A program made the position numbers and the translations under genes. Positions 1 through 64,000 of a stretch of DNA of 64,000 nt are shown here, piece by piece (position 1 is the first letter of the stretch; the number at the start of each line of letters is the position of its first letter). This stretch comes from Armatimonadota bacterium (lineage in GTDB: Bacteria; Sysuimicrobiota; Sysuimicrobiia; Sysuimicrobiales; Kaftiobacteriaceae), in contig JAVKHY010000004.1 in assembly GCA_031459765.1 (NCBI GenBank), forward strand, positions 1 through 64,000, read 5' to 3'. The notes under the pieces were generated by a model. The model saw only the letters and a list, made by a program, of their open reading frames with translations, searched no databases and had not been told where the DNA came from.

Positions 1-56
1 CCTGCGTCTCCTCGTTAGGTCTCCCTACACCAATTTACTGCGCCGGGCCGAGGCGG

Positions 57-85
57 CTGACAATCCGGCCGCTGCCCGATATGAA
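57..85 (+). promoter_or_regulatory. candidate sigma70-type promoter of the heme operon
   Basis: CTGACA at 57-62 and TATGAA at 80-85 are separated by 17 nt, the spacing of a housekeeping promoter, and lie upstream of hemA. A second possibility is the extended -10 TGCTATGCT at 123-131, which has no matching -35. A strong Shine-Dalgarno-like AAAGGAGGG at 144-152 has no start codon at normal distance; the nearest in-frame start is TTG at 175. The rest of 1-210 shows no gene. Confidence 0.35.
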
Positions 86-210
86 TCCCTCCCCAGCCTT
101 ATGGATGCGTGTGCTGACCGCTTGCTATGCTACCCGCGTAACTAAAGGAGGGCTTTCTCCAGAAGTCGAATAATTTGGCAACTTTGCCCAGGATTTCTCC
201 ATCGCCTCCG

Positions 211-1470
211 ATGCTCACGATGATCGGCCTCAGCCACAAGACCGCGCCGCTGGAGGTGCGGGAGCGGCTGGCCTTTGGCGAGGAGGAGTTGCCGGAGGCG
301 CTCCGGGCGCTCCGCGCCCTGCCCGGGGTGCGGGAGGCCTTCCTCCTTTCGACATGCAACCGGACGGAGGTCTACCTCTGCACCTGGGAACAGCCCGACC
401 GCGGCCAGGTCGCGGAGGCCCTGGCCAGGCTGCGGCGGGCGGACGCGGCCAGTTTCCTGCCCCACCTGGGCCTCGCCGCAAACGATGAGGCCGCCCGACA
501 CCTCCTGCGCGTGGCCGCCGGGCTGGAGTCGATGGTCGTCGGGGAGAGTCAGGTTCTCGGCCAGGTCCGCCGCGCCTTCGCGGTGGCCAGAGCGACGGGG
601 GCCACGGGACCGGTGTTGCATCGGCTCCTGCAGGTGGCCATCGCCTGCGGACGACGGGTCCGGGCCGAGACGAGCCTGGGGCGCCCGTCCGCCTCGATTC
701 CTCATGCGGCGTTTGACCGGTGTCGCCGGAGCTGGGGATCGGCGCGCGACCGGACGGTCGGGATTGTCGGGGCGGGGGAGATGGCTCAGCTCGCCGCAAA
801 GGCCTTCAGCGCGGGCGGGGCGCGGATCAGATTTGTCGCCAACCGCACGCTGGAGGCGGCGGAGGCCCTGGCCAGCCGCTACGGCGCGGAGGCCATCCCG
901 CTCGACGTCCTGGCGCCGGCGCTGGACGGGTTGGACGCGCTCATCGTCTCCGTCGGCGCCGACCACGCGGTGATCGGGGCGTCGTCGGTTGCCGGTCGCG
1001 ACGGCTCGGCTCCCCTGCTCGTCGTAGACATCGGCGTGCCCCGGGGGGTCGATCCGGAGGTGGGCCGCCTGCCGGGGGTGACCTTGATCGACCTGGACAT
1101 GCTCGGACCGGAGACGAATGATCCCGATCCGCCAGAGGAGGTGGCTGCAGCGGAGGTCATCGTCGAGGAGGCGCTGGAAGCCTTTCTCCGCTGGCAGGGG
1201 ACCCGCGCCGCGGAACCGGTGATCGCCGCGCTGCACCACCGCGCGGAGCGAATCGTGGAAGAAGAACTGGAGCGGGCGCGGGCCAGGTTGCAGCGCCTCG
1301 ACGAACGCGAGCGCCGCGCCGTGCGCGGGGTGGTGGAAGGGGCGCTGCGCAAGCTCCTCCACGCGCCCTTCGTGCGGCTCCGCGCGCGGGGTGACGACGC
1401 GCGGGTGCTGGCCCTGGCGCGGGAACTGTTCGACCTGGACGGGGAACTGGACGGTGGGCCCGGTGAGTGA
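211..1470 (+). CDS. hemA: glutamyl-tRNA reductase HemA
   Basis: It reduces glutamyl-tRNA(Glu) to glutamate-1-semialdehyde with NADPH, the committed step of C5-type tetrapyrrole synthesis in the cytoplasm. The 419-residue length suits the family. The N-terminus carries GLSHKTAPLEVRE. The catalytic cysteine is Cys49 in STCNRTEVY, next comes the QVLGQVR region, and an NADPH-binding VGIVGAGEMA segment lies mid-protein, followed by the C-terminal dimerisation helices. I prefer ATG 211 because family members begin just before the GLSHK motif; TTG 175 in the same frame would add 12 residues. The end overlaps hemL by 8 nt. It is the first gene of a run of tightly coupled heme genes. Confidence 0.95.
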   Translation: MLTMIGLSHKTAPLEVRERLAFGEEELPEALRALRALPGVREAFLLSTCNRTEVYLCTWEQPDRGQVAEALARLRRADAASFLPHLGLAANDEAARHLLRVAAGLESMVVGESQVLGQVRRAFAVARATGATGPVLHRLLQVAIACGRRVRAETSLGRPSASIPHAAFDRCRRSWGSARDRTVGIVGAGEMAQLAAKAFSAGGARIRFVANRTLEAAEALASRYGAEAIPLDVLAPALDGLDALIVSVGADHAVIGASSVAGRDGSAPLLVVDIGVPRGVDPEVGRLPGVTLIDLDMLGPETNDPDPPEEVAAAEVIVEEALEAFLRWQGTRAAEPVIAALHHRAERIVEEELERARARLQRLDERERRAVRGVVEGALRKLLHAPFVRLRARGDDARVLALARELFDLDGELDGGPGE

Positions 1471-2761
1471 GGCGGTCGCGGCCACGTCGGAAGATCTCTT
1501 CACGGAGAGCCTGCAGTACTTCCCGGGCGGCGTGAACAGCCCGGTACGGGCTTTCCGCGCCGTCGGCGGGACGCCGGTGGTCGTGGTCGAAGGCCGGGGA
1601 GCGCGCGTGACCGACGTCGACGGCCGGAGCTACCTCGACTACATCGGCTCCTGGGGCGCTTTGGTCCTGGGCCACGCCGCGCCCGAGGTGGTCGATGCCG
1701 TCCGGCGGGCCGCCGCCCGCGGCACGACCTACGGCATGCCCACGCCCTATGAGGTCGAACTGGCCGGGATGATCCGGGCCGCCGTTCCCTCGATGCAGCG
1801 GATGCGCTTCGTCAGCTCCGGCACCGAGGCCGCGATGAGCAGTCTGCGCGCGGCCCGGGGATTTACGGGTCGGGCCAAGGTCGTCAAGTTCGCGGGGTGC
1901 TATCACGGCCACGCCGACGCGCTTCTGGCGCAGGCCGGGTCCGGGCTGGCCACCTTCGGGCTTCCCGCCAGCGCCGGTGTCCCCGCGGGCGCCGTCGCCG
2001 ACACGATCGTGCTCTCCTACAACGACATCGGGGCCCTGCGGGAGGTGTTTGCGGCGCGAGGAGATGAGATCGCGGCGGTGATCGTGGAGCCGGTGGCGGC
2101 GAACATGGGGGTCGTCCCGCCCGAGCCCGGTTTCCTCGCCGCGCTGCGCGAGTTGACCACGGCCTGCGGGGCGCTGCTGATTTTCGATGAGGTGATCACC
2201 GGGTTCCGGGTGGCCCGGGGGGGCGCGCAGGAGCGCTTCGGGATCACGCCCGACCTGACGTGCCTGGGGAAGATCGTCGGCGGCGGCCTGCCGCTCGCCG
2301 TCTACGGCGGCCGCGCCGACGTGATGAACCTCGTTGCCCCGCTCGGCCCCGTCTATCAGGCCGGCACCCTGTCGGGGAATCCCCTGGCCGTGGCGGCGGG
2401 CGCGGCCACGCTGCAGCGGCTGGCCGAGCCGGGAACCTACGAGCGGCTGGAGGCTCTGGCCGCAGGGCTGGAGGCGGGGCTGCGCGAGGCGGCGGCCCGC
2501 GCGGGGGTGTCCTGTTCCGTCGTGCGCGCGGCCTCGATGCTCACGGTGTTCTTCACGCCTCGGGCGCCGCGCAGCTACGCCGAGGCCGCGGCGGCCGATA
2601 CCGCCGCCTTCGCCCGGTTCTTCCACGCCATGCGGGACCGCGGGGTGCTGCTGCCGCCGTCCCAGTTCGAGGCCTGGTTCGTGTCGCTGGCGCATACCGA
2701 CGACGACATCGCCCGCACCGTGGCGGCGGCGGGCGAGGCGTTCCGGGCGGTGCGGCCGTGA
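1463..2761 (+). CDS. hemL: glutamate-1-semialdehyde 2,1-aminomutase HemL
   Basis: This PLP enzyme moves the amino group of glutamate-1-semialdehyde to give 5-aminolevulinate, using the HemA product. It has 432 residues and the family opening FPGGVNSPVRAF. A conserved FDEVITGFR segment binds the cofactor region, and the Schiff-base lysine lies in CLGKIVGGGLP. GTG 1463 is taken as the start because it overlaps the hemA stop (GTGAGTGA) and places SEDLFTES at the N-terminus; GTG 1454 is possible. It overlaps hemC by 4 nt, so translation is probably coupled along the operon. Confidence 0.96.
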   Translation: MSEAVAATSEDLFTESLQYFPGGVNSPVRAFRAVGGTPVVVVEGRGARVTDVDGRSYLDYIGSWGALVLGHAAPEVVDAVRRAAARGTTYGMPTPYEVELAGMIRAAVPSMQRMRFVSSGTEAAMSSLRAARGFTGRAKVVKFAGCYHGHADALLAQAGSGLATFGLPASAGVPAGAVADTIVLSYNDIGALREVFAARGDEIAAVIVEPVAANMGVVPPEPGFLAALRELTTACGALLIFDEVITGFRVARGGAQERFGITPDLTCLGKIVGGGLPLAVYGGRADVMNLVAPLGPVYQAGTLSGNPLAVAAGAATLQRLAEPGTYERLEALAAGLEAGLREAAARAGVSCSVVRAASMLTVFFTPRAPRSYAEAAAADTAAFARFFHAMRDRGVLLPPSQFEAWFVSLAHTDDDIARTVAAAGEAFRAVRP

Positions 2762-3690
2762 CGGCGGAATCCTTCGTCCTGGGGACGCGCGGCAGCACGC
2801 TGGCCGTGCGCCAGACGGAGGCGGTGGCGGCCGCGTTGCGCCGGGCCCATCCCGCGCTCACCGTCTCCGTTCTGACCATCCGGACCACCGGGGATGAGCG
2901 GCCGGAGACGCCCTTTGAGGGTCTGCCCGGGATCGGCTTCTTCGTCAAGGAACTGGAGGTCGCGCTCCTCGAGCGGCGCGTGGATGCGGCGGTGCACAGC
3001 ATGAAGGACCTGCCCACGGCGGCCACCCCGGGGCTGACGGTGTGCGCCGTCACCGCGCGCGAGGATCCCCGCGACGTGCTGGTCGGACGTCGGGGCGCCA
3101 CGCTGGCGACCCTTCCCCGGGGAGCGCGGATCGGCACCGGCAGTCCGCGGCGCGCGGCGTTTGTGCGCGCCGTCCGCCCGGACCTGCAGATCGTCCCCAT
3201 CCGGGGCAACGTCGAGACGCGGCTGCGCAAGGTGGACACCGGCGAGCTCGACGCCGTGCTTCTGGCCGGGGCGGGTCTGCGCCGCCTGGGGTTGGAGGAC
3301 CGGATCGGCGAGTGGCTGCCCTTCGAGGTGATCCTGCCGGCCCCCGGACAGGGCGCGCTGGGGGTGCAGGTGCGGATCGGAGACGAGACGGCGGCGCAGA
3401 TCGTCTCCGCGGTGGACGATCAGCCGACGCGGTGGGCGGTGACGGCCGAGCGGGCCTTCCTCGACCGGCTCCAGGGAGGATGTCGGTTGCCGGCGGGAGC
3501 GCACGCGATCATCCGCGACGGCGCGGTGCGGCTCCAGGCCGCGGTGGTGGTGCCGGACGGCCGCCGGGCGCTGCGGGGGGAACGCAACGGACCGGTCTCC
3601 CGGGCGGAGGCGGTGGGTCGGGCCCTGGCGGAGGACCTGCTGGCCCGCGGGGCGGGAGAACTGCTGCGCGCCGTGGAGGCCGGGGGATGA
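2758..3690 (+). CDS. hemC: hydroxymethylbilane synthase HemC
   Basis: It joins four porphobilinogen molecules into hydroxymethylbilane. The 310-residue product opens with LGTRGSTLAVRQ and contains HSMKDLP. The dipyrromethane cofactor cysteine is Cys242 in LQGGCRLP. GTG 2758 overlaps the hemL stop in a GTGA arrangement, and the gene ends in another 4-nt overlap with hemD. All family landmarks are intact. Confidence 0.95.
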   Translation: MTAESFVLGTRGSTLAVRQTEAVAAALRRAHPALTVSVLTIRTTGDERPETPFEGLPGIGFFVKELEVALLERRVDAAVHSMKDLPTAATPGLTVCAVTAREDPRDVLVGRRGATLATLPRGARIGTGSPRRAAFVRAVRPDLQIVPIRGNVETRLRKVDTGELDAVLLAGAGLRRLGLEDRIGEWLPFEVILPAPGQGALGVQVRIGDETAAQIVSAVDDQPTRWAVTAERAFLDRLQGGCRLPAGAHAIIRDGAVRLQAAVVVPDGRRALRGERNGPVSRAEAVGRALAEDLLARGAGELLRAVEAGG

Positions 3691-4460
3691 GGAGGATGCG
3701 TCTGCTGGTGGCGCGTCCCGAGGGCCAGGCCGAGACGCTCTGCGCGCGGCTGCGAGATCTGGGGATCGAGCCGGTTCCGGTCCCGGCGATCGAGATCGTA
3801 CCGCCGGAGTCCTCTGCGGATCTGGAACGGGCGATCGCGCGGTTGCCCGAGTATGACTGGCTGGTTTTTACCAGCAGGAACGCCGTCGCGGCCGTGTTCG
3901 ACCGGCTCCCCCTCCTGGGAAGAGGGGCGTCACTGCCGCGACTGCTGGCCATCGGCCCGGCCACGGCCCAGGCACTGCGCGACCGCGGGGTGCGGGATGT
4001 CTGGATGCCGAGCCGGGCGCTGAGCGAAGCAATCGGGGAGGAGATGCCGATCCGCGCGGGGGAGCGCGTCCTGCGGCTTCGCGCCGAGCGCGCCTCCGCG
4101 GAGCCCACCCGCCTGCTGCGGGACCGCGGGGCCGTCGTGGATGAGGTGGTGGTTTATCGAACCGTAGAGGCTCCCCCGGCGTCGCGGAGTCTGCTGGCCG
4201 CGGCGGTCCGGGACGGGCTGGACGGCGTGATCGTCACCAGCGCCTCGACGGTACGGGGTCTGGTGCGCCTGGCGCAGGATGTCGGTTGCCTCGAGACGCT
4301 GCGCGCCCTGCCGACCGTCGCCATCGGTCCCGTCACCGCGCGGGCGCTGGAGGAGGCCGGCCTGCGCGTCGACCTCGTGGCTTCCACGCACACGGCGGAG
4401 GGGATCGTGGCCGTATTGCGCGAGAGGGGGATCCCGCATGCTGGTGTCGCACCTGCGTAG
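3687..4460 (+). CDS. hemD: uroporphyrinogen-III synthase HemD
   Basis: It closes and inverts ring D of hydroxymethylbilane to make uroporphyrinogen III. The 257-residue protein has the two-domain pattern of the family, with N-terminal [22 protein letters not shown] near residue 60, and [12 protein letters not shown] followed by [10 protein letters not shown] in the second half. Sequence conservation in this family is low, so the call rests on these short motifs and on its place between hemC and hemB. ATG 3687 overlaps the hemC stop; ATG 3696 is a close alternative. The 3' end overlaps hemB by 23 nt. Confidence 0.92.
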
Positions 4461-5433
4461 CGCGGTCGAGGCGCGGCCGCGGAGGTTGCGCCGCACCGCC
4501 CCGATCCGGGCCCTCGTCCGGGAGACGCGGCTGGATCCGGAGATGTTCGTCGCGCCCATCTTCGTCCGCCCCGGGCGAGGCCTCCGGGAACCTATTCCGT
4601 CGATGCCCGACCAGTATCGCCTCACCGTCGACGAGCTGGCGCCGGAGGCGGACGGCCTGCGCGGTCTCGGGATCCACGGCGTGCTCCTCTTCGGTCTCCC
4701 CGAAGCCAAGGACGCGTCGGGAACCGGCGCCTACGACGACGACGGGATCGTGCAGCGCGCGGTGCGGGCGCTGCGGCGGAGCCACCCCGACCTGGTCATC
4801 ATGACGGATGTCTGCCTGTGCGAGTACACCTCGCACGGGCATTGCGGGATTGTGCGCGACGGCCAGGTGGACAACGACGCCACGCTGGAGGTGCTGGCGC
4901 GCACCGCGGTCTCCCTGGCCGCCGCCGGCGCCGACGTGGTGGCGCCGAGCGCGATGATGGACGGGCAGGTGCGGGCCATCCGCAGGGCGCTCGACGAGGC
5001 CGGCCTGACCCAGACGGCGATCATGGCCTATTCCGCCAAGTACGCCTCGGCGTTCTACGGACCGTTCCGCGAGGCCGCCGGCTCCGCCCCGCAGTTCGGC
5101 GACCGCCGGGGATACCAGATGGACCCGGCCAACGCCCGGGAAGCGGAGCGCGAGATCGCCCTCGACCTCGCCGAGGGAGCGGATCTGGTCATGGTCAAGC
5201 CGGCGCTCGCCTACCTGGATGTCATCCGACGGGTCCGCGATCTGGTTCCGGTGCCGCTCGCCGCCTACAACGTGAGCGGGGAGTATGCGATGGTCAAGGC
5301 GGCGGCGGCCGCGGGATGGCTTGACGGGCGGGCCGTCACGCTGGAAATCCTCACGGCGCTGGCCCGGGCCGGGGCGGATATCCTCATCACGTACCATGCC
5401 AGGGAGGCGGCGACGTGGCTGGCGGCGCGGTAG
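4438..5433 (+). CDS. hemB: delta-aminolevulinic acid dehydratase HemB (porphobilinogen synthase)
   Basis: It condenses two 5-aminolevulinates to porphobilinogen. The 331-residue sequence has the three-cysteine zinc motif [14 protein letters not shown], so the enzyme should be zinc-dependent. The two active-site lysines sit in [16 protein letters not shown] and [13 protein letters not shown] 4438 lies 7 nt after a GAGAGGGGG ribosome site inside the end of hemD. The stop is inside hemQ (19-nt overlap). Confidence 0.96.
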
Positions 5434-6104
5434 GGGAGCGCCCCGTCCTTCAGGTGCTGGCGCTGCGGCTCGACCCGGCCTGGCGGCGCCTGTCCCCGGC
5501 GCAGCGGGCGAGCGAGCGCGAGGAGTTTGTCGCGGCGGTGGCGCAGACGGCGCGGTCGGTGACGACCCTCACCTACTCCTCGGTGGGGATGCGTGCCGAC
5601 ACCGACCTGATCTTCGTCCGGGCTGCGTCGTCCTTCGAAGACCTGGAGGAGGCCGCCGCGGGAATGCTGCGCAGCGGAGTGGGGAGATCGCTGCAGATCG
5701 CCCACAGCTTCACCGGGTTGATCCGGGGGTCGACGTACGTCAAGAAACCCGGGGCCCAGGAGCAGGCGCTCCTGAGCGGCGAGCGGTCGCGCTACCTGAT
5801 CGTCTACCCCTTCACCAAGACCGCCGACTGGTACCGCCTGAGCCGCGAGGCCCGGCAGGGGATGATGAACGAGCACATCCGCGTCGGCCACGACTTTCCG
5901 CAGGTGCGCCAGCTGCTGGCGTACTCCACCGGGCTGGACGATCAGGAGTTCATCGTGGCCTACGAGACCGACGACCTGGCCGCGTTCCAGGACCTGGTCG
6001 TGGCGCTGCGGGAGACCGAGGCGCGCCGCTACACGCTCCGCGACCAGCCGATCCTCACCGCGGTCTTCCGGCCGCTGGAGGAGGCCCTCCGGCTGCTGGG
6101 TTGA
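5415..6104 (+). CDS. hemQ: HemQ-type coproheme decarboxylase (chlorite dismutase family)
   Basis: By family, it converts coproheme to heme b by removing two propionate carboxyls, the last step of the coproporphyrin-dependent route. The 229-residue product has the chlorite-dismutase-family block YPFTK at Tyr131-Lys135, matching the YPMxK motif whose Tyr acts as the radical residue in characterised HemQ proteins. Downstream are WYRLS, GMMNEH (His154) and VGHDF (His159), with a proximal heme ligand expected among these histidines, then [12 protein letters not shown] 5415 is the start, overlapping hemB. It sits with hemE, hemH and hemY, which argues for heme synthesis rather than chlorite detoxification. 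Confidence 0.88.
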
Positions 6105-6117
6105 GGAGGGAGAGGCG

Positions 6118-7236
6118 ATGCGCACGGCGACGGCGGCCGTCTCCGCCGGGGCGGGGTACCGATTCGATCGCGCCCCGCGCATGATCTACTGGGAGATGAC
6201 GCGAGCCTGCGACCTGGCCTGCCGGCACTGCCGGGCCGAGGCCGTCGCGCAGCGCGATCCCCTGGAACTGACCACGGACGAGGCGGTGGCGCTGCTGCGG
6301 ACGCTGCTCGACTTCGGTCACCCCCTGCCGCACCTCGTCTGCACGGGCGGGGATCCCCTCAAGCGGCCCGATCTGCTGGAGATCGTCCGGACGGGCACCG
6401 CCATGGGGCTGGGGGTCTCCCTGGCCCCGAGCGCCACGGCCAGCCTCACGCGGGAGATGATCGTGGCCCTCCAGGCCGCGGGGATGCAGAGCATCTCCCT
6501 CAGCCTGGACGGTTCGACCGCGGCCCGTCACGACCGCTTCCGCGGGGTGGAGGGCACCTTCGAGACCACGCTGCGCGCGGCCCGCTGGATTCGCCAGGCG
6601 GAGATCCCGCTGCAACTCAACACGCTGGTCACGGCGGAGACCGCCCCGGACCTGCCGGCGTTGTACGACCTGGCCTGTTCGTTGGGCATCATGCGCTGGA
6701 GCCTGTTCTTCCTGGTGCCGGTCGGCCGGGGGAGGACGCTGCCGGAACTCACCCCGGAGCAGGCGGAAGACGTGATGCGCTGGCTGGCGGCGCGCAGCGC
6801 GGAGGCGCCGTTCGCCATCGCCGCCACCGAAGCCCCGCACTTCCGGCGCGTCGCATTGGCCGAGGCCCAGGCCCGGGGCCTGACCGCTCAGGCCGTGCGG
6901 CAGGGGCCCATCGGCCGCGGCTTCGGCGTCCGCGACGGCAACGGAGTGATGTTCATCTCCCACCGGGGGGATGTGACCCCGGCCGGGTTCCTCCCCGTGA
7001 TCACGGGGAATGTCCGCGACCGCTCGGTGGTGGAGCTGTACCGGTCCCACGAGGTGTTCGTGGCCCTGCGGGATCCCGCGCGCCTGCGCGGCAAATGCGG
7101 GGTGTGCGAGTTCCGGGAGCTGTGCGGAGGATCCAGGGCGCGGGCCTTTGCGCACTTTGGGGACTACCTGGCCAGCGATCCGCTGTGCGCCTACATCCCC
7201 CGGGGCTGGCGGGACGAGGTGCCGGCGCCGATATGA
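6118..7236 (+). CDS. AhbD/NirJ-like radical SAM protein with C-terminal SPASM-type cysteines
   Basis: This 372-residue radical SAM enzyme has the cluster motif CDLACRHC (Cys31, 35, 38), a CTGGDPLKRPD SAM-binding region, and a C-terminal CGVCEFRELCGGSRARA segment that would hold a second iron-sulfur cluster. This layout is shared by the heme enzymes AhbD (coproheme decarboxylation) and NirJ (heme d1) and by related uncharacterised actinobacterial-type proteins. It has a strong ribosome site (GGAGGGAG) and overlaps hemE by 4 nt. A role in a decarboxylation or side-chain change on a heme intermediate is inferred from family and context. It may be an alternative to the neighbouring HemQ. Confidence 0.8.
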   Translation: MRTATAAVSAGAGYRFDRAPRMIYWEMTRACDLACRHCRAEAVAQRDPLELTTDEAVALLRTLLDFGHPLPHLVCTGGDPLKRPDLLEIVRTGTAMGLGVSLAPSATASLTREMIVALQAAGMQSISLSLDGSTAARHDRFRGVEGTFETTLRAARWIRQAEIPLQLNTLVTAETAPDLPALYDLACSLGIMRWSLFFLVPVGRGRTLPELTPEQAEDVMRWLAARSAEAPFAIAATEAPHFRRVALAEAQARGLTAQAVRQGPIGRGFGVRDGNGVMFISHRGDVTPAGFLPVITGNVRDRSVVELYRSHEVFVALRDPARLRGKCGVCEFRELCGGSRARAFAHFGDYLASDPLCAYIPRGWRDEVPAPI

Positions 7237-8261
7237 GCCGCTTCCTGCTGGCCTGCCGCCGGCAGCCCGTGGACCGGACGCCGGTGTGGTTCATGCGTCA
7301 GGCCGGGCGCTCGCAGCCCGGATACCGGGCCCTGCGCGCCCGGTACTCCCTGCTCGAGATCTGTCGCCACAGCGATCTTGTGGCCGAAGTGACCCTGGCC
7401 CCGGTGGAGCAGCTGGGTGTCGACGCCGCGATCCTCTTTGCCGACATCACCGTGCCGCTGCTGGGGATGGGCGTCGCCTTCGACCTGCGGGAGGGAAGCG
7501 GCCCCCACATTCACCGACCGGTGCGCGACGCCGCCGATCTGGAGCGGCTGCATCCTTTCGAACCCGAGGAGACCGTCCACGCCCTGCTGGACGCCGTCCG
7601 TCTCATCCGGCGCAGCGCCCCGGTGCCGCTGATCGGATTCGCCGGCGCGCCCTTCACCCTGGCCAGCTACCTCATCGAAGGCGGGCCCTCCCGGGAGTTC
7701 CTCCGGACGAAGGCGCTGATGCGGGAGGACCGGCGCCTGTGGGATGGGCTGATGACCCGCCTGACCGAAGCGACCACGAGTTTTCTTCGGGCGCAGATCG
7801 CTCACGGCGCGCAGGCCGTCCAGCTCTTCGACAGCTGGGTCGGCGCGCTCTCCCCGCGGGAGTACGCGGTGTATGCCGCGCCGTACAGCCGGAGGATCTT
7901 CGAGGCGGTACGCGAGACCGGCGTCCCCGCCATCCACTTCGGGACGGGCACATCGGGATTGCTGCGGGAAATGGCATCCGCCGGGGGAGATGTCATCGGC
8001 GTGGACTGGCGGATCGGACTGGATGTCGCCTGGGCGCAGATCGGGTACGACCGCGCCATTCAGGGGAACCTGGATCCGTCCCTGCTCCTGGCCTCGCCCG
8101 AGGTGCTGCGGGCCGAGGCGGAGGATGTCCTCAGCCGGGCGGCGGGACGCCCGGGCCACATCTTCAACCTGGGTCACGGTGTGCTGCCGGAGACGCCGCA
8201 GCAGCGCCTGCGCGATCTGGTGGAGTTCGTCCACGCCTACCGGCCGGCGGCGGTGGTGTGA
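7233..8261 (+). CDS. hemE: uroporphyrinogen decarboxylase HemE
   Basis: It decarboxylates the four acetate side chains of uroporphyrinogen III to give coproporphyrinogen III. The 342-residue protein has the N-terminal signature RTPVWFMRQAGRSQPGYR, the substrate-binding LFADITVPLLGMG region, FAGAPFTLASYLIEG, and the C-terminal GHGVLPETP. The start ATG 7233 overlaps the previous stop (ATGA), and the stop shares one base with the hemH start. Confidence 0.96.
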   Translation: MSRFLLACRRQPVDRTPVWFMRQAGRSQPGYRALRARYSLLEICRHSDLVAEVTLAPVEQLGVDAAILFADITVPLLGMGVAFDLREGSGPHIHRPVRDAADLERLHPFEPEETVHALLDAVRLIRRSAPVPLIGFAGAPFTLASYLIEGGPSREFLRTKALMREDRRLWDGLMTRLTEATTSFLRAQIAHGAQAVQLFDSWVGALSPREYAVYAAPYSRRIFEAVRETGVPAIHFGTGTSGLLREMASAGGDVIGVDWRIGLDVAWAQIGYDRAIQGNLDPSLLLASPEVLRAEAEDVLSRAAGRPGHIFNLGHGVLPETPQQRLRDLVEFVHAYRPAAVV

Positions 8262-9184
8262 TGGCGGCGAGGCAGGCCGTCCTCCTCATGGCCTACGGCA
8301 GTCCCCAGACCCTCGACGATGTGGGGACCTACTTCACCCACATCCGCGGAGGGCGCACCCCTCCTGCGGAGCAGATTGAGGAGCTGCGGGAGCGCTACCG
8401 CCGCATCGGGGGGACCTCGCCGCTGCGGGCCATCACCGCCCGGCAGGCGGAGGCGTTGCAGCAGACCCTGGCCCGGCAGGGGATGGGCATCCCCGTTTAC
8501 ACGGCGATGAAGCACGCGCCCCCGTTCATCGCCGACGTCGTCGGGGTCATGGCCGCCGAGGGCATCCGGGATGCGGTGGCCCTCGCCCTGGCGCCGCACT
8601 ACTCCCGCCTGAGTGTGGCCGGGTACTTCTCCGCCGCGCGCGAGGCGGCGGCAGCGCACGGCATCGCCCTGCGCGCCGTCGAGTCCTGGCACGACCATCC
8701 CGGGTTCATCGCCGCGCTGGCCGCCCGCCTGCGCCGGGCCCTGGCCCGGTGCGCCTCGCCCGAGGAGGCCGAGGTGGTGTTCACGGCGCACAGCCTGCCG
8801 GAGCGGATCCGCACCTGGGACGATCCCTATCCGGTCCAGCTGATGCGCACCTGCGACCTGGTGGCGGCTCTGGCGACCCTGCCCTCCTGGCGGCTGGCCT
8901 ACCAGAGCGCGTCGCACACAGGGGAGCCGTGGCTGGGGCCCGACCTGCTGGCGGTCCTGCGGGCCCTGGCCGCCGAGGGCCGGCGGCAGGTCGTCGTCTG
9001 TCCCGTGGGATTCGTCGCCGACCACCTGGAGGTTCTGTACGACATCGATGTCGAGGCCAGGGAGGTTGCCGCCTCCCTGGGGCTGCGGCTCGAACGGGCG
9101 CCGTCGCTCAACGCGGAGCCCGATTTCATCGCCGCCCTCGCCGACCTCATCACGCGGGCGTTCCGGGAAGAGGGCGCACGCTGA
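8261..9184 (+). CDS. hemH: ferrochelatase HemH (probably coproporphyrin III ferrochelatase)
   Basis: It inserts Fe2+ into a porphyrin. The 307-residue sequence contains LLMAYGSP near the N-terminus, the active-site histidine in FTAHSLPERI, and CPVGFVADHLEVLYDID, which holds the conserved acidic metal-handling residue. With HemQ and HemY in the same operon, the likely substrate is coproporphyrin III, as in Gram-positive bacteria. No [2Fe-2S] cysteine cluster is evident at the C-terminus. It starts at ATG 8261 within a TGATG overlap with hemE and ends in another with the next gene. Confidence 0.93.
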   Translation: MAARQAVLLMAYGSPQTLDDVGTYFTHIRGGRTPPAEQIEELRERYRRIGGTSPLRAITARQAEALQQTLARQGMGIPVYTAMKHAPPFIADVVGVMAAEGIRDAVALALAPHYSRLSVAGYFSAAREAAAAHGIALRAVESWHDHPGFIAALAARLRRALARCASPEEAEVVFTAHSLPERIRTWDDPYPVQLMRTCDLVAALATLPSWRLAYQSASHTGEPWLGPDLLAVLRALAAEGRRQVVVCPVGFVADHLEVLYDIDVEAREVAASLGLRLERAPSLNAEPDFIAALADLITRAFREEGAR

Positions 9185-10581
9185 TGGCGCGTATCGCGGT
9201 GGTGGGAGGAGGGATCGCCGGCCTCGCCGCCGCGTACGCGCTGCAGCACGGTCTGCAGGAGGGCCGCGCGGTCGGGGTGACGTTGATCGAAGCAGCGCCC
9301 CGTCTGGGCGGGAAGATCCTGACGGAGCGCGTCGGCGGTTTCCTCATCGAAGGTGGTCCCGATTCCTTCCTGACGCTGAAACCGCAGGCGGTGCAGTTCG
9401 CCCGCGCCCTGGGTCTCGGCGACCGGCTGGTCCCCACAGGGCGGCCCCGACACGTCTTCATCCTCCACCGGGGACGGCTGCACCCCCTGCCGGACGGACT
9501 GACCTCCCTCGTGCCCCGGCGGCTGGGTCCCTTCCTGCGCAGCGACCTCTTCTCGATCCGGGAGAAGGCGCGGTTCGCATGGGACCTCCTCGTCCCGCCG
9601 AACCGGAACGGGAGCGATGAGACGATCGGCGCCTTCGTCCGGCGCCGGCTGGGCCCGGCGGCGGTCGAGCGGCTGGCTGGTCCGCTGCTGGCCGGGATCC
9701 ATGCCGGCGACGTCGAGGCGTTGAGCCTGCGGGCCACCTTCCCCACGCTGGCCGAGGCGGAGATCCGGTACGGGAGTCTGACGCGGGCCGTGGTGGCCCG
9801 GCGGCGTTCCGTGACGGGCGTTGACGGCGAGGCGGCGATGTTCATGACGCTGGCCGGCGGGCTGCAGGAGCTGGTGGATCGCGTCGTGACGGCGCTGCAG
9901 GCCGTGGTCCTGCGGACGGGAACCCGTGCCCTCTCCCTGGAGCGGCGGGCCCGCGGCTACCGGGTCATCCTTGAGGGGGGAGAGGAGGTCGAGGCCGACG
10001 CGGTGATCCTGGCCACACCCGCCAACGTCGCCGCCGCCCTCCTCCGCGACGTCAACGAGGCCGCATCACGTCTGGCCGCGGACATCCCCTACGCGTCGAC
10101 GGCGGCGGTGGCGCTCGGATTCCGCCGTCCGGATGTCGCGCATCCGCTCGTCGGGCACGGCTACGTCGTCGCCTCGTCGGAAGCGATGCTGCACACCGCC
10201 TGCACCTGGGTGAGCTCGAAGTGGCCGGGTCGTGCGCCGCCCGATCACGTCCTGCTGCGCTGCTTCGTCGGACGCGCGGGGCGGTCGGCGGGATTGGAAC
10301 TCGCCGACGATGTGCTGGTCCGCAGGCTGCTGGCGGAACTCGCTCCGCTGCTGGGTCTGCGGGGAGATCCGGTGCTGGCACGCGTCTACCGGTGGCCCGC
10401 CTCGATGCCGCAATACACCGTGGGCCACCTCGAGCGCCTCCGTGCCCTGCGTGCGGCCCTGGCCGGGACGCCCGGGCTGTTCATGGCCGGGGGAGGATAC
10501 GAAGGGGTGGGGCTTCCGGACTGTATCCGCCAGGGACAGGAGGCCGCGGCGGCGGCGCTGGCCTCCGCCTCACCGCCGTGA
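9184..10581 (+). CDS. hemY: HemY-type oxygen-dependent proto/coproporphyrinogen oxidase
   Basis: This FAD protein removes six electrons from coproporphyrinogen III (or protoporphyrinogen IX) to give the porphyrin. The 465-residue product starts with the dinucleotide-binding VVGGGIAGLAAAYAL, then EAAPRLGGKI and EGGPDSFLTLKPQ, and ends with GNGYEG-like GGGYEGVGLPDCI, the second FAD contact of this family. No hemN or hemF is visible in the window, which is consistent with the coproporphyrin route. It overlaps both neighbours by one to four bases. Confidence 0.92.
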   Translation: MARIAVVGGGIAGLAAAYALQHGLQEGRAVGVTLIEAAPRLGGKILTERVGGFLIEGGPDSFLTLKPQAVQFARALGLGDRLVPTGRPRHVFILHRGRLHPLPDGLTSLVPRRLGPFLRSDLFSIREKARFAWDLLVPPNRNGSDETIGAFVRRRLGPAAVERLAGPLLAGIHAGDVEALSLRATFPTLAEAEIRYGSLTRAVVARRRSVTGVDGEAAMFMTLAGGLQELVDRVVTALQAVVLRTGTRALSLERRARGYRVILEGGEEVEADAVILATPANVAAALLRDVNEAASRLAADIPYASTAAVALGFRRPDVAHPLVGHGYVVASSEAMLHTACTWVSSKWPGRAPPDHVLLRCFVGRAGRSAGLELADDVLVRRLLAELAPLLGLRGDPVLARVYRWPASMPQYTVGHLERLRALRAALAGTPGLFMAGGGYEGVGLPDCIRQGQEAAAAALASASPP

Positions 10582-11294
10582 TGACATGGGTTCCGGCGGC
10601 CTCGTCCGCCGTGACGGTGGTCTTTGCCGCGCTGGTGCTGCGGCGGTACGCCGTCCGCCGCGAGCCCCACCTCCTGCTCTGGGGGATCGGCCTGAGTTTC
10701 TTCGGCCTGGCCACCGTCGCCGAAACGTACTCCGCAGTCGCCTGGCACCCCGTCGCCTTCCGCCTGTGGTATCTCGGGGGGGCGGTGCTGAGCGCAGCAT
10801 GGATCGGGCAGGGAACGGTGCATCTGCTGGCCGGGCCCCGCCGGCGGCCGCTCGCCTCCGCCCTGACCGGGCTGCTCGCCGCGGCGAGCCTGGTCGCCTC
10901 GGGGCTGGTCTTCACGGTCCCGCTCGACGCGTCGGCGTTCGACCCACGGCGGCCTCTGGGCGTCCAGTACCGCGCCGTCCTCCCGCCGCGCGCCCCGGTA
11001 CGCCGCATCACACCGGCCTTCAACATCTACGGCACCGCGGCGCTGGTCGGCGGCGCCCTGTACTCGGCCTGGTTATTTCGGCGTCGCGCCCTTGCCCCGC
11101 ACCGTGTCCTGGGCAACCTCCTCATCGCCCTGGGCGCTCTGACCATCGCCCTCGCCGGGACCCTGGTCCGCTTCGGCCTGGGAGGCGTCCTGGCCCTGGG
11201 TGAACTCCTCGCCGCCGCGCTGATGTGCGCCGGCTTCCTCCTGGCCGCGGGTCCCGCGGCGGGAAGGATATCCGCCTCCCCTGCGCGGCGATGA
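10581..11294 (+). CDS. polytopic membrane protein of unknown function
   Basis: I do not recognise this 237-residue protein. It is almost entirely hydrophobic with about seven membrane segments separated by short basic loops (LRRYAVRREPH, GPRRRPLAS, LFRRRALAPHR) and one longer extracytoplasmic loop around residues 110-140. There are no obvious catalytic motifs, and the few histidines and tryptophans do not form a recognised heme site. Overlaps at both ends place it in the heme operon, so a membrane role in heme handling or signalling is possible but not shown. GTG 10578 is an alternative start. Confidence 0.7.
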   Translation: MTWVPAASSAVTVVFAALVLRRYAVRREPHLLLWGIGLSFFGLATVAETYSAVAWHPVAFRLWYLGGAVLSAAWIGQGTVHLLAGPRRRPLASALTGLLAAASLVASGLVFTVPLDASAFDPRRPLGVQYRAVLPPRAPVRRITPAFNIYGTAALVGGALYSAWLFRRRALAPHRVLGNLLIALGALTIALAGTLVRFGLGGVLALGELLAAALMCAGFLLAAGPAAGRISASPARR

Positions 11295-11917
11295 CTGCGC
11301 GGCCGAGGCGGCAGGGACCGGAATGGATGACTCTGGGAGAGGCCAGCGCCTTTCTGGGCGTGGACGCCTCCACGCTCCGGGCGTGGGCCGACGCCGGACG
11401 CGTCCCGGCCTACCGGACTCCGGGCGGGCACCGCCGGTTCGACCGGGCCGCCCTGGAGGCGTTCTTGGAGCGCAGCCGACGCGAGCCCGAGCGCAAACTG
11501 GCCGAACTCATCGGACCCCACGCCGCCTACCTGATTCCCGACGCCGTGGAGCAGATCCGCCGGCAGCGCTGGTATCGTCTCCTCGACGACACCACGGCCC
11601 GACAGATCGGCGGTATCTGTCACGGGCTGATGGATGCCCTGGCCGGCTATCTGGCCGGCGGCGCGCGGCAGCGCGAGGCCCTGCACGCCGGCGAGGAAGC
11701 GGGGGCGGCGCTGGGCCGGGCCGTGGCGTCCCTGGGCCTGGACGCGGCCGAGGCCACCGAGGCCTACCTGTTCTTCAAAGGGATCATCGGCGACGCGGTG
11801 ACCCGGCGCCTGCCCCTGTCGCCCGACGGCAAGGTCCGCTCCCTGCGGCGCATCGACGCCTTCCTCAGCCGCGTCCTGCTCCGCATGATGACGGCCTTCG
11901 CCGCCGCGAAGGAGTAG
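11291..11917 (+). CDS. MerR/excisionase-like helix-turn-helix regulator with unknown C-terminal domain
   Basis: The 208-residue protein has an N-terminal DNA-binding domain (MTLGEASAFLGVDASTLRAWADAG then VPAYRTPGGHRRF) of the type found in MerR N-termini, BldC and excisionases. The rest, about 130 residues, is helical and alanine-rich (RQRWYRLLDD, GLMDALAGYL, EATEAYLFFKG) and could be a sensor or dimerisation domain; I cannot assign it. It ends the heme operon and overlaps the membrane protein by 4 nt, so it may regulate heme or respiration genes. ATG 11324 would remove eleven residues without loss of the HTH. Confidence 0.72.
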   Translation: MTARPRRQGPEWMTLGEASAFLGVDASTLRAWADAGRVPAYRTPGGHRRFDRAALEAFLERSRREPERKLAELIGPHAAYLIPDAVEQIRRQRWYRLLDDTTARQIGGICHGLMDALAGYLAGGARQREALHAGEEAGAALGRAVASLGLDAAEATEAYLFFKGIIGDAVTRRLPLSPDGKVRSLRRIDAFLSRVLLRMMTAFAAAKE

Positions 11918-11963
11918 GGCCGGAATAGGGCGATCCCTCTTATCCGTCCCCTAGGCTAGCGGC

Positions 11964-11969
11964 TATACT
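11964..11969 (+). promoter_or_regulatory. strong -10 element upstream of the glycosyltransferase
   Basis: TATACT (11964-11969) differs from TATAAT at one position. The best -35 is the weak TTATCC at 11940-11945 (18-nt spacer). Transcription would begin near 11976, giving a leader of only about a dozen bases before ATG 11988 and excluding GTG 11970 as the start. Confidence 0.4.
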
Positions 11970-11987
11970 GTGGGGGTGGCCGCCGCA

Positions 11988-12719
11988 ATGCAGGCGCTGA
12001 TCGTCATTCCCGTGTTCAACGAAGAGCGGTCGCTCGATGCCGTGCTGGACCAGGTGCGCCGGGTCGCGCCGGCCGCCGAGATCCTCGTCGTTGACGACGG
12101 CTCCACCGACCGCTCTCCGGAGATCCTGCGCGCGCGGACCGACCTCCGCGTCGTCCGCCACCCCCGCAACCTCGGGTACGGCCGGTCGCTGATCACCGGA
12201 TTTGCCGAGGCCGTGGCCGGAGGATACGACGTGGCGGTGACCCTGGACTGCGACGAGCAGCACGAGCCCGCGCGCATCCCCGACTTTCTGGCCGCCGTGC
12301 GCGACGCCGACATCGTCTCCGGCAGCCGCTACCTCGATCCGACGGTCCCCGGCGATCCGCCTCCGCCGGATCGGGCGCAGCTGAACCGCGAGTTCACGGC
12401 GCACATCCGGGCGATCACCGGGTACGCCATCACCGACGCGTGGTGCGGGTTCAAGGCCTATCGGGTCGAGGCGCTGCGCCGGTTCCAGCTCACGGAGTCC
12501 AGTTACGGCCTCCCCCTGCAGGTGTGGGTGCAGGCCGCCTACCATCGGCTGACCGTGCGGGAGATCCCGGTGGCCCGAATCTACAAGAATCCCGAGCGCC
12601 GGTTCTGGGGCGGGCTCGACGATCCGCCCACGCGGCGCGCCTACTATCTCCGCGTCCTCGAGGCGGAGGTGGCCCGATGGCTGCCGGACCGGCTGGGTCT
12701 GCTGCGGGTGGCGCGATGA
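11988..12719 (+). CDS. family 2 glycosyltransferase (polyprenol-phosphate-sugar-synthase-like)
   Basis: The 243-residue protein has a GT-A fold opening (VIVIP-like LIVIPVFNEERSLDAVL), the DDGSTDRSPE nucleotide-binding stretch, LGYGRSLITGF, and the DCDEQHEP metal-binding acidic cluster. These are hallmarks of GT2 enzymes such as dolichyl/undecaprenyl-phosphate sugar synthases. There is no C-terminal membrane domain, so it is probably a cytoplasmic or peripheral enzyme. It overlaps the deacetylase gene by 4 nt. It is not a BshA homologue (that family is GT4), so it does not supply the first bacillithiol enzyme. Confidence 0.82.
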   Translation: MQALIVIPVFNEERSLDAVLDQVRRVAPAAEILVVDDGSTDRSPEILRARTDLRVVRHPRNLGYGRSLITGFAEAVAGGYDVAVTLDCDEQHEPARIPDFLAAVRDADIVSGSRYLDPTVPGDPPPPDRAQLNREFTAHIRAITGYAITDAWCGFKAYRVEALRRFQLTESSYGLPLQVWVQAAYHRLTVREIPVARIYKNPERRFWGGLDDPPTRRAYYLRVLEAEVARWLPDRLGLLRVAR

Positions 12720-13393
12720 GAATCCTGGCCGTGGGGCCGCATCCGGACGACGTCGAGATCGGGATGGGCGGGACGGTGCTGGTCCTGCGCGCCGCCGGCC
12801 ATGAGGTCGTGCTCTGCGATCTCACCAACGGCGAACCGACGCCGATCGGCACGCCCGAGCGGCGGGCGCGGGAAGCGGCGGAGGCGGCGGGGATATTGGG
12901 GGTGCGGCGGATCACGCTGGAGATGCCCAACCGGACGCTGGCGGACACCGTGGAGAACCGGCAGGCGCTGGCCGAGGTGATCCGATCGGTGCGTCCGGAG
13001 ATCCTGTTCATTCCCTACTGGGAAGATGCGCACCCGGACCACGTCGCCGCGGCCGCCCTGGGCGAAGCGGCCAGGTTCTACGCCAAGCTGACCAAAGTGT
13101 CCATCCCCCACGCCCCCTGGTATCCCCGGCGCGTCGTGCACTTCCTCTGCAGCCACTACGCACTTTCCGTCCGTCCGACCTTCGTCGTGGACATCAGCGG
13201 GCAGATCGACACCAAGCTCCGCGCCGTGGCGGCCTACGCCTCACAGTTCGGTCCGGAGCGGGGCAACGAAGGGTTTTTCGAGGAGCTCCGCGCCGTCGGG
13301 CGTTACTACGGGGCGCTCATCCACCGCGCCTACGGCGAGCCCTTCGTCATGCGCGAGGTGCCGGGGCTGCTGGGGCTGGACCAGTTCGTCTGA
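12716..13393 (+). CDS. bshB1: LmbE/PIG-L family N-acetylglucosaminyl deacetylase, BshB1-like
   Basis: This family removes the acetyl group from N-acetylglucosamine conjugates. BshB1 acts on GlcNAc-malate during bacillithiol synthesis. The 225-residue sequence shows the zinc-binding GPHPDDVEIGMGGT, the EDAHPDH motif that supplies the third zinc ligand, and the BshB1-like N-terminus and length. The partner gene immediately downstream is BshC-like, which supports a bacillithiol-type thiol pathway. No bshA is in the window, so the pathway assignment is an inference. Confidence 0.8.
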   Translation: MRILAVGPHPDDVEIGMGGTVLVLRAAGHEVVLCDLTNGEPTPIGTPERRAREAAEAAGILGVRRITLEMPNRTLADTVENRQALAEVIRSVRPEILFIPYWEDAHPDHVAAAALGEAARFYAKLTKVSIPHAPWYPRRVVHFLCSHYALSVRPTFVVDISGQIDTKLRAVAAYASQFGPERGNEGFFEELRAVGRYYGALIHRAYGEPFVMREVPGLLGLDQFV

Positions 13394-13396
13394 AGG

Positions 13397-14956
13397 ATGC
13401 GCACCGCCTCCGCGACCGTGTCCTTCGAGATCCCGGCGCGTTCCGGCGAGGTACTGTGCGTCCCGCCGGCGTCCCAGCTCCTCGTCGTGGCCGAGGCCAA
13501 CCGGCGGGCCCTGCAGGCGGCGTCCACGCCGGTGGGCGGGGTGAGTGTGGGGAACATCCGCGCCGAGATGCGGCGGGCCGTCCTGGCCGCCACCTCCGCC
13601 TACGGCGAAGAGCTGCGCCTCCCGCCGCTCTCCGAGGCCGACCCCCGGCCGCTGGTGGGCACCGGACACCAGCCGGTCCTGTTCCATCCCGGTATCTGGG
13701 TCAAGCAGCTCCTCGGTGCCCGTCTGGCGTCGGCGGCGGCGGTGGTGAACATGGCCGTCGATTGCGACGCCGCCGCGGAGGTCGGCGCCGATGCGCCGCA
13801 CCTCGACGGCGGGCTGCGCATTGTGCGCGAGACGCTGCGCCGTACGGACCCCGAGGTCCCCTACGAGGCCACCGCCGCGCCGGATCCCGGGGAGTGGGCG
13901 GCGTTCCTCGAGCGCCTGGACGCCCACCTGCGGACGTTGCCCCACCGCCTGACGCGGGAGACCTTCGCGGAGTTCCGCGCGCGGACGGCCGACCTCCAGG
14001 CCCGCGAGATCGGTTCATTCCTGACCCTGGCACGGCGCCGGCATGAGGGCGAGGCGGCGTATGCCGAACTCCCGGTCTCGCGCCTCAGCGACCTGCGGGG
14101 GTTCCGGCTGTTCGTCCTCCACCTGATCACCGAGGCCGAGCGCTTCTCGGCGGTCTTCAACGCACGCCTGGCGGCCTACCGTGAACTCAACAACATCCGG
14201 ACCGCGGGGCAACCCTTTCCCGGTCTCGGTCGCGACGGCCCGCGCTTCGAGGTGCCCTTCTGGATCATCCACCGCGGTTGCCGCCGGCGGATGTATGTCG
14301 ACCGGTTCGGCGGCGCGTATCGACTGTGGGCCGAGGCGCAGCAGGTGGCCGCCATCGCCGGGCGCGACCCCGACGAACTGGCCGGCCTGGCCGTCCGGCC
14401 ACGAGCCCTCACCCTGACCCTGTTCACCCGGCTGTGCGTGGTGGACCTGTTCATCCACGGGGTAGGCGGAGGGCGGTACGATCGGATGACCGACGAGGTG
14501 ATCCGGGAATTCTTCGGCCTCGAGCCTCCCCGGTACGCCGTGGTCAGCGCCACGCTGCACCTCCCGCTCGGCGAGTTGGATCCGGATCTGGAACGGGCCG
14601 TCCTGCAGCGCCGGCACCTGGAGTTGCTCCACAATCCCGAGCGCGCGCTGGGCGACCCGACCGAGGAGCAGCGGCGGTGGATCGAGGAGAAGTGGCAGTG
14701 GATTCGGCGGCTGGACGAGGGGCATCTGACGCGGCGGGAGCGCCGGGAGGCCACCCGGCGGATCCGGACGATCAACCAGCATCTCGGCCGCGCGTTGGCC
14801 GAAGAGCGGCGGCGGATCGAGGAGCGGCTGGCGGCGCTCGCCGGTGTCGGCCGGGCCTTCGCCGCCGCCACCTACCGGGGTTACCCGTTCTGCTTCTTTC
14901 CCCGCCCGGAGGTCGAGGCGCTGGTGGACCGCATGTTTGCGGAGCCGCAGGCGTGA
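13397..14956 (+). CDS. BshC-like protein (putative thiol-cofactor cysteine ligase)
   Basis: The 519-residue protein contains GTGHQPVLFHPG near residue 90 followed by VNMAVDCDAAAEVGA, resembling the TGQQPGLLGGP and EDHDFEEV blocks of BshC, which adds cysteine to GlcN-malate. Later it has LFIHGVGGGRYDRMTDEVI and a long basic coiled-coil-like stretch (EEKWQWIRRLDEGHLTRR region), then RGYPFCFFPRPE at the end. Overall similarity to classical BshC looks low, and I recall similar proteins annotated only as hypothetical. It lies 3 nt after the deacetylase and overlaps ccmA by 4 nt. Confidence 0.55.
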   Translation: MRTASATVSFEIPARSGEVLCVPPASQLLVVAEANRRALQAASTPVGGVSVGNIRAEMRRAVLAATSAYGEELRLPPLSEADPRPLVGTGHQPVLFHPGIWVKQLLGARLASAAAVVNMAVDCDAAAEVGADAPHLDGGLRIVRETLRRTDPEVPYEATAAPDPGEWAAFLERLDAHLRTLPHRLTRETFAEFRARTADLQAREIGSFLTLARRRHEGEAAYAELPVSRLSDLRGFRLFVLHLITEAERFSAVFNARLAAYRELNNIRTAGQPFPGLGRDGPRFEVPFWIIHRGCRRRMYVDRFGGAYRLWAEAQQVAAIAGRDPDELAGLAVRPRALTLTLFTRLCVVDLFIHGVGGGRYDRMTDEVIREFFGLEPPRYAVVSATLHLPLGELDPDLERAVLQRRHLELLHNPERALGDPTEEQRRWIEEKWQWIRRLDEGHLTRRERREATRRIRTINQHLGRALAEERRRIEERLAALAGVGRAFAAATYRGYPFCFFPRPEVEALVDRMFAEPQA

Positions 14957-15666
14957 GGTCACAGGCGCCCTCCGGCGGCAGCGGTGTTCTGCTGGAGGTC
15001 CGTGCGGTCTCCAAGTCCTACGGGCGGAGGCGGGCCCTGAGCGGGGTGTCGCTGACTGCAGGGGTCGGGCGGGTCGTGGCGGTGCTGGGGCCGAACGGCG
15101 CCGGAAAGAGCACCCTGCTGCGGATCGCGGCCGGCATCACCCGGCCCGATGCAGGCGAGGTCCGGGTGGGAGGGCATCCGGCGGACGACGCCGGGGTGCG
15201 GCGCCGGATCGGCTTCGCCGGCCACCAGTCCCTCCTTTACGGGGCCCTCACCGTGGAGGAGAACCTCCGCTTCTATGCGCGGCTCTACCGTCTCGATCCA
15301 GACCACATCGAGGAGGGACTGACCCGCTTCGGCCTGCTCCCGCACCGTCGGCGGCCGGTCCACGAGCTCTCCCGGGGACTCGTCCAGCGCGCCAGCCTGG
15401 CCCGCGCCCTCCTGCACCACCCGCCGGTCCTGGTGTTGGACGAGCCCTTCACCGGCCTGGACGCCGACGGCGCGGCGGTGCTGCAGGGAGTGATCACCGA
15501 TCTCCGGGCCCGGGGCGGGGCGGTCCTGCTGGCCACCCACGCCTGGGCGGAGGCCCGCGACCTGGCGGACGAGGCGGTGGTCCTGGTGGGCGGACGGCTG
15601 GCGCTGGCTGATGAGGCGGAGGCGGTGGACGCCGGACGCCTCGCCGCCGTCTACGGCCTGTCATGA
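14953..15666 (+). CDS. ccmA: heme exporter ATP-binding protein CcmA
   Basis: CcmA is the ATPase of the CcmABCD complex that releases holo-CcmE during System I cytochrome c maturation. The 237-residue ABC protein has Walker A GPNGAGKST, Q-loop GHQSLLYG, a variant signature LSRGLVQR in place of LSGGQ, and Walker B VLVLDEPFTGLD. GTG 14953 overlaps the previous stop, and the end overlaps ccmB by 4 nt. The assignment depends on the following ccmB-F genes. Confidence 0.9.
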   Translation: MRSQAPSGGSGVLLEVRAVSKSYGRRRALSGVSLTAGVGRVVAVLGPNGAGKSTLLRIAAGITRPDAGEVRVGGHPADDAGVRRRIGFAGHQSLLYGALTVEENLRFYARLYRLDPDHIEEGLTRFGLLPHRRRPVHELSRGLVQRASLARALLHHPPVLVLDEPFTGLDADGAAVLQGVITDLRARGGAVLLATHAWAEARDLADEAVVLVGGRLALADEAEAVDAGRLAAVYGLS

Positions 15667-16310
15667 ACGGGTTCTGGGCGGTCTTCCGGAAGGATCTCCT
15701 CATCGAGTGGCGCGCCCGGGACCTGCTGCCCCCGATGGTCGTGCTGGCGCTTTTGCTGCTGGCCGTCACGGGCGCGGCGGGGGCCGGAGCCCGGAGCGCG
15801 CCGGCGATGCTGTGGGTCACCGTGGCCGTCGCGGCCGCGTTCGGCCTGCTGCGCAGTTTTCAGCAGGAGACCGAACGGGACCAGCTGCACGGATTGCGGC
15901 TGGCGGGGGTGGATCCTGCGGCGCTCTACCTGGCGAAGGCGGCGGCGAACTTCGTTCTCGTGGGCACCGTGGAGATCATCGCCCTGGCCGCCGTCGTGGT
16001 CTTCTTCGACGTCTCGATCCCCCCGCGACCGGCGCTCCCGGCGGTGCTGGTGCTCGGCACCGCTTCCCTGGTGACCAGCGGCACGTTGCTGGGAGCGCTG
16101 CTGGCCGCGGCACGGGCACGGGAGGCGCTACTCCCCCTCCTGCTGCTCCCGCTGACGACCCCGGCCGTCGCCGCCGCCGCAGGCGCCACGGCCCGTCTGC
16201 TGTCGCCGGCGGGCGGGTCGGTGGTCGGGGAGATCCGGCTGCTGCTGGCGTTCACCGTGCTGTTCCTCGCGATCGCCGTGCTGCTTTTCGAGCACATCAT
16301 CGAGGAGTGA
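15663..16310 (+). CDS. ccmB: heme exporter membrane protein CcmB
   Basis: This 215-residue membrane protein has the CcmB opening FRKDLLIEWRARD, then about six hydrophobic segments, FSFQQETERDQ-like SFQQETERDQLHGL in the first cytoplasmic loop, and a C-terminal FEHIIEE tail. It partners CcmA. Start and stop both overlap neighbouring genes by 4 nt. Confidence 0.9.
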   Translation: MNGFWAVFRKDLLIEWRARDLLPPMVVLALLLLAVTGAAGAGARSAPAMLWVTVAVAAAFGLLRSFQQETERDQLHGLRLAGVDPAALYLAKAAANFVLVGTVEIIALAAVVVFFDVSIPPRPALPAVLVLGTASLVTSGTLLGALLAAARAREALLPLLLLPLTTPAVAAAAGATARLLSPAGGSVVGEIRLLLAFTVLFLAIAVLLFEHIIEE

Positions 16311-17032
16311 AGGCGGCGAACCGCTCTCGGGTCGCGGAGGTAGAAGGCTCCTCTTCGCCTGCGGCGAAGGGAGTCAGTCGGGGGTTGGGTATGGTGTTGC
16401 TGGTGTTGGCTGCCGTCGCCGTCCCCGTCGGCATTGTCCTCGCCTTGTTCGTCGCGCCGGTGGAGGCGGTCCAGGGCGAGCCGTACCGCATTCTCTACGT
16501 CCACGTGCCGAGCGTGACCGCCGCCTACCTGGCCTTCACCGTGACCTTCGTGGCCAGCGTCGTCTACCTCCTCACCCGGCGGATCCGCGTGGACCGTCTG
16601 GCCGCGGTCTCGGCCGAGATCGGCCAGGTCTTCCTGACCATCGTGCTCCTCACCGGCCCGATCTGGGGGAAGCCGGTGTGGGGGGTGTGGTGGACCTGGG
16701 ACGCCCGGCTTACCACCGCGCTGGTCCTGTGGTTCATCTTCGCGGGGTACCTGATGCTGCGGGCCTGGGCGGGACCGCAGGGAGCGCGGGCTGCGGCCGT
16801 GGTGGCGATCGCCGGGTTCCTGGACATCCCCTTGATCCACTGGTCGGCGGTGCTGCTGCGCACGTTGCATCCGCCGCCCACGGTCTTCCGTCCGGAGGGG
16901 CCCGCGCTGCCGCCTTCGATGCTCGTCATCCTGTCGGTCAACACCGCGGCCTTCCTGCTGGCGTATTTCGCGTTTCTGACGGTGCGGATGCGGCAGGAGG
17001 CCCTGCGCGACCTGCAGGAGGCGGCGCCGTGA
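16307..17032 (+). CDS. ccmC: CcmC, heme delivery to CcmE
   Basis: CcmC carries a tryptophan-rich periplasmic loop that presents heme to CcmE. The 241-residue protein has YRILYVHVPS with its conserved histidine, the WWTWDARLTT signature (GVWWTWD), and LIHWSAVLLRTLHPPPT with the second conserved histidine, within six membrane helices. GTG 16307 gives GTGA coupling to ccmB and a 28-residue cytoplasmic N-tail. ATG 16391 is an alternative, and a hairpin with 7-bp stem at 16353-16369 lies between the two candidates, so the start is uncertain. Confidence 0.9.
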   Translation: MKAANRSRVAEVEGSSSPAAKGVSRGLGMVLLVLAAVAVPVGIVLALFVAPVEAVQGEPYRILYVHVPSVTAAYLAFTVTFVASVVYLLTRRIRVDRLAAVSAEIGQVFLTIVLLTGPIWGKPVWGVWWTWDARLTTALVLWFIFAGYLMLRAWAGPQGARAAAVVAIAGFLDIPLIHWSAVLLRTLHPPPTVFRPEGPALPPSMLVILSVNTAAFLLAYFAFLTVRMRQEALRDLQEAAP

Positions 17033-17145
17033 TCTACGTCGCCGCCGCGTACCTGGTCACCCTGGCCGTGCTCGCCCTGTATGCGGGCTCGATCTGGCTG
17101 CGCCAGCGCCAGCTCAATCGCTCCGCGCCCGGAGGCTTCCGGTGA
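17029..17145 (+). CDS. ccmD: CcmD-like small membrane protein
   Basis: A 38-residue peptide with one N-terminal membrane helix (VAAAYLVTLAVLALYAGSIW) and a basic tail (LRQRQLNR), the classic CcmD pattern. CcmD helps the ABC complex release heme-loaded CcmE. It starts at GTG 17029 overlapping the ccmC stop and overlaps ccmE by 4 nt. Recognition rests on size, topology and position between ccmC and ccmE. Confidence 0.8.
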   Translation: MIYVAAAYLVTLAVLALYAGSIWLRQRQLNRSAPGGFR

Positions 17146-17528
17146 CGGCATCCCGCAGACTGGTGGCAGGCCTGGCCCTCATCGTCCTGGCCATTGCCGT
17201 CGTAGCCTACAGCGGGATCCGTTCGGCCGCGGTCTACTACCTGACGCCCACGGAGTTTGCCGGCCGTCCCGATCTCCGCCACGCGCAGGTCCGCCTGGCC
17301 GGGCGCGTCGAGTTGGGCAGCGTGCGCCGCCGGGACGGGCGGATTGAGGCCTTCACCATCGGCGACGGGGCCACGACGATCGAGGTGCGCTACGACGGCC
17401 CGCTGCCCGATCTCTTCGCCGAGGGGCGCGAGGTCCTGGTCGAAGGTCGGCTGGACGGGACCGTGCTGGCGGCAAGCCGGGTGATGACCACCCACCCCAC
17501 CGAGTACCGGGAAGCGCCCCCGCGGTGA
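17142..17528 (+). CDS. ccmE: heme chaperone CcmE
   Basis: CcmE carries heme covalently from CcmC to the CcmF ligase on the periplasmic side. The 128-residue protein has one N-terminal membrane anchor (GLALIVLAIAVVAYSGI), then a beta-barrel with VRLAGRVELGSV and VRYDGPLPDLF. The heme attachment motif HPTEY is near the C-terminus (His118, Tyr122), so this is the standard His-type CcmE rather than the CXXXY variant of some archaea and Gram-positives. GTG start within the ccmD stop. Confidence 0.9.
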   Translation: MTASRRLVAGLALIVLAIAVVAYSGIRSAAVYYLTPTEFAGRPDLRHAQVRLAGRVELGSVRRRDGRIEAFTIGDGATTIEVRYDGPLPDLFAEGREVLVEGRLDGTVLAASRVMTTHPTEYREAPPR

Positions 17529-19498
17529 GCACTCTGGGGAGTTTCGCGCTGCTCGCCGCCCTGGTCGTGGCGGCCTACGGACTGGTCGCCGGCCTGGCCG
17601 GACTCCGACGCCGGGACGACGCCCTGCTCGAGAGTTCGCGCCGGGCCCTGGTGGCGTGGGCGGCCTTCGCGGCGCTGGCCTCTGCGGCGCTGCTGGCCGC
17701 GCTGCTGACGAGGGACTTCTCGATCCGCTACGTGGCCGAGACGTCGAGTCGCGACCTCCCCCTCCTCTATACCGTCACCGCCTTCTGGGGCGGCCATGCC
17801 GGATCGCTCCTCCTGTGGGCGTTAGTCCTCGGACTCTACGGCGTCGCCGCCGCAACCCGCCTCAGACCGTCGGCGGATGCCCCGCTGGTCTTCCTCGTCC
17901 TGCTGGTCACGGCCGCGTTCTTCACCCTGACGCTGGTCCTGGGCAGCAACCCCTTCGCCTCGGAGCGGATTCCTCCGCCGGACGGGCGGGGGCTGAACCC
18001 CCTGCTGCGCAACCCGTGGATGGCCGTGCACCCTCCGGCGCTGTACCTGGGCTTCGTGGGGACCACGGTCCCCTTCGCGCTGGTGGTGGCCTCGCTGGTG
18101 CGCGGCCCCGGATCCCGGTGGCTCGAGGCCACGCGGGCGTGGATGCGTCCGGTCTGGTGCTTCCTGACCCTGGGCCTGCTGTTCGGCGCGAAGTGGTCCT
18201 ACGTCGTCCTCGGATGGGGCGGGTACTGGGCGTGGGATCCCGTGGAGAACGCGGCGCTCATGCCCTGGTTGACCAGCACGGCATTCCTGCACTCCGCGCA
18301 GGTGCACGGCTACGACGGCTCGCTGGGCGGCTGGACCAGGGCGCTGGTGCTGCTCACCTTCCTGCTGGCCATCCTCGGAACGTTCTTGACGCGCAGCGGC
18401 GTGCTGAGCTCGGTGCACGCCTTTGCGCACTCGACCGTCGGCGTGTACTTCCTGGCGTTCCTCACCGTCGCCTCCCTGGCGTCGTGCGCGCTGCTGCTCC
18501 GGAGCCGGAGGGAAGCGCGTCCGGCCGCGGACAGCGCGCTTCTGAGCCGGGAGGTCGCCTTCCTCGTGAACAACGTGCTCTTTGTCGTGGCCGTCGCCGC
18601 CGTGCTGTTCGGGACACTCTTTCCGCTCCTGGCCGAAGCGGTAACCGGGGACCGGATCAATGTCGGCCCGCCCTACTTCAACCAGGTGATGGTGCCGATC
18701 GTCCTCCTCCTGCTCCTGTTGATGGCCGTCGGACCGCTGCTGTCCTGGCGGCGCACCGATCCCCTGGTGTTGAGCAGGCGTCTGGCCCTGCCGGCCGCCG
18801 CCGGCGTGCTGTCGGCCCTCGCCGCCGCGGCGGCCGGCCTGCGACGGCCGCTGCCCCTGCTTCTTGTGGCCCTGGGCGTCCTTGCTGCCGCAACGACCGT
18901 CGGCGAGTTCGTCCGCGGCGCCGGCCTGCGGCGCAACCGCGGGCAGGCCTGGCCCGGGGCGCTCCTGCAGCTGGTCGGCCGGGGCCGGACGCGGTACGGA
19001 GGGTATCTCGTTCACCTCGGGGTGCTGATCATGCTGGCCGGCATTGCGGCGTCGTCGGCCTTCACGACGCGGGTCCAGGTGACGGTGGCCCCGGGGGAGC
19101 GGTTCCGCCTCGGCCGGTACGAGGTGCGCTACGACGGCGTCCGGGCGGTGGGCGGTCCCGGGCTGCTCATCACCGAGGCCCGCCTCACCGCCGCGGACGG
19201 CCGGACCCGGGTCGCGCTGCGGCCGCGCCACCTGCTCCACACGGTGAGCGACCAGATCACCGCCGAGGTGGCGATCCGCTCCAGCTGGCGCGACGACCTG
19301 TACGTCGTGCTGATCGGTCTGGCCGCCGACCGCCGTGCGACCTTCCGGGCGCTGCTCACGCCGGGAATGGCCTGGCTCTGGACGGGGGCGCTGGTCGCGC
19401 TGGCCGGCGGAGTGCTCGCGGCAACGCCGGCGCGCCGCCGCGTCCCGGCGCGGCAGGCCATGCCCGGGGCCGCAGTCGTCCCGGAAGGAGGCGGCTAG
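17525..19498 (+). CDS. ccmF: heme lyase subunit CcmF
   Basis: CcmF is the large membrane subunit that ligates heme to CXXCH motifs of apocytochromes c. The 657-residue product has many membrane segments and the WWD-type motif GWGGYWAWDPVENAAL, with conserved histidines in MAVHPPALYLGF, STAFLHSAQVHG and SVHAFAHST. GTG 17525 overlaps ccmE. No CcmG, CcmH or CcmI follows; the next gene is an unrelated-looking membrane-anchored protein. Confidence 0.95.
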   Translation: MSTLGSFALLAALVVAAYGLVAGLAGLRRRDDALLESSRRALVAWAAFAALASAALLAALLTRDFSIRYVAETSSRDLPLLYTVTAFWGGHAGSLLLWALVLGLYGVAAATRLRPSADAPLVFLVLLVTAAFFTLTLVLGSNPFASERIPPPDGRGLNPLLRNPWMAVHPPALYLGFVGTTVPFALVVASLVRGPGSRWLEATRAWMRPVWCFLTLGLLFGAKWSYVVLGWGGYWAWDPVENAALMPWLTSTAFLHSAQVHGYDGSLGGWTRALVLLTFLLAILGTFLTRSGVLSSVHAFAHSTVGVYFLAFLTVASLASCALLLRSRREARPAADSALLSREVAFLVNNVLFVVAVAAVLFGTLFPLLAEAVTGDRINVGPPYFNQVMVPIVLLLLLLMAVGPLLSWRRTDPLVLSRRLALPAAAGVLSALAAAAAGLRRPLPLLLVALGVLAAATTVGEFVRGAGLRRNRGQAWPGALLQLVGRGRTRYGGYLVHLGVLIMLAGIAASSAFTTRVQVTVAPGERFRLGRYEVRYDGVRAVGGPGLLITEARLTAADGRTRVALRPRHLLHTVSDQITAEVAIRSSWRDDLYVVLIGLAADRRATFRALLTPGMAWLWTGALVALAGGVLAATPARRRVPARQAMPGAAVVPEGGG

Positions 19499-19499
19499 C

Positions 19500-20243
19500 A
19501 TGATCGAGGTCGTGATCGTCGTCTGCACCGTCGCCGCGGCGGTCTACCTGCTCCGGCCGCTGTTCGCGGCCCTGATCATCGCCACGGCCGTGCTCGCCTC
19601 CGGTGCCGCCGCCGCTCCGGCGCGGGACGGCCCCGCCATCGGGCTGCTCCTCATCGCCGTCGACGCCGGAGTGGACCACCTGCGGATCTCCGAGGCGTGG
19701 CGTGTGGGCAATCCGGGCCCTCCCCGGGAGATGGTGCTCCGGGGCGTCCTGCCCCCGGGCGCGCAGTACCTCACGTTTCATCGCGGCGTCAAGACCTTCG
19801 TCCGGACGGCGGAGGGGTTCGCGGCGCCCGTGCGCCTGGGCAGCGGACTCTCCGAGATCGCCTACAGTTACCTGCTGCCCGCCGGGGCGACGGCCGTCGT
19901 TCCCCGGAGATTTCCGCTGGACGTCAGGCGGCTGGAGGTGGTCGCGCGCGGCGGACGGACACGGCTGCGCCTCGATCGGGGCCATCCCGCCGACCCGATC
20001 CGGCTGGACGGGCAGACGCTGCCGCGGTGGGAGGTGCGCGATCTCGCCGCCGACCAGACCCTCACCCTCTTGCTCGACCATCTCCCCGCCTCGCGCCCCT
20101 GGTTGCCCGGTAGGGCCGCCGCCGTCCTGGCCGTGGCCCTGGGGGCGGGACTGACCGCGCGGATCCGCCGACTGCCGGACAGGGCCTCGATGGGGACAGA
20201 CCGGCGCACAGAGGAGACGGTGCCGGACTCAAAGAATCCCTGA
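19500..20243 (+). CDS. membrane-anchored extracytoplasmic protein of unknown function
   Basis: The 247-residue protein has an N-terminal hydrophobic stretch of about 35 residues that may include a signal (ATAVLASGAAAAPARDG), a beta-rich middle and a C-terminal membrane helix (AAAVLAVALGAGLTA) with basic residues after it. It has no CXXC or CXXCH, so it cannot replace CcmG/CcmH thiol chemistry directly. The ribosome site GGAAGGAGG lies 9 nt before ATG 19500. It sits where ccmG/ccmH often occur and just before a c-type cytochrome. I do not recognise the family. Confidence 0.6.
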   Translation: MIEVVIVVCTVAAAVYLLRPLFAALIIATAVLASGAAAAPARDGPAIGLLLIAVDAGVDHLRISEAWRVGNPGPPREMVLRGVLPPGAQYLTFHRGVKTFVRTAEGFAAPVRLGSGLSEIAYSYLLPAGATAVVPRRFPLDVRRLEVVARGGRTRLRLDRGHPADPIRLDGQTLPRWEVRDLAADQTLTLLLDHLPASRPWLPGRAAAVLAVALGAGLTARIRRLPDRASMGTDRRTEETVPDSKNP

Positions 20244-20251
20244 GGCTTGGT

Positions 20252-21148
20252 ATGTCGGGTCTTCCCCGCCTGCTGGTCGTCCTGCTGGTCATCGGATCGC
20301 TTTCCGTCGCCGCCTGCCAGCCGACGGTCGATGTCTCGCAGGCGCTGGGGACAACGCCCCTTCCTTCGCCCGCGCCTCCGGATCCCAGGCTGGTGCCCGT
20401 CCGGCCCTCGGCCATCGAAGGCGCCCGGGTGTTCCAGCGGGCGCAGTGCGTGGTCTGCCACGGCTCCGAGGGGCGCGGCGACGGGCCGGCGGCCGCGAAT
20501 CTGCGCGCGCCCGGCAAGAACCTGATGACAGACTTCTTTGCCCTCCTGGGCATCCGGCTGCGCGGCGAGCCACTGCCCAGCCGTCCGGCAAACTTCCACA
20601 ACACCGTCGCGATGCGGTTGAACAGTCCCTTCAGCATGTACGAGACCGTGACCCGGGGCCGTCCCCACACGGCGATGCCGGCCTTCCCGCCGAAGGGCGG
20701 CAAGCCGGCCTACGGGGCCACCGCCTTCGGCGTGAACCTGACCGACGAGGAGCGCTGGCACGTCGTCTTCCATGAGTGGACCTACCAGAGTACGCTGGAG
20801 GAGATCCTGCGGGGGAAGCGCCTCTACGAGTCCAAAGCGGTCGAGATCGAGGGCTTTGCCGTGACCTGCGCCTCCTGTCACGGCACGGCGGGAGACGGCC
20901 GCGGGCCGCGGGGCCGACAGCTGGCGCGGCTGCTGTGGAACTGGTCGCGGGGCCAGGGTCCGGGGATCTTCACCGACATCAACCTCATGGCGCAGCGCAA
21001 GCCCAGCGAGCTGTACCAGGCCATCGTCGACGGACGGGGCCTGATGCCCGGCTACCGCGGCAAGCTGACCGACGACGAGATCTGGGCCCTGGTCAACTAC
21101 GTGTACACCTTTGTTTACGACTACCCGTGGCCCCAGACCGAGCGGTGA
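20252..21148 (+). CDS. diheme cytochrome c lipoprotein
   Basis: The 298-residue protein has a lipoprotein signal ending in LSVAAC (Cys22), then two class I cytochrome c domains with heme sites CVVCH (Cys66-His70) and CASCH (Cys206-His210). Methionine sixth ligands are likely in TAMPAFPP and GLMPGYRG. It should be anchored on the outer face of the cytoplasmic membrane and matured by the upstream Ccm proteins. Its place just before the Rieske gene suggests it is the electron acceptor subunit of that complex. Confidence 0.9.
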   Translation: MSGLPRLLVVLLVIGSLSVAACQPTVDVSQALGTTPLPSPAPPDPRLVPVRPSAIEGARVFQRAQCVVCHGSEGRGDGPAAANLRAPGKNLMTDFFALLGIRLRGEPLPSRPANFHNTVAMRLNSPFSMYETVTRGRPHTAMPAFPPKGGKPAYGATAFGVNLTDEERWHVVFHEWTYQSTLEEILRGKRLYESKAVEIEGFAVTCASCHGTAGDGRGPRGRQLARLLWNWSRGQGPGIFTDINLMAQRKPSELYQAIVDGRGLMPGYRGKLTDDEIWALVNYVYTFVYDYPWPQTER

Positions 21149-21160
21149 AGCCCCGGGGCG

Positions 21161-21190
21161 TTGCCGGAGGCCCGGGAAAGGCGGTATGGT
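21161..21190 (+). promoter_or_regulatory. candidate promoter giving a nearly leaderless Rieske transcript
   Basis: TTGCCG (21161-21166), an 18-nt spacer and TATGGT (21185-21190) lie so close to ATG 21200 that the message would begin a few bases before the start codon. No Shine-Dalgarno sequence is visible. The same TTGCCG hexamer and short leader occur at radC. Confidence 0.3.
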
Positions 21191-21199
21191 GATCTGGAC

Positions 21200-21868
21200 A
21201 TGAACGAGGCGTCTTCGACCCGGGTCAGGCGGCGCGGGTTCCTCAAGCTGGTCACGGCCGTCCCCGTAGCGGGCGCCCTGGCCGCCCTGGCCTCCCCGCT
21301 GCTGCGCCTGCTGAAGCCCAACGTCCCCAAGTTCGACCTCCTGCGCCCTACGGCGCCGGACACGGCGAGGGGCGAGGCGATCGTCGCCGCGTCGCTCTCC
21401 GAACTGCGGAACCCCTGGGACTTCAAGTACTTCGTCTTCACCCAGCGCTATCCGCAGTACACCCCGCAGGGGTTCAAGACGGCCAGCGTCCCGGGGGTGG
21501 CCGTGCGGCTGCCCTACAAGATCCGGCTGCCGCTGGACTGGGCGCAGGCCATCGGCAAGGAGCCCCCGGTCCGGGAGAGCGACATCATCGTCTTCTCCCG
21601 CATCTGCCCCCACCTGGGCTGCATCTACAACTACGTGCCGAACTACCGGGAGGTGACGGCGGGCTACGGCGGGTACGTGCCGCCGCCGCAACGGCAGCAC
21701 GCGCTCATGGCCTGTCCCTGCCACCTGAGCATCTACGACCCGGCCGACCGGGACGTCCCGGGACGCGTGCTGTCCGGACCGGCGCCCAGGCCGCCCCGGA
21801 CCTTCCTCTTCGAGATCCGGAACGCCGAGATCGTCGTCACCGACGTGGAACCCGGCGGGATCGCCTGA
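21200..21868 (+). CDS. Tat-exported Rieske iron-sulfur protein
   Basis: The 222-residue protein has a twin-arginine signal (RRRGFLKLVTAVPVAGA) forming the membrane anchor, and a Rieske domain with CPHLGC and ACPCHLS, which supply two Cys and two His to the [2Fe-2S] cluster. It accepts an electron from quinol at the outer quinol site and passes it to cytochrome c. It is followed 5 nt later by cytochrome b. Transport of such a protein needs Tat, and tatA and tatC are at 28427-29449. I chose ATG 21200 because the Tat motif follows at a normal distance. Confidence 0.92.
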   Translation: MNEASSTRVRRRGFLKLVTAVPVAGALAALASPLLRLLKPNVPKFDLLRPTAPDTARGEAIVAASLSELRNPWDFKYFVFTQRYPQYTPQGFKTASVPGVAVRLPYKIRLPLDWAQAIGKEPPVRESDIIVFSRICPHLGCIYNYVPNYREVTAGYGGYVPPPQRQHALMACPCHLSIYDPADRDVPGRVLSGPAPRPPRTFLFEIRNAEIVVTDVEPGGIA

Positions 21869-21873
21869 ACGGT

Positions 21874-23007
21874 ATGTGGGAACGCCTGCGGGACTGGGTC
21901 CGCGAACGCCGCGAGCACCTCAACCTCTTCGACGAGACGCTGGTGGCCCGGCAGGACAACCCCATGTACCTGCTGGGTCCGCTGCTGTACTACTTCTGGC
22001 TGATCACGGTGGTCACGGGCGTCGTGTTGATGATCTGGTACGAACCGACCACCGCCGGGGCGTACACCTCGATCGAGCGGATCCAGCGCGAGGTCCCGCT
22101 GGGCTGGCTCATCCGCGGCCTGCACAAGTACGCGGCGGACGGGGTCATTCTGACCATCATCCTGCGTATCTACCGGATGTACTTCCTGGGCGAGTATAAG
22201 AAGCCGGGCGAGCTGTCCTGGATGCTGGGCTTCCTGGGCCTGATCCTGGCCATGATCTCGGGGATCACCGGCTACCTGCTGATCTGGAACCAGCGGGCCT
22301 TCTGGGCGGCGAAGACGGTGCTCACCGTCCCGGTGTACTTCGACGAGCTCCCGGTGATCGGCCGGATGGGCTTCGGCTCCATGATCGCCTACATCTTCCT
22401 GGGCGGGCCGGCCATCGGCCAGGCCACGATCACCCGATTCTATGCCATCCACTTCGGGATCTCGCTGGTCCTGCTCATCCTGATCGAGGTGTTCTTCCAG
22501 CGCACGCGGCGCAAGCGCATCAACATGTCCCTGCTGCCCATCGTGCTCTTCCTGGCCATGCTGGTGGTGATCAGCTACATCCTCCCCGCCGAGTCCGGCC
22601 GGCGCGCGGACCCGACGCGCACGCCGCTGCCGATCCTCTCCGACTGGTACTTCCTGGCCCTCTACCAGTACGTGAAGTACACGCCGCCGCTGTGGGCCGG
22701 GCTCGGGCCGGGTCTGCTCATCGGCTACGGGATGCTGGTGCCGTTCCTGGACCGCAGCAAGGGCCGGCGGCCCCTGGAGCGTCCCTTCTTCTTTGTCGTC
22801 GGGGTGATGGCCCTGCTCTACTTCCTGGCCTTCACGACGCTCATTCTGTTCAACATCGCGGTGATCGAGCGCGAGCCCTTCATCATCATGAACCTGACCG
22901 CCGTCATCCTGGTGCTGGCCTTCCTGTGGGAGCTGCGCTATCGGCGTCGCCAGCGGACGGCGGCGCCCCCGCCGGCGCCGGCCGCGGGCGGGGCGGCGGG
23001 GCACTGA
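21874..23007 (+). CDS. cytochrome b subunit lacking one pair of heme ligands
   Basis: The 377-residue protein joins a cytochrome b6-like N-half to a subunit-IV-like C-half with SDWYFLALY, a variant of the PEWY quinol-site motif. Of the four heme ligand histidines expected, His84 (GLHKYAAD) and His193 (YAIHFG) remain, but the partner in helix B is Arg98 (LRIYR, codon CGT) and the partner in helix D is Phe207/208 (EVFFQ). In cytochrome b6 numbering the retained pair binds the heme near the outer quinol site and the lost pair binds the inner heme. A single b heme is therefore predicted. Confidence 0.88.
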   Translation: MWERLRDWVRERREHLNLFDETLVARQDNPMYLLGPLLYYFWLITVVTGVVLMIWYEPTTAGAYTSIERIQREVPLGWLIRGLHKYAADGVILTIILRIYRMYFLGEYKKPGELSWMLGFLGLILAMISGITGYLLIWNQRAFWAAKTVLTVPVYFDELPVIGRMGFGSMIAYIFLGGPAIGQATITRFYAIHFGISLVLLILIEVFFQRTRRKRINMSLLPIVLFLAMLVVISYILPAESGRRADPTRTPLPILSDWYFLALYQYVKYTPPLWAGLGPGLLIGYGMLVPFLDRSKGRRPLERPFFFVVGVMALLYFLAFTTLILFNIAVIEREPFIIMNLTAVILVLAFLWELRYRRRQRTAAPPPAPAAGGAAGH

Positions 23008-23009
23008 CG

Positions 23010-23270
23010 ATGCGGCTCCTCTCGATCGTCGCCGCCTTTGTCCTCGCCCTGGGGGCGTTGAGCCGGGGGTGGGCGGCGTTGCGCCGGGCCTGGGCGCAGC
23101 CCACGCCGGAGGCCGCGGCGGCGACCCTGCTGTACGCCCTGGTGTTCGTGCTGATGTTCCTCTACCTGGGGTTCTGGGTGTACAGGGCCGATCGCGCCGC
23201 AGGGAAGGTGGTGCGGACGATCGGCCTCTACGAGCGGATCCTCAGGCGAAGGGAGGGCCGCGTTGGCTAA
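23010..23270 (+). CDS. small two-helix membrane protein in the cytochrome b cluster
   Basis: I do not recognise this 86-residue protein. It has an N-terminal hydrophobic helix (LLSIVAAFVLALGAL), a short basic segment, a second helix (TLLYALVFVLMFLYLGFWVY) and a basic C-tail (YERILRRREGR). There is no heme or metal motif. It begins 3 bases after the cytochrome b stop and overlaps the next small gene, so it is probably an accessory subunit of the same complex. Confidence 0.65.
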   Translation: MRLLSIVAAFVLALGALSRGWAALRRAWAQPTPEAAAATLLYALVFVLMFLYLGFWVYRADRAAGKVVRTIGLYERILRRREGRVG

Positions 23271-23463
23271 CCGTCTCCTCCCCGGCGTGATCCTGGCGTC
23301 CCTGGTGGCGCTGCTCGCCGCCGCGGGCATCGTCTACGGCGAGGCCACCGACCGCTGGTTCTTCGGGGGGGCGATGATCGGCGTCCTGCTGCTGGCCTAC
23401 TCGGTCCTCCTCCTCCTGCTGCGGAAGATGGGCATCCTCGGCCCCCGGAAGGCGGAGCGATGA
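23263..23463 (+). CDS. second small two-helix membrane protein
   Basis: A 66-residue protein with two membrane helices (GVILASLVALLAAAGIVYG and FFGGAMIGVLLLAYSVLLLLL) and a basic C-terminus. TTG 23263 follows a GGGAGGG ribosome site at normal spacing and overlaps the previous gene by 8 nt; the stop overlaps the next cytochrome b gene. Family unknown. Conservation of the tight overlaps suggests it is made with the respiratory complex. Confidence 0.62.
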   Translation: MANRLLPGVILASLVALLAAAGIVYGEATDRWFFGGAMIGVLLLAYSVLLLLLRKMGILGPRKAER

Positions 23464-24671
23464 CGATCGCCCTGCAGCCCGGCCCCGCTCCCAGGACCGC
23501 CGTGCGCGGCCGCTACGGCCGGCTCATGACCTGGCTGCTCCGCGCCACGCTGCGGCTGGATACGGCGATCCACCGGATCTGGCCCACCGACTACAACCCG
23601 CTGTACTACACCGGAGGGCTGGCCAACCTCTTCCTGCTGATCCTGGTCCTCTCAGGACTCTTCCTCTTCTTCTATTATGAGGCCAGCCTGGGCGGCGCCT
23701 TCGACTCGGTCCGGTACATCACCGAGGGGGTGCCCTACGGCGGGATCATCCGCGGGGTCCACCGCTACGCCGCCGACGCCTTCATCGTCGCCGTCCTGCT
23801 GCACCTCTTCCGCAACTGGTTCACCGACCGGTACCTGTTCAGCCGCGACAACCCCTGGATCTCCGGGATGTTCCTGCTGGTCTTCGGGGGCTTCGTCGGC
23901 GTCACCGGCTATCAACTGATCTGGGACGAGCGGGCCCAGGTGCTGACCGGACTGTTCCTGGGCCTGCTGCGCTCGATCCCCGGGGTGGGGGACCCTCTGG
24001 CCCGGATCTTTCTGGGCGGCGCCGGGGTCAGCGACGGGACGCTCGTCCGGATTCTGTTCCTGCACATCGCGCCGGCGTCCACGCTGTACGTCCTGCTCTG
24101 GTGGCATTACCTGCGCCTGCGCCATCCGAAGATCTGGCCGCCGGCCACCTGGGTCCTGTTCAGCGTCGGACTGATCTTCCTGCTGGCCGGCATCATCCCG
24201 GCGCGGGGCGGCGAGCCCGCCGCCCCCGGCGCACGCCCGACGGGATTTCCGCTGGACCTCTTCTTCCTGCTGCCGTTCTGGCTGCTGAACTGGATCCCCC
24301 CCGGGGGCATGGTGGCGGCGCTGGCGCTGCTTGTGGTGCTCGGCCTGGCCATCCCCTACGTCGGGCGGCGCGAGCACCCGGAGGCGATGAACGTCCGCCA
24401 TGCCGGCGTGGCCCAGGTCATCGACGGCAACTGCACCGGCTGTGAACTGTGCTACTACGACTGCCCCTACAACGCCATCATCATGGTGTCCTCGCCGGCG
24501 CCCGGCCTGTCCCGGGCCGCGGCCAACCGCACCCTGCTGGCCGTCGTGCTGGAGTCCCGCTGTGTGGAGTGCGGGATCTGCGTGGGGGCGTGTCCCTTCG
24601 AGGCGCTCGAGCTCCCGGGGTTTCTGGAGCGCGACGTCAAGCGCCTGGTGGCGGAGGCGGTCCGTGCCTGA
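23460..24671 (+). CDS. cytochrome b fused to a dicluster ferredoxin
   Basis: The 403-residue protein has a cytochrome b N-terminal domain with all four heme ligands (His101 and His115 in GVHRYAAD/LLHLFR; His202 and His216 in FLHIAP/WWHYLR), followed by further helices with a degenerate quinol motif (LDLFFLLPFW). The C-terminal 90 residues carry two [4Fe-4S] motifs, CTGCELCYYDCP (Cys325-335) and CVECGICVGACP (Cys368-378), facing the cytoplasm by the predicted topology. It can thus connect membrane hemes to soluble low-potential carriers. It is followed by an MvhD-like gene in an 8-nt overlap. Confidence 0.9.
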   Translation: MTIALQPGPAPRTAVRGRYGRLMTWLLRATLRLDTAIHRIWPTDYNPLYYTGGLANLFLLILVLSGLFLFFYYEASLGGAFDSVRYITEGVPYGGIIRGVHRYAADAFIVAVLLHLFRNWFTDRYLFSRDNPWISGMFLLVFGGFVGVTGYQLIWDERAQVLTGLFLGLLRSIPGVGDPLARIFLGGAGVSDGTLVRILFLHIAPASTLYVLLWWHYLRLRHPKIWPPATWVLFSVGLIFLLAGIIPARGGEPAAPGARPTGFPLDLFFLLPFWLLNWIPPGGMVAALALLVVLGLAIPYVGRREHPEAMNVRHAGVAQVIDGNCTGCELCYYDCPYNAIIMVSSPAPGLSRAAANRTLLAVVLESRCVECGICVGACPFEALELPGFLERDVKRLVAEAVRA

Positions 24672-25134
24672 GAGGACGGCGGCGGCTGGCGAGTGGCCGA
24701 AGATCGTCGGATTCGTCTGCGACTGGAGCGTGGATCTGGCTCCGCTGGTGGAAGCCGGTCGCCTGCGGGAGCTGCCCAACGTGCGGATCATCCGCATTCC
24801 CTGCTCGGGGTTCGTGCGTCCGGCCTGGCTGGAGGACGCCCTGGGCCGCGGCGCCGACGGTGTCTTCGTCACCGGGTGCCCCTATGGAGACTGTCTCAAC
24901 CGAGAGGGCAACTACCTGATGCGCGACCGGGTCGATCAGCTGCAGCGTCGCCTGGTGCGCCGGCGCATCGACCCGGCCCGGCTGGCCATGCTGGCCCACG
25001 GGCTGCACGACGGGCAGGCATTCCTGGCCGAGATCCGCGCCTTCGTCGAGCGGCTGCGGGCGCTTCCGAAAGCCGCCGCCGCGCGTCCGCCTCAGGCGCC
25101 CGCCGCCGCGTCCGCCACGGAGGGAGAAGGCTGA
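24664..25134 (+). CDS. MvhD/FlpD-like iron-sulfur electron-transfer protein
   Basis: The MvhD family passes electrons between hydrogenases or dehydrogenases and heterodisulfide reductase through a [2Fe-2S] cluster. The 156-residue protein matches in FVCDWSVD (Cys19), RIPCSGFVRP (Cys47), DGVFVTGCPYGDC (Cys72, Cys77) and EGNYLMRDRV. The usual CNWCSY motif is CDWS here, so the second cysteine of that motif is serine and cluster ligation may differ. GTG 24664 overlaps the ferredoxin-cytochrome b gene. It probably docks on that protein's ferredoxin domain. A low-complexity Ala/Pro C-tail follows residue 135. Confidence 0.78.
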   Translation: MPERTAAAGEWPKIVGFVCDWSVDLAPLVEAGRLRELPNVRIIRIPCSGFVRPAWLEDALGRGADGVFVTGCPYGDCLNREGNYLMRDRVDQLQRRLVRRRIDPARLAMLAHGLHDGQAFLAEIRAFVERLRALPKAAAARPPQAPAAASATEGEG

Positions 25135-25241
25135 TGAGGCGGCGCCCGCTCAAGGTGATCCTGCTCTACGTCCTGTATTACCTCTTCTGGTTCCTCCTGT
25201 TGACCTTCGTGGCATCCTTCGGACTCATTGCCGAGACCTAG
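25134..25241 (+). CDS. single-helix 35-residue membrane peptide
   Basis: A basic N-terminus (RRRPLK) followed by one long hydrophobic helix rich in tyrosine and phenylalanine (VILLYVLYYLFWFLLLTFV). A good ribosome site (GGAGGGAGAAGG) precedes ATG 25134, which shares its first base with the stop of the MvhD-like gene. Such peptides are common accessory subunits of respiratory complexes. No specific function can be assigned. Confidence 0.6.
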   Translation: MRRRPLKVILLYVLYYLFWFLLLTFVASFGLIAET

Positions 25242-25281
25242 ACGCATCCGAGGACATCCGATCCGGCAGAAGGAGGGAGAG

Positions 25282-25671
25282 ATGGCTCATCGCTTCTGGC
25301 TGGCCGTGCTGGTGCTCGCCGTCCTGACGCTCTCCGCCTGCGGACCCGGCGGCGGGGGGGGACCGAGCGGGGGAGGGGCGCCGCCGACCGGAGGAGGGGG
25401 TGCCGGCGGAGCGGTCAGCGTCACCGAACACGAGTGGGCGATCGAGATGCCCAAGGAAGTGCCCTCAGGAACGGTCACCTTCACCGTGAAGAACGACGGC
25501 GCCGTGGAGCACAACTTTGTGATCCAGGAGACCGGCCAGCGCCTGGACGGCATCATGCCCGGACAGACCAAGACCTTCCAGGTCACGCTGCGGCCGGGTA
25601 CCTACACGATCGTCTGCGACATCCCCGGCCACAGCGAGGCCGGGATGAAGACGACGGTCACCGCGAAGTAG
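25282..25671 (+). CDS. cupredoxin (plastocyanin-like) lipoprotein
   Basis: The 129-residue protein has a lipoprotein signal ending in LTLSAC, a glycine-rich linker (residues 22-46), and a type 1 copper domain. Ligands are visible as His in VEHNFV and Cys, His and Met in VCDIPGHSEAGM. It should be a mobile but membrane-tethered one-electron carrier on the outer face. Its position directly after the Rieske/cytochrome b cluster suggests it takes electrons from that complex or the diheme cytochrome. ATG 25282 follows AGGAGGGAG. Confidence 0.88.
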   Translation: MAHRFWLAVLVLAVLTLSACGPGGGGGPSGGGAPPTGGGGAGGAVSVTEHEWAIEMPKEVPSGTVTFTVKNDGAVEHNFVIQETGQRLDGIMPGQTKTFQVTLRPGTYTIVCDIPGHSEAGMKTTVTAK

Positions 25672-25692
25672 GCGGGCGACCGGGGAGCCTCC

Positions 25693-26664
25693 GTGGACCT
25701 GGCGGCGATCTACGCGCCCATCCGGGACGACCTGAAGCGGCTGCAGGGGCTGCTGGCGCAGGAACTGGTGGCGCCCGATCCCTTCATCGGCGAGCTGGTC
25801 CGCCACGTCCTGGACACGCCGGGGAAGATGATCCGTCCGGCGCTGGTCTGTCTGGCCGCCCAGGCCAGCGGCGGCGCCGGAGAGGCGCGCCTGTGGATCG
25901 CCGCAGCCGTGGAACTGATCCACGTCGCCTCGCTCATTCACGACGATATCATCGACGAGGCGGACCTCCGGCGCGGCGTGGCCACCGTCAACGTTCGCTG
26001 GAGCAACCAGATCGCGGTGCTGCTGGGCGACTACCTCTTCGCCCGGGCCTTCGACCTCCTCAGCCGCGTGCGCCATCCCGAGGTGGCCCTGTCCCTGGCC
26101 CGCGCCTCGGTGGAGATGAGCCAGGCGGAGATCATGCAGATCAAGTACGGCGCGGAACCCCACGACGACGAGGAGATCTACCTGCGGATCATCGGCGGGA
26201 AGACGGCACACCTCTTCTCTGCCGCCTGTCGCTCGGGGGCGCTGGTCGCGGGGAACGGCCCGGCCGCGGAGGCGCTGGGACGGTTCGGGCTGGAGTGGGG
26301 GATGGCCTTTCAGATTACCGACGACGCCCTCGATCTGACCGGCCGCACGGAAGCGCTGGGCAAACCGATCCACAGCGATATTCGGGGCGGGAAGGTGACC
26401 CTGCCCCTGATCCACACGCTGCGCCGCGCCGCGCCCGAGGACCGTGTCCGCCTGCTCGCCCTCCTCCGCGAGGGGACGGCGGCGGACGGACACGTCGCGG
26501 AGGTCCAGCAGTTGCTCGGGCGCTACGGGGCGGTGTCCTACGCGCTGGAGGCGGCCGCCGCATACTCCCGCCGGGCGGCCGCGGCGCTGAGCGTCCTGCC
26601 CCCCAGTCGGGCTCTGGACAGCCTGCGCGCCCTCACCGAATTCGTCGTGGTGCGCGCCCGCTGA
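25693..26664 (+). CDS. polyprenyl diphosphate synthase (quinone side-chain type)
   Basis: The 323-residue trans-prenyltransferase extends allylic diphosphates with isopentenyl diphosphate. The first aspartate motif is IHDDIIDEADLRRG, the second FQITDDALDL, and GKMIRPALV binds the isopentenyl substrate. Family and context (a quinol-oxidising complex just upstream) suggest it makes the side chain of the membrane quinone, as HepT/IspB do. Product length cannot be read reliably. GTG 25693 is the start. Confidence 0.9.
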   Translation: MDLAAIYAPIRDDLKRLQGLLAQELVAPDPFIGELVRHVLDTPGKMIRPALVCLAAQASGGAGEARLWIAAAVELIHVASLIHDDIIDEADLRRGVATVNVRWSNQIAVLLGDYLFARAFDLLSRVRHPEVALSLARASVEMSQAEIMQIKYGAEPHDDEEIYLRIIGGKTAHLFSAACRSGALVAGNGPAAEALGRFGLEWGMAFQITDDALDLTGRTEALGKPIHSDIRGGKVTLPLIHTLRRAAPEDRVRLLALLREGTAADGHVAEVQQLLGRYGAVSYALEAAAAYSRRAAAALSVLPPSRALDSLRALTEFVVVRAR

Positions 26665-26669
26665 CCCCG

Positions 26670-27650
26670 ATGCAAGGACCGATCGCGGTCACCGGTGCCA
26701 CGGGCTTCGTCGGATCGCACCTCGTCCGGATGCTCCGGGCGGAGGGGCTGCCGGTGCGGGGCGTCGTGCGCGCCCCGGGTCGTGCCGCGGCGCTGCGGGC
26801 CCTCGGCTGCCAGGTGACGACGGGCGACGTGCAGGACCGGACTTCGCTCGTCGCGGCGTTCGAGGACTGCGCGGCCGTCGTGCACCTGGTGGCGGTGATC
26901 CGGGAGCGCGGCGCGCAGACCTTCGAGGCGATCAACCGGATCGGCGTGGCGAACGCCGTCGCCGCCGCATCCGCCGCCGGCTGCAGCCGATTCGTGCACC
27001 TCAGCGCGCTGGGGGCGGCGCCGGACGGCCCCCGCTATCTGCGCTCCAAGTGGGCGGGCGAACAGGAGGTCCGCACCGGCGGGCTGCCCTTCGTCATCTT
27101 CCGTCCGTCGATCCTGGTAGGGAGGGGCGGCGGAGCGGCGACGCAGCTGGCGGATGTCGTGCGCTTCGGGCCATGGTATCCGCTGGTGCTCCTGATGGGA
27201 GGCCGGAGGGTGTTCGGGCGACTGGCCGCCCTGCTGCCGATCGTCCCGGTGCTGGGCTCCGGCCGGTACCGGTCCATGCCGGTCGCCCTCGACGACGTCC
27301 TTCCGGCCCTGCGGCAGGCGCTGGAGCGGGACGATGTGCTGGGCGGGACCTACGAGATCGGGGGCCCGGAGGCCCTGACCTACGACGCCCTGATCCGGAC
27401 GGTGGCGCAGGTGCTGGGCCTCCGCCGGGTGCTGGTGCACCTGCCTGGTCCTCTGGCGCGCGCCGTCGTCGCGCTTTTCTCCCTGCTGCCCGATCCGCCG
27501 ATCACGCGGGAGGAGGCCGCCGCGCTGTTCATCGACAACGTCTGCGACAACGCACCCGCCGTGCGCACCTTCGGCCTCACCCTGCGCCCGGTCGAGCAGG
27601 CGCTGCGCGAGGCGCTGGCGGCTCCGGAGGCGAAGAGTTCACCAGGGTAG
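26670..27650 (+). CDS. NAD(P)-dependent epimerase/dehydratase-like SDR (NDUFA9-like)
   Basis: The 326-residue protein has an N-terminal Rossmann motif VTGATGFVGSHLV, GDVQDRTSL, and an extended-SDR middle region in which the usual YxxxK appears as YLRSKWAGE. Members of this atypical group bind NAD(P)H and occur near quinone and complex I genes, but most lack a known substrate. It follows the polyprenyl synthase by 5 nt, so a role in quinone synthesis or membrane lipid change is possible. Confidence 0.8.
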   Translation: MQGPIAVTGATGFVGSHLVRMLRAEGLPVRGVVRAPGRAAALRALGCQVTTGDVQDRTSLVAAFEDCAAVVHLVAVIRERGAQTFEAINRIGVANAVAAASAAGCSRFVHLSALGAAPDGPRYLRSKWAGEQEVRTGGLPFVIFRPSILVGRGGGAATQLADVVRFGPWYPLVLLMGGRRVFGRLAALLPIVPVLGSGRYRSMPVALDDVLPALRQALERDDVLGGTYEIGGPEALTYDALIRTVAQVLGLRRVLVHLPGPLARAVVALFSLLPDPPITREEAAALFIDNVCDNAPAVRTFGLTLRPVEQALREALAAPEAKSSPG

Positions 27651-27687
27651 AGCCTGCTGGTCCAGGCGTCGCGGGGAGGCGGATGGG

Positions 27688-28080
27688 ATGCAACATCCCG
27701 ACGGAGAGGACGGCACCGGCGCGCGGCTCGGCCGTCTGATGCGCAACATCGCGGCGCTGGGGCGCCTGCGGCTGGAAGAGGCGTGGCGGGAGGCATCTGA
27801 CGCGGCGCGGGGGATGGCGATGGGGATCATCTTCGGTGCCGTCGCCCTCCTCCTCATCCTGCTGGCGGTGCCGATCCTCGTCACCGTCCTCATCCTGGTC
27901 CTGGCACTGTTTCTGCCGGCCTGGGCCGCGGCGGCGGCGGTTCTGGGCGCCGTGATCGCCGCGGCCGCCGCCCTCGTCGCTCTGGCCCGTGCCCGGCTGC
28001 GCCGGCCCCGGTTCGCGCTCGGGCGGGAGATGAGGGCGGACTGGGAGGCCATCCGGGCATCGGTGGAGGGACGGCGATGA
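27688..28080 (+). CDS. phage-holin-superfamily-III-like membrane protein (DUF1469 type)
   Basis: The 130-residue protein has an N-terminal soluble helix rich in arginine and glutamate, two adjacent membrane helices (IIFGAVALLLILLAVPILV and AAAVLGAVIAAAAALVALA), and a basic C-terminus (RARLRRPRF). This matches chromosomal proteins grouped with holin family 3_6, usually paired with a second short protein, as here. It is not evidence of a prophage; there are no phage genes around. Function unknown. Confidence 0.65.
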   Translation: MQHPDGEDGTGARLGRLMRNIAALGRLRLEEAWREASDAARGMAMGIIFGAVALLLILLAVPILVTVLILVLALFLPAWAAAAAVLGAVIAAAAALVALARARLRRPRFALGREMRADWEAIRASVEGRR

Positions 28081-28319
28081 CGGCGCGCCGGGCCGACCCG
28101 GAGGAGGTGCGGGCGCTGCGCGCGGCGATCGCCGACGACCTGGCAGCGTTGATGCAGGCCGTGCGCCGGCCGGCGGCCGGGGCGCGGGAGGCCGCCGATG
28201 TCTCGGAGCAACTGGGGCGCCTGCTCACCGGCCGCGCCGGGTGGGCTGCCGCGGCGGCGGGAGTGCTTGCCGGGCTGGCCCTCGCCGTCTGGTCCCGGCT
28301 GCGGCAGGCCCGCCGCTGA
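28077..28319 (+). CDS. small membrane-associated protein of unknown function
   Basis: An 80-residue protein with an N-terminal helix (DPEEVRALRAAIADDLAALM), a central linker, and one C-terminal membrane helix (AAAAGVLAGLALAVWSRL). It overlaps the upstream holin-like gene by 4 nt. Pairs of this kind are widespread, and the partner is often described as a DUF3618-like protein; I am not certain this one belongs there. Confidence 0.6.
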   Translation: MTARRADPEEVRALRAAIADDLAALMQAVRRPAAGAREAADVSEQLGRLLTGRAGWAAAAAGVLAGLALAVWSRLRQARR

Positions 28320-28323
28320 TGCC

Positions 28324-28345
28324 GCGGCCGATCTCCTTCGGCCGC
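28324..28345 (+). terminator. GC-rich hairpin after the small membrane genes
   Basis: GCGGCCGA (28324-28331) and TCGGCCGC (28338-28345) form a perfect 8-bp stem with a 6-nt loop, just after a stop codon. No T-run follows, so intrinsic termination is uncertain. It separates the operon from the tatA promoter. Confidence 0.35.
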
Positions 28346-28400
28346 AGTCCCCGGGTTCCGAGACGGTGTCAGGCCTGGGACAGAGGAGTACCGCCGACGG

Positions 28401-28409
28401 TGCTATAAT
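28401..28409 (+). promoter_or_regulatory. extended -10 promoter of tatA
   Basis: TGCTATAAT is a consensus extended -10 element; no good -35 is present, as expected for this class. Transcription would begin near 28416, and GGAGG (28416-28420) then serves as the ribosome site for ATG 28427. Confidence 0.55.
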
Positions 28410-28426
28410 CGGAACGGAGGTGTTCC

Positions 28427-28618
28427 ATGCCGAACATCGGCTGGCCGGAATTGATGGTGATCCTGATTATCGCCCTCCTGCTGTTCGGGCCGCAGCGGCT
28501 CGCTGGGATCGGCGGGGCGCTGGGGCGCGCCATTCGCGAGTTTCGCGGCGCGATCCGCGAGGCAGAGAACGAGATCGAGAAGGCACCCGACAAGACGAAT
28601 CTGGAGAAGCGGGCGTAG
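28427..28618 (+). CDS. tatA: twin-arginine translocase subunit TatA/E
   Basis: A 63-residue Tat pore protein with an N-terminal membrane helix (WPELMVILIIALLLFG), the hinge FGPQRL, and the amphipathic helix GIGGALGRAIREFRGAIRE. It carries folded proteins such as the Rieske subunit encoded upstream. It has its own promoter and a strong terminator, while tatC follows separately. No tatB is visible, as in many minimal TatA-TatC systems. Confidence 0.93.
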   Translation: MPNIGWPELMVILIIALLLFGPQRLAGIGGALGRAIREFRGAIREAENEIEKAPDKTNLEKRA

Positions 28619-28636
28619 GCCGCAGCCGCTGATCGA

Positions 28637-28675
28637 GGGTTGGACGGCGGGACGACTCCGCCGTCCGACCCTTTT
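28637..28675 (+). terminator. intrinsic terminator of tatA
   Basis: A 14-bp stem (28637-28650 with 28658-28671, one G-T pair), a 7-nt loop and TTTT at 28672-28675. It lies 19 nt after the tatA stop and 34 nt before tatC, so tatC needs read-through or its own promoter. Confidence 0.85.
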
Positions 28676-28708
28676 CATTGTTCGTGAGATGAAGGGACGG
28701 CGGAGGCG

Positions 28709-29449
28709 ATGAGAGGAGAGATGGAAGACCGTCCCATGACCATCATCGAGCACCTGGAGGAGCTGCGCCATCGGCTGCTCATCGCCGTCGCCGCGTTCGC
28801 TGTGGCGACCGTCGCCTCGTTCGTCTTCGTCGAGCAGATTCTGAACGTCCTCATCCGCCCCGTCGGCCGTGTGGTCTTTCTCGCTCCGACCGAAGCCTTC
28901 ATCGTGCGCATCAAGGTGGCCGCCCTGGCCGGAGCGCTGCTCAGCCTTCCCGTGGTGCTCTACCAGCTGTGGCGGTTTGTGGCCGTGGGCCTCACCCCGA
29001 CCGAGCGGCGGTACGCGCTGGGGCTTCTGCCCGTCAGCCTGGTCCTCTTCGTCGCCGGGGCGACCTTCGCGTTCTTCACCATCCTGCCGGTGGGCGTCCG
29101 CTTTCTGTTGAGCTATCAGACCGAGGCCCTGGTGCCGATGATCTCCATCGGCGCGTACACCTCCTTTGCCACCGCCTTCATCCTCGCTTTCGGACTCGTC
29201 TTCCAGCTGCCGGTGGTGGTGCTGCTCCTGGCCCGGCTGGGGATCGTCACCCCGGCCACGCTGGCCGCCGGACGCCGGTACGCACTCCTGGGGATCGTCG
29301 CCCTCTCCGCGGTGCTGACCCCGGGCGGCGACGTGGTGTCCCAGGCGTTGATGGCGGTGCCCACCTATCTGCTGTACGAAGCAAGCATCTGGATCGCCCG
29401 CGCCTTCGCCCCCAAGCCGGCACGGCAGGAATCCCTCCCCACGGACTGA
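28709..29449 (+). CDS. tatC: twin-arginine translocase subunit TatC
   Basis: TatC recognises the twin-arginine signal. The 246-residue protein has the cytoplasmic N-terminal signature MTIIEHLEELRHRL, the FLAPTEAF motif with its conserved glutamate, LWRFVAVGLTPTERR, and six membrane helices. ATG 28709 has a GGAGG site; ATG 28721 or 28736 are possible. It is followed by a short DUF4321-like gene. Confidence 0.95.
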   Translation: MRGEMEDRPMTIIEHLEELRHRLLIAVAAFAVATVASFVFVEQILNVLIRPVGRVVFLAPTEAFIVRIKVAALAGALLSLPVVLYQLWRFVAVGLTPTERRYALGLLPVSLVLFVAGATFAFFTILPVGVRFLLSYQTEALVPMISIGAYTSFATAFILAFGLVFQLPVVVLLLARLGIVTPATLAAGRRYALLGIVALSAVLTPGGDVVSQALMAVPTYLLYEASIWIARAFAPKPARQESLPTD

Positions 29450-29482
29450 ACCCCTCTGGTGGCCGTTGCGGGGGGGGATGCG

Positions 29483-29752
29483 ATGCGGTCAGGCAGGCGG
29501 GCCCGCAACCCGTGGTGGGTGCTGGCGATTGTGGTCAGCCTGGGCGCGGTCCTCGGCATCGTCATCGGGGAGGCGCTCGTCGGCTACCCGGTCCTGGCCT
29601 TCCTGTCCCGCGACGTGCACGTGGGGATCGACCCGCCCTTCGTCGTGGACCTCAAGTTCCTCACGGTCACGCTGGGGTTCACCTTCCGTCTGAACCTGGC
29701 CGTCCCGATCGGCGTCGTGGTCGCGGCCTGGATCTTCCGCCTCCTGCGGTAG
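29483..29752 (+). CDS. DUF4321-like small membrane protein
   Basis: The protein of about 89 residues has two membrane helices (WWVLAIVVSLGAVLGIVIG and LAVPIGVVVAAWIFRLL) around a conserved-looking VDLKFLTVTLGFTFRLN segment, the pattern of DUF4321 proteins found near radC and mreB in Firmicutes. That is the context here too. GTG 29459 would add eight residues; ATG 29483 has a better-placed G-rich ribosome site. Function unknown. Confidence 0.65.
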   Translation: MRSGRRARNPWWVLAIVVSLGAVLGIVIGEALVGYPVLAFLSRDVHVGIDPPFVVDLKFLTVTLGFTFRLNLAVPIGVVVAAWIFRLLR

Positions 29753-29814
29753 CCCCCCGGAGCCCTCCTGGGCCATTCTCCGCAGTGCTGACCCGGATCG
29801 GCCAGCCCGACCTG

Positions 29815-29843
29815 TTGCCGGCCTCGGGGGGCGTGCCTATACT
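29815..29843 (+). promoter_or_regulatory. promoter of radC with almost no leader
   Basis: TTGCCG (29815-29820), a 17-nt spacer and TATACT (29838-29843). Transcription would start close to 29850, only about three bases before GTG 29853, and there is no Shine-Dalgarno sequence. The radC message is therefore probably leaderless. Confidence 0.55.
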
Positions 29844-29852
29844 GGGTCCCCC

Positions 29853-30524
29853 GTGAGCCTGAAGCGCCTGCCCGCCGAACTGCGTCCCCGCGAACGGCTG
29901 CGGAGCCAGGGGGCGGGGGCGCTCTCCACCGCCGAGTTGCTCGCCGTCGTCATCGGGACGGGCACCCGCACCACCTCCGCCCTCGAGGTCGGGATGCGGC
30001 TGCTGCGGCACTTCGGATCGCTGGCCGAGGTGATGCGTGCGCCGCTGGCCGAGCTGGTCACCATCCCCGGGATGGGCGAGGTCCGCGCCCTTCAGGTCGC
30101 GGCCGCCCTCGAACTCGGCCGGCGGCTGCTGGAACCCGCGCCCCTGCGTCGCGTGATCCGGTCCGCCGCCGACGCCGCGGCGGTGTGCTCGTCCATGCGC
30201 CGGCTGGATCGCGAGCACTTCCGGGTGATCCTGCTCAACACGCGACACGAGATCCTGGACATCGTCGACGTGTCCGTGGGCGGTCTGGCCTCCGCACCGG
30301 TCCATCCCCGGGAAGTGTTCAAGGAGGCCATCCGTCGCAGCGCCGCGGCGGTCATCCTGGTCCACAACCACCCGTCCGGCCACCCTGAGCCGAGCGGCGA
30401 CGACCTGGTCATCACCGAGCAGTTGCGCGCCGCGGGCCGTCTGGTGGGGATCGAGGTTCTGGACCACCTGATCATCGGGGAGAGGACGTTTACCAGCCTT
30501 CGCGAACAACGGCAGGGATTCTAG
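29853..30524 (+). CDS. radC: RadC-family JAB-domain protein
   Basis: The 223-residue protein has the N-terminal RLPAELRPRERL, a helix-hairpin-helix-like region (LVTIPGMGEVRA), and a JAB/MPN metalloprotease-like domain with the zinc motif HNHPSGHPEPSGDD. RadC proteins were once linked to DNA repair, but the biochemical role is unsettled. Its place before mreB is conserved in many bacteria. GTG start directly after the predicted transcription start. Confidence 0.92.
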   Translation: MSLKRLPAELRPRERLRSQGAGALSTAELLAVVIGTGTRTTSALEVGMRLLRHFGSLAEVMRAPLAELVTIPGMGEVRALQVAAALELGRRLLEPAPLRRVIRSAADAAAVCSSMRRLDREHFRVILLNTRHEILDIVDVSVGGLASAPVHPREVFKEAIRRSAAAVILVHNHPSGHPEPSGDDLVITEQLRAAGRLVGIEVLDHLIIGERTFTSLREQRQGF

Positions 30525-30624
30525 CGGGCCAGGCTGCGGATGGGGGCGGCGGGCTCCGGTGACGGCGGGCCGGGTGACGGCGGACCGCCGGCCGCGCCGA
30601 GGTCCGACGGCGTCTGCGCCTTGA

Positions 30625-31710
<1,086 letters not shown>

Positions 31711-31715
31711 GTGGT

Positions 31716-32540
31716 GTGACCGAACTGCTCCTGGCCCGGCGGCGGGGCGCCATCTTCCTGGTCCTGCTGCTGCTCATGCTTGTCCTGCTGAGCAGCCAGA
31801 GCCGCACCGCGGATCGGCGCGACGCAGGGGCGGTGGGCCGGGCGGTCCTCACGCTGCTGTGGCCGGTGCAGTCCGGGATGGTCCGCCTGGCCGACGGTGC
31901 GGCGGGCCTGTGGGGGCGGTTCACGGAGATCGGCCGCCTGCGCCGGGAGAACCTACGGTTGCGCGCGGAAGTGGAGGCCCTCCGCCGCGAGGTGGCCCGG
32001 TTGCGCGAGGCCTCCGCCGAGGCGGAACGGCTGGAGCGCCTCCTCGCCTTTCGCGCCCGGGTCGGCTATCGGAGCGTGGCCGCCCGGGTCGTGGGGCGCG
32101 ACGCCGCCCGCTGGTTCAGCACCCTCGTCGTCGATCGGGGGAGCCGGGACGGGATCCGGCCCGGCACGCCGGCGGTGACCCCCACCGGGGTGGTTGGACG
32201 CGTCATCGAGGTCACGCCCTTCGCCTCGCGTGTCCTGCTCATCGCCGACTCACGCAGCGCCGTGGGGGTGTTCGTCCAGCGCACCCGCGACGCGGCGGTG
32301 GTGGAAGGGCGCAACACGGAGCGCCTGCACCTGAAGTATCTGTCGACGGCAGCGCAGGTTCGGGCCGGGGACCTGCTCGTGACCTCGGGGCTGGGCGGGG
32401 TGTTCCCCCCGGGCCTGGTGGTGGGGCGAATCGCCACGGTGGAGAGAGAGGAGGGAGCGTTGCTGCAGGAAGCCGAGGTGGAACCGGCGGCGCGGCTGGA
32501 TCGGCTGGAGGAACTGCTGCTCCTCCTGCCGCAAGAGTGA
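31716..32540 (+). CDS. mreC: cell-shape protein MreC
   Basis: The 274-residue protein has one N-terminal membrane helix (AIFLVLLLLMLVLLSSQ), a coiled coil (residues about 70-105, RRENLRLRAEVEALRREVARL), and two beta-barrel domains with SAVGVFVQRT and LVTSGLGGVFPPGLVVG. It links MreB to penicillin-binding proteins in the periplasm. GTG 31716 lies after GGAGG at 31700-31704. It overlaps mreD by 4 nt. Confidence 0.93.
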   Translation: MTELLLARRRGAIFLVLLLLMLVLLSSQSRTADRRDAGAVGRAVLTLLWPVQSGMVRLADGAAGLWGRFTEIGRLRRENLRLRAEVEALRREVARLREASAEAERLERLLAFRARVGYRSVAARVVGRDAARWFSTLVVDRGSRDGIRPGTPAVTPTGVVGRVIEVTPFASRVLLIADSRSAVGVFVQRTRDAAVVEGRNTERLHLKYLSTAAQVRAGDLLVTSGLGGVFPPGLVVGRIATVEREEGALLQEAEVEPAARLDRLEELLLLLPQE

Positions 32541-33028
32541 GACTGCTGGCCTACGGTGGGTTGCTGGTCGCATCAGCCCTGGTGCACGTTGCCTGGCTGT
32601 CTCGTCTGGAGATTTCGGGGGCGATCCTTGATCCGTTGCTGCCGATCGCGGTGGCGGTCGGCATTCTGCGGGGCGCGTCGTCCGGCGCGGTGGTCGGAAC
32701 GGCCGGAGGCCTCCTGCAGGACCTGCTGAGCGGGGGGCCGCTCGGCGTCAACGGCTTCGCCAAACTCGTGGTGGGATTCGCCTCGGGGCTGTTCGAGCGG
32801 AGCATCTACATCGAGAACCCGCTGCTGCCCGCCGTCGCCACCTTCGCCGGGACGCTGCTGGGCGAGGTCCTGCTGGCCGTCGTCGGTCAGGTGACCGGCT
32901 TCGGCCGTGAACCCCTGTCGGGCGTCCTGGGCCGCGCCGGGGTGCAGGCGGCACTGAACAGTGCCGTGGCTCCCTTCCTGTTCCGAGTCGTCAGGAGGAT
33001 CGAGGTCCGGCTGGAGGAGCCGCGGTAA
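32537..33028 (+). CDS. mreD: rod-shape-determining membrane protein MreD
   Basis: The 163-residue integral membrane protein has about five helices and the family features DPLLPIAVAVGILRG and GGLLQDLLSGGPLGVNGF. It works with MreC. GTG 32537 overlaps the mreC stop. Recognition depends partly on position because MreD sequences diverge strongly. Confidence 0.87.
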   Translation: MRLLAYGGLLVASALVHVAWLSRLEISGAILDPLLPIAVAVGILRGASSGAVVGTAGGLLQDLLSGGPLGVNGFAKLVVGFASGLFERSIYIENPLLPAVATFAGTLLGEVLLAVVGQVTGFGREPLSGVLGRAGVQAALNSAVAPFLFRVVRRIEVRLEEPR

Positions 33029-33091
33029 CTCCGGACGACCGACGGGCCATGGCCGGGCGGCGGCTCCCCGGCGGGGTGCATCCGAATTCCG

Positions 33092-34867
33092 ATGCGTACC
33101 GACTATGTGCCGCCCTTTCGGCGGCTTCGCGTCCTCAACACGATCATCGTCGCCCTGTTCGGGCTGCTGGTGGCGCGCCTGTGGCAGCTCCAGGTCTGGC
33201 ACGGCGCGCACTACCTGCGGCAGTCGGAAGAGAACCGCATCCGCGACTACATCCTGACCGCGCCCCGGGGGGTGATATACGACCGGCACGGTCGGCCGCT
33301 GGTCAGCAACCGTCCGGCCTTCACCGTGGCCATCCTGCCCCTCGAACTCAAGGACGCTGCCCGCGTCCTCCCGCGGCTGGCCCAGCTGGTGGGCATGCCG
33401 GCGGAGGAGATTCGACGGCGGATCGACGCCCACCGCGAGCGCCCCTTCGAGCCGGTGCGGATCCGGCGGGATGTCGGGGCCGCGGTCGTGGCCCGGATCG
33501 AGGAACACCGGATGGAGCTGCCCGGCGTGGTCATCCTGGTGGAGCCGGTGCGGCACTACCTCTACGGGCCGATGGCCGCGCACGTCTTCGGCTACCTCGG
33601 AGAGATCAATGAAGAGGAGCTGCGAGAGCGTCGCGACCGCGGCTACCGCCCCGGAGACCTCGTCGGCAAAGCCGGCGTGGAGCGGGTGTATGAATCGGTG
33701 CTGCGCGGGGTGGACGGACGGCTGCGCATGGAGGTGGACGCCCTCGGCCGTCCGCTGCGCGTCCTCCAGCGCATCCCGGCCGTCCCCGGGCGGCCCATCG
33801 TGCTGACGTTGGATCTCACCCTGCAGAAGGCCGCCTTCCAGGGGCTGCGGGACGGGCCGCAGCCCTCGGGCGCAGTGGTGGCGATGGACCCCCGCTCCGG
33901 GGAGATCCTGGCCCTGGAGAGCCAGCCGGCCTACGATCCCAACGAGTTCGCCATCGGGATCACATCGGAGCGCTGGCAGGCGCTCACCGGAAATCCCCTG
34001 CGGCCGCTGCTGAATCGGGCCCTGGGGGCGGCGTTCGAGCCCGGCTCGGTCTTCAAGATCGTCACCGCCGTGGCCGCCCTGGAAGAGGGGCTCGTCGGCC
34101 CGACCACCACATTCTACGCGCCCGGATATTACCGTCTGGGCCGCTGGGTCTTCCGCGACCTGCGGGCCTGGGGGACGGTGACCTTTCTCCAGGGGATCCA
34201 GAACTCGATCAACGTGGTGTTCTACACCCTGGGGTACCGGCTGGGGGGCGAGACCCTCGCCGCGTACGCGCATAAGATGGGGCTCGGCGCGGTGACCGGC
34301 ATCGACCTTACCGGGGAGGTCTCGGGCACGATCCCCAGCCCCGCGACCAAGCAACACCTCGTCGGGGAGCCGTGGTATCCGGGAGATGCCGTGAATATGT
34401 CCATCGGTCAGGGCGCGGTCACGGTGACGCCCCTGCAGGTGGCGCGCATGATCGCCTCGGTGGCCAACGGCGGGACGCTCCTGCAACCCCACGTCCTGCT
34501 CCAGGCTCAGGCCGGCGGTCGGACCGTCCGGTCCCAGCCGGTGGTCCAGCGCCGCGGACTCTACGACGCCCGGGCTCTCGCCGTCCTGCGGGCGGGGCTG
34601 CGGGCGGCGGTGGAGCGGGGCACGGGACGGGCGACGAACCTGGCGCAGGTCGCCGTGGCGGGGAAGACCGGCAGCGCGGAGAACCCCCGGGGGAAACCCC
34701 ATGCCTGGTTCGCCGGATACGCGCCGGCGGACGCCCCCCGCCTCGTCGTGGTGGCGTTCGTCGAGCACGGCTTTCGCGGGGGGATGACCGCCACGCCCAT
34801 CGTCCGCCGCGTGATGGAGGCCGCCTTCCCCGAGGCCCCGGCGGTGGGACCGGAGGACGGCCGGTGA
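33092..34867 (+). CDS. mrdA: penicillin-binding protein 2 (transpeptidase MrdA)
   Basis: This class B PBP cross-links peptidoglycan during elongation. The 591-residue protein has a short cytoplasmic tail, one membrane helix (NTIIVALFGLLVARLW), a pedestal domain with RGVIYDRHGRPL, and the transpeptidase domain with the three catalytic motifs SVFK (in PGSVFKI), SIN (in QNSINVVFY) and KTG (in AGKTGSAE). It overlaps rodA by 4 nt, the usual enzyme pair. Confidence 0.95.
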   Translation: MRTDYVPPFRRLRVLNTIIVALFGLLVARLWQLQVWHGAHYLRQSEENRIRDYILTAPRGVIYDRHGRPLVSNRPAFTVAILPLELKDAARVLPRLAQLVGMPAEEIRRRIDAHRERPFEPVRIRRDVGAAVVARIEEHRMELPGVVILVEPVRHYLYGPMAAHVFGYLGEINEEELRERRDRGYRPGDLVGKAGVERVYESVLRGVDGRLRMEVDALGRPLRVLQRIPAVPGRPIVLTLDLTLQKAAFQGLRDGPQPSGAVVAMDPRSGEILALESQPAYDPNEFAIGITSERWQALTGNPLRPLLNRALGAAFEPGSVFKIVTAVAALEEGLVGPTTTFYAPGYYRLGRWVFRDLRAWGTVTFLQGIQNSINVVFYTLGYRLGGETLAAYAHKMGLGAVTGIDLTGEVSGTIPSPATKQHLVGEPWYPGDAVNMSIGQGAVTVTPLQVARMIASVANGGTLLQPHVLLQAQAGGRTVRSQPVVQRRGLYDARALAVLRAGLRAAVERGTGRATNLAQVAVAGKTGSAENPRGKPHAWFAGYAPADAPRLVVVAFVEHGFRGGMTATPIVRRVMEAAFPEAPAVGPEDGR

Positions 34868-35955
34868 AGCCGCGGGTGCTGCGCTATGTGGACTGGGCCC
34901 TCGTGGCCTCGACGCTGGCCCTGATCCTGGGCGGCGCGGTCATCCTCTTCTCCGCGACCAGAACCTTCCCCGACCCGTGGGCCTTCGTCAAGGCCAGGGC
35001 CGTGCACGTCGTCCTGGGCGGCGTCATCCTTGTGCTCGTCGCCGCCGTGGACTACCAGGTCCTGGCGCGCTGGTGGCGGCCGCTGTGGCTGGGGACCGTC
35101 ATCCTCCTCGCCGCGGTGGACATCGTCGGTCGCACGGCGCAGGGCGCCCAGCGCTGGCTCCCGCTGGGCCCGCTGAGCTTCCAGCCCTCCGAGGTGGCCA
35201 AGGTCCTTCTCATCATCACCCTGGCCAAGCACCTGGACGGCCACGGGGAGCCGACTTCGCTGCGTCAGGTCTTTCCGGTGCTGCTGCATGCCGCGGTGCC
35301 CATCGTCCTGATCGTGCAGCAGCCGGACATGGGGACGGCGCTGGTGCTGCTGGCCATCCTGCTGGCGATGCTGTTCGCCGCCGGGACACCCGTGCGCCTG
35401 TTGGGCGGGCTGGCCGCGGCCGGGGCGCTGGCCGCACCGGTCCTGTGGCGTATGCTCCACGACTACCAGCGGCGGCGGCTCATCGTGTTCCTCGATCCGG
35501 GGAGCGACCCCTTGGGCGCGGGCTATGCCCTGATCCAGTCCAAGATCGCCGTAGGGTCGGGCCAGCTGCTGGGGAAGGGCTTCCTGCAGGGCACCCAGAA
35601 CCTGCTCCGCTTCATCCCGGAGCAGCACACGGACTTCATCTTCACCGTGATCGGGGAGGAGCTGGGCTTCCTCGGGGCCCTGACCCTGCTGGCGCTGTTC
35701 GGTTTCTGGGTGTGGCGGGCCGCCGCCGTGGCCCGGGTCGCCAAGGACCGGCTGGGGATGCTCATGGCCGTCGGCGTGCTGGCCATGATCGCCTTCCACC
35801 TGTTCATCAACGTGGGGATGACGGTGGGCCTGGCGCCCATCACGGGGATCCCGTTGCCCTTCGTCAGCCACGGCGGCAGCGCGTTGATCGCGATGCTGGC
35901 CGCCACAGGGTTGCTGTTGAACGTTGGCATGCGCCGGAAGAAGATCTTGTTCTGA
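34864..35955 (+). CDS. rodA: SEDS-family peptidoglycan glycosyltransferase RodA
   Basis: RodA polymerises lipid II and forms a complex with PBP2. The 363-residue polytopic protein has AQRWLPLGPLSFQPSEVAK, QQPDMGTALVLL, the large loop ending IPEQHTDFIFTVIGEELG, and GIPLPFVSHGGSAL, all SEDS hallmarks. GTG 34864 overlaps the mrdA stop. Confidence 0.95.
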   Translation: MKPRVLRYVDWALVASTLALILGGAVILFSATRTFPDPWAFVKARAVHVVLGGVILVLVAAVDYQVLARWWRPLWLGTVILLAAVDIVGRTAQGAQRWLPLGPLSFQPSEVAKVLLIITLAKHLDGHGEPTSLRQVFPVLLHAAVPIVLIVQQPDMGTALVLLAILLAMLFAAGTPVRLLGGLAAAGALAAPVLWRMLHDYQRRRLIVFLDPGSDPLGAGYALIQSKIAVGSGQLLGKGFLQGTQNLLRFIPEQHTDFIFTVIGEELGFLGALTLLALFGFWVWRAAAVARVAKDRLGMLMAVGVLAMIAFHLFINVGMTVGLAPITGIPLPFVSHGGSALIAMLAATGLLLNVGMRRKKILF

Positions 35956-35990
35956 TCCTGTCGGTGAGGGTGGTGCGTTCGGGAGTGGCC

Positions 35991-37634
35991 ATGACCAAAG
36001 AGATCATCGCCAACATCGATCCCCTCGAGACCCGTGTCGCCGTGCGGGAGGAGGGGCAGCTGGTCAACCTGTATATCGAGCGCGGCGAGCCGCTGGCGGG
36101 AAACATCTACAAGGGCCGGGTGGCCAACGTGCTGCCGGGGATGGAGGCGGCCTTCGTGGACATCGGGCTGGAGCGCAACGCCTTTCTCCACGTCGGAGAC
36201 ATTCGCTCCCAGCGGCTGGCCGGCGAGGAGGTGGAAGAGTCCTTCGGCAAAGGGGCGATCGCCCAGCGGCTGCGTGTCGGTCAGGAGATCCTGGTCCAGG
36301 TGACCAAGGAGCCGATGGGGACCAAGGGCGCGCGGGTCACCACCTACATCGCGCTCCCCGCCTACCATCTCGTGCTCATGCCCACCGTGAACTACGTGGG
36401 GGTGAGCCGGCGGATCGAGGACGAGCAGGAGCGCAAGCGGCTGCGCCAGCTCGCCGACCGGCTGCGGCCCAAGGGCATCGGGGTCATCGTGCGCACCGCG
36501 GCGGCGGGAGCCAAGGAGCAGGCCCTGGCCGACGACCTCAAGTACCTGTTGCAACTGTGGAACCGCGTCGAAGAGCGCTCCAAGAACAGCCGGGCGCCGG
36601 CCCTGGTGTACCAGGACCTGCACCTGATTCGCCGGGTGGTGCGTGACCTGTTCACGGCCGAGGTCGACCGGTTCCTCATCGATGCCAAGGACGAGTTTCA
36701 GCGCGTGCAGGACCTGCTGAGTTCCTTTGCCCCCGAGCTGAAGCCCCGCGTCCATCTCTACCAGGGAGAGACCCCGGTGTTCGAGCACACCGGCGTGGAG
36801 CGCGAGCTGGAGAAGGCGCTGCACCGAAAGGTCTGGCTGCGCTCCGGCGGCTACATCGTCGTGGACCGCACCGAGGCGCTGACCATTATCGATGTCAACA
36901 CCGGGAAGTACGTGGGCAAGACCGACCTGGCCAGCACGATCCTGCGCACCAACCTGGAGGCGGTGGACGAAATTGTGCGCCAGATCCGGTTGCGCGACAT
37001 CGGCGGCATCATCCTCGTGGACTTCATCGACATGGAGAGCGAGGCGCACCGCAAGAAGGTGATGGCCGCCCTCCAGGAGGCCGTGCGGCGCGACCGCTCC
37101 AAGGTGCACGTCATCGACCTGACTGCGCTGGGGCTGGTGGAGATCACGCGCAAGCGCGTCTACCAGGATCTGGAAGAGGTGATGCGGGAGCCCTGTCCCT
37201 ATTGCGAAGGCCGGGGACGGGTGTTCACTGCCGAGACGATGGCCCTGCGCATCCGCCGGGACCTGCGCCGGTTCCTGCGCAGCGCCAAGGGCGGCGCCCT
37301 GCTGGTCGAAGTGCATCCCGATGTCTACCGGCTTCTGACGGCCGGCGGCGAGGGGTGGGTCCGGCCGCTGGAGGACCAGACCGGCAAGCGCCTGCGTCTG
37401 CGCAGCCGTGAGGGGATGCATGTGGAGCGGGTACGGCTGGTCGAGGCGGGGTCGGTGGAGGGGCTGGAGGAGGCGGCCCGCAGCGGGCAGGAGCAGATCT
37501 TCTGGATCGCCCACGAACCGGCCGATGCCGTCCGGTTCGCCGAGCCGGACGAGGAGCAGGAGGTGGCCCTGGTCGGTGCCGGTCGGCGGGACGGCCTGCT
37601 GGTGCGGCTGCGCCGATTGCTCGGCGGAAGTTGA
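35991..37634 (+). CDS. rng: ribonuclease G/E family endoribonuclease
   Basis: It processes 16S rRNA 5' ends and cleaves single-stranded AU-rich RNA. The 547-residue protein has an N-terminal S1-type domain ([23 protein letters not shown]), an RNase H-like catalytic domain with IIDVNTG and [11 protein letters not shown] carrying the metal-binding aspartates, and the zinc-link cysteines in CPYCEGRGR. About 70 residues follow the normal RNase G end, with no resemblance to the RNase E scaffold. ATG 35991 is 35 nt after rodA. Confidence 0.93.
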
Positions 37635-37645
37635 TGTGATAGAAT
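37618..37645 (+). promoter_or_regulatory. candidate promoter of the rplU operon
   Basis: TTGCTC (37618-37623), a 16-nt spacer and TAGAAT (37640-37645), with TG just upstream of the -10 (TGATAGAAT). It overlaps the end of rng. The resulting leader of about 75 nt before GTG 37726 could hold a ribosomal-protein control element, but I cannot fold a recognised one. Confidence 0.35.
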
Positions 37646-37725
37646 TCGTCGGGTCCGAAGACGCGGCGAGACCGGGCTGGTGCCGCCGCGTGGTCCGGGC
37701 CTGGGCACCGTCGGGAGAGGATCTC

Positions 37726-38025
37726 GTGTACGCCGTTATCGAGAGTGGGGGGAAGCAGTACCGCGTCGAGAAGGGCGCGCTGGTGCAGGTGGAGCGTCTC
37801 GACGCCGCGCCGGGGACGCAGGTGACGCTGGATCGCGTCCTGCTCGTCGCCGACGGCCCCACCGTGAAGGTGGGCGCTCCGGTGGTGCCCGGCGCCGTGG
37901 TCCGGGCCACCGTGCTCGAGCACGGTCGAAGCAAGAAGATCCTGGTCCTGAAGTACAAGGCCAAGGCCCACTATCGCCGGCGGCAGGGACACCGCCAGGG
38001 CTATACCCGTCTGCGGATCGACGAG

Positions 38026-38037
<12 letters not shown>
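37726..38037 (+). CDS. rplU: 50S ribosomal protein L21
   Basis: The 103-residue protein has the family start [23 protein letters not shown], and the C-terminal [24 protein letters not shown] 37726 follows GGGAGAGG. The order rplU-rpmA-obgE is conserved in bacteria. The Firmicutes Prp protease gene usually found between rplU and rpmA is missing. Confidence 0.95.
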
Positions 38038-39627
<1,590 letters not shown>

Positions 39628-39642
39628 ACGGCAGGTTTTGTC

Positions 39643-40272
39643 GTGGCGCGCATCGGCATCATGGGCGGGACGTTCGACCCGATCCACTACGGCCATCTGG
39701 TCACGGCCGAGGAAGCCCGCTTCCAGTTCGCTCTGGATCACGTGTACTTCGTGCCAAACCGCTATCCGCCCCACAAGTCGCTGGATCACGTCACCGATCC
39801 CGAGCACCGGTTTCGGATGACCCAGCTGGCCGTGCAGAGCAACCCGCGGTTCTCCGTCTCGCGGATCGAAATCGACCGGCCGGGTCCCTCCTACACCATC
39901 GACACGCTGCTCGCCCTGCGCAGGGAGTATGCCGCGGGGGACCTGTTCTACATCACCGGCGCGGATGCCATCCTCCAGATCGTCCGCGGGGAGTGGCAGC
40001 GCGCGGCCGAACTGCTGGAGCTGTGCCAGTTCATCGCCGCCAGCCGGCCCGGCTTTCCCATCGGCGTGGACGACCTGCGCCGGTACAATGTGACGGGACG
40101 GGTGCTGGAGAACCTGCACGTCATGGAGATCCCGGCCCTGGCCATCTCCTCCACCGATATCCGGGCCCGTGTCGCCGCAGGTCGCCCTATTCGCTATCTG
40201 GTGCCCGATGCGGTCGCCGCGTACATTGCCGAGCACGGGCTGTACCGGCGCCCTGGGACGCCGTTACCGTGA
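39643..40272 (+). CDS. nadD: nicotinate-nucleotide adenylyltransferase NadD
   Basis: It adenylates nicotinate mononucleotide in NAD synthesis. The 209-residue protein has GIMGGTFDPIHYGH (ATP-binding HxGH motif), FVPNRYPPHK, and the C-terminal ISSTDIRARV signature. GTG 39643 is 15 nt after obgE. The order obgE-nadD-rsfS is common. Confidence 0.95.
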   Translation: MARIGIMGGTFDPIHYGHLVTAEEARFQFALDHVYFVPNRYPPHKSLDHVTDPEHRFRMTQLAVQSNPRFSVSRIEIDRPGPSYTIDTLLALRREYAAGDLFYITGADAILQIVRGEWQRAAELLELCQFIAASRPGFPIGVDDLRRYNVTGRVLENLHVMEIPALAISSTDIRARVAAGRPIRYLVPDAVAAYIAEHGLYRRPGTPLP

Positions 40273-40345
40273 GGGCGTCGCGGTGCCGGTCGGTCGGACG
40301 GGTCGGGGCCTGTCGGGACGGCGGCGCGGCGGGAGTGCGGCGACC

Positions 40346-40687
40346 ATGAAGGCGGCGCGGCAGCTGGCCCTGGCCGCCGCTGCGGCGATGGACGCCAAGA
40401 AGGCCTCGGACGTGGTGATCCTGGATCTGCGGGCGCATACGTTGGTGGCCGACTACTTCGTGATCGGGTCGGCCGAGACCACGGTGCAGCTCCGCGCCGT
40501 GACCGAGGCCGTGGAGGAGGCACTCGCCGAGGCGGGGGCGATCCTCCTCGGACGCGAAGGACACGCCCGCGCGCGGTGGATTCTCCTGGACTTCGGCCCG
40601 GTCGTCGTGCACATCTTCGGCCCGGAGGCCCGGCGGCTGTACAACCTGGAGCGGTTGTGGGCCGACTCGCCGATCGTCGAGCGCTAG
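40346..40687 (+). CDS. rsfS: ribosomal silencing factor RsfS
   Basis: RsfS binds L14 and blocks subunit joining in poor nutrients. The 113-residue protein has AMDAKKASDVVILDL, ADYFVIGSAETTVQLRAV, and the C-terminal DFGPVVVHIFGPEARRLYNLERLW, characteristic of the family. ATG 40346 follows GGGAG. The HD-domain gene often between nadD and rsfS is missing. No feature is seen in 40688-40787 beyond the next ribosome site. Confidence 0.93.
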   Translation: MKAARQLALAAAAAMDAKKASDVVILDLRAHTLVADYFVIGSAETTVQLRAVTEAVEEALAEAGAILLGREGHARARWILLDFGPVVVHIFGPEARRLYNLERLWADSPIVER

Positions 40688-40787
40688 CCGCGGGTGGAGC
40701 GGGCGACGTGCGGGGCGCCGGCGGTGGGGCGGCGCCGAACGTGGCGGTGCGGGGACGGCGGAGCCGGCGGGACCGGGGAAGGCGATC

Positions 40788-41708
40788 ATGGCGAAGCTGA
40801 CCTTCCGTACGAGCGAGCCGGGCGATGTTGACACCCTCGTGGCCCTCTACGACCGCCACTACGAAGGCGGGTACTCGGCCTGCTTCGATCGGTACGGTCC
40901 GGCCACGCCCCGGGACTTCTGGTGGGTCCAGTCGGAGAAGTCGCTCACCCTGGTCGAGGTGAATCGGAAGGTCGTCGGCCTGATCGTCATCGGGCGCTCG
41001 GGGAGACGGCTGCTGGCGGAGGAGGTGATCCTGGACGTCGATCGCGGAGAGCGGGATGATCTCCTCCCTCAACTCCACGAGTGGCTCACCCGTCGCTTCC
41101 AGCAGGCGCGGCAGGAGGTCCTGTCGATCCGCGGGGCGGAGACCAACGCCGTTGTGCTGGCCATGGCCCGCACCTTCGGATTTGTTTTCGCCGACGCGCT
41201 GGTTGTGGCCGTCGGCGGCCGGCCGGCCGCGGGGGCCCCGACCGCGACCGGCCGGCCGCCGGCCGGCGGACCGGCGCACGACGAGGACCGGTCACCCGGG
41301 GAGGGCCCCCGCGGCTACCGCATCCGCCGGGCTCGGCCCTCCGACGAGCAGGCCCTTTCGCAACTGCACGAGGAGACCGTGGGGCCGGTCCGGGCCAGCG
41401 ATCTCAAGGCGCTGTGGACCCTACCCGATGTCCGTATCCTCCTGGCGGAGCGCGACACGTTTCCGGTGGGGTTTCTGATTGCGCAGGTACGAGACGGTGC
41501 CGGGCGGTGGCTCGTCGGTGTGCGTCAGACCCACCGGGGCAAAGGGCTCGGCCGGGCGCTGGCCGCGGAGGCCCTGCAGTTCTTCCGTGCCAGACGCGTT
41601 CCGGCCGTCACCACCTACTGGGGGACGGACTCAGGCGCGATACGCCTGGCCCGCGCGATCGGGGCGAAGACGGAGCGGGTCTTCCTGTACTTCCAGCGAC
41701 CGCTGTGA
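40788..41708 (+). CDS. protein with two GNAT acetyltransferase domains
   Basis: The 306-residue protein has an N-terminal GNAT-like domain (residues 1-140, KVVGLIVIGRSG) lacking a clear acetyl-CoA loop, a low-complexity linker (residues 145-175, Pro/Gly/Ala), and a C-terminal GNAT domain with GVRQTHRGKGLGRALAAEAL, which matches the Q/RxxGxG/A acetyl-CoA motif. Substrate unknown. It follows rsfS on the same strand and ends just before a convergent short gene. Confidence 0.75.
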   Translation: MAKLTFRTSEPGDVDTLVALYDRHYEGGYSACFDRYGPATPRDFWWVQSEKSLTLVEVNRKVVGLIVIGRSGRRLLAEEVILDVDRGERDDLLPQLHEWLTRRFQQARQEVLSIRGAETNAVVLAMARTFGFVFADALVVAVGGRPAAGAPTATGRPPAGGPAHDEDRSPGEGPRGYRIRRARPSDEQALSQLHEETVGPVRASDLKALWTLPDVRILLAERDTFPVGFLIAQVRDGAGRWLVGVRQTHRGKGLGRALAAEALQFFRARRVPAVTTYWGTDSGAIRLARAIGAKTERVFLYFQRPL

Positions 41709-41721
41709 CGACAGTCGTCCG

Positions 41722-41868
41722 CTAGGCGGCCTTCTCCTCAGGCTTGAAGGTGAAACGGTTGCCGCAGTTCCGGCACTTCCACTTCTGCGCGCCTGTTTCG
41801 TCGCGTCCCTGATAGTCGATGTGGGTGCTCTTGCAGGCCGGACAGCGGTCGGCGCCCTTCATCCCCAT
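41722..41868 (-). CDS. short zinc-ribbon protein
   Basis: This small minus-strand gene encodes about 48 residues: MGMKGADRCPACKS, then DYQGRDETGAQKWKCRNCGN and FTFKPEEKAA. Two CXXC pairs (CPAC and CRNC) spaced 20 residues apart form a rubredoxin-like zinc ribbon. ATG 41868 is preceded by a run of six G with 6-nt spacing; ATG 41874 would add two residues. A promoter-like pair lies just upstream. The function is unknown; such ribbons are often nucleic-acid or protein adaptors. Confidence 0.72.
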   Translation of the reverse strand: MGMKGADRCPACKSTHIDYQGRDETGAQKWKCRNCGNRFTFKPEEKAA

Positions 41869-41888
41869 GGCCATCCCCCCTTGCCTTT

Positions 41889-41916
41889 ATCCTAGTCGCC
41901 CGGAAGGGCCTGCCAA
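41889..41916 (-). promoter_or_regulatory. promoter of the zinc-ribbon gene
   Basis: On the minus strand, TTGGCA (41916-41911) and TAGGAT (41894-41889) are separated by 16 nt, with the start codon about 20 nt further on. This supports the short gene being real and separately transcribed. Confidence 0.5.
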
Positions 41917-41967
41917 TCCGGCAGGGGCTGTATACACGAAGACGGGCGCGCTCTCCCCGCACGCGGC

Positions 41968-43203
41968 CTACGGCGGCGGTCCCCGCAGGCCGGCCCGGAC
42001 CTCCGCCTCGTACCGGTTGTGCGCCCGGCAGCGCAGCTGGAGGTTGTCGACCGTCGCCCTCCCACCGGCGCTGAACGGAACGATGTGGTGGAACTCGAGG
42101 AAGCCGCGCTCCGTGCACCGATGGCCGTCGCCGCTTGTGAAGGTGCACCGTCCCTCGTCGCGGAGCCACACCGCCCTTCTGACGTCCGGCGGGATGTAGC
42201 GCGAGCCGGGCGGAATGTCGCGCGAGCCGGGCCGGGGCTCCCGCAGTGGAGACCCGCCGGGAGGGGCCTTCGACGACGGTTCCAAGGAGGGCGCCGTGCG
42301 GGCCGTGCCCGGCCGGGGGGGCGCGCGGTCGGCGGCCCCGAGCTTCCGCTTCATCAGTTCGTTCAGCAACGCCGTCAGCGCTCGATCGACGATCTTCCCG
42401 ACGTCGCCGTCGGGAATCTGGTGGCGTAGCAGGTCCTGCGCGGCGCGGAGTTTGGCGTGGGTGTCGGGGCTGGCCGTGAACTGGACCCGGTAGAACTGTT
42501 CCGCCAGTGGGGTGATGGCCGCGCGCCGAGAAGCAGGCGGCGTGGTCGGCGACGGCGCGGGGGGTGAGACGTGCCGGATGCGATCCTCCGACGATACCGG
42601 CGATGGGCCGGCGGCGTCCGGGCCGGGGGCAGGTTCCGGCCCGGATGTATCCAGGATCGGCCCGGACGTGGTTGCGGCGGCGGGCGACGGGGCGGGGAGC
42701 CGGCGGATCAGCGAGCGTGCCGGCGGACGAGGCCGGAGCCGGGCGATGATCTCCTCGACCTGCCGCCTGGACTTGTGGGTGACGGCGGCCAGCAGGTCAC
42801 GGTGGTTGTCCGGCGTCAACTCCGGCGCCAACAGCGTGACAGCGGTGAGGGTGACCGAGCCGTCGGCCAGAAGATCCAGGACGAGGGGATAGCGCCGGGC
42901 CGCACGCGCGGCCTGAATCCGGCCGTACGCCGCATGCTCGGACAGGTGGAGGAACTGGGTAAGGTAGGCGAAGAGCGATGAGGCGCCTTCCTCGAGGTAC
43001 AGCTGCCGTTCGTCCAGCACGGCCAGATGGGCAATCAGGATGGCCGTGGCCCGGCGCTCATCGGCGGCAAGCCCCTTGACCCGCGCCACCAGTTCCCGGT
43101 TGGTGAGGCGGCGGGCTCCCGACAGCGACACGACACTGACGGCTGTTGAGGCGGTATCCACCGCCGCGGTCCCGAGCGGTGCGGCTTCGCTGCGCATCGC
43201 CAA
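41968..43203 (-). CDS. HNH endonuclease with DUF222-like N-terminal domain
   Basis: The 411-residue protein has a helical N-terminal region (residues 30-160, HLSEHAAYGRIQAARAARR), a long Pro/Ser/Ala-rich linker (about 165-225), a second helical block with HAKLRAAQDLLRH, and a C-terminal HNH domain: VWLRDEGRC, FHHIVPFSAGG, DNLQLRCRAHN. Proteins of this layout are abundant, often multicopy, and of unknown function; solitary HNH nucleases may be mobile. It lies between housekeeping blocks on the opposite strand. No intron or intein context is visible. Confidence 0.85.
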   Translation of the reverse strand: MAMRSEAAPLGTAAVDTASTAVSVVSLSGARRLTNRELVARVKGLAADERRATAILIAHLAVLDERQLYLEEGASSLFAYLTQFLHLSEHAAYGRIQAARAARRYPLVLDLLADGSVTLTAVTLLAPELTPDNHRDLLAAVTHKSRRQVEEIIARLRPRPPARSLIRRLPAPSPAAATTSGPILDTSGPEPAPGPDAAGPSPVSSEDRIRHVSPPAPSPTTPPASRRAAITPLAEQFYRVQFTASPDTHAKLRAAQDLLRHQIPDGDVGKIVDRALTALLNELMKRKLGAADRAPPRPGTARTAPSLEPSSKAPPGGSPLREPRPGSRDIPPGSRYIPPDVRRAVWLRDEGRCTFTSGDGHRCTERGFLEFHHIVPFSAGGRATVDNLQLRCRAHNRYEAEVRAGLRGPPP

Positions 43204-43383
43204 TCATGATGGCACGCCGCCGTCTGAAGACTATGCCCCCGCCGGACTGTTTGGTAGGCTCCACGCCCAACTCGGTTCAGAACCAAGTGGTGGGGCCTGT
43301 GGGGGCCAATGTGCGGGCCGGCAGGTCACAGGGCAAGGCCTGCCTCCGCTGCGTCTTCGGCGTGGGGGCGCCCTCGCCCTCGA
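43204..43383. other. intergenic region between the HNH gene and the T-box promoter
   Basis: I see no coding sequence or RNA structure here that I can support. It presumably holds the promoter of the minus-strand HNH gene. Together with the untranslated T-box leader (to 43773) it forms the longest protein-free stretch of the window. Confidence 0.5.
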
Positions 43384-43413
43384 TTGACGCCGAATGCACG
43401 GCGTCGTTATAAT
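43384..43413 (+). promoter_or_regulatory. strong promoter of the T-box/tRNA-Ala/ilvE/leuS unit
   Basis: TTGACG (43384-43389), an 18-nt spacer and a perfect TATAAT (43408-43413): the best promoter match in the window. Transcription should begin close to 43420, just where the T-box Stem I begins. Confidence 0.8.
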
Positions 43414-43419
43414 GGCAGG

Positions 43420-43757
43420 GCGTAACGCGATGACCGGAAGCAGTAGGCCGGCGCTCGGGCCCAAGCGAGCCGGTGGAACGGGTGGAACGACCGGTGCCAG
43501 GAGCCAGCCGAACTCGTCCGGGAGCAGCGGACCCGACCGCACGGGCGTTGACCCGCCTGCGCGCAGGGTCGCCGGGGCTCACCCGATACGTGAGGTGAGC
43601 GGATAGCGTTGCCGGGGCTGTAGCTCAGAGGGAGAGCGCCCGCTTGGCGTGCGGGAGGTCGAGGGTTCAATTCCCTCCAGCTCCACCAGAGACGCTGTCA
43701 ATCGTGGGTGGTACCGCGGAGGCCGCCTTCGTCCCACGGGACGAGGCGGCGTTTCTA
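43420..43757 (+). promoter_or_regulatory. leucine-type T-box leader interrupted by a tRNA gene
   Basis: T-box leaders sense uncharged tRNA and control termination. Stem I features: the K-turn-like GATGACCGGAAGCAGTA (43429-43445), AGCGAGCCGG (43464-43473), an apical hairpin CCGGT/ACCGG (43470-43474 with 43490-43494), and GAACTCG followed by CCGGGAGC, with CTC (43513-43515, Leu) as likely specifier followed by a purine. The antiterminator T-box is GGGTGGTACCGCGG (43706-43719), where TGGT can pair with ACCA. The competing terminator stem is 43722-43735 with 43738-43750, followed by GTTTCT. A full tRNA-Ala lies between. GATAGCGT (43602-43609) and ACGCTGTC (43692-43699) pair around it. Downstream genes are ilvE and leuS, which fits leucine sensing. 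Confidence 0.87.
43614..43688 (+). tRNA. tRNA-Ala (anticodon GGC)
   Basis: A complete cloverleaf: acceptor GGGGCTG with CAGCTCC, including the G3-U70 pair that identifies alanine tRNAs; D arm GCTC/GAGC; anticodon arm CCCGC-TTGGCGT-GCGGG with anticodon GGC; T arm GAGGG-TTCAATT-CCCTC; discriminator A and encoded CCA (43686-43688). It reads GCC/GCU codons. It is embedded in the T-box leader and must be cut out by RNase P and 3' processing enzymes, which would also sever the leader. Confidence 0.97.
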
Positions 43758-43773
43758 CTTTGGAGGGATGACG

Positions 43774-44748
43774 ATGGCCGCATCGATCTGGTTCAACGGG
43801 GCGCTGGTCGCCGCGGAGGAGGCGCGCGTGCCGGTTACGGTCCACGCGCTGCATTACGGCAGTTCCGTCTTTGAAGGGATCCGCGCCTACGCCACCCCCC
43901 GGGGACCGGCGGTGTTCTGCCTGGCCCAGCACGTGCGCCGGCTGGTGGATTCCTGCCGGATTTTCCGCATGACGCTGCCCTACAGCGCGGCGGAGCTCAC
44001 CGACGCGATCCTGACCACGGTGCGCGTCAACGGCCATGAGAGCTGCTATATCCGCCCCATCGTCTTTCGCGGGACGGGGACCTTCGGCCTGGACCCGCGG
44101 AAGGCCTCGGTGGAGGTGGCGATCATCACCTTCGAGTGGGGACGGTACCTGGGCCAGGAGGCCCTGGAGCAGGGGGTCGATGTGATGGTCAGTTCCTGGC
44201 GGCGGGCCGCGCCGGACACCGCCGTCCCCATGGCGAAGATCGGCGGCCAGTATGTGACGTCGCAACTGATCGCGATGGAGGCCGCCGATCACGGGTTCAC
44301 CGAAGGCATCGCCCTGGACGCCCAGGGGTTCGTCAGCGAGGGCAGCGGCGAGAACATCTTCCTGGTGCGGGAGGGAGTGGTGTACACGCCCCCGCTGTCG
44401 GCAAGCGTCCTCCCCGGCGTGACGCGCACCGTGGTGGTGACGATGCTGCGGGATCTGGGGGTCCCGGTACGGGAGGAACCGCTCCTCCGCGAGGCCCTGT
44501 ACACCGCCGACGAGCTGTTCTTCACGGGGACGGCGGCGGAGATCACCCCGGTCCGCTCCGTGGACCGGATTCCCGTCGGCAGCGGCCGCCGCGGCCCGCT
44601 GACGGTGCGGCTGCAGGAGCAGTTCTTCGGCCTCATCTCGGGCGCCGTGCCGGACCGGCACGGCTGGCTGACCTATGTCCGCGCCGGTGCCGAAACACCG
44701 GGGCGCCCGGGAGTCGAGGCGAGGGCGGAAGAGGACGTGAGGGCGTAG
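43774..44748 (+). CDS. ilvE: branched-chain amino acid aminotransferase IlvE
   Basis: This fold-type IV PLP enzyme makes leucine, isoleucine and valine from their keto acids. The 324-residue protein has the opening WFNGALV, HALHYGSSVFEGIRAY, the PLP lysine in MAKIGGQYVTSQL, EGSGENIFLV, and the FFTGTAAEITPV phosphate-binding loop. ATG 43774 is chosen because GGAGGG lies 6 nt before it; ATG 43768 directly abuts that site. Expression should depend on the T-box leader. LeuRS is encoded 17 nt downstream. Confidence 0.95.
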   Translation: MAASIWFNGALVAAEEARVPVTVHALHYGSSVFEGIRAYATPRGPAVFCLAQHVRRLVDSCRIFRMTLPYSAAELTDAILTTVRVNGHESCYIRPIVFRGTGTFGLDPRKASVEVAIITFEWGRYLGQEALEQGVDVMVSSWRRAAPDTAVPMAKIGGQYVTSQLIAMEAADHGFTEGIALDAQGFVSEGSGENIFLVREGVVYTPPLSASVLPGVTRTVVVTMLRDLGVPVREEPLLREALYTADELFFTGTAAEITPVRSVDRIPVGSGRRGPLTVRLQEQFFGLISGAVPDRHGWLTYVRAGAETPGRPGVEARAEEDVRA

Positions 44749-44765
44749 GGGAGGTGGCCAGGGTC

Positions 44766-47246
44766 ATGCGTTACGACGCCACCGCAATCGAGGCCAAGTG
44801 GCAGGCCCGGTGGGAGGCGGACCGGCTGTACCACGCCCCCGATTTCGATCCCCGGCCCAAGTGGTACTTCCTGACGATGTACCCCTATCCGTCGGGAGAC
44901 CTGCACATCGGGCACTGGTATGCCATGGCACCCTCGGACGCTGCGGCGCGCTTCCGGCGCATGCAGGGCTACAACGTGATGTTCCCCATCGGCTTCGACG
45001 CCTTCGGGCTGCCTGCGGAGAACGCCGCGATCCAGCACGGGATCCACCCGTACACCTGGACGATGGAGAACATCCAGCGCATGCGCCGCCAGCTGCGCTC
45101 CATGGGGGCGATGTGGGACTGGGACCGCGAAATCGTCACCTGCGACCCCGAGTACTACAAGTGGAACCAGTGGTTCTTCCTGCGGATGTACGAACGCGGC
45201 CTGGCCTATCGCGCTTTGGCGCCCGTGGACTGGTGCCCCCGCGACAACACGACGCTGGCCCGGGAGCAGGTGGTCGGAGAAGAGCGCGTCTGCGAGCGCT
45301 GCGGCACGCCGGTGGTGAAGAAGAACCTGGAGCAGTGGTTCCTGCGGATCACGGCCTACGCCGAGGAGTTGCTGAACTTCTCCGGCATCGAGTGGCCGGA
45401 GCGGGTGCGGGTGCTGCAGGAGAACTGGATCGGCCGCAGCCCCGGGGTGGAGTTCGAGCTGAAGGTCGCGGGTCACCCCGACGCCGGCTTCCGGGTGTTC
45501 ACGACACGGCCGGATACGGTGTACGGCATGACCTTTGCGGTCCTGGCCCCCGAGCATCCGCTGGTGGATCGCCTGACCACGCCGGAATGCAAGGCGGAGG
45601 TCGAGGCCTACAAGTTCAAGGCGGCGCGCACCTCCGACATCGAGCGGCTGTCCACGGAGAAGGAGCGGGACGGGGTGTTCATCGGAGCCTACGCGGTGAA
45701 CCCCATGAACCAGGAGAAGGTGCCGATCTTCATCGCCGATTACGTCCTGCTGACCTACGGGACGGGGGCGATCCAGGGCGTGCCGGCCCACGACGCCCGG
45801 GACTTCGCCTTCGCCCGCCGCTACGGCCTGCCCATTCCCGTCGTCGTCGCCCCGCCGGGCTGGGACGGGAGCCCGCTGCGCGAGGCGTATCTGGGCGAAG
45901 GGACGATGGTGAATTCGGGTCCCTTCAGCGGCCTGTCCTCCGCGAGGGGCTGGGAAGCCGTCGCCGACTATATGGAGCAGCACGGCATCGGCAAGAGAAC
46001 GGTCCACTACCGGCTGCACGACTGGCTGATCAGCCGGCAGCGCTACTGGGGGACGCCCATCCCGATCATCTACTGCCCGCAGTGCGGGACGGTGCCGGTG
46101 CCCGACAAGGACCTTCCCGTGACCCTGCCCATGGACGCCGAATTCCTGCCCACCGGCGAATCGCCTCTGAAACGCCACGAGGGCTTCCGGAGGGTGCGGT
46201 GTCCGACCTGCGGCGGTCCGGCCGAGCGCGAGACGGACACCATGGACACCTTCATCGACTCCTCCTGGTACCAGTACCGGTACGTCAGCCCCCACGAGGC
46301 CGGCCGTCCCTTCGACCCGGTCCGCGGGGCCTACTGGTTGCCCGTGGACCAGTACACCGGCGGCGTGGAACACGCCGTCATGCACCTGCTGTACACCCGC
46401 TTCTGGACAAAGGTGATGCGGGACCTGGGACTGGTCTCCTTCAGCGAGCCGATGCTGCGCCTGTTCAACCAGGGCGTTATCCTGGGCGAAGACGGAGAGA
46501 AGATGAGCAAGTCGCGGGGCAACGTGGTGAACCCCGACGACTACGTGCGCACCATGGGCGCCGACGTCGTGCGCACCTACCTGATGTTCATCGGTCCCTG
46601 GGAAGGCGGCGGTCCCTGGAACAGCCGGGGGATCGAAGGCGCCCAGCGGTTCCTGCAGCGCGTCATGGCGGTCGTGGGGTACGGCGATGCTTCCTCCTCC
46701 GGAGGGGACGCAGGGCGGGGATCGGGGCCGGCGGCGCCCCGCAGGCCCTCCGCGGAGGCCGTGCGCGAGCTGCGCCACTGGACCCACAAGACCATCAAAA
46801 AGGTCACGGAGGATCTGGAAGGGTTCCGCTTCAACACCGCCATCGCGGCGCTGATGGAGTTCGTGAACGAGCTGGGGCGGGTGAAGAGGATACTGGAGGG
46901 CACCCCGGCCTGGCGGGAGGCGGTCCGCACGCTGGTGTTGTTGCTGGCCCCCATCGCCCCCCACCTGAGCGAGGAGCTGTGGGCGCATCTGGGCGAGTCC
47001 TACAGCGTGCACCAGCAGCGGTGGCCGGCCTTCGACGCGGCGCTGGCCCGCGCGGAGACGGTCACCCTGGTGCTGCAGGTGAATGGCAGGGTCCGGGACC
47101 GCGTCCGGGTCCCCGCGGATCTGAACGAGGCCGAGGCCCGGGAACTGGCGCTGCGGAACGAACGGGTGCGCAAGTTCCTCGACGGCAAGGAGGCGGCGGC
47201 GGTCGTCGTGGTCCCGGGACGGCTGGTCAACGTCGTGACGCGGTGA
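44766..47246 (+). CDS. leuS: leucyl-tRNA synthetase LeuS
   Basis: It charges tRNA-Leu with leucine. The 826-residue protein has the HIGH motif in PSGDLHIGHW, zinc-type cysteines CERCGTP, the CP1 editing domain with TTRPDTVYGMTF and GTGAIQGVPAHDARD (editing residues intact), and the KMSKS loop EKMSKSRGN. The C-terminal anticodon and leucine-specific domains end with VVPGRLVNVV. ATG 44766 is preceded by GGGGAGG; GTG 44754 is possible. It lies in the T-box-controlled operon. Confidence 0.96.
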   Translation: MRYDATAIEAKWQARWEADRLYHAPDFDPRPKWYFLTMYPYPSGDLHIGHWYAMAPSDAAARFRRMQGYNVMFPIGFDAFGLPAENAAIQHGIHPYTWTMENIQRMRRQLRSMGAMWDWDREIVTCDPEYYKWNQWFFLRMYERGLAYRALAPVDWCPRDNTTLAREQVVGEERVCERCGTPVVKKNLEQWFLRITAYAEELLNFSGIEWPERVRVLQENWIGRSPGVEFELKVAGHPDAGFRVFTTRPDTVYGMTFAVLAPEHPLVDRLTTPECKAEVEAYKFKAARTSDIERLSTEKERDGVFIGAYAVNPMNQEKVPIFIADYVLLTYGTGAIQGVPAHDARDFAFARRYGLPIPVVVAPPGWDGSPLREAYLGEGTMVNSGPFSGLSSARGWEAVADYMEQHGIGKRTVHYRLHDWLISRQRYWGTPIPIIYCPQCGTVPVPDKDLPVTLPMDAEFLPTGESPLKRHEGFRRVRCPTCGGPAERETDTMDTFIDSSWYQYRYVSPHEAGRPFDPVRGAYWLPVDQYTGGVEHAVMHLLYTRFWTKVMRDLGLVSFSEPMLRLFNQGVILGEDGEKMSKSRGNVVNPDDYVRTMGADVVRTYLMFIGPWEGGGPWNSRGIEGAQRFLQRVMAVVGYGDASSSGGDAGRGSGPAAPRRPSAEAVRELRHWTHKTIKKVTEDLEGFRFNTAIAALMEFVNELGRVKRILEGTPAWREAVRTLVLLLAPIAPHLSEELWAHLGESYSVHQQRWPAFDAALARAETVTLVLQVNGRVRDRVRVPADLNEAEARELALRNERVRKFLDGKEAAAVVVVPGRLVNVVTR

Positions 47247-47301
47247 ACGGGAATCAGGCCCGCGAGGTGATGCCGTTGGAACTCGCCGGCGGCGGGTAGG
47301 G

Positions 47302-49677
47302 GCGACACCGTACGACTTCGCCGCCGTCGAAGCGCGCTGGCGGCGCCTCTGGGAGGCGCAGGCGCTGGACCGCACCCCCGACCCGTCGGCGCGGCCGAAG
47401 GCGTACATCCTCGATTTCTTCCCCTACCCTTCCGGGGAAGGTCTCTCCGTCGGTCACGCCAGAAACTACGTCCCCACCGACGTGCTGGCCCGTTACTTCC
47501 GGATGCGCGGGTACGCCGTCCTGCACCCCATGGGCTGGGACGCCTTCGGGCTGCCGGCCGAGAACGAGGCCCTGCTGCGCGGCCGCCATCCCCGGGAGAC
47601 CACCGCCCGCTACGCCGCCAACTACCGCCGGCAGCTGACCCGGCTGGGCTGCTCCTACGACTGGACGCGTGAGCTCATCACCAGCGATCCGGCGTTCTAC
47701 CGCTGGACCCAGTGGGGGTTCCTCCTACTGTACCGCCGCGGGCTGGCCTACCGGGCGACGGGTTGGCAGTGGTGGTGTCCCGCCTGCCGGACCATCCTGG
47801 CCAACGAGCAGGTCGTCCAGGGGCGGTGCTGGCGTCACGGGGATACGCCGGTGGAACGGCGGGCCCTCGAGCAGTGGTACGTGCGCACCACCGCCTATGC
47901 CGAGCGGCTGCTGCGCGATCTGGACCGGCTGGACTGGCCCGAACACATCAAGACCATGCAGCGCAACTGGATCGGCCGGTCGGAGGGGGCGGAGATTCGC
48001 TTTGGAATTCGGGGCGAACCGGGGGCGATCACCGTCTTCACGACGCGGCCACAGACGCTGTCGGGCGCCGCGTTCATCGCGCTGGCTCCGGAGCATCCGC
48101 AGGCGACGGCCTTGAGCGCCGCGGATCGGCGCGAGGAGGTCGCGCGATTCGTCTCGGAAGCGCTGCGCCGCACGGAGATCGAGCGTCAGGCAGGCGCCTC
48201 TGTCCGGGGAGTCTTCACCGGCGCCTACGCCGCGCATCCGTTGACCGGCCGGCCCCTGCCGGTCTATGTGGCGGATTACGTGCTGGCGCAGTACGGGGAG
48301 GGGGCCGTGATGGGCGTCCCGGCGGCCGATGCGCGCGATGCCGCCTTCGCCCGGCGGCATGCCCTGCCGGTTCTCCCGGTGGATGGGACGGCGACCGCCG
48401 AGGCGGTGCTGGCCGACTTGGCCCGGGCTGGCGCCGGCGGTCCGGCAGTGCGCTACCGCATGCGGGACTGGCTGATCAGCCGCCAGCGCTACTGGGGCGC
48501 TCCCATCACCATCGTGTACTGCGCGCACTGCGGGACCGTGCCGGTTCCCGACGACCAGCTGCCGGTCCGGCTCCCCGAGGTGGCACATTACGTCGCTGCG
48601 GGAACGGGGCGCTCACCGCTGGACGCGATCCCCGAGTTCGTCCGGACCGTATGCCCGCGCTGCGGCGGCCCGGCCGAGCGGGAGACCGACACCCTGGACG
48701 GGTTTGCCGACTCCAACTGGTACTTTCTGCGCTTCGCCGATCCCCGCTGGCCGCACGGTCCGTGGAATCCCGACGCGGTCGCCTACTGGCTGCCCGTGGA
48801 CTGGTACGTCGGCGGGGCGGAGCACGCCGTCATGCACCTCCTCTACGCGCGCTTCTTCACCAAGGTCCTCTATGATGCGGGGATGCTGGCGTTCGACGAA
48901 CCGTTTGTCCGGCTGCGCAGCCAGGGCAGCGTGCTCTCGCCCGTGGACGGGGCGCGGATGAGCAAGTCGCGCGGGAACGTGGTCACTCCGGACGAGGTGG
49001 CCGCCGTCTACGGGGCCGACGCCCTGCGCCTGGCCGTGATGTTCATCGGTCCCTTCGATCAGGACGTGACCTGGGACCCGGAGGCGGCGGTCGGGGCGGC
49101 CCGCTTCCTGCGGCGTCTGCACAGGCTGGTCGGCCGTGCGGCACGCGCCGAGCCGCGGTCCGAGGATCCCCCTCAGGCCCAGGCCGCAGTCAGGCGTCTG
49201 CGGCGCGCCGGCCGGAAGCTGGGTGAACTGATCGAGGCATTCCGCTGCAACGTCCTGGTCGCCGAACTGATGACCGTGCTCAACGATCTTGAAGCCTTGG
49301 AGGGTGCCTGTCGCGGATCGCCCGCGTGGCGGCAGACCATGGTGGACCTGACGAGGCTTATCGCCCCCGTCGCGCCGTTTCTGGCCGAAGAAGCCTGGGC
49401 CATGCTGGGGCAGACCGGAAGCGTGCATCGGACCTCCTGGCCCGAGGGCGGGACGGCTCCCGGCGACGAAAGGGAAGCCACCATCGTCATTCAGGTGGAC
49501 GACCGGGTGCGCGATCGCCTGACCGTCGCGCAGGTCCACGATCGGAATGCGCTCGTCGAGCATGCCGGCCGGCGGCCGCGTGTCCGGGCGGCCCTCCGAG
49601 GGCGGGAGATCGCCGACGTGATCGTCGTCCCCGGCCGGGTCGTCAACTTCGTCACCCGTGGGGACTCGGGCGCGTGA
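47302..49677 (+). CDS. divergent second leucyl-tRNA synthetase paralogue (start unresolved)
   Basis: A LeuRS-like protein of about 790 residues. Coding similarity begins near 47308 (YDFAAVEARWRRLWEAQ) and includes an altered HIGH region, PSGEGLSVGHARNY, but this frame has no ATG, GTG or TTG between an in-frame stop at 47236 and GTG 47482. A start at GTG 47482 would remove the HIGH motif. KMSKS is ARMSKSRGN. The editing domain has TTRPQTLSG and VPAADARD where LeuS has TTRPDT and VPAHDARD, so editing may be weak. ATG 47270 in another frame would join after one extra base near 47296. It may be an active variant, a specialised paralogue or decaying. Confidence 0.75.
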   Translation, partial: ATPYDFAAVEARWRRLWEAQALDRTPDPSARPKAYILDFFPYPSGEGLSVGHARNYVPTDVLARYFRMRGYAVLHPMGWDAFGLPAENEALLRGRHPRETTARYAANYRRQLTRLGCSYDWTRELITSDPAFYRWTQWGFLLLYRRGLAYRATGWQWWCPACRTILANEQVVQGRCWRHGDTPVERRALEQWYVRTTAYAERLLRDLDRLDWPEHIKTMQRNWIGRSEGAEIRFGIRGEPGAITVFTTRPQTLSGAAFIALAPEHPQATALSAADRREEVARFVSEALRRTEIERQAGASVRGVFTGAYAAHPLTGRPLPVYVADYVLAQYGEGAVMGVPAADARDAAFARRHALPVLPVDGTATAEAVLADLARAGAGGPAVRYRMRDWLISRQRYWGAPITIVYCAHCGTVPVPDDQLPVRLPEVAHYVAAGTGRSPLDAIPEFVRTVCPRCGGPAERETDTLDGFADSNWYFLRFADPRWPHGPWNPDAVAYWLPVDWYVGGAEHAVMHLLYARFFTKVLYDAGMLAFDEPFVRLRSQGSVLSPVDGARMSKSRGNVVTPDEVAAVYGADALRLAVMFIGPFDQDVTWDPEAAVGAARFLRRLHRLVGRAARAEPRSEDPPQAQAAVRRLRRAGRKLGELIEAFRCNVLVAELMTVLNDLEALEGACRGSPAWRQTMVDLTRLIAPVAPFLAEEAWAMLGQTGSVHRTSWPEGGTAPGDEREATIVIQVDDRVRDRLTVAQVHDRNALVEHAGRRPRVRAALRGREIADVIVVPGRVVNFVTRGDSGA

Positions 49678-49689
49678 TCGAGACCTGAT

Positions 49690-50055
49690 CTACCGCGGTT
49701 CCTGTCCGGGCCAGGCGCGCGCCGCCTGCACGGCTTCCGATTCGGAGGCGAAGACCGGGAAGACTTCGTGCAGTCCGGTGATGGTGAAGATCTTCTCGAT
49801 CTGCGGCTGGTTGTAGACCAGGGCCACCGTCCCTCCGGCGTCTTTCGCCTGCTTGAAGGCCGAGGTCAGGACGGAGAGGGCGGTGCTGTCGAGGTAGGTG
49901 GTCTGCAGGAGGTTGACCACGAGCCGAACGCGCCCGTCGGCCATCGCCTCCTGGAGGGCCGCGCGCAGCCGGGGCGAGGTGTAGATGTCGAGCTCCCCCT
50001 GGACGTCCAGGATCTCCACGCCAGTCTCCGAGCGGCGGTGCAGGTGGACCTCCAT
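49690..50055 (-). CDS. STAS-domain anti-sigma factor antagonist
   Basis: The 121-residue protein starts MEVHLHRRSE and has the SpoIIAA-like fold: GELDIYTSPRLRAAL, LVVNLLQTTYLDSTALSVL with the conserved serine that partner kinases phosphorylate, and TGLHEVFPVF. Such proteins release a sigma factor by binding its anti-sigma kinase. No RsbW-type kinase is adjacent. ATG 50055 follows GGGAGAGGGAG. It is convergent with the second leuS gene, 12 nt away. Confidence 0.85.
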   Translation of the reverse strand: MEVHLHRRSETGVEILDVQGELDIYTSPRLRAALQEAMADGRVRLVVNLLQTTYLDSTALSVLTSAFKQAKDAGGTVALVYNQPQIEKIFTITGLHEVFPVFASESEAVQAARAWPGQEPR

Positions 50056-50281
50056 GGCGCTCCCTCTCCCGCGCGGTGGTGGATTCGCCACGGCGCGTGA
50101 TGCTCCTTGCCCGGTCGGCTGCGGCGTCCAAAGCCTCCGACCGCCGGCCAGGCCCGGTCGGGCCGAGCGAGCAGTCGGCCCATCTGGGGGGTCCAGGAGG
50201 CGAGACCACACGTGGTACAGTGGGCCCGGCACTCTCGTGCCTATGGCCGCGCGATCAGGCAGGGTGGAGGGCGGGGGACCG

Positions 50282-50848
50282 GTGCGGTGGACCCGAGCGG
50301 AGCAGCTGCTGGTTCTCGTCTCCTCCGGAGCGGTGATCGCGGGCATCGCCGTCCTCGTCTTTGTTCAGCGACCGGCTCCGGCCGTGCGCATCTTCGAGGC
50401 GCCTCCGGCGGCCGAGGTGGTGGTTCAGGTGGACGGCGCGGTGGTCCGTCCGGGGCTCTACCGCCTGCCGGCGGGGTCGCGGACGGAGGACGCCGTCCGG
50501 GCCGCCGGCGGCCTCTCTCCGGCCGCGGACTCTGAGGGGATCAACCGCGCCCGGCTGCTTCGGGACGGCGAGCGGGTGACGGTTCCCTATCGGGGGGCGG
50601 GATCGTCGCTCCTGACGGCGGGCGCTCCGCGGGACGGCGCCGCCTCCGCCTTGCCGCCCGTGGATCTGAACCGTGCCTCCGCCGCCGAACTGGAGGGGTT
50701 GCCCGGGATTGGTCCGGTGCTGGCGCGCCGGATCATCGCCCACCGGGACCGCAACGGCCGCTTCCACCGGCTGGAAGATCTGCTTGAGGTCCAGGGAATC
50801 GGGCCGAAACTCCTGGCCCGCCTGCGGCAGCGCGTTGTGCTACGATGA
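50282..50848 (+). CDS. ComEA-like DNA-binding protein
   Basis: The 188-residue protein has an N-terminal membrane anchor (VLVSSGAVIAGIAVLVFV), an SLBB-type domain (VVVQVDGAVVRPGLYRLP), and two helix-hairpin-helix motifs (DLNRASAAELEGLPGIGP and LEDLLEVQGIGPKLL) as in the DNA receptor ComEA. It would bind incoming DNA outside the membrane. comEC is not next to it; an ECF sigma gene overlaps its end. GTG 50282 follows a GGAGGGCGGGGG stretch; ATG 50243 would add 13 residues. Confidence 0.85.
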   Translation: MRWTRAEQLLVLVSSGAVIAGIAVLVFVQRPAPAVRIFEAPPAAEVVVQVDGAVVRPGLYRLPAGSRTEDAVRAAGGLSPAADSEGINRARLLRDGERVTVPYRGAGSSLLTAGAPRDGAASALPPVDLNRASAAELEGLPGIGPVLARRIIAHRDRNGRFHRLEDLLEVQGIGPKLLARLRQRVVLR

Positions 50849-51525
50849 CTGGTGTCGAATCGGGAACTTCAGCCTGCCGGCGCTCGTATGCCCAGGCGAG
50901 GGCGCCGGAGGGCTGGCACGGAGCATCCGTGGACTCATCCGACTCCCCGCCGGCCGGTACCGCTCGAGAGATCGAGGCCTTCGAGGCACTGCTCCGGCGG
51001 TACGGCCGCCGGATCTACCAGCTGGCCTACCGGATGGCCGGCAACGAGGCCGACGCCAGCGACCTCACTCAGGAGGCATTCATCCGCGTCTGGCGGGCCT
51101 TTCGCCGGATCGATCCGGAGGCGAACCTGGAGAGCTGGTTGTACCGGATCGTCACCAACCTGTACATCGACCTGCTCCGGCGGCGTCCCAGGGTGCGCCT
51201 CGAGTCGCTCGACGTCCCGGTGCGGACGCCCAAGGGCGACGAGGTGAGGCGCGAGATCCCGGACGAAAGGTCCGATCCGGCGGAGGCGGTCCTCGGCCGG
51301 CGCCTGGACGTCGAGATCCAGCGGGCGCTCGTCGCGCTCGGTCCCGAGCTTCGGATGGTGGTGGTGTTGAGCGACATCGAGGGGCAGTCCTATGAGGAGA
51401 TCAGCGCAACGCTGCGGATTCCGATCGGCACGGTGAAGTCCCGGCTGCACCGAGCCCGGCGGATCCTGCAGGGGCGTCTCGCCCACCTCATGCTCAAGGC
51501 CGGCCCCGGCGGGGAGCAGCGATGA
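50845..51525 (+). CDS. ECF (RpoE-type) sigma factor
   Basis: The 226-residue protein has sigma region 2 (IYQLAYRMAGNEADASDLTQ then EAFIRVWRAF) and region 4 (GQSYEEISATLRIPIGTVKS and RLHRAR), separated by a charged linker. The first 40 residues are atypical, so GTG 50929 may be the true start; ATG 50845 gives a 4-nt overlap with the previous gene. It is followed by its likely anti-sigma factor in an overlap, forming a standard envelope-stress module. Confidence 0.92.
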   Translation: MTGVESGTSACRRSYAQARAPEGWHGASVDSSDSPPAGTAREIEAFEALLRRYGRRIYQLAYRMAGNEADASDLTQEAFIRVWRAFRRIDPEANLESWLYRIVTNLYIDLLRRRPRVRLESLDVPVRTPKGDEVRREIPDERSDPAEAVLGRRLDVEIQRALVALGPELRMVVVLSDIEGQSYEEISATLRIPIGTVKSRLHRARRILQGRLAHLMLKAGPGGEQR

Positions 51526-52034
51526 CGCACGCCAGGATTTCGCGTCAGCTGTCGGCGTATCTCGACGGCGAGCTGGAGCCCGACGCCGTCCGCGAGGTGG
51601 AAGCCCATCTCACGGTCTGCGGAGCCTGCCGGGGGGAGCTGGGGGGATTGCGGCAGGTCAAGGCCATGCTGGCCAGCCTCCCCGAGATCGCGCCGCCTGA
51701 GGAGGTCTGGCAGGGACTTCGTCGGCGGATGGAGCGCGAGCCGCCGTCCGGCTGGCGGCCAGCGCTGCGAGAGGCGCTGCGCTCGACGGTCCGCCGGCCG
51801 GCCCTGGCGATCGCCGCGGCGGCGCTGATCATCCTGCTGGCGGCGTTCCCCGTGGTGAAGGGACGGCGTGATCGGTTGCAGGCGGCGGACATCGGCGTGG
51901 ACCTGTACCTGCGCGAGCACGCCCTGCTCTCCTCCGCCGATCCCTTCGTCGATCCGGCCTACCTGGGCCTGCTGATCGGCGACGCCAACCGTGCGCTGGC
52001 CGGCGCACGCCGCGTCATCGAGGAAGGGCCGTGA
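51522..52034 (+). CDS. zinc-finger anti-sigma factor (ZAS type)
   Basis: The 170-residue protein has an N-terminal zinc-binding HXXXCXXC motif in EAHLTVCGACRGEL, a helical sigma-binding region, one membrane helix near residue 100 (PALAIAAAALIILLAAFPVV) and a short outer domain. It should hold the ECF sigma factor at the membrane until signalled. It overlaps both neighbours by 4 nt. Confidence 0.88.
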   Translation: MTHARISRQLSAYLDGELEPDAVREVEAHLTVCGACRGELGGLRQVKAMLASLPEIAPPEEVWQGLRRRMEREPPSGWRPALREALRSTVRRPALAIAAAALIILLAAFPVVKGRRDRLQAADIGVDLYLREHALLSSADPFVDPAYLGLLIGDANRALAGARRVIEEGP

Positions 52035-53134
52035 CACCTCCGCGCCGTCCCGTGGCCCGTGGGGCCCTGATCCTGGCGCTCGTCCTGTCCCTGACCGCCG
52101 CGTGGGGGTCTCCGTCGCCCGCCGCTGCTCCGGCCTCGCCGCCGCCGCCCGCGGCGGCGGAACCGACGTTCCCGGACCGGGCGTCGCTGCCGCCGGCACG
52201 CGAAGTGCTGCGCCTGATGCTGGCCGCCCCGGCGATCGTGGACTACGAGGGGACGAAGATCATCTCCACGGTGCGGGGCGCGAGGGCCGAGACGGTAACA
52301 ATCCTGGAGGCGTACAAGCGGCTGGGGCGCCTCCGCCTGGAGTTCCTGTCGCCCGAATCGGTGAGCGGCCGGCTCGTCGTCGACGACGGCCTGAGCGCCT
52401 GGCAGTACGAGCCCGCGCTGCATCTCGTGATCCGGGGGCCGTCCTTTGTGCAGGGGCGGGCGCGTCCGGAGCGTGCCGACGAGATCCTCCGGCGCTACCG
52501 GGTGGCGGTGGTGGGCCGGGAGGCGGTGATCGGACGCGACACGGTGGTGCTGGCGCTGGCGCCCGGAGCGACCGGAAGCGACCGCCGCCTGTGGGTCGAT
52601 GAGGGCACGGGCGTGATCCTGCGTGCTGAGGAGCGCGACGCGAGCGGCGAGATCGTCTACACCAGCTACTTCAGCCGCATCAGTTACAGCATCAACCTCC
52701 CGGTTCCGCTGTTCCGCTTTCGCCAGCCGGCCGGAGCGAAGGTGCTCAACATCTTCGTCTCCGGCGATCCGGTCGCCTCGGCCGAGGACCTCCGGGCACG
52801 GGCGGGAAAGGGCGTGGTCATTCCCTCCAGGCTCCTCCAGTTTGCCTTTCGCGACGGGCGCGTGGCCCGTCACGGCGCCTTGGCCGCGGTGGCGCTGAGC
52901 TATACCGACGGGGTGGGCGGCGTGGTCACCCTGTTCCAGACACCCACCGCCCGGATGGCCTTCCCCACTGTGGGCCGCGCGATCCCCCTTGGCGGGGGGC
53001 GGGGCAGGATTCTGGACGTCGGTTACTTTCGCGTCCTCCTGTGGCAGTCGCAGGGCATGAACTTCGCGCTGCTGGGGAATGTGCCGGTGGCGGCGCTTGT
53101 GGCGATGGCGGCGCAGATCGCTCCGCCGCGCTAG
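52031..53134 (+). CDS. RseB/MucB-like envelope sensor protein
   Basis: The 367-residue protein has a signal peptide (GALILALVLSLTAAWGS), a Pro/Ala-rich segment, and a LolA-like beta-domain: DYEGTKIISTVRG, LRLEFLSPESVSGRLVVDDG, WQYEPALHLVIRG and GRDTVVLALAP. This is the pattern of RseB/MucB, which bind lipids or misfolded envelope proteins and control the anti-sigma factor. GTG 52031 overlaps the anti-sigma gene, so sigma, anti-sigma and sensor form one unit. Confidence 0.8.
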   Translation: MTPPRRPVARGALILALVLSLTAAWGSPSPAAAPASPPPPAAAEPTFPDRASLPPAREVLRLMLAAPAIVDYEGTKIISTVRGARAETVTILEAYKRLGRLRLEFLSPESVSGRLVVDDGLSAWQYEPALHLVIRGPSFVQGRARPERADEILRRYRVAVVGREAVIGRDTVVLALAPGATGSDRRLWVDEGTGVILRAEERDASGEIVYTSYFSRISYSINLPVPLFRFRQPAGAKVLNIFVSGDPVASAEDLRARAGKGVVIPSRLLQFAFRDGRVARHGALAAVALSYTDGVGGVVTLFQTPTARMAFPTVGRAIPLGGGRGRILDVGYFRVLLWQSQGMNFALLGNVPVAALVAMAAQIAPPR

Positions 53135-53178
53135 CGGGGCAGGGTTGGCTGCGGGCGGCCCGAACTCCATAGCCTGTC

Positions 53179-53475
53179 GTGCATCTCCGCGAGTTCCAGG
53201 AGATCATCCGGGCGACCTACGGGGCCCGCGACCGCGCCCGCGGTGCCGATGCCACCTTCCGCTGGCTGGCCGAAGAGATCGGAGAACTCGCTCAGGCCCT
53301 GCGGAAGGGTGATCCTCAGGCGCTGCGGGAGGAGTTTTCCGACGTCCTGGCCTGGACGGTCAGTCTGGCGGGGTTGTGCGGGGTGGACGCTGAAGACGCC
53401 GTCTCGCGCTACGCCGCAGGTTGTCCCAAGTGCGGCCACATCCCCTGCGACTGTCCCGGCGAACAGCGGGGGTGA
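53179..53475 (+). CDS. MazG-like nucleotide pyrophosphohydrolase with cysteine-rich tail
   Basis: The 98-residue protein has the single MazG domain with the metal-binding motif WLAEEIGELAQAL and EEFSDVLAW, and cuts nucleoside triphosphates to monophosphate and pyrophosphate. Its C-terminus CPKCGHIPCDCPG has four cysteines that could bind zinc, an uncommon addition. GTG 53179. It converges on the polyamine genes. The 53476-53583 gap holds only a short tandem duplication. Confidence 0.82.
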   Translation: MHLREFQEIIRATYGARDRARGADATFRWLAEEIGELAQALRKGDPQALREEFSDVLAWTVSLAGLCGVDAEDAVSRYAAGCPKCGHIPCDCPGEQRG

Positions 53476-53550
53476 CCGTCCCGCCGCTCCCCCGGGGCTC
53501 CGCTGCCCTTGTTCCGGCGCGGACCGGCCCGCCACGGGGCGCTCCGCTCC

Positions 53551-53580
53551 GCCGGGGGGCGGACGGCCGGGGGGCGGACG
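53551..53580 (+). repeat. 15-bp exact tandem duplication
   Basis: GCCGGGGGGCGGACG occurs at 53551-53565 and again at 53566-53580, between the convergent mazG-like and speB-like genes. Confidence 0.8.
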
Positions 53581-53583
53581 TCT

Positions 53584-54417
53584 TCAGGCCGGTCGGCGGA
53601 CGCCGAGAGCGAGGAGACACTCCCGGATCAGCACGGCGGCCAGCACCGCCGTCCGTCCGGAGGGGTCGTAGGGCGGGGAGACCTCCACGAGGTCGCATCC
53701 CACGACGGGCAGGTCCCCGAGCCGCCGAACCAATCCCAGCAGGTCCCTCGCGCTGACGCCTTCAGGTTCGGGATTGCCGGTGCCTGGGGCCTCGGCGGGA
53801 TCGATCGCGTCGATGTCGATGGTGACGTAGACGTGCCGACCGGCGAGCCACGACCAGACCTCGGCGGGAATGGCCGGCTCCCGGGAGCACCACCGCAGCG
53901 AATCGGCCATTGTGAACTCCTCCGCCGTTCCCGCCCGGATGCCGATGGCCGCCACGGCATCCGGGCGCAGCACCTCGAGAATCCGGCGCATCACCGTGGC
54001 GTGGCACACCTGCCGCCCCTCGTAGGTATCCCGCAGATCCGTATGGGCGTCCACCTGCAGCACGGCCAGATCGGGATATCGCGCGGCCAGCGACCGGACC
54101 GCGCCGAGGGTGATCGTGTGTTCTCCCCCGATCAAGAAGGGCCGCGTGTCGCCCAGTCCGGCGACACGGTCCGCGACGCGATCGACCGCCTCCTCAGGCG
54201 TGAGGCGCTCCAGATCCAGGTCTCCTCCGTCCGCGGCGCCGGCCTCTTCCAGGTCGGCGCGCAACACCGGGCTGTAGGTCTCGATGCTCTGCGACGCCCA
54301 GCGGATCGCCGCCGGGGCGTGGCGGCTTCCGGAGCGGAAGCTGGAGGTGGCGTCGTAGGGCGCGCCGACGATGACGACTCTCGGCCGGGCCTGCGCCCGC
54401 GTGCCCAGGAACGTCAC
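53584..54417 (-). CDS. speB: agmatinase/aminopropylagmatine ureohydrolase (arginase family)
   Basis: The 277-residue enzyme hydrolyses a guanidino group to release urea. The binuclear manganese ligands are visible in GGEHTITLG, QVDAHTDLRD and TIDIDAIDPAEAPGTGNPEP. GTG 54417 overlaps the speE stop (GTGA), so the two are coupled. With a pyruvoyl arginine decarboxylase and speE in the same operon, the likely substrate is agmatine or N1-aminopropylagmatine; sequence alone does not decide. Confidence 0.92.
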   Translation of the reverse strand: MTFLGTRAQARPRVVIVGAPYDATSSFRSGSRHAPAAIRWASQSIETYSPVLRADLEEAGAADGGDLDLERLTPEEAVDRVADRVAGLGDTRPFLIGGEHTITLGAVRSLAARYPDLAVLQVDAHTDLRDTYEGRQVCHATVMRRILEVLRPDAVAAIGIRAGTAEEFTMADSLRWCSREPAIPAEVWSWLAGRHVYVTIDIDAIDPAEAPGTGNPEPEGVSARDLLGLVRRLGDLPVVGCDLVEVSPPYDPSGRTAVLAAVLIRECLLALGVRRPA

Positions 54418-55211
54418 GGGAGGGGCGGGAAGTTCAGCGCCGCCCGAGCGACGGCCGGCGAGTAGTACCGGAGGCCGGGGATGGTCAGGTGTCGGAACTC
54501 CCCCGGGGTGGACTGCGCCAGGGTGAAACTCCACAGCGTCCCCGGGTAGCTCGGGACGGCGGCCCAGTACGGGAGGACGGCCGGAAAAGATGCCGCCAGA
54601 TGCCGCCGGACCTGGTCTGCCAGCTCGCGCTGGTACAGCGGCGACCCGCTCTGCACCGCCAGGACCCCCGAGGGGTTCAGGGCACCGGCGCAGGCGCGAT
54701 AGAACTCGGCGGAGAACAGGGCGAGGCCCGGCCCCTTCGGATCGGTGGAGTCCACCAGGATGGCGTCAAATTTCTCGCTGGTCGATTCGACAAAGGCGAT
54801 GCCGTCGGCGATCAGCAGCCTGGTGCGGGGTTCGTCGAAGGCCCGTCCCCCGATGGAGGGGAGATAGGCGCGGCTGACCTCGACCACCTCGCGGTCGATC
54901 TCTACCATCGTCACCGTCTCGACGGGGTGCTTCAAAACTTCCTCCAGCGTCCCTCCGTCCCCCCCGCCGATGATCAGGACGCGCCGGGGATCGGAGTGGG
55001 CGGCCAGCGGCAGGTGGACGAGCATCTCGTGGTAGATGTGCTCGTCCCGCTCGGTCGTCTGGACGGCGTCGTCCAGGATGAGCATCCGGCCGTAGTGGGG
55101 GGAGGTGGCCACCTGGATGTGCTGGAACGGGGAGTAATGGTCGTAGAGGATGTCCTCGACGGCCAAAGCCTGGCCGAAGCCCTCACCGACCACGTCGACG
55201 ATCCACTGCAT
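54414..55211 (-). CDS. speE: spermidine synthase family aminopropyltransferase SpeE
   Basis: It moves the aminopropyl group from decarboxylated S-adenosylmethionine to a polyamine. The 265-residue protein has the N-terminal beta domain, YDHYSPFQHIQV, RDEHIYHEML, the nucleotide site VLIIGGGDGGTLEEV, and the catalytic-loop DSTDPKGPG. Gene order decarboxylase-speE-speB suggests agmatine rather than putrescine may be the acceptor. The S-adenosylmethionine decarboxylase speD is not in the window. Confidence 0.94.
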   Translation of the reverse strand: MQWIVDVVGEGFGQALAVEDILYDHYSPFQHIQVATSPHYGRMLILDDAVQTTERDEHIYHEMLVHLPLAAHSDPRRVLIIGGGDGGTLEEVLKHPVETVTMVEIDREVVEVSRAYLPSIGGRAFDEPRTRLLIADGIAFVESTSEKFDAILVDSTDPKGPGLALFSAEFYRACAGALNPSGVLAVQSGSPLYQRELADQVRRHLAASFPAVLPYWAAVPSYPGTLWSFTLAQSTPGEFRHLTIPGLRYYSPAVARAALNFPPLP

Positions 55212-55228
55212 CGGGGGTCCCCCGCGCC

Positions 55229-55702
55229 TCAGAGGCCGTCGGCCTGCGGCCAGAAGACCACGGCGGCCACGGCGCAGCCGATCCGCTCCACCACGTGCTC
55301 GATGACCGCGACGCGGATCTCGCGCACGGCCAGATCGCGTAGCGCCATGGCTTCCTCCACCATCCGGCGCACGATTCCCTCGGCGTTGTCCGCGGTGCCG
55401 CGGTGGCTATACTCCATGATCACGCCGTAGTCATTTGCGGAGAGGCCCACCCCCACGGCGGCGGCGATCCGCTCCCCGGGGGTATGGCTGGTGATCCGCG
55501 CGTAGACGGCGGGGGTGAGCAGTCCCGGGGGAAAGGTCGGGACCGGAATGATGGCGGTGCCGGCGGGGAGGATGCTGGTCACGCGCAGGAAGTTGAGATT
55601 GGCGATGCCGGCGGCCGCCAGCGCCCGGTCGAACGCAGTCAGTTCCGTCCTCCCCTCGCCGCTGCCGGCGACGACGGAGGCCGCCTTTGGTCGCTGCCAC
55701 AC
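55229..55702 (-). CDS. pyruvoyl-dependent arginine decarboxylase (PvlArgDC)
   Basis: It decarboxylates arginine to agmatine with a pyruvoyl group made by self-cleavage at a serine. The 157-residue protein matches in NLNFLRVTSILPAG, where the serine of VTSILP is the expected cleavage site, VYARITSHTPGERIAAAVGV and MEYSHRGTADNAE. GTG 55702 is the start. It is the first gene of the minus-strand polyamine operon and is divergent from the ABC-transporter genes. No coding sequence is seen in 55703-55915. Confidence 0.9.
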   Translation of the reverse strand: MWQRPKAASVVAGSGEGRTELTAFDRALAAAGIANLNFLRVTSILPAGTAIIPVPTFPPGLLTPAVYARITSHTPGERIAAAVGVGLSANDYGVIMEYSHRGTADNAEGIVRRMVEEAMALRDLAVREIRVAVIEHVVERIGCAVAAVVFWPQADGL

Positions 55703-55915
55703 GCCTAACAGTGTACGCTACGCCGCCGCGCGTCGCCTGCCGTCTCCCGCCCGGGTTGCGAAAGGTCGGCGCGGCCAGGCCCCGGAATCGACCGGGGTCG
55801 TGTCCGCGGAGAGGGGGAAGCCCCCCGGCGGGCCGAATTCCACCCCCAATATTCGCGGTCTCCATCGGTGGGTAGGGCGCAGCGGTTGAGGTTTCGTCGT
55901 CGGGAGGGGAGAGCG

Positions 55916-57172
55916 ATGAGGAAGTGGGTCGTCCTGGCGCTGGGGGTCCTGCTCGTCGCGGGGTGGACGCCGGTTCTGGCACAACAGCCGATTCCCGCCA
56001 CCGTCAAGGTGGGGGCTCTCTTTGATACCACCGGACCGACCTCGGACGTCGGGGTCGATTACCACAAGGGGGTGCTGGACCACGTCCGCTACATCAACGA
56101 GGTCGAAGGCGGCATCCGCGGCCGGGTGAAGCTGGACCTTGTCTGGTCCGACTACGGGTACCGCATCCCCGACGCCCTGTCCCTGTACCGGAAATACCGG
56201 GATGTGGACAGGGTGAACGCGATCATCGGATGGGGCACGGGCGATACCGAAGCCCTGAAAGACCAGATCAGCGAAGACCAGATCCCCTACATCTCGGCGT
56301 CGTACTCCTCCCACCTCAACGATCCGGCCAAGACACCCTACAACTTCTATCCGGTGAGCAGCTACTCCGACCAACTGCGGGCGGTGCTGAAGTTTGCCCG
56401 GGAACTGGCCGACCAGGCCCGGATCAGCCGGCCGAAGATCGTCTTCATGTACCCGGACCACCCCTACGGCCGCGCCCCGATCCCCGCGGGGAAGGCCTAC
56501 GCGCAGGAACTGGGGTTCGAGGTCGGGCCGGACCAGATCGTGGCCCTGACCGCCCTGGAGGCGCGCTCCCAGGTGGCCGCGGTGAAGAGCTTCGGCGCGG
56601 ACTTCGCCTGGATCGGCGGCACGACCAACTCGGCCTCGGTCATCGTCCGCGACGCTAAGGCGGCGGGGCTGACGACGAAGTTCTTTGTGAACGTCTGGGG
56701 ATACGACGAGAGCATGATCAAGCTCATCGGGGCCAGCGCCGAGGGCGTCTACGGCAGCACCCCGCACACCTACTTCGGCGAGCCGGCGCCGGGCTTCAAG
56801 ACGATGGCCGAGGCCTACACGCGGTTCCGGGGGCGCCTCCCGGAGTTCCAGTGGGGCACTACGCAGACGCCGGCGATCGCCTCCTATGTGCGGGGCTGGC
56901 TCAACGTGCTGCTGCTGCGGCGGGGCCTGGAGATCATCGTCGACAACTGGCCCACCTACTCCCGCCTGGGCGGGTTCAGCGGGCCCTCGGTCCGCTCCGC
57001 GCTGGAGACGCTGAAGGACTGGGATCCCCAGGGGCTGGCGCCGGCCGTCACCCTGACCCGCACCGACCACCGGCCGTCCACGACGACGCGCATCATGCAG
57101 ATCCGGAGCGGGCGGATCACGCTCGTCAAGCAGGTGACGATTGAGCGGCGAAAAGACTGGCTTGGGTTCTGA
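55916..57172 (+). CDS. branched-chain-type ABC transporter substrate-binding protein
   Basis: The 418-residue protein has a signal peptide (WVVLALGVLLVAGWTPVLA, cut before QQ) and a type I periplasmic binding fold: VKVGALFDTTGPTSDVG, AIIGWGTGDTEAL, KIVFMYPDHPYGR, DFAWIGGTTNSASVI. It belongs to the LivK-like family for amino acids, amides or aromatic acids; the ligand cannot be read. A strong GGGAGGGGAGAG site precedes ATG 55916, suggesting high expression. Its ATPase is encoded next, with a hairpin at the junction. Confidence 0.9.
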   Translation: MRKWVVLALGVLLVAGWTPVLAQQPIPATVKVGALFDTTGPTSDVGVDYHKGVLDHVRYINEVEGGIRGRVKLDLVWSDYGYRIPDALSLYRKYRDVDRVNAIIGWGTGDTEALKDQISEDQIPYISASYSSHLNDPAKTPYNFYPVSSYSDQLRAVLKFARELADQARISRPKIVFMYPDHPYGRAPIPAGKAYAQELGFEVGPDQIVALTALEARSQVAAVKSFGADFAWIGGTTNSASVIVRDAKAAGLTTKFFVNVWGYDESMIKLIGASAEGVYGSTPHTYFGEPAPGFKTMAEAYTRFRGRLPEFQWGTTQTPAIASYVRGWLNVLLLRRGLEIIVDNWPTYSRLGGFSGPSVRSALETLKDWDPQGLAPAVTLTRTDHRPSTTTRIMQIRSGRITLVKQVTIERRKDWLGF

Positions 57173-58049
57173 AGCGACTGCCGCCGGGGGAACTCTGGTT
57201 TCCCCCGGCGGCGCTCCCCTGGCCACCCTCAATAACATCGAGGTCGTCTACTGGGGCACCATCCTGGTGCTCAAGGGCGTGTCCTTGACCGTGCCCGAGG
57301 GGAAGATCACGGCTCTGATCGGGGCCAACGGTGCCGGGAAGACGACGACGCTGAAGGCGATCACCGGACTGGTCCGGCTGGAACGCGGCGAGGTGACACG
57401 CGGCAGCGTCGAGTTCGCCGGCCGGCGGATTCAGAACTTGCTGCCCGAGGAGACGGCGCAGATGGGGATTGTGATGGTCCGCGAGGGACGCCGGCTCTTC
57501 GAGGAACTGACCGCGGAGGAGAATCTGCTGGTCGGCGCCGCCCTGCGCCGTGGTCGTCGCGGGAGTGGGCACGGCGCCGGGGACGGACCGGCCACAGGGG
57601 CAGGCATCGCCTCACTGGAATCGGTGTACGGGTACTTTCCCCGGCTGCGGGAGCGGCGGCGGGTGCGCGCCGGGTACCTGTCCGGGGGCGAGCAGCAGAT
57701 GCTGGCCATCGGCTGCGCGATGATGGCCGCCCCGCGTCTCCTCCTCCTGGACGAGCCCAGTCTGGGTTTGGCGCCGCTCGTGGCCCGGGAGATCTTCGGA
57801 CTGATCCACCGGCTGAACACGGAAGCGGGGATGACGATCCTTCTCGTCGAGCAGAACGCGAAGATGGCGCTCGATCTTGCCTCCTACGGCTACATCATGG
57901 AGAACGGCAAGATCGTTCTGGACGGGCCGGCCGCCAAACTGCGCGAGGATGCCGACGTCGAGGAGTTCTACCTGGGCGTGCGCGGCGCGGAACGGCGCCG
58001 CTTTACCGAGGTGAAGAGCTACAAGCGGCGCAAGCGCTGGCTGGCCTAG
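57141..58049 (+). CDS. livF: ABC transporter ATP-binding protein, LivF type
   Basis: The 302-residue ATPase has Walker A GANGAGKTT, Q-loop MVREGRRLFEELTAEENL, signature YLSGGEQQMLAIG, Walker B LLLLDEPSLGL and H-loop region ILLVEQNAKMAL. An insertion rich in Gly/Arg/Ala (about residues 135-152) and a basic tail (YKRRKRWLA) are unusual. TTG 57141 is the start with AGGTG before it, giving a 32-nt overlap with the binding-protein gene. LivG is not in the window. Confidence 0.9.
   Translation: MSGEKTGLGSEATAAGGTLVSPGGAPLATLNNIEVVYWGTILVLKGVSLTVPEGKITALIGANGAGKTTTLKAITGLVRLERGEVTRGSVEFAGRRIQNLLPEETAQMGIVMVREGRRLFEELTAEENLLVGAALRRGRRGSGHGAGDGPATGAGIASLESVYGYFPRLRERRRVRAGYLSGGEQQMLAIGCAMMAAPRLLLLDEPSLGLAPLVAREIFGLIHRLNTEAGMTILLVEQNAKMALDLASYGYIMENGKIVLDGPAAKLREDADVEEFYLGVRGAERRRFTEVKSYKRRKRWLA
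57180..57212 (+). other. strong hairpin at the binding-protein/livF junction
   Basis: GCCGCCGGGGGAA (57180-57192) pairs perfectly with TTCCCCCGGCGGC (57200-57212) around a 7-nt loop. It begins 8 nt after the binding-protein stop and lies inside the first codons of livF. There is no T-run. Such hairpins often protect the upstream message and lower expression of the downstream gene. Confidence 0.7.
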
Positions 58050-58133
58050 CGCATGCCTCCGGAAGCGGCGGCGCAGGCAAGCCGACCGTCGCGAAGTTGT
58101 TGACGCTTCCCCGGCCGGACCGCCCTCAGGGCG

Positions 58134-60287
58134 TCAGATCTCGTCGGGTGACCAGGGTTCGATGAGGAGGTCGAGCGATCCCTCGCGCACCTCGATCTCG
58201 GCCCTGGTGTCCTCCCCCGACCGGTAGACACGGAGGTCGCAGCGCGCCGGCCCGACGGTGAGGCCCTGCAGGGTGAGCGACGGAAGCCATTCCGGGAGAA
58301 AAGGGTCCAGGAGCAGGCGGGCGCGGGGGGCGTCGGCGCGCATGCCCAGCAGCGCGGTGATGAGCAGGAAGACCGCGCCCGCCGCCCAACCCTGCGGCAC
58401 GTTCGCTTCCCGATACGGTACGGGGAAGCAGCACGGCTGACGGTCCAGCCCGGCGAACAGCTCGGGCAGCTGGTGCGACCGGAACCAGGCGGAGGCGGCG
58501 AAGATGCCTTCCGCCACCTGCGCCGCCTCCCGGGCGAAGCCGTACCGGCGAAATCCGAGGGCGATCAGGGCGCTGTCGTGGGGCCACACCGCGCCGACCT
58601 GGTATCCATAGGGGTTGTAGGCGGGGTGGCGGCTGCTCAGCGTGCGGATTCCCCATCCGCTGAACATGTCGGGGGCCATCAGGCGACGGACGATCGCGCC
58701 GGCGTGCTCCGGCTTCGCGATGCCGGACCACAGCGCGTGTCCGGCGTTGCTCACCACCGAAGCGATCGGTTGCTTCCAGCGGTCGAGGCCAAGGAAATAG
58801 GTCCCTTCGGCCGGCCACCAGAACCGCTCCCAGAAGCGCTCGCGCAGCCGGGCGGCCTCTTTCCGCAGCCGCGCCGCCTCGGCCGGGCGGCCCAGGAGGG
58901 CGTAGAGATCGGCGAGGCGGCGCTTGGCGTCGTAGACATAACCCTGCAGTTCGACCAGCGCCACCGGCGGCTCGGCCGGCGAGCCGTCGCCGTGGACCGT
59001 GGCATTCTCCGAGTCTTTCCAGCCCTGATGCGTGATGCCCCGAGGCGACCGACGCAGATACTCCTGAAACCCGTCCCCGTCGAGGTCCCCGTAGGTGTCG
59101 ATCCAGTGCCGCGCCCGCTCCGCGGCCGGGAACACCTCCTCCACCAGCGCCCGGTCTCCCGTCCACCGGTAGGTCTCGTGGAGCAGGATGAGATACAGCG
59201 GGGTGGCGTCGGCGGTGCCGTAGTAAGGCGTGTGGGGGATTTCATGGAAGTGTGCCAGTTCGCCGTGGCGGATCTCGTGCAGGATCTTTCCGGGTTGCGC
59301 ATCCCGGAAGTCGTCCACCGCGGTGGCCTGCCGGGCGGCCAGGGCGCGGAGCACGGCCGGGGCGAAGGCCTTGACCACGGGAAGCGACTCCAGGCTGATG
59401 ATGAGGCTGTCGCGCCCGAACAGGGTGGCGAACCAGGGCAGCCCCGCGGCGACGACGACCTCTTCCGCCCGCGCATCCGCCGCCGTCAGCCGCAGCACGG
59501 TCAGATCGTCCACCGCCTGGCGGAAGGCGGCCTCCACATCCGCCGCCGGCGTCCGGCAGGACGCCATCGCCCGGTACCAGTCCCGCCGGCGCGCCTCCAC
59601 TTCTTCCAGCAACGTCTGGTGGCAGGCCGAGGGTGCCTCCAGCACCTCCGTCCCGACCTCCGGGACCAGATGGAGGCAGGCCCGCCAGCGGCCGCCCGGC
59701 GGCACGGTGACCGGAAAGATGATGCGGGCCCGGGCCAGCCGGGGACGGCTGTCCGCGGTCACTAGGCGCAGGGTGAGGCCGCGCACGAAGTCCTGGCGTT
59801 CGTAGCGCCACCGGATCTCGGCCGGCTCGTCCTCGCGGATCTCGACGCGCACCCGGCGGGCGCGCCGGGCACCGATCCGGCGGATCTCGAAGATGTCGGC
59901 GAAGTCGCAGGCCGCTTCCAGGACCAGGGGAAAGGCCGCGGGACGGTCGGCGTAGTTCGTGATGCCGATGTCTTCGTGCACTCCTCCGCGCACGGTCCGC
60001 TCCCACACCAGGGCCAGCGTCCCGCGGGGGATCAGTCCCGAGGTTGAGGTCACGGCGGGGTTGACGAAGTGCGCCTGCATGGCGTAGTGACTGGTGGGCG
60101 CCGAGCCGACGAGCAGCCAGCGGCGGCGACCCAGCCGCAGGCGGTAGCGCGACAGCAGGCGCGTGTCCTGGACGAACAGGCCGTGGTCCTCCCCGGGGTA
60201 GATGTTTCCGTCGGGGGCGCTGACGAACAGCGTCATCCCTTCCGCCAGCGTGATCCGGGGCGGACCGAGTGGGAGCGCCGCTGGCAT
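58134..60287 (-). CDS. glycogen-debranching-type amylo-alpha-1,6-glucosidase family protein
   Basis: The 717-residue protein has an N-terminal beta-sandwich domain (TLFVSAPDGNIYPGEDHGLF, LLSRYRLRLG) as in GDE_N_bis proteins, and a C-terminal alpha/alpha-barrel with GLPWFATLFGRDSLI, GKILHEIRHGELA, YYGTADATPLYL, GITHQGWKDSENA and YQVGAVWPHDSALIA. This family trims branched glucans or acts on other glucosides. It is cytoplasmic, with no signal. It follows a glycosyltransferase gene by one nucleotide, suggesting joint polysaccharide or glucoside metabolism. Confidence 0.88.
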   Translation of the reverse strand: MPAALPLGPPRITLAEGMTLFVSAPDGNIYPGEDHGLFVQDTRLLSRYRLRLGRRRWLLVGSAPTSHYAMQAHFVNPAVTSTSGLIPRGTLALVWERTVRGGVHEDIGITNYADRPAAFPLVLEAACDFADIFEIRRIGARRARRVRVEIREDEPAEIRWRYERQDFVRGLTLRLVTADSRPRLARARIIFPVTVPPGGRWRACLHLVPEVGTEVLEAPSACHQTLLEEVEARRRDWYRAMASCRTPAADVEAAFRQAVDDLTVLRLTAADARAEEVVVAAGLPWFATLFGRDSLIISLESLPVVKAFAPAVLRALAARQATAVDDFRDAQPGKILHEIRHGELAHFHEIPHTPYYGTADATPLYLILLHETYRWTGDRALVEEVFPAAERARHWIDTYGDLDGDGFQEYLRRSPRGITHQGWKDSENATVHGDGSPAEPPVALVELQGYVYDAKRRLADLYALLGRPAEAARLRKEAARLRERFWERFWWPAEGTYFLGLDRWKQPIASVVSNAGHALWSGIAKPEHAGAIVRRLMAPDMFSGWGIRTLSSRHPAYNPYGYQVGAVWPHDSALIALGFRRYGFAREAAQVAEGIFAASAWFRSHQLPELFAGLDRQPCCFPVPYREANVPQGWAAGAVFLLITALLGMRADAPRARLLLDPFLPEWLPSLTLQGLTVGPARCDLRVYRSGEDTRAEIEVREGSLDLLIEPWSPDEI

Positions 60288-60288
60288 C

Positions 60289-61332
60289 TCAGGCCGGGAC
60301 GGATTCGGGTGCGGCCACCACGCGCTGGTAGGCCTGGAGGTAGCGCGAGGCCATCACGGCGCGGGAGAAGTGGCGCGCGACGTGATCGCGGCAGGCCTGG
60401 CGGGAGATCTCCGGGATGCGCTCCACGGCCCGGATCATCTCGCCGACGTCCTTGCAGACAAAACCGGTCACCCCGTCCACGACGACCTCCGGAACCGAGC
60501 CGCAATCCATGGCGATGACCGGAGTGCCCGTGGCCATGGCCTCGATCATCGTGATCCCGAACGGTTCGGGCCAGTCGATGGGGAAGAGATAGGCGTAGGC
60601 GTTGCCCAGGAAGTCATCCTTGGCCTGTTCGTCGATCTCCCCGATGAACTCCACCAGATCGTGGTCCAGCAGCGGGCGGATGGCGTGCTCGTAATACTCC
60701 CGGTCCGCCGGGTCGATCTTCGCCGCCACGCGCAGCGGCATGCCCACGGCGCGCGCCACCTCCACGGCCCGGTCCAGTCGCTTCTCCGGGGACACCCGCC
60801 CGAGGAAAGCCAGATAGCGCCCGGGCCGTGTCCGCAGGGTGAACTGCTCCACGGCGATGCCGTTGTACACCGTGGCGATCCAGTTCGCCCTGGGCAGGAA
60901 GCGTTGCTGCGCCCGGCTGATGGAGATCAGGGGTTGTTCCCGGAAGAAGTCGTTCACCCGGCGCACCTCGGGGAGGTCCAGCCGGCCGTGCATCGTCGTC
61001 ACGGTCGGGGTCCGCGTCAGCCGGGCGAAGGGGAAGGCGAAGTAGTCGGCATGGTTGTGAATGATGTCGAACTCATGGGCTCGTTCGTAGACCATTGCCA
61101 GCTGGATCGTGGCATAGGCGTGAAAGTCCCGCACCCGGCCGTCGAGACGCAGTCCCCGGTCACAGCACGGCACCAGTTCCGCCGAGGTCGTGCTGTCCCC
61201 GCTGGCGAACAGGACGACCTCGTGCCCCAGGCGCACCAGTTCCTCCGTCAGATTGAAGACGACGCGTTCCGTGCCGCCGTACCGCTTCGGTGGGACGCTC
61301 TCGATGAGGGGAGCAATCTGCGCGATGCGCAT
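60289..61332 (-). CDS. family 4 glycosyltransferase
   Basis: The 347-residue GT-B enzyme has an N-terminal domain with IAQIAPLIESVPPKRYGGTE (sugar acceptor side), FDIIHNHADYFAFP, and a C-terminal domain with FLGRVSPEKRLD and the donor-binding EPFGITMIEAMATGTPVIA. This layout matches retaining GT4 enzymes that appear next to debranching genes. ATG 61332 is preceded by AGGTG at good spacing; ATG 61338 adds two residues. A TTGAAA-type promoter may lie upstream on the minus strand near 61440. No gene is seen in 61333-61475. Confidence 0.87.
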   Translation of the reverse strand: MRIAQIAPLIESVPPKRYGGTERVVFNLTEELVRLGHEVVLFASGDSTTSAELVPCCDRGLRLDGRVRDFHAYATIQLAMVYERAHEFDIIHNHADYFAFPFARLTRTPTVTTMHGRLDLPEVRRVNDFFREQPLISISRAQQRFLPRANWIATVYNGIAVEQFTLRTRPGRYLAFLGRVSPEKRLDRAVEVARAVGMPLRVAAKIDPADREYYEHAIRPLLDHDLVEFIGEIDEQAKDDFLGNAYAYLFPIDWPEPFGITMIEAMATGTPVIAMDCGSVPEVVVDGVTGFVCKDVGEMIRAVERIPEISRQACRDHVARHFSRAVMASRYLQAYQRVVAAPESVPA

Positions 61333-61475
61333 GGCCATCACCTGTGCTCGGTTGTCCGTGTCCGTGATGTCCGCGAGCGACCCTGCGGGCGCAGAGTCCG
61401 TCGGCCCCCTGAAATATGTGGTAGCGGGGCCGGAGGGAAATTTCAAGTCCGGTCGGGAGCTCAACAGTTGGGAGC

Positions 61476-62519
61476 TCAGTAACTAAACGGCCACAGATCC
61501 AGCAGCCGTTTGAGCTTGCGGGCCAGCGCCGCCAGCCCGCCCGGTTCCCAGATCAACAGCAGGATGAGGATGCCGCCGAAGACGATCTCCCGCAGCGGGG
61601 TGGCCACCTTGGCAAAGGATGGGAGGATGGTGACCACCGCCGGGGTGATGATTTTCAATCCCTGGGAGAGGCTGATGACCAGGGCCGCCCCCAGGTGCGG
61701 CCCCCAGATGCTGGTCAGCCCGCCCATGACGATCATCGCCACGTAGTCGATGGAGGTGACGATGGTGAAGTGCTCGGGGGAGATCAGCCGGTTGTAGTGC
61801 GCCCACAGGCTGCCGGCGAGGCCGGCATAGAAGGCGCTCATCCCGAAGGCGAGCGTCTTGGAGGCCAGGAGGTTGATCCCCATGACCTGCGCCGCGTAGT
61901 CCCGGTCGCGCACCGCCATCAGGGCCAATCCGACGCGGGAGCGGATCAGATTCGCCGCGAACACCCCGCTGACCAGCCACACCGCCAGGAGCAGGTAGTA
62001 GAACTGGATCTCGCCGCGCAGCACCCAGGGACCGATCCGCGGCGCGCGCAGGGAGATGGCGCCCAGCCCCTGGCCCACGGCGTGGATGATCGTGTACTCG
62101 GTGAGGAATTGAAAGGCCAGGGTGGCGATGGCTAGGTACAGGCCCTTGATTCGCAGCGACGGCAGGGCGACGATGGCCCCGCAGGCGAAGGCCAGCACCC
62201 CGGAGAGGGGCAGGGCGGCCAGGAAGGGCAGGCCGTAGTTGCCCGTGAGCACGGCCGATCCGTAGGCGCCGATGGCCATGAAGGCGGCGTGGCCGAGTGA
62301 GATCTGGCCGGTGAAGCCGGTGAGCAGGCTCAATCCGGTGGCGCCGATGGCGAAGATGCCGATGGTGGTCAACAGAAAGATGAAGTGCCCCAACCAGAAG
62401 GGGGCGAGGATCAGGGCGGCGACGAGAAGGCCGAACCCCCAGCGGTAGAAGGCGGTGTCCAGCAGGGCCATATCCTGCCGGTAGCTGGTTTTGAAGTCGC
62501 CCGCCGGACGGACCGCCAT
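61476..62519 (-). CDS. livM: branched-chain-type ABC transporter permease LivM
   Basis: The 347-residue membrane protein has about ten helices and the family features GLSLLTGFTGQISLGHAAFMA, IGAYGSAVL, ALRS-like LALMAVRDRDYAAQVMGIN and MGGLTSIWGPHLGAAL. It starts 4 nt after livH. The binding protein and LivF of this transporter type are on the opposite strand, 3.4 kb away or more. Confidence 0.92.
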   Translation of the reverse strand: MAVRPAGDFKTSYRQDMALLDTAFYRWGFGLLVAALILAPFWLGHFIFLLTTIGIFAIGATGLSLLTGFTGQISLGHAAFMAIGAYGSAVLTGNYGLPFLAALPLSGVLAFACGAIVALPSLRIKGLYLAIATLAFQFLTEYTIIHAVGQGLGAISLRAPRIGPWVLRGEIQFYYLLLAVWLVSGVFAANLIRSRVGLALMAVRDRDYAAQVMGINLLASKTLAFGMSAFYAGLAGSLWAHYNRLISPEHFTIVTSIDYVAMIVMGGLTSIWGPHLGAALVISLSQGLKIITPAVVTILPSFAKVATPLREIVFGGILILLLIWEPGGLAALARKLKRLLDLWPFSY

Positions 62520-62523
62520 GGCG

Positions 62524-63405
62524 CTACAGCCGCTCGATGTGCTCGGTGCCGAACAACCCGTAGGGCCGGATCATCAGCACCAGCAGGATGATGATGAAGG
62601 CCACGATCTCCTTGAACCCATAGATGATGTGGGCGTCGATGTACCCGCCGACCGTGGTCTCGATCACGCCGATGAGCAGTCCGCCCACAATGGCGCCCGG
62701 GATGCTGTCCAGCCCGCCCAGGATCACCGCGGCCAGGGCTTTCAGCCCGACGAAGCCCAGGGCGAAGTTCACGCCCAGCCACAGGCCCAGCAGGACGCCG
62801 CCCACCGCCCCGGCGATCGCCGCAAAGGCCCAGGCGTAGGCGAAGACCCGGCGGAGGCTGACCCCGAGCGTGCTCGCGGTCAGTTGCTCGTTGGCCGCGG
62901 CGCGCATGGCGATCCCCACCAGCGAGTAGCGGAAGAACAGCCAGAAGACCAGGAGCAGCGCTGCGGCCGTGGCCGCGCTGTAGATGCCGACCCGCTGGAT
63001 GGCGATGCCGGCGATGACCGTGACGCCCGTAGGCAGCCCGGCGGCGAACTGCCGGGTGTCGCCGCCCCACAGCCCGACCATCACCCCGCGCACGATATAC
63101 CCCAGGGCCAGGGTGACGATGATCACGGAGAGCAGGGGCTGTCCGAAGAGCGGGCGCATGATGGCCCGCTCGATGGCAAAGCCGAGGATTCCGGCGGCGA
63201 GCAGGGTGACGAAGACGGCCGCCGGGAAGGGCAGGACATGGCTCAGGGCGATGGCCAGGTACCCGCCGAACAGCACCAGCTCGCCGTGGGCCAGATTGAG
63301 GATCTTCGTGGATTTGTACAGGAGGGCGAAGCCCAGCGCAATCAGGGCATAGATGCTGCCCACGGCCAGCCCGTTGATCAGCCCACCCAGGAAAAACTCG
63401 ATCAC
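62524..63405 (-). CDS. livH: branched-chain-type ABC transporter permease LivH
   Basis: The 293-residue membrane protein opens with GGLINGLAVGSIYALIALG and contains KILNLAHGELVLFGGY, the ALRAAANE-like AMRAAANEQLTASTLGV segment, GGLDSIPGAIVGGLLIG and the tail MIRPYGLFG, all typical of LivH. GTG 63405 is the start. The acyl-CoA ligase fragment lies 30 nt upstream in the same direction. Confidence 0.92.
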   Translation of the reverse strand: MIEFFLGGLINGLAVGSIYALIALGFALLYKSTKILNLAHGELVLFGGYLAIALSHVLPFPAAVFVTLLAAGILGFAIERAIMRPLFGQPLLSVIIVTLALGYIVRGVMVGLWGGDTRQFAAGLPTGVTVIAGIAIQRVGIYSAATAAALLLVFWLFFRYSLVGIAMRAAANEQLTASTLGVSLRRVFAYAWAFAAIAGAVGGVLLGLWLGVNFALGFVGLKALAAVILGGLDSIPGAIVGGLLIGVIETTVGGYIDAHIIYGFKEIVAFIIILLVLMIRPYGLFGTEHIERL

Positions 63406-63435
63406 GGCGAACGCCCGCTCACGGCACGACCCCGG

Positions 63436-64000
63436 TCACGGGAGGTCCCGGATCGCCAGGCGCGTGCGCACTTCTCCGGTGCGGCCGTCTTCGTAGCGGA
63501 TGGTGAAGACGGCGTCGTAGTGGGGCGCGTCGGAGCACAGCGCGGCGACCAGGTCACGGTAGCGGTCCTGGATGAAGCTGCGGCGCAGCTTGCGGGTGCG
63601 GGTGAGCTCGTCGTCGTCGGGGTGGAACTCTTTGTACAGGGAGAGGAACCGCCGCAGGCGCCATTCCGGGCGGAGGCGGCTGTTCACTTCGGCCACGAGG
63701 CCCTGCAGCAGGTCCAGCACCTGGGGCTTCTGGGAGAGGTCGGCGTAAGAGGTGTAGGCGATGCCGCGATCTTCCGCCCACTTCCCCACGCTGCGCATCT
63801 CGATATTCAGGATCGCGGCCAGCGTGCGCCGATCGGGCCCCAGGACGACCATGGCTTCCTGGATGTAGGGGGTGAACTTCAGCATCGCCTCCACCACCCA
63901 GGGGCTGATGCGGGTGCCGTCGGCCAGGACTAAGACGTCGGACATCCGGTCGAACATGATCACGTCGCCGCTGGGGTCCAACGTGCCGTAGTCTCCGGAA
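63436..64000 (-). CDS. AMP-forming acyl-CoA ligase, C-terminal part only
   Basis: The visible 187 residues are the C-terminal domain of an ANL-family ligase: SGDYGTLDPSGDV, MFDRMSDVLVLADGTRISPWVVEAML (hinge and A8-type region), VVLGPDRRTLAAIL, RKLRRSFIQDRY. The gene continues beyond 64000, so the start and AMP-binding domain are not seen. Long-chain acyl-CoA ligases of this type often sit in operons with Liv-type transporters, as here. The substrate is unknown. Confidence 0.88.
   Translation of the reverse strand, partial: SGDYGTLDPSGDVIMFDRMSDVLVLADGTRISPWVVEAMLKFTPYIQEAMVVLGPDRRTLAAILNIEMRSVGKWAEDRGIAYTSYADLSQKPQVLDLLQGLVAEVNSRLRPEWRLRRFLSLYKEFHPDDDELTRTRKLRRSFIQDRYRDLVAALCSDAPHYDAVFTIRYEDGRTGEVRTRLAIRDLP

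Follow-up and report, generated by a model that had tools for sequence, protein, structure and literature searches.

We describe here a cytochrome b, cytb1, which keeps both histidine ligands of its outer heme and an intact quinol-oxidation (Qo) motif, but which lacks both ligands of its inner heme, as do all the relatives found. As judged from the sequences, it is encoded in an operon of fixed order with a four-histidine cytochrome b fused to a ferredoxin domain (cytb2) and an FlpD-like iron-sulfur protein. By its fold, operon and Qo motif, the complex is assigned to the Rieske/cytochrome b group, though as neither an ordinary bc1 nor an ordinary b6f complex. The window, i.e. the whole stretch of 64,000 nucleotides that was analysed, belongs to a 2.8-Mb genome of the phylum CSP1-3/Sysuimicrobiota, which has 'Armatimonadetes bacterium CSP1-3' and 'ANGP1' as named members and has been described under the name Sysuimicrobiota (PMC11604079). 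The main text of that paper mentions neither complex III nor a Rieske protein, and it is possible that parts of the operon have been described earlier elsewhere in the literature. The features of cytb1 are the following:

21874..23007, plus strand: cytb1, 377 aa, cytochrome b of eight helices; quinol site present, ligands for the outer heme only
22123..22125, plus strand: His84 codon, outer heme (bL/bP) ligand in helix B
22165..22167, plus strand: Arg98 codon, helix B position of the inner-heme (bH/bN) ligand
22450..22452, plus strand: His193 codon, outer heme ligand in helix D
22492..22497, plus strand: Phe207-Phe208 codons, helix D positions of the inner-heme ligand at bc1 and b6f spacing
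22639..22653, plus strand: SDWYF, Qo motif, the PEWY equivalent, invariant in cytb1

The protein matches both halves of cytochrome b in Pfam (PF00033, E 2e-33; PF00032, E 2e-6) and thus contains the b6-like N-terminal and the subunit IV-like C-terminal parts expected of a bc complex, as well as a PEWY-like motif, SDWYF. Its closest sequence match in the PDB is cytochrome b6. An AlphaFold model (mean pLDDT 79.5, pTM 0.79, from an alignment of 43 sequences) superimposed on bc1 cytochrome b with Z scores of about 18-23 and an rmsd of about 4-8 Å over 308-336 residues. In a bc complex, the quinol-oxidising cytochrome b carries four histidines that bind two b hemes; cytb1 has only two membrane histidines in total. 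The preliminary description had reported His84 and His193 as retained, with Arg98 and Phe207/208 at the inner-heme positions, and both the open reading frame and the alignments agree with this. Arg98 lies at offset +14 in helix B. In helix D, Phe207 is found at +14, the spacing of bc1, and Phe208 at +15, the spacing of b6f, so that neither of the two possible inner-ligand positions is occupied by histidine.

The same pattern was found throughout the family. Among 81 distinct full-ORF sequences, a count that may include some near-identical entries twice because their start codons differ, and in which two pairs of loci (L124/L136 and L110/L137) each come from the same organism, position 98 was Arg in 71 and Lys in 10, and position 207 was Tyr in 55, Phe in 20, Leu in 4, Met in 1 and Trp in 1. 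Position 208 was also considered as a ligand at the b6f spacing; it was Phe (73), Tyr (3), Ile (3) or Val (2), but never His. The outer ligands, His84 and His193, were present in 81/81. By comparison, none of the 25 control cytochromes b (an initial 21, including several encoded in other genomes of the CSP1-3 phylum, and 4 more) lacked any of the four histidines. Substitute histidine ligands were sought in helices B and D and none was conserved, nor did any other position of the family form an alternative conserved histidine column. The alignment thus gave neither of the results that would have spoken against the earlier claim of a targeted loss: no other histidine at ligand distance in these helices and, among the 81 relatives, none with the inner-heme histidines. 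Because the same two positions are non-histidine in all relatives while the outer ligands and the quinol site are invariant, the sequences strongly support the specific loss of one heme rather than decay.

Two other explanations of the missing ligands were weighed. A local sequencing error, pseudogene or misassembly at 21874-23007 is ruled out for practical purposes. We found no point in its favour, the same substitutions recur in independent assemblies of several lineages, and the frame is open; furthermore, comparison with a congener gave a dN of 0.065 against a dS of 0.46 (dN/dS about 0.14), which indicates purifying selection. It is also conceivable that Lys98 and/or Tyr207 act as unusual ligands and still hold the inner heme in cytb1. 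In bc1, a b heme can be ligated by a His-Lys pair (PMC4807273), and Lys98 and Tyr207 occur in 10 and 55 relatives, respectively. Yet most sequences have Arg98, position 207 in CSP1-3 is frequently occupied by Phe, Leu, Met or Trp, and no pair of alternative ligands is conserved in the family, making this explanation very improbable.

The genes around cytb1 indicated the type of enzyme to which it belongs. The operon encodes, in order, a diheme cytochrome c, a Rieske protein, cytb1, one or more small membrane proteins, cytb2 with its ferredoxin domain and FlpD:

20252..21148, plus strand: diheme cytochrome c lipoprotein, two CxxCH motifs; Pfam PF13442/PF00034 in two stretches
21200..21868, plus strand: Rieske [2Fe-2S] protein with a Tat-like RRxFLK signal; alternative start at 21161
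23004..23270, plus strand: small hydrophobic protein between cytb1 and cytb2; start uncertain
23460..24671, plus strand: cytb2, four-histidine cytochrome b with degenerate Qo region and a 2x[4Fe-4S] ferredoxin fusion; PF00033 and Fer4 families
24432..24593, plus strand: ferredoxin domain, cytb2 residues 325-378, two CxxCxxCxxxC motifs
24664..25134, plus strand: FlpD/MvhD-like iron-sulfur protein, GTG start assumed; PF02662, E 6e-30
25228..25671, plus strand: cupredoxin-like protein adjacent to the operon; PF13473, E 5e-9

A Rieske protein and a c-type cytochrome are thus encoded alongside cytb1, as in bc complexes. The Rieske protein gave no Pfam match at E 1e-3, though all cluster ligands are present (CPHLGC and CPCHLSIYD, both conserved), and its match by phmmer was the Rieske protein SoxF (1jm1, E 3e-5); it represents a divergent Rieske family. 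In the diheme cytochrome c, which is the likely exit for high-potential electrons, both CxxCH motifs, the lipobox cysteine C22, M142 and M265 are conserved in CSP1-3. The cupredoxin-like gene is present at many, but not all, CSP1-3 loci, and its product is a possible electron acceptor. A small ORF similar to that between cytb1 and cytb2 occupies this place at most CSP1-3 loci and, weakly, at several Vampirovibrionia loci. Just upstream of the complex, at 14991-19498 of the window, are ORFs whose translations, inspected by eye, resemble the cytochrome c maturation proteins CcmA, B, C, E and F. Elsewhere, the genome encodes two full-length COX1 homologues, and a ccoN-like gene lies downstream of the operon in one CSP1-3 family.

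Homologues of cytb1 were found in 39 of 43 genomes of CSP1-3/Sysuimicrobiota. A scan of 84,980 species revealed relatives with 39-45% identity in Melainabacteria/Vampirovibrionia. Among these organisms is Vampirovibrio chlorellavorus, which has no cytochromes b of this family apart from cytb1 and cytb2. Strong matches (E < 1e-50) were present in 78 of 289 Vampirovibrio-class genomes, usually behind cbb3-oxidase genes; ccoN and ccoO, which encode a C-family oxygen reductase, are directly upstream at nearly all Vampirovibrionia loci. A wider sample of 386 genomes added one further cytb1 lineage (genome G440, locus L203), with Arg at position 98 and Tyr at position 207 and also with ccoN and ccoO directly upstream. 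In this single genome, the whole module lies behind ccoN-ccoO on one contig (L203, 1095-9761), which makes it a good candidate for structural work. The length of the protein varies: the Vampirovibrio copies have about 440-500 residues, and the Obscuribacter-like ones (L125-L135, L138-L142) have a C-terminus extended by some 200 residues, giving about 600 aa compared with about 380 in CSP1-3.

The gene order is common to CSP1-3, Vampirovibrionia and L203. Wherever a CSP1-3, Vampirovibrionia or Obscuribacter-like locus is uninterrupted by the end of its contig, cytb1 is succeeded by cytb2, and FlpD comes next in all cases where the contig reaches far enough. Conversely, in one CSP1-3 genus, four genomes are without cytb1, and these are also without cytb2; an ordinary cytochrome b with PEWY (L161) is encoded in one of the four, G013. 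This consistent succession in three lineages and the joint absence in one genus support cytb2 as the partner of cytb1. The preliminary description had proposed the neighbouring four-histidine cytochrome b for this role, and the proposal has gained genomic backing; that the two proteins form one physical complex is the part that we still infer.

Unlike cytb1, cytb2 has all four heme-ligating histidines, in 78 of 78 copies, and its model has the fold of bc1 cytochrome b (Z 21-26). Its Qo region is degenerate, W144, Y259 and the serine having been lost, whereas cytb1 retains SDWYF together with FWA(A/T)K. Each subunit thus has the half that is missing from the other. The cytb2 motif still contains Asp and often Trp, from which the site may perhaps not be wholly dead. 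Six membrane helices are predicted ahead of the ferredoxin domain, and this topology would place the domain on the cytoplasmic side. Its eight cysteines are conserved, with a single substitution among 62 complete copies of cytb2. In the FlpD-like protein, which matches MvhD in the PDB (5odc, E 6e-21), Cys19, Cys47, Cys72 and Cys77 are conserved, as in the FlpD/MvhD family. In a tree, cytb1 and cytb2 each formed one clade and stood side by side with support, though with a warning of long-branch attraction, for which reason we do not claim that they are a sister pair derived from a duplication.

These observations led us to propose the following mechanism. Quinol would give up its electrons at the Qo site of cytb1. 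The first electron would pass via the Rieske cluster to the diheme cytochrome c and on to an oxygen reductase, and the second would enter heme bL, the sole heme of cytb1. Since there is no inner heme in cytb1, this low-potential electron would have to cross to cytb2, from bL across the dimer interface to the bL and then the bH heme of the partner. From there it would leave to the fused 2x[4Fe-4S] ferredoxin and FlpD on the cytoplasmic side, and/or to a quinone beside that heme. The heterodimer, the bL-to-bL step, the direction of the electrons and their final acceptor are what we infer from the arrangement of genes and ligands. We give an even chance to a Rieske/cytochrome b enzyme of this kind, in which the chain of b hemes is split over a cytb1-cytb2 heterodimer, with a bL-to-bL crossing and an exit to the cytoplasm and/or to quinone. 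The stricter proposal of an obligate heterodimer that bifurcates the electrons of quinol, one going to O2 via cytochrome c and the other through the two bL hemes to ferredoxin/FlpD, is tentative, and we would lean somewhat against it. The ferredoxin/FlpD module, on which the preliminary description did not remark, likely alters the destination to be expected for the electron. In the searches bearing on quinone type, no MqnA was found, and no MenD above the cut-off.

There are precedents for parts of this scheme. Known bc1 and b6f complexes, which share with the cytb1 locus the fold, the outer heme ligands, the Qo region and an operon with Rieske protein and cytochrome c, are homodimers with both hemes in each cytochrome b; here the quinol-oxidising cytochrome b is without inner heme and the second one has both. 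Cytochrome b6f is furthermore split into b6 and subunit IV and has a cysteine in helix A (heme cn), whereas cytb1 is a single 377-aa chain without cysteine and the cysteines of cytb2 are confined to the ferredoxin domain. The closest functional analogy is with the B-B/BS-B fusions of R. capsulatus bc1 (H212N with G158W; PMC4330944). In these, one half has no inner heme and the other no working Qo site, so that, as proposed for cytb1/cytb2, the bL-to-bL crossing is compulsory, and the engineered enzyme turns over through this bridge (PMC4330944). The fusions are, however, a laboratory construct with output at the Qi site only, while the natural system consists of diverged paralogues with ferredoxin and FlpD.

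For Rieske/cytochrome b complexes of anammox bacteria, it has been proposed that the low-potential electron is diverted to a reductase in the cytoplasm (PMC12954380). The Kuenenia operons Kustd1480-1485 and Kuste4569-4574 are similar in that they combine Rieske/cytochrome b with a cytoplasmic Fe-S oxidoreductase proposed as low-potential acceptor, but the models of those complexes are homodimeric, contain both b hemes and include a flavin NAD(P) reductase, and the genes are other than those of CSP1-3 (PMC12954380). No FAD/NAD(P) oxidoreductase subunit is encoded in the present operon, which has only the ferredoxin domain and FlpD. The Melainabacteria 'PetB/PetC' proteins encoded beside O2 reductases (PMC6349859) probably belong to the same operons, the Vampirovibrionia loci being also behind ccoNO; in the accessible part of that paper, they are annotated as b6f subunits, with no mention of the missing ligands, the ferredoxin fusion or FlpD. 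The operon FlpD is of the same sequence family as the FlpD/MvhD of heterodisulfide reductase-hydrogenase complexes, but the operon contains no HdrA or hydrogenase gene, an HdrA/FlpD/ETF-like cluster being found elsewhere in the genome. This cluster (L199, 23-7540, contig C2) encodes ETF alpha, CCG/Fe-S proteins, an HdrA-like flavoprotein and a second FlpD; it likely stands for a flavin-based electron-transfer complex and is a possible soluble partner. Another contig of the same genome (C3; L072, 3513-4595) carries a third cytochrome b, with four histidines but very divergent (29-31% identity) and with PPWPF in place of the Qo motif; no Rieske gene was seen nearby.

The same operon and the same chain of cofactors could also work with the ferredoxin/FlpD module as an inlet. 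In the same heterodimer, reduced ferredoxin or a flavoprotein would then feed electrons into FlpD, from which they would pass via the ferredoxin domain of cytb2 to its inner heme. A quinone at this heme would take up one such electron together with one arriving from the Qo site, the whole amounting to a built-in ferredoxin:quinone reductase combined with a Q cycle. We regard this as the main rival because strong reduction of ferredoxin may be costly, electrons having to move toward the negative side against the membrane potential with a Rieske protein of ordinary potential. As an inlet, the electron flow is energetically downhill, and ferredoxin is a plausible donor, in that a complex I without NuoEFG that may use ferredoxin is reported for Melainabacteria (PMC6349859). 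On the other hand, an inlet alone gives no reason for the loss of the inner heme from cytb1, and no Qi-site residues were verified in cytb2, so that we consider it rather unlikely. Alternatively, cytb1 might not bifurcate at all: both quinol electrons would leave through the Rieske protein, bL would be structural only, and cytb2-ferredoxin-FlpD would be a separate enzyme from the same operon. The contact between the two cytochromes b is indeed putative, and the distance-matrix (mirror-tree) correlation of cytb1 with cytb2 (0.91) is matched by a barely lower value (0.88) with a neighbouring control gene, so that this comparison does not tell a partner from a mere neighbour. Yet the outer heme ligands of cytb1 would not be expected to be invariant, nor its linkage to cytb2 to be strict in every complete locus and accompanied by joint absence, which makes a non-bifurcating cytb1 improbable.

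The question of whether electrons cross from one bL to the other in the bc1 dimer has been debated mainly on the basis of asymmetric mutants made by engineering. The pair cytb1/cytb2 appears to be a natural enzyme in which this step would be compulsory, so that the question could be tested in an unmodified protein. If ferredoxin/FlpD is the output, a coupling of aerobic quinol oxidation to cytoplasmic reduction would be added, and if the bifurcating reading is true, this would be a new coupling site, linking quinol oxidation to the reduction of a low-potential carrier. Furthermore, many non-photosynthetic relatives of cyanobacteria have a complex III that is annotated as b6f and that may differ from an ordinary Q-cycle enzyme.

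Follow-up and report, generated by a model that had tools for sequence, protein, structure and literature searches.

A tRNA-Ala(GGC) gene predicted to cap Stem III of a leucine T-box leader, and its recurrence across bacterial phyla

Anatomy of the leader upstream of the BCAT and leuS genes

The 64,000-nt stretch of contig JAVKHY010000004.1 (assembly GCA_031459765.1) analysed here, hereafter the window, carries a branched-chain aminotransferase-like (BCAT) gene followed by leuS, and upstream of both a leader in which the elements of a leucine T-box lie on either side of a complete tRNA-Ala(GGC) gene (Table 1). A second leucyl-tRNA synthetase-like gene (47482-49677), also with editing and anticodon-binding domains, stands in tandem with the first (44766-47246) in the same operon region.

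Table 1. Features of the composite leader and of the genes that follow it (window coordinates)
Feature	Positions	Strand	Evidence
Sigma-70-type promoter, TTGACG-18 nt-TATAAT	43384..43413	+	Promoter scan
T-box Stem I: AGUA motif, apical elements, specifier loop	43427..43526	+	RF00230 alignment
Specifier codon CUC (Leu), GAA before, purine after	43513..43515	+	Sequence and RF00230 alignment
Stem II region	43529..43568	+	RF00230 alignment; fold
Hairpin region between Stem II and purine string (Stem IIA/B position)	43572..43596	+	RF00230 alignment; fold
GAGCG, the RRRxG purine string of the T-box discriminator	43597..43601	+	Sequence; published motif (PMC7583486, PMC7778990)
Stem III 5' strand, GATAGCGTT	43602..43610	+	RF00230 alignment, folds, arm matching
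tRNA-Ala(GGC), CCA encoded; the genome's only copy	43614..43688	+	ARAGORN, RF00005, genome tRNA survey
Stem III 3' strand, GACGCTGTC	43691..43699	+	RF00230 alignment, folds
AA after Stem III, discriminator motif	43700..43701	+	Sequence; published motif (PMC7778990)
Antiterminator with T-box sequence GGGTGGTACCGCGG; UGGU bulge 43709-43712	43706..43735	+	RF00230 alignment
Putative competing terminator hairpin	43719..43753	+	Fold, z=-3.9
Branched-chain aminotransferase-like gene (Aminotran_4)	43774..44748	+	Pfam PF01063
leuS, leucyl-tRNA synthetase	44766..47246	+	Pfam

The promoter at the head of the leader presents 11 of 12 consensus matches (0.0 expected in shuffled sequences) and is the sole promoter-like site detected by the scan between 43300 and 43830; an initial annotation of this DNA had already marked it as a consensus promoter. 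The Rfam T-box model (RF00230) aligned over its full length (1-219) to positions 43421-43739 with 54.1 bits (E=1.4e-10), taking in the upstream part that the same annotation had assigned to Stem I. In this alignment the arms of Stem III are separated by an insert of 84 nt, of which 75 nt are the tRNA-Ala(GGC) gene. The score lies below the Rfam gathering cut-off of 93 bits, which is a curation threshold and not a structural feature, and so do the scores of all 12 T-boxes in this GC-rich genome. The homologous composite leader of Thermosyntropha reaches 133.2 bits, and composites above the cut-off are likewise found in Syntrophomonas, Desulfofundulus, Tengunoibacter, Symbiobacterium and others.

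The specifier codon agrees with the amino acid of the downstream BCAT-leuS operon, and CUC is also the specifier in nearly all relatives. The T-box discriminator frame has been defined as 5'-RRRxG-StemIII-AA-3' (PMC7583486, PMC7778990); this frame and the UGGN bulge are intact in the window leader, and the AA occupies one fixed position in 92 of the 105 leaders. From the encoded CCA to GGGTGGTACC we measured 17 nt, which corrects the 18 nt previously given for the spacing of tRNA and T-box motif. Beyond this motif, both an antiterminator and a competing terminator can be drawn. The hairpin of the putative terminator is strong (z=-3.9), but its T-tract (GUUUCUACUUU) is poor, and the consensus terminator scan did not report it.

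The embedded gene was called as tRNA-Ala(GGC) by ARAGORN and matched the Rfam tRNA model (RF00005) with 69.2 bits, upholding its earlier identification as a tRNA-Ala(GGC) with encoded CCA. It presents a complete cloverleaf, the GGC anticodon and the G3-U70 identity pair of alanyl-tRNA synthetase (AlaRS), a pair that is kept in all 105 embedded genes examined. Among the 46 tRNAs of its own genome, it is the only tRNA-Ala(GGC). Copy number in relatives was assessed with a pattern for any tRNA bearing the anticodon GGC, and a single such tRNA was found in 31 of the 33 diverse carrier genomes with a match and in 38/40 genomes of the window's order. From this single-copy status and from the share of GCC and GCT codons (194 of 338 alanine codons across seven genes of the window), we infer that the embedded tRNA would be processed and aminoacylated in the cell.

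The sequences flanking the tRNA pair over 8 bp, as first suggested, or over 9 bp if the terminal wobble is counted, leaving 3 nt between the resulting helix and the 5' end of the tRNA and 2 nt at its 3' end; Stem III of Desulfofundulus directly abuts the tRNA 3' end (0 nt). Minimum-free-energy folds of both 43580-43704 and the whole leader yield this flank helix capped by the cloverleaf. With a z of about -1, the overall folding energies are ordinary given the base composition, and the case for the structure hence depends on the covariance model and comparative data, not on energy. We matched the arms of 98 distinct leaders in a fixed register, plus or minus 1, with the 5' arm anchored by RRRxG and the 3' arm taken before the T-box motif. 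A leader's own arms form at least 6 uninterrupted base pairs in 44% of cases versus 12% with swapped 3' arms (maximum 23% in 500 swaps), a control in which sequence relatedness remains. Pairings of at least 5 bp comprise 29 distinct helix sequences. Judged from sequence, tRNA-Ala(GGC) thus sits as the apical loop of a true Stem III in a leucine T-box.

Recurrence across genomes and separation of the two modules

About twenty genomes of the window's order have a tRNA-Ala(GGC) gene upstream of a BCAT gene, and in most of them T-box elements flank the tRNA. A species-wide scan, using one genome per species and searching for GGTGGNACCNCG within 35 nt downstream of a tRNA T-arm and CCA, returned at least 120 stretches. 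Among the matches listed and those of the order, 107 tRNAs at no more than 35 nt from a T-box-like motif are tRNA-Ala(GGC) and 18 are of other types. The latter were considered as candidates for other tRNA types embedded in T-boxes and set aside: they look like a tRNA next to a chance GGTGG, and no T-box was found at the eight non-Ala loci scanned. The scan identified at least 94 tRNA-Ala cases, with phylum labels, as deposited, of Bacillota (at least 54), Chloroflexota (at least 20), Thermomicrobiota (at least 5), Armatimonadota (at least 3, the window's own order included), Atribacterota (at least 3), Coprothermobacterota (at least 2) and Actinomycetota (at least 2). At least one MAG each is labelled Caldisericota, Pseudomonadota and Thermodesulfobacteriota, the latter two of which may be mis-binned.

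In the phylum of Thermosyntropha, 59 of 300 sampled genomes carry the pattern. Cultured carriers of the arrangement include Syntrophomonas, Desulfofundulus, Tengunoibacter and Dictyobacter. In all 14 diverse genomes searched the tRNA falls within the T-box model match, as it does at 8/8 loci in a detailed scan of partly overlapping genomes. An insertion confined to one genome or an assembly artefact can hence be ruled out, given that the arrangement recurs across the order and in other phyla. Together with the Rfam alignment and the RRRxG/AA motif, these tens of genomes bear out the central proposal of the initial annotation, namely that in a leucine T-box a complete tRNA-Ala serves as the loop of a helix resembling Stem III. 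Beyond that proposal, the arrangement is widespread and the embedded gene is its genome's sole tRNA-Ala(GGC).

Across leaders, the T-box motif follows the tRNA at distances from about 12 to more than 100 nt. Three leaders (L045, L046 and L047, from genomes G006, G009 and G008) present insertions of roughly 40-115 nt at this point, partly repeat-like and with sequence shared between species, and retain an intact T-box motif. In two Ktedonobacteria genomes, a second tRNA gene precedes the leucine T-box bearing tRNA-Ala (L094, 4012-4084 and 4402-4474; L142, 3114-3186 and 3490-3562), and both genomes have a second tRNA-Ala(GGC) copy elsewhere.

In nearly all cases leuS lies downstream of the composite leader, and the order nadD-rsfS-leader-leuS-comEA recurs in several phyla, the window included. 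In the window, this order is interrupted by an HNH-endonuclease ORF (41968-43203, minus strand) and a GNAT gene (40788-41708, plus strand). Five Desulfotomaculum-like genomes (L086, L108, L127, L165 and L180) present about 1.8-2 kb between the composite leader and leuS, and another gene may therefore come first in their regulated operon. A quick LeuS tree, built by a fast method, groups the sequences largely by phylum label, with 11 changes compared to 28 in shuffles and a minimum of 8. This fits an arrangement that would be old and mostly vertically inherited; early transfer of the whole neighbourhood could also account for it.

A few relatives present the two modules apart. In three of them (G017, G029 and G038), a leucine T-box with a plain, short Stem III lies upstream of the BCAT gene and the tRNA-Ala is elsewhere. 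In three others (G016, G019 and G022), no T-box was found at the locus, where a promoter, the tRNA and a terminator-like hairpin are present, and family f7 has a solitary tRNA-Ala gene shortly downstream of its own promoter. These split units look like derived losses of one module. The possibility that tRNA and T-box are separate transcription units, which had been named as grounds for discarding the original proposal, was accordingly rejected: in the window, the scans detected neither a promoter nor a terminator on the stretch from the tRNA to the T-box motif, and in relatives the two mostly form one unit. Since either module has been lost alone, the modules are separable and neither strictly needs the other, which argues against obligatory coupling between them; coupling may still operate where both are present. 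One further genome (G014) carries a rearranged leader (L234, 1478-1900) in which the 3' half of the tRNA is present once more ahead of the T-box motif and Stem I is unclear, apparently a degenerate or duplicated composite.

A candidate two-output leader and its alternatives

The data are best accounted for, with a probability that we put at about 0.7, by a two-output leader RNA in which one promoter would serve both tRNA-Ala(GGC) and the leucine T-box control of BCAT-leuS. Transcription from this promoter would produce a leucine T-box in which the sole tRNA-Ala(GGC) gene of the genome takes the place of the apical loop of Stem III. With the tRNA placed ahead of the predicted conditional terminator, it would be part of each transcript, whether that transcript ends there or extends further, and tRNA-Ala would mature via RNase P and 3' trimming in either case. 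Uncharged tRNA-Leu(GAG), bound to Stem I and the UGGU bulge, would decide read-through into BCAT-leuS, and under plentiful leucine the T-box terminator would also end the tRNA gene. With the tRNA folded as the Stem III cap, the discriminator (RRRxG-StemIII-AA and the antiterminator) would stay intact. The pair might then persist because an essential single-copy tRNA needs a strong promoter, which would overexpress leuS in the absence of attenuation; it counts against this lock-in argument that it can account for the constant tRNA identity, Ala(GGC), only through common descent.

The proximity of Stem III to the tRNA ends, at 2-3 nt, could hinder RNase P and the 3' nucleases, so that the two outputs would compete instead of coexisting. 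This bears on a different reading, which we regard as possible but unlikely, in which tRNA excision is itself part of the regulation, and leuS expression and the yield of tRNA-Ala affect one another. Stem III might shield the pre-tRNA up to the point of decision; alternatively, the RNase P and 3' cuts might split the sensor from the decision part, so that the leuS mRNA acquires a new 5' end. Such coupling would be in keeping with possible competition between helix pairing and processing enzymes so near both tRNA ends, and with the retention of tRNA and T-box together over great evolutionary distance. In its strongest form, which is also doubtful, Stem III formation and tRNA-Ala release would be mutually exclusive, and one RNA would have adjusted both LeuRS expression and the main Ala-decoding tRNA since before several phyla diverged. 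Judged by conservation, however, the T-box works without the tRNA in G017, G029 and G038, and the tRNA works without the T-box in the f3 and f7 relatives; these losses, like the varying spacing of tRNA and T-box motif, argue that processing coupling is not essential. In a Symbiobacterium genome, a TGGT just before the tRNA (L138, 2339-2345) can pair with its ACCA end, and pairing of pre-tRNA 5' nucleotides with ACCA is reported to inhibit an RNase P recognition step (PMC9433436).

The embedded ACCA end could also be imagined as a decoy that pairs with the UGGU bulge in cis, biasing the switch or sensing alanine charging. The two are complementary in 103 of 105 leaders, but so would be any tRNA with A73, including nearly every tRNA-Leu checked, and since tRNA-Leu has the same end, cis pairing is unlikely to be the point of the arrangement. 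For the same reason the discriminator base, considered as a means of telling cis from trans pairing, was uninformative. Moreover, two leaders have a UGGA bulge and one has UGGC while their embedded tRNAs still end in ACCA, the distance from tRNA to bulge is unconstrained, the 3' end of the nascent tRNA would not be free, and the GGC anticodon mismatches the CUC specifier, all of which makes a cis decoy very improbable. In a genome with the UGGA bulge, tRNA-Leu(GAG) was not recovered. The low Rfam score and poor T-tract of the window leader, which count against a two-output leader, would together with the loss of the sensor in some relatives favour a relic, that is, a T-box that is non-functional here and a locus that is merely a tRNA gene before an operon. 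Yet low scores are common to all T-boxes of this genome, the specifier, AGUA, RRRxG, UGGU and predicted antiterminator/terminator elements are intact in the window leader as well as in relatives within its order, and the Stem III arms stay matched, which leaves this explanation with hardly any credence.

Implications and relation to known systems

If the two-output leader operates as proposed, T-box Stem III would tolerate a whole tRNA as its cap, and a riboswitch with an essential gene in its sensing core would be spread over Bacillota, Chloroflexota and several other phyla. It would also provide a natural case of one RNA that must serve both intact, for switching, and cut, for tRNA production. 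Two predictions follow, namely that T-box databases and tRNA annotations should overlap at composite loci, and that tRNA-Ala(GGC) levels should depend on the leuS leader promoter. The literature searched, including TBDB, a 2020 T-box review and a 2008 T-box survey, with two older T-box reviews outside its scope, yielded no description of a functional tRNA as a T-box Stem III cap. Both parts are of known kinds and, to our knowledge, their combination is undescribed.

The window leader shares with leucine T-boxes (RF00230), which lie upstream of leuS and leucine operons, a Stem I with specifier CUC, the Stem II region, the RRRxG-StemIII-AA frame, the UGGN bulge, a predicted antiterminator/terminator pair and the leuS operon. 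Where ordinary leucine T-boxes have a short Stem III hairpin loop, a complete tRNA-Ala(GGC) forms the apical part here, and unlike them the leader would also be a tRNA precursor. With plain tRNA-Ala(GGC) genes (RF00005) it shares the cloverleaf, the GGC anticodon, G3-U70, the encoded CCA and the single copy, and it differs from them in that the gene lies inside a riboswitch, behind a structured 5' leader of roughly 190 nt, and would have a regulated terminator and an operon as its 3' trailer. Transcripts in which tRNA genes are polycistronic with mRNA or rRNA are known, and processing enzymes free the tRNA from them. The release of the tRNA from a longer transcript by processing would be common to those cases and to the window leader, but polycistronic tRNAs lie between genes, whereas this one lies within the folded core of a regulatory RNA. 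In Bacillus subtilis, the T-box leader of thrS is cleaved upstream of the terminator. The window leader would likewise be a T-box transcript cut between its sensor and coding part; in thrS the cut is made by an RNase near the antiterminator, whereas here it would be the excision of the tRNA.
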